A stretch of 6,356 nucleotides of DNA, from the NCBI GenBank assembly GCA_015486015.1, contig WFSL01000039.1:1-6356 (forward strand), read 5' to 3'. Shown here one piece after another: positions 1 to 6,356 of the stretch (its first letter is position 1; every line of letters starts with the position of its first letter). Origin of the DNA: Aquificota bacterium. GTDB taxonomy: Bacteria > Thermosulfidibacterota > Thermosulfidibacteria > Thermosulfidibacterales > B14-G1. The notes under the pieces were generated by a model. That model was not told where the DNA came from. It worked only from the letters and a program-made list of their open reading frames with translations, and made no database searches. Made by a program: the position numbers and the translations under genes.

Positions 1-120
1 CCCCTTCGTAGACAATACCTTCGTTATCGCCGTAGTCAACATCGTCTTGCCATGATCCACATGCCCTATCGTCCCTATGTTCACGTGCGGCTTCTTACGC
101 TCAAACTTCGCCTTCCCCAT
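1..120 (-). CDS. tuf: Elongation factor Tu, N-terminal 40 codons (partial)
   Basis: EF-Tu is the GTPase that delivers aminoacyl-tRNA to the ribosome. Only the first 40 residues are present; the gene continues past the left edge. Translation from the ATG at 118-120 starts [19 protein letters not shown] and continues through the P-loop GHVDHGKT, which is diagnostic of EF-Tu. A strong Shine-Dalgarno (AGGGAGGT, minus strand of 126-133) fixes the start. The gene follows four tRNA genes on the same strand, 75 nt after the last one, which is the tufB arrangement of E. coli. One oddity is that the residue after the P-loop Thr is Met (GKTMLT), where EF-Tu usually has GKTTLT. Family identity is certain; whether a second tuf copy exists cannot be seen here. 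Confidence 0.97.
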
Positions 121-125
121 CCCTT

Positions 126-133
126 ACCTCCCT
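126..133 (-). promoter_or_regulatory. Shine-Dalgarno of tuf
   Basis: The minus strand reads AGGGAGGT, five bases before the ATG of tuf. It is a strong match to the anti-SD of 16S rRNA and sets the start. Confidence 0.8.
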
Positions 134-195
134 AAAGATTGTATGCTCGAGAAACGATTTGACATATACCCACTGCCCATCCATTCGTCAATAAA

Positions 196-268
196 AGCCC
201 ACGGGCGGATTTGAACCGCCGACCTCACCCTTACCAAGGGTGTGCTCTACCACCTGAGCTACGTGGGC
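196..268 (-). tRNA. tRNA-Thr (anticodon GGU)
   Basis: The minus strand folds as a full cloverleaf. The 7-bp acceptor stem pairs GCCCACG (262-268) with CGTGGGC (197-203). The D-arm contains TAGCTCAGGTGGTAGAGCA, the anticodon loop TTGGTAA gives GGU, and the T-arm has GGTTCAAATCC. The discriminator base is U (complement of 196) and no CCA is encoded. It is the last of four tRNAs before tuf and corresponds to thrT of E. coli by order. Confidence 0.97.
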
Positions 269-275
269 CCACCTC

Positions 276-351
276 TGGAGCGGGAAACGGGACTCGAACC
301 CGCGACCCTCAGCTTGGAAGGCTGATGCTCTACCACCTGAGCTATTCCCGC
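276..351 (-). tRNA. tRNA-Gly (anticodon UCC)
   Basis: The minus strand forms a cloverleaf with acceptor GCGGGAA/TTCCCGC (345-351 with 280-286). The anticodon loop CTTCCAA gives UCC, and the T-arm has GGTTCGAGTCC. The discriminator is U and the 3' CCA is encoded (276-278). It corresponds to glyT of E. coli by order. It lies 7 nt from the downstream tRNA-Thr and 3 nt from the upstream tRNA-Tyr. Confidence 0.97.
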
Positions 352-354
352 CCA

Positions 355-439
355 TGGTGGAGGGGGGAGGATTCGAACCTCCGAAGGCTGCGCCAGTGGA
401 TTTACAGTCCACCCCCTTTGGCCTCTCGGGAACCCCTCC
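355..439 (-). tRNA. tRNA-Tyr (anticodon GUA), class II
   Basis: The minus strand has acceptor stem GGAGGGG (433-439) pairing with CCCCTCC (359-365). The anticodon arm is TGGACTGTAAATCCA with anticodon GUA. A long variable arm and the T-arm GGTTCGAATCC follow. ACCA is encoded at the 3' end (355-358). The long variable arm is expected for bacterial tRNA-Tyr. It corresponds to tyrU of E. coli by order. Confidence 0.97.
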
Positions 440-453
440 CCAAAACCTCTTCA

Positions 454-527
454 AGCTGGCGGAGGGACTTGAACCCCCGACCCGCTGATTACAAATCAGC
501 TGCTCTACCTAACTGAGCTACGCCAGC
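454..527 (-). tRNA. tRNA-Thr (anticodon UGU)
   Basis: The minus strand has acceptor stem GCTGGCG/CGCCAGC (521-527 with 455-461). The anticodon arm is GCTGATTTGTAATCAGC with loop TTTGTAA, giving UGU. The T-arm is GGTTCAAGTCC. The discriminator is U and no CCA is encoded. It is the first gene of the tRNA-tuf transcript and corresponds to thrU of E. coli by order. Confidence 0.97.
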
Positions 528-530
528 ACC

Positions 531-577
531 TTATCCAGGATAAAGGGTATTTATACTCCCGCTCTTCAAAAGGTCAA
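531..577 (-). promoter_or_regulatory. Promoter and leader of the tRNA-tuf transcript
   Basis: On the minus strand a -35 box TTGACC (572-577) and a -10 box TATAAA (550-555) are separated by 16 bp. The first tRNA begins 22 nt further on. A start near 543 would place the near-palindrome TTATCCTGGATAA (531-543) at the very 5' end of the transcript, where it could form a 5-bp hairpin before the first tRNA. The promoter is inferred from hexamers and position only. Confidence 0.6.
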
Positions 578-614
578 TACCTCCCATCACTCTTAAGCGG
601 ACTTAACGCCAGAA

Positions 615-629
615 CCCTTATCAAAAGGG
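615..629 (-). terminator. Weak hairpin downstream of the DUF2325 gene
   Basis: The minus strand CCCTTTTGATAAGGG can form a 5-bp stem, followed only by TTCT. It lies about 40 nt past the stop of the DUF2325 gene and upstream of the tRNA promoter, which is the right place for a terminator. The stem is short and has no good U-tract, so this is tentative. The rest of 530-667 shows nothing else recognisable. Confidence 0.2.
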
Positions 630-667
630 CCATCGCCCCATCTACTACTGATCCGTCCCTTCCCCTA

Positions 668-988
668 TCAGATTCTTGCTTTTTCACGACTTGTGCGGTG
701 ATCTTTGGCCTTCCACTGCTCGAACGCTCTTATCACATGGCCCAAGCTCCTTCTGGAAAAGATCAGTGGGATGCCATCCCTCTTGGCTTCTTTCTTCAAC
801 GCATTAAGGGTGTTGTGATTCAGGTAGTCGCCCAGGACAAGGATAAGTTCCACTCTCTTGGGTATCCCTTTCCTCCTTTCTTCAGATGCCTTCCTACCCG
901 ACACGTGATAGATCTCCCCAACACCTCTTTTTTGAAGCTCTTTCCTTATGCTCTCTATGTAGTCTGCACCAATGACAAGTACGCTCAT
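668..988 (-). CDS. DUF2325 domain protein, 106 aa
   Basis: This is a small soluble protein that I recognise by sequence style as a single-domain DUF2325 protein. It starts with a beta strand MSVLVIGAD, followed by a helix. IYHVSGRK (27-33), ELILVLGDYLNHNTL (47-61) and a basic helix precede GIPLIFSRRS (72-81). The alternating beta/alpha pattern suggests a Rossmann-like fold. The DYLNHN stretch matches the family's D-x-x-x-H-x pattern. The biochemical function is not established to my knowledge. The ATG at 986-988 is preceded by GGGAGGT (994-1000) at good spacing. The promoter region carries a GTTAG-N6-CTAAC palindrome (1033-1048) shared with the dtxR promoter, so the gene probably belongs to the same metal-responsive regulon. 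It lies 171 bp downstream of the porin gene on the same strand. There are no cysteines, so a Cys-based metal site is unlikely. Confidence 0.85.
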   Translation of the reverse strand: MSVLVIGADYIESIRKELQKRGVGEIYHVSGRKASEERRKGIPKRVELILVLGDYLNHNTLNALKKEAKRDGIPLIFSRRSLGHVIRAFEQWKAKDHRTSREKARI

Positions 989-1020
989 GCTATACCTCCC
1001 ACATACTCTTCTTAGGTTTG

Positions 1021-1048
1021 TTTATAATGAAAGTTAGATTAAACTAAC
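1021..1048 (-). promoter_or_regulatory. Promoter of the DUF2325 gene with a DtxR-type operator
   Basis: The plus strand at 1033-1048 reads GTTAGATTAAACTAAC, a palindrome with two mismatched positions. On the minus strand it is followed by a -10-like TTATAAA (1021-1027), about 33 nt before the ATG at 988. No good -35 hexamer is visible. The palindrome would occupy the -35/spacer region, typical of a repressor or activator site. The half-sites GTTAG and CTAAC match the palindrome over the dtxR promoter (5706-5721). Confidence 0.6.
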
Positions 1049-1086
1049 TCCCGCTCCAAAAATAACCCCTTATCCTTGTTTTTAAT

Positions 1087-1117
1087 GGTGGGGGATGGGA
1101 CCTACCCCACCCCCACC
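1087..1117 (-). terminator. GC-rich hairpin after the porin gene
   Basis: GGTGGGGG at 1087-1094 pairs perfectly with CCCCCACC at 1110-1117. A second inner helix of about 4 bp lies across a 1-nt bulge, with a 6-nt loop. It sits about 40 nt past the porin stop and probably ends or stabilises the feo-porin mRNA. On the minus strand it is followed by ATTAAAAAC, not a U-tract, so it is not a canonical intrinsic terminator. Confidence 0.45.
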
Positions 1118-1158
1118 ACGACCAGAGGTAGGAGGGTTTGTTACGGGCTTGACCTTGG

Positions 1159-2601
1159 TCACCTGGGGTGATGTAAGCTGTGCTTTGTGAAGTTCACCTG
1201 CATCCTGGTACCCACTACCCATATTGTATCTGCGTCATCATTACAATTGGGATTCCAGACCACCTGTAAGTCGGGACTGAATTCCAGCTTGCCATCGAAG
1301 AAAGAGAGCTTGTAGTAAGTTTCTAAGTGGTACTCATTTTCCATATCCACATCTTCGGGATGATCATAGTAGTCACCATAAAAGGCATCAGTTCTATAGA
1401 GTCTTTCAGCGTCGTCGTTGACTACAACCCCACCAAAGGCCACGGCAAAGACGTCGTTCTCCCTACCCCAGTAACCGCCCTCTATTTGAAAGCCCAAGCT
1501 GTAGGCCCCCCTCATAGGCACTGTATCCAAGGATTCATCATGCTTCGATCCCATCACCACGTCATCGTCCATAATGCCACCCCTGGCAAAGAGAGTGATG
1601 CCTTTGTGAATCTTCTGATCAAAAGAGAAGCCCGCGCCCCAGTTGGTCTTGTCGTCATCTACATCTGACCAGTCCTTCTTCCCTTTGCCCACGTCTTCCA
1701 GGTCGTCCACATCCAAGTGATCCTTGGCATTAACCCAGGCATAGAAGCGGTAATTGCCGGGGAGGCCCATAAGTGTCGGCTTAAAGTCCAGCTCAAAGAT
1801 GCCAAATCCGTCGTCGAAGATATCTTCCCAATCGGCGTCAGCCTCGGCAGCGCCAGCGCTTATGTCCAGCCATCCTGTAGGACTCCATGTAACCCTTGCG
1901 CCTAAGCCATTGTCATCGGGCCACTCTACAGCCAAATTGTTGACAAAACCTGAAGAAAGGAACATCTCCGTTTCGTCATTGGCTACCTCGTTGCAATCGA
2001 AATAGTTGGTCAGATCCACCTTGCCCAGGGTGAAGGTGAAAGTGCCAAATTTGCCTAAGGGGACCTCTTGCTCGTACCAGGCCTCCGTTACCTCGGCGTT
2101 GGTATTACCCGGGGCATCATCGTTGAAGCCTGAAACGGTAGGCGCCTCTTCATCTACCCCATTACCATTGCCACCTTCTATAAGCATATATGCCAATCCC
2201 TTGTCCCAGATTTGGTCTGCGATCTCCAGATCGTAAGAGAAGGTAGCATCCTGGACATCACCTTCGTCGTGTTCCTCGTTGTTATTGTCATCGTTATTGA
2301 TGGTGCCCTGGCCTACAAAGGTAGCGTCAGCCTTGATGGATATGCCACCCAGGGCCTTTTGCAGCCCCTCTAACCTTGACTTGGCCTCTTTCAATTCCTC
2401 AGTCTCATGAGTAAGCTCCTTCTGCTTCTCTTCGTATTGCTTCACCTTCTGCTCCAAGGCATCCACCTTCTGCTTCAACTGCTGGATAGTCTGGATGAGT
2501 TGTTGGAGCTGGGCATTGCTAATGGTAGTTCCTGCACCTGCCAATCCATTTCCAAGGGCGAATACAAACACCATCAGCCATATGAATGCTCTCCTTGCCA
2601 T
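1159..2601 (-). CDS. OprB-like outer-membrane porin with N-terminal coiled coil, 480 aa
   Basis: This is predicted to be an outer-membrane beta-barrel channel. The start at 2599-2601 gives a clear signal peptide: MARR, a hydrophobic core to about residue 20, and cleavage near AGAG at 21-24. Residues 27-84 are a heptad-rich coiled coil (QLIQTIQQLKQKVDALEQKV). The rest alternates aromatic and hydrophobic strands. It contains DLTNYFDCNEVANDET (196-211) with VNNLAVEWPDDN downstream, and a C-terminal FSPDLQVVWNP strand, as in OprB/carbohydrate-selective porins. Predicted loops are very acidic (NNDDNNNEEHDEGD at 102-115; DVDDLEDV; DVDDD), which could attract cations. A nine-residue tail TKHSLHHPR follows the usual terminal Phe. 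The gene lies 93 bp downstream of feoB, with a dtxR-like palindrome in the gap, so a role in Fe(II) entry is inferred. The true substrate is unknown. An upstream GTG in frame at 2688 is rejected as the start. Confidence 0.85.
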   Translation of the reverse strand: MARRAFIWLMVFVFALGNGLAGAGTTISNAQLQQLIQTIQQLKQKVDALEQKVKQYEEKQKELTHETEELKEAKSRLEGLQKALGGISIKADATFVGQGTINNDDNNNEEHDEGDVQDATFSYDLEIADQIWDKGLAYMLIEGGNGNGVDEEAPTVSGFNDDAPGNTNAEVTEAWYEQEVPLGKFGTFTFTLGKVDLTNYFDCNEVANDETEMFLSSGFVNNLAVEWPDDNGLGARVTWSPTGWLDISAGAAEADADWEDIFDDGFGIFELDFKPTLMGLPGNYRFYAWVNAKDHLDVDDLEDVGKGKKDWSDVDDDKTNWGAGFSFDQKIHKGITLFARGGIMDDDVVMGSKHDESLDTVPMRGAYSLGFQIEGGYWGRENDVFAVAFGGVVVNDDAERLYRTDAFYGDYYDHPEDVDMENEYHLETYYKLSFFDGKLEFSPDLQVVWNPNCNDDADTIWVVGTRMQVNFTKHSLHHPR

Positions 2602-2608
2602 TTCTCTA

Positions 2609-2615
2609 CCCCCCC
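2609..2615 (-). promoter_or_regulatory. Poly-G ribosome-binding region of the porin
   Basis: The minus strand has seven consecutive G residues followed by TAGAGAA and the ATG at 2601. It is the only G-rich stretch at Shine-Dalgarno distance, so the homopolymer itself appears to serve as the ribosome-binding site. Confidence 0.45.
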
Positions 2616-2620
2616 ATAAT

Positions 2621-2640
2621 TTGTTAAGTAAGGCTAACAA
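2621..2640. promoter_or_regulatory. DtxR-type operator upstream of the porin
   Basis: The sequence TTGTTAAGTAAGGCTAACAA has half-sites TTGTTA and TAACAA. Its 16-bp core GTTAAGTAAGGCTAAC (2623-2638) fits GTTAR-N6-CTAAC. It lies between feoB and the porin start, 20 bp upstream of the ATG. This suggests the porin has its own metal-controlled promoter inside the feo cluster. No convincing -35/-10 pair is visible. Confidence 0.55.
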
Positions 2641-2651
2641 TTTGCGCAAAT
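2640..2651. promoter_or_regulatory. Perfect 12-bp palindrome next to the porin operator
   Basis: ATTTGCGCAAAT is a perfect palindrome that shares its first base with the end of the 20-bp operator. It could be a binding site for a second regulator of the porin, or chance. No other copy was noticed in the window. Confidence 0.3.
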
Positions 2652-2694
2652 AATTCCTTCTAAGGCTATCACCCCCTTTCTCGGCCACTCCAGA

Positions 2695-4737
2695 TTAACC
2701 CAGACCCAGGAGTCTACCTCCCTGATAAACGAGGACTGACAACACCCAGCCCAGTACCAGGCTATACCCCACCGCAAATCCTGTCCATTTCCACGAGTTG
2801 GTTTCCCTCTTGATTATGCCGATAGAGGCGATGCAGGGGATATAGATAAGGGTCATGACCATGAAGGCGTAGGCGGTGAGGGGCGTGAAATGCTGGGCAA
2901 TCACGGCCCCCAGCTTTTCCTCTTGGGTGTGATAAAGGGTGCCAAGCGTTCCCACCACCACCTCCTTGGCCAGAACGCCAAAGAACAGGGCCACAGCTGC
3001 TTGCCAAAAACCAAAACCTGCCGGCTTCATAATAGGCGCCAGGATTGTCCCCAGTCTTCCAATGAAGGTCTGTTGGCTTGCATACGGTACACCTGTAGGT
3101 AGATGGGCCAGGAACCAAACCAGCACCACAGCTGCAAAGATGATGGTACCTGCTTTTTTTATAAAGATGGCACTCCTTTGCCAGGCCAGCAAAAAGACGC
3201 CCTTCCATGTAGGCAAGCGATATGGCGGCAGTTCCATAACCAAGGGGGCTGGTTCCCCTTTGAAGAATAGGCTTTTGAACACTCGAGCCAGTATAATGGC
3301 CAGCACAACCCCCAACATATATAAAGAGAAGATGATCGTTCCTTGGTGGTGGGCAAAAAGCGCCCCGGCAAAGAGTATATAAACAGGCAGTCTTGCAGAG
3401 CAGGACATGAGTGGATTCACTAAAATAGTGAGAATTCTGTCCTTTTCGTTCTCCATGGTCCTGGTAGCCATGATTCCTGGGATGTTGCACCCAAAACCCA
3501 GGACCATAGGAATGAAGGATTTGCCATGAAGCCCTATGGCGTGCATAAACCGGTCCATCACAAACGCCCCTCGTGCCATGTATCCAGAGTCTTCCAACAC
3601 GGCAATGGCCAGAAAGAGGATAAAGATGTTGGGGAAGAAGACCAGCACAGAGCCTACACCTCCGATGATGCCGTCGGAGACGAGAGAAGCCAACCATGCA
3701 GGGCCATGTGCACTGGCAATTAGAGCCGCTACATGCTCCCCTAAGTATCCAAAGACTCCATCTATGAGATCGGCTATGGGCCCACCGACGTTAAAGGTAA
3801 GCTTGAATGTGATCCACATGAGCACCAGGAATATGGGAATCCCCAAAAACCTGTTGGTAATAACCCTGTCTATCTTGTCAGAAACGGAGAGCCTCTCTGC
3901 CCAGTCCCACTTCCTCTTAGCAAATCTGCTTACCAGCCCCTTGAGATACCCATATCTCCTCTCCACCAGTGCCGTTTCCAGGTCGTATCTTATCTCACTC
4001 TCCAGTTTGTCCCTAAGTGTGGTAAGGCGAGCCAGGATTTCCCCTCCTGATGGGTTCCCTTCCCCCAACCGGCCCAAGTACTCCTGGTCCCCTTCTAAAA
4101 GCTTTATGGCCAACCATCTCGTAGGATACATCTGGGAAAAGGCCTTGTCCCTCTTAATAGCCTCTTCCAGCTCATTGATGGCCTCCTCCACCGACTCACT
4201 GTATTTTAGAGGACATGGTGGGGGGGGCTCCCTTCTGGCTATCTCCATGGCCAGTACACTCTTGAGTCTCTCTATGCCGATGCCCTTGTTAGCCACTGTG
4301 GGGACAATAGGTACCCCCAGGGCCTGGGAGAGGCCACCTGTATCTATCTCCAGCCCTTTGGTTCGGGCTTGATCCATCATGTTGCATACGAGGACCAAGC
4401 GGCTCACACCCAATTCCATGAGCTGAAGCGGTAAGTAGAGGTTCCTCTCTAAGTTAGAAGCATCTAACACTACAGCCACTAATAAAGGCCTCTCCTTCAG
4501 CAAAAAGTCTCTGGCAATCCGCTCGTCAATAGAATTAGCTGTGAGGCTGTAAATACCAGGCAGATCCACGACTGTCACTTCTGTGTCTCCCAGCTTTGCC
4601 TTCCCCTCTTTTCTCTCCACCGTCACCCCTGGCCAGTTACCCACCTTTTGCCTTGCCCCTGTAAGGGCATTGAAAACAGTGGTCTTACCAGAATTGGGAT
4701 TCCCAGCCAGGGCGATAACCACTTCACTGTCCCTCAT
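2695..4737 (-). CDS. feoB: Ferrous iron transporter FeoB, 680 aa
   Basis: FeoB is the inner-membrane Fe(II) transporter with a cytosolic G domain. The G domain shows G1 GNPNSGKT (12-19), a G2 region [10 protein letters not shown] (32-41), G3 DLPG (58-61) and G4 NMMD (119-122). A helical linker of about residues 180-290 follows. The membrane part (from about 295) contains the two Gate regions, with [19 protein letters not shown] (416-434) and [13 protein letters not shown] (441-453), and later [16 protein letters not shown]. Cysteines at 417, 446 (Gate motif) and 635 (YIPCIAS) are candidates for the pore. The length is slightly below the usual 700-770, with no C-terminal FeoC-like extension. 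The Shine-Dalgarno AGGAGG overlaps the last codons of feoA, indicating coupling. Oddities are a run of eight C in codons 171-173 and a dtxR-like palindrome over codons 90-95. Confidence 0.97.
4453..4468. promoter_or_regulatory. Intragenic GTTAGA-N4-TCTAAC palindrome in feoB
   Basis: GTTAGAAGCATCTAAC has exactly the same two 6-bp arms and 4-bp spacing as the palindrome over the dtxR promoter (5706-5721). It overlaps codons for V-L-D-A-S-N, a stretch well conserved in FeoB, so protein constraint could produce it. A regulatory role is inferred only from the sequence match. Confidence 0.35.
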
Positions 4738-4742
4738 CCCCT

Positions 4743-4979
4743 TTACCTCCTTCCGATGCCGTTGTTGGAAACAATGATCTTAAAGGCCATTCCACGACCA
4801 ATCCCTACCCTGCAACCCTTGACACTTAAGATGACAGGGCCACCACTGGCCAATATCACTTCAACCTCCTCGCCCGGATAGAGTCCCATGGCTTCCAAGC
4901 GCCTCCTGACACCTATACCTCCAATGACATCCCTCACCACCACCTTCTCTCCGGGTTTGCACAGCGCCAAGGGCCACAT
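4743..4979 (-). CDS. feoA: FeoA, small SH3-like partner of FeoB, 78 aa
   Basis: FeoA is a small cytosolic SH3-like protein needed for Fe(II) uptake by FeoB. The sequence fits the family across its length: [15 protein letters not shown], then [18 protein letters not shown] (26-43), [25 protein letters not shown] at the end. The typical FeoA core 'RL..MGL.PG..v.v' is present. The start ATG lies only 3 nt after the stop of the DtxR gene, and feoB begins 5 nt after its own stop, so the three genes are almost certainly one transcript. The GGAGGTGGAG upstream of its start overlaps the end of the regulator gene. The last two codons plus stop (AGG AGG TAA) double as the Shine-Dalgarno of feoB. Confidence 0.95.
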
Positions 4980-4982
4980 ACT

Positions 4983-5690
4983 TCACTCCACCTCCACTTC
5001 CACTAACTTAGCCTCCTCCTTCCTCAAAGAAAGGTGAAACCCTTTTAGCTTAAAGTCAACGGGGTCCCCCAAAGGTGCTACCTTCTCCACTTCCAACTCT
5101 GTTCCAGGAACCAATCCCATGACCAGTATTCTTTTTTTTAATGATGGATCCCCCTTTACCGCCCTAACCACAGCCTTTTCCCCGACTTTCAACTGATCTA
5201 AAGTTTTCACCTTTTCACCTCCTCTCTCACCTCCAACACATGGAGGTGGCTCACCCGTTTCTGCATACTTCTTGAAGTGGGATAGCCACTTAGGATCCCG
5301 CTCCTTGTTGGGGAAGCTCTCCACAAATTCCACGAATTTCACCAATCTCTCCAAGGTATTTGGACTGATGTAGTGTTCTATGTTGCATGCATCTCGTTCG
5401 GCGGTCTGGACCTCTACCCCTAAGATCCTATAAAGAAACCTGAAGAGGGTCTGATGCCTATGGTAAACCGCCTGGGCGATTGCCATACCTTTTGGGGTAA
5501 GTTCCAAATAACCGTAATACTCATGATGCACCAAACCCTTATCTACCAGTGCCTTCACAGCAGCCACCACACTAGGCTTTTTCACTCCCAAGTGATCTGC
5601 CACCTCCTTCACCCTTGCCTTGCCCTTTTCCAGGCTCAAGACCAGGATAGCCTCTAAATAATCCTCCGCACTATGGGAGAGAGTCTCCAT
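4983..5690 (-). CDS. DtxR/IdeR-family metal-dependent regulator with C-terminal FeoA domain, 235 aa
   Basis: Predicted Fe(II)- or Mn(II)-responsive DNA-binding regulator. Domain order: winged helix (about 1-70; SAEDYLEAIL, VKEVADHLGVKKPSVVAAVKAL), dimerisation/metal domain (about 71-150), and a FeoA/SH3-like domain (about 162-233). Against DtxR from memory, H79, C102, E105 and H106 are all present in register (YHRHQ; ACNIEH). Asp10 takes the place of DtxR Met10, as in MntR Asp8. Ancillary-site residues E83 and H98 of DtxR are replaced by F83 and E98. C102 at the primary site favours iron over the Glu of MntR, but the selectivity is inferred. The ATG at 5690 is chosen because AGGAGG (5698-5703) lies 7 nt upstream and the family start motif follows. 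An upstream in-frame TTG (5723) lies in the operator. It leads the feoA-feoB cluster and probably represses itself. Confidence 0.93.
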   Translation of the reverse strand: METLSHSAEDYLEAILVLSLEKGKARVKEVADHLGVKKPSVVAAVKALVDKGLVHHEYYGYLELTPKGMAIAQAVYHRHQTLFRFLYRILGVEVQTAERDACNIEHYISPNTLERLVKFVEFVESFPNKERDPKWLSHFKKYAETGEPPPCVGGERGGEKVKTLDQLKVGEKAVVRAVKGDPSLKKRILVMGLVPGTELEVEKVAPLGDPVDFKLKGFHLSLRKEEAKLVEVEVE

Positions 5691-5692
5691 CT

Positions 5693-5742
5693 CCCTTCCT
5701 CCTTTGTTAGACATATCTAACAAAGGAGGAAGGGGTTGTCAA
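5693..5742 (-). promoter_or_regulatory. dtxR-feoAB promoter with operator and 19-bp-arm inverted repeat
   Basis: The minus strand has a perfect -35 TTGACA (5737-5742). At 17 bp a -10-like TAGATA (5714-5719) lies within a GTTAGACATATCTAAC palindrome (5706-5721). The symmetry continues outwards: arms 5693-5711 and 5716-5734 are perfect 19-bp inverted repeats around CATA. The left arm contains the Shine-Dalgarno AGGAGG of the regulator gene. A repressor on the palindrome would block the -10, giving autoregulation. A start near 5707 would leave only the SD-bearing arm in the mRNA; a start further upstream would place the SD in a hairpin. Confidence 0.7.
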
Positions 5743-5764
5743 GAGGTATAGAAAGGGGTAACTT
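5736..5764 (+). promoter_or_regulatory. Possible divergent promoter for the Trm112-like gene
   Basis: The plus strand has TTGTCA (5736-5741), 17 bp, then TAACTT (5759-5764), about 46 nt before the ATG at 5811. The -10 is poor (3 of 6). It would overlap the -35 of the divergent dtxR promoter, so the two promoters could compete. Confidence 0.25.
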
Positions 5765-5810
5765 TTATTTGTTAAAGAGAATTTTCAAATCTTGAGTCCG
5801 GAGAAAAGAG

Positions 5811-6011
5811 ATGTCAGTGTCTAAGGAACTTATAGAGATCTTAGTTTGCCCCAAGTGTAAAGGAGAGCTGGAGTATATAAATGATGAGAGGGGAGAGGCT
5901 TTTATATGCCACGCTTGCTCCTTGGTCTACCTGGTAAAGGACAACATACCCATCATGCTGATAGAAGAGGCATTACCCATTAAGGACTGGGAAGCGAGGA
6001 GGGGCAAGTAA
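5811..6011 (+). CDS. Trm112/UPF0434-family zinc-ribbon protein, 66 aa
   Basis: This is a small soluble protein of the YcaR/Trm112 type. [22 protein letters not shown] starts with the typical 'L.EIL.CP.CKG.L' motif. A CHAC pair follows (C33, C36), and then [15 protein letters not shown], matching 'y.v.dgIPvml..ea' of the family. C13, C16, C33 and C36 would bind one zinc ion. In eukaryotes and archaea Trm112 activates methyltransferases acting on tRNA, rRNA or release factors; bacterial homologues are less well defined. GGAG (5800-5803) lies 7 nt before the ATG. The 66-residue length is usual. It is transcribed away from the dtxR cluster and lies just ahead of a 16S rRNA gene. No terminator is visible after its stop. 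Confidence 0.88.
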
Positions 6012-6042
6012 GCTCTGGTACCTTCGTTTACTGAGGACCCCC

Positions 6043-6071
6043 TTGACAGATGGAAGAATGGGGAATAGCTA
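6043..6071 (+). promoter_or_regulatory. Possible rRNA operon promoter
   Basis: A perfect TTGACA (6043-6048) is followed after 17 bp by TAGCTA (6066-6071), and further on by TATTAT (6070-6075) at a spacing of 21. Neither -10 is convincing on its own, but this is the best -35 hexamer between the Trm112-like gene and 16S. It is about 210 bp upstream of 16S, a plausible distance for an rrn leader. Confidence 0.25.
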
Positions 6072-6182
6072 TTATCCTGCTTGAGAGTTCTTTACAATTG
6101 GAAGTTGTATATCTTGGTAGATGCTAAAGAGGTTAGGTATCAGGTAACTCCAGAGGAAAGAGTGAAAGAATTATTGAGTTAA
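6069..6182 (+). other. Short open frame in the rRNA leader, possible gene remnant
   Basis: The frame between TAG at 6066-6068 and TAA at 6180-6182 reads as 37 residues and ends EVRYQVTPEERVKELLS. The segment has protein-like composition and faintly recalls N-terminal stretches of HsdR_N-type proteins. There is no start codon with a Shine-Dalgarno, so this may be a decayed gene fragment or chance. Confidence 0.15.
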
Positions 6183-6203
6183 GTATTTAAAGGGTTTCTT
6201 TCC

Positions 6204-6216
6204 GCTCTTTGACAAA
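6204..6216 (+). promoter_or_regulatory. boxA antitermination element of the rRNA leader
   Basis: GCTCTTTGACAAA closely matches the boxA of bacterial rRNA leaders (TGCTCTTTAACAA in E. coli), where the NusB/NusE complex binds nascent RNA. It lies about 37 nt before the 16S start. It also contains a TTGACA string that could be mistaken for a -35 box. Confidence 0.75.
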
Positions 6217-6252
6217 GGGATATGGGGGTAGAGAGGGGCTGGGGTTAGATTT

Positions 6253-6356
<104 letters not shown>

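Follow-up and report, generated by a model that had tools for sequence, protein, structure and literature searches.

A palindrome of the type GTTAR-N6-YTAAC, four copies of which surround and punctuate a dtxR-feoA-feoB operon, is very likely the operator of the DtxR-type regulator encoded in that operon, with one dimer unit per predicted site. Taking all parts together, we consider it highly probable that a DtxR-FeoA protein uses this single-dimer operator for repression under metal-replete conditions and that the copy located within feoB provides a second layer of repression. Three observations make the assignment to the DtxR-type protein very likely: the genome-wide restriction of the motif to one metal-related gene set, its conservation at dtxR in the four family genomes, and its occurrence as sole genome copy upstream of dtxR in three distant genomes. 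The same assignment had been proposed in the earlier note and is strongly supported by the sequence evidence.

The palindrome is restricted to one set of genes

The window, i.e. the whole stretch of 6,356 nucleotides that was analysed, contains four matches to GTTAR-N6-YTAAC, as compared to about 0.01 expected, and none of 200 dinucleotide-preserving shuffles reached four. The coordinates of these palindromes in the earlier note are all exact, and their placement in the DUF2325 promoter, upstream of the porin gene, inside feoB and on the -10 element of dtxR stands as well (Table 1). Towards one end of the contig the window also carries four tRNA genes (positions 196-527), and the first part of a 16S rRNA gene (6253-6356) lies at the opposite end.

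Table 1. Genes, putative operators and predicted promoter in the window
Feature	Position	Strand	Remarks
DUF2325 protein	668..988	-	PF10087
Operator upstream of DUF2325	1033..1048	-	45 bp before DUF2325 ATG
OprB-type porin	1159..2605	-	ATG 2605; PF04966, E 1.7e-34
Operator 5' of porin	2623..2638	-	variant GTTAG...TTAAC; 18 bp upstream of porin ATG
feoB, ferrous iron transporter	2695..4737	-	PF02421, PF07670, PF07664, PF17910
Intragenic feoB operator	4453..4468	-	269 bp past start codon; GTG-TTA-GAT-GCT-TCT-AAC
feoA	4743..4979	-	PF04023
dtxR	4983..5690	-	235 aa; ATG 5690; PF01325, PF02742, PF04023; MntR/IdeR/DtxR structures
Operator of dtxR-feoA-feoB operon	5706..5721	-	core GTTAGATATGTCTAAC; conserved in G000-G003
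Predicted dtxR promoter	5714..5742	-	-35 TTGACA 5742-5737, 17-bp spacer, -10 TAGATA 5719-5714 within operator

A pattern search of the assembly (1.62 Mb in 43 contigs, about 97% complete) gave six matches in total, the four in the window and two on contig C43 that are separated by 90 bp; the reversed control pattern had four matches in the same genome. If the six sites were distributed at random, the chance of four landing in a 6.4-kb window would be about 3e-9. Five sites correspond exactly to GTTAG-N6-CTAAC, the site at 2623 carrying a single A for G (GTTAA...CTAAC). Allowing one mismatch to GTTAG-N6-CTAAC added just three sites in the genome (contigs C13, C14 and C26), which we set aside as background: two fall inside open reading frames (ORFs) that seem to have nothing to do with iron, and the last sits at the margin of an ORF for which no iron link is apparent either. 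These genome-wide counts come from the pattern search; scoring with a position weight matrix, trained on the same sites that it scored, covered the loci of the four family genomes, where the real sites reached at least 19.7 and no other score was above 16. The real site set is clearly separated from background. Motif counts in genomes of unrelated phyla were mostly at or below control and are uninformative.

All six sites are found at dtxR-feoAB, the OprB porin gene, the DUF2325 gene and a DUF3793-DUF2325 locus, the last of these on C43, where the sites precede a DUF3793 gene that is followed by a DUF2325 paralogue with 77% identity to the DUF2325 protein of the window. The scan of the genome and its relatives proposed in the earlier note has thus yielded six genomic sites, all at one gene set, and a conserved site at dtxR. 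The term "local metal regulon" used there describes the sites in the window but is too narrow, given the DUF3793-DUF2325 locus on C43 and a flavodoxin gene in a congener (see below). Directly upstream of the C43 operators are fragments of Cas1 (profile positions 186-282) and IstB (L007:4178-4720 and 4722-5003), apparently remnants.

We infer that the DUF and porin genes are linked to iron. At 26 of 30 DUF3793 loci in Desulfuromonadia the best Fur-box-like match falls within one and the same short interval immediately 5' of the domain, these loci being homologous and non-independent, and DUF3793 looks like a general low-iron protein. DUF3793 genes are present in 65 of 117 genomes sampled from the class of L119, usually with a Fur-box-like palindrome shortly upstream (L139-L168). 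The porin shows weak similarity, below the cut-off, to the iron-uptake porin model NF033921, and in Geobacter sulfurreducens an OprB porin is encoded beside feoAB under a predicted Fur box (PMC545781).

Conservation of the sites in related genomes

The dtxR-promoter site and the feoB-internal site are kept in all four family genomes that have this operon (G000-G003). Besides these two sites the congener G001 has a perfect one between feoB and the porin gene, and G002 has one upstream of DUF3793-DUF2325; the sites of G003 are those at dtxR and within feoB. Among the four family genomes the porin site is present in G000 and G001 and was not found in G002 and G003. Downstream of the G001 porin gene lies a flavodoxin-like gene (L093:5362-5811; named by sequence, with no profile scan), just upstream of which a weaker operator, GTTAGACATAGCCAAC, is located (L093:5321-5336). 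Flavodoxin is a typical gene of the low-iron response.

In G006, G007 and G008, which belong to the same order and encode the regulator elsewhere, a site is located directly upstream of feoA-feoA-feoB, and no site was found at their dtxR genes. G006 has an additional site at a second feoAB, and two operator copies 19 bp apart (L102:3258 and 3277) lie upstream of this second operon. The regulator gene of G005, the product of which is 69-71% identical, departs from the pattern in that no site was found near it; this absence, like those at the dtxR genes of G006-G008 and at the porin in G002 and G003, counts against the proposed regulation. Further exact matches in relatives (G002 C56, G001 C36 and G006 C65, C75, C77 and C166) have a GTTAA half on one or both sides.

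Three genomes of distant Deltaproteobacteria/Desulfuromonadaceae (L117, L119 and L120; 2.6-3.6 Mb) contain a single GTTAG-N6-CTAAC each, and this sole copy is located shortly upstream of a dtxR homologue encoding a 57-60% identical protein. We regard this single-copy result as the strongest test of the predicted operator assignment. When further orthologues were sought across the whole class of L119, the search returned only the two genomes already in the set, besides more distant paralogues; the orthologous subfamily therefore appears to be rare in this class.

A probable operator copy within feoB

The internal site lies 263-272 bp past the feoB start in the four genomes, the start of G003 feoB being taken as the first aligned codon for this distance. 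Its codons are GTG TTA GAT xxx TCT AAC in all four genomes, corresponding to the peptide V-L-D-x-S-N. One and the same codon is kept in all four genomes at only 16% of the 427 conserved residues other than Met and Trp, and among 668 six-codon windows this one alone has at least five of six third positions identical in the four genomes. TTA accounts for 9% of the Leu codons, and of 68 conserved Leu columns only that of the site has TTA throughout.

The palindrome might be a by-product of the FeoB peptide V-L-D-A-S-N and have no regulatory role, as this peptide is a conserved FeoB motif, the site lies entirely within coding sequence, and other feoB genes have a partial match at the conserved peptide L-G-x-P-I (L101 and L102). 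We consider this explanation unlikely, since the feoB homologues of L117 and L119 encode VLDASN as CTG/CTC-GAC-GCT/GCC-TCC-AAC, with no palindrome, and since the rare TTA and TCT are fixed in the four genomes while the spacer residue changes (Ala, Ala, Val, Ser). The fixed codons around a varying spacer residue, together with homologues that encode the same peptide and lack the site, strongly support the conclusion that selection acts on the feoB-internal site as DNA. Weak scores within the G007 feoB gene and within the second feoB of G006 were rejected as coding coincidences, the conserved L-G-x-P-I peptide being located there.

Selection on synonymous codons may thus keep an operator in the feoB gene of the regulator's own operon as a second brake that is independent of the promoter, acting by an elongation roadblock or a loop of ~1.25 kb; we see the chances for and against this proposal as evenly balanced. 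The distance between the promoter site and the feoB site is 1253-1260 bp, which is too variable to favour looping over a roadblock by helical phasing.

Promoter architecture and long palindromes

The arrangement of the dtxR promoter, with the operator over the -10 element and TTGACA-N17-TAG, is the same in G001, G002 and G003 despite differing spacer sequence, and the whole arrangement recurs at the first C43 site. In L117, L119 and L120 the operator directly follows a TTGAC...TATAAT-like promoter, and a weaker second site is located 58-63 bp upstream. Both predicted layouts, operator over the -10 element and operator directly after the promoter, are of the repressor type.

The core of the dtxR operator is embedded in a perfect palindrome with 19-nt arms (window 5693-5734) and the first C43 operator, that of DUF3793, in one with 21-nt arms (L007:5054-5099). 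That 18 kb contain no further long inverted repeat with perfect arms, and that the right arm at dtxR includes the AGGAGG of the gene, would fit RNA hairpins masking the Shine-Dalgarno sequence of dtxR. Such a role is improbable, because the predicted transcript start falls in the right arm, so that transcripts from the predicted promoter would lack the left arm; moreover, the arms are imperfect in G001-G003, and at the other sites palindromy barely extends beyond the core. One conceivable origin of the long palindromes around the putative operators is that a quasi-palindrome was corrected by template switching.

The regulator and its predicted operator unit

The regulator consists of a DtxR winged helix domain (PF01325, E 6.5e-13), a metal-binding and dimerisation domain (PF02742, E 3.3e-19) and a C-terminal FeoA domain, and the relatives of solved structure that are nearest to it in sequence are MntR and, lower down, IdeR and DtxR. 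The metal ligands D10, E13, H79, C102, E105 and H106 are invariant in the four genomes and include the DtxR/MntR family positions 10, 79, 102, 105 and 106. The protein resembles PgMntR of Porphyromonas gingivalis, a DtxR family member with C-terminal FeoA domain(s) and a hybrid Asp/Cys/Glu/His metal site; it accepts Mn(II) as well as Fe(II), and a manganese transporter is linked to it (PMC4805248). PgMntR, however, has two FeoA domains and the manganese transporter as target, whereas the regulator encoded in the window has one FeoA domain and feoAB as predicted target. The context, namely the feoAB operon, the flavodoxin-like gene of G001 and the Fur-box-like sites at DUF3793, favours Fe(II) as the metal, although this is not certain because PgMntR, which has the same hybrid metal site, binds both metals.

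In L117 (5992-6714), L119 (1796-2511) and L120 (2539-3233) dtxR (163-164 aa) is an ORF of its own next to a feoA-like ORF. The junction between these ORFs matches the DtxR/FeoA junction in the fused protein of G000-G003, which suggests that the fusion may have arisen from adjacent genes.

According to the earlier note, the half-site spacing of the palindrome is not that of the Corynebacterium DtxR box. This is wrong, as the TTAG-N6-CTAA spacing is the same and it is the number of units that differs: the 19-bp box TTAGGTTAGSCTAACCTAA comprises TTAG-N6-CTAA twice, overlapping with an offset of 5 bp, whereas no second overlapping unit, and hence no full 19-bp box, was found at any of the six sites, five of which have TTAG and CTAA at the 6-bp spacing. 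Each IdeR dimer contacts repeats 1 and 3 or repeats 2 and 4, and one dimer on one unit suffices for binding (PMC8464063). The actinobacterial IdeR/DtxR iron box, with the single-dimer half site TTAGGNNNNCCTAA for IdeR of Saccharopolyspora erythraea, has the same TTAG/CTAA spacing and a regulator of the same winged-helix family (PMC8464063, PMC5784534). The palindrome differs from it in offering each site a single dimer unit and in its conserved outer G/C (GTTAG/CTAAC). A metal-dependent repressor with an operator over the -10 element is likewise known for IdeR/DtxR (PMC8464063, PMC5784534) and is predicted here. Gln43 of IdeR contacts the first C of CCTAA, whereas the regulator encoded in the window has Ala43, the equivalence being taken from equal alignment coordinates under the assumption of colinear numbering, and the base is not conserved; the data are consistent with a correlation between the two.

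That the sites are bound by another regulator, for instance the Fur-family protein encoded on contig C4, would accord with the one Fur-family gene of G000 and with the usual Fur control of deltaproteobacterial iron genes (PMC545781), but is most improbable, as the palindrome is unlike the deltaproteobacterial Fur box WTGAAAATNATTTTCAW (PMC545781), equals one unit of the DtxR/IdeR box, tracks the dtxR gene and occurs as a single copy at dtxR in three distant genomes.

Discussion

For the DtxR-type regulator we infer binding, metal, direction of regulation and the mode of action of the internal site as follows. When enough metal, most likely Fe(II), is available, the metal-loaded dimer would occupy the palindrome, each GTTAG half being contacted by one winged helix. 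Bound at the dtxR-feoA-feoB promoter, the dimer would cover the -10 element and turn off its own operon, and at the porin, DUF2325 and DUF3793-DUF2325 genes it would act at or just upstream of the gene start. On the feoB copy it would form the second repression layer, either halting RNA polymerase that has passed the promoter block or forming a loop with the promoter operator at a distance of ~1.25 kb. Under iron scarcity the dimer would leave the DNA and the uptake genes would be expressed.

As the probable operator of a DtxR-type iron regulon, the palindrome is of a known kind, and the conserved intragenic operator is the unusual feature. The predicted regulon resembles the Fur regulons of Geobacter, Desulfuromonas and Desulfovibrio, where feoAB, an OprB-family porin, flavodoxin and small unknown genes are under predicted iron control (PMC545781); there, however, the regulator is Fur with its own box, whereas the window has a DtxR-type regulator and a different operator. 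Where DtxR sites lie beyond the start point, roadblocking has been considered as a mechanism (PMC5784534). Metalloregulator sites in coding sequence are likewise found in Bacillus subtilis, where intragenic Zur boxes are cis-repressive and a roadblock has been proposed (PMC4324032), but those sites are scattered and their role was left open, whereas the site described here is shared by several genomes and falls within a gene of the regulator's own operon, that of the transporter.

The predicted operator is thus assigned to a DtxR-type regulator outside the groups in which such operators are best known, and the one-dimer motif can be searched for with almost no background. DUF3793, DUF2325 and the OprB porin would be tied to iron control. 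Synonymous-codon selection exposes a probable operator in a metal transporter gene, and, if this second brake exists, dtxR-feoA and feoB would differ in the strength of their response to iron.
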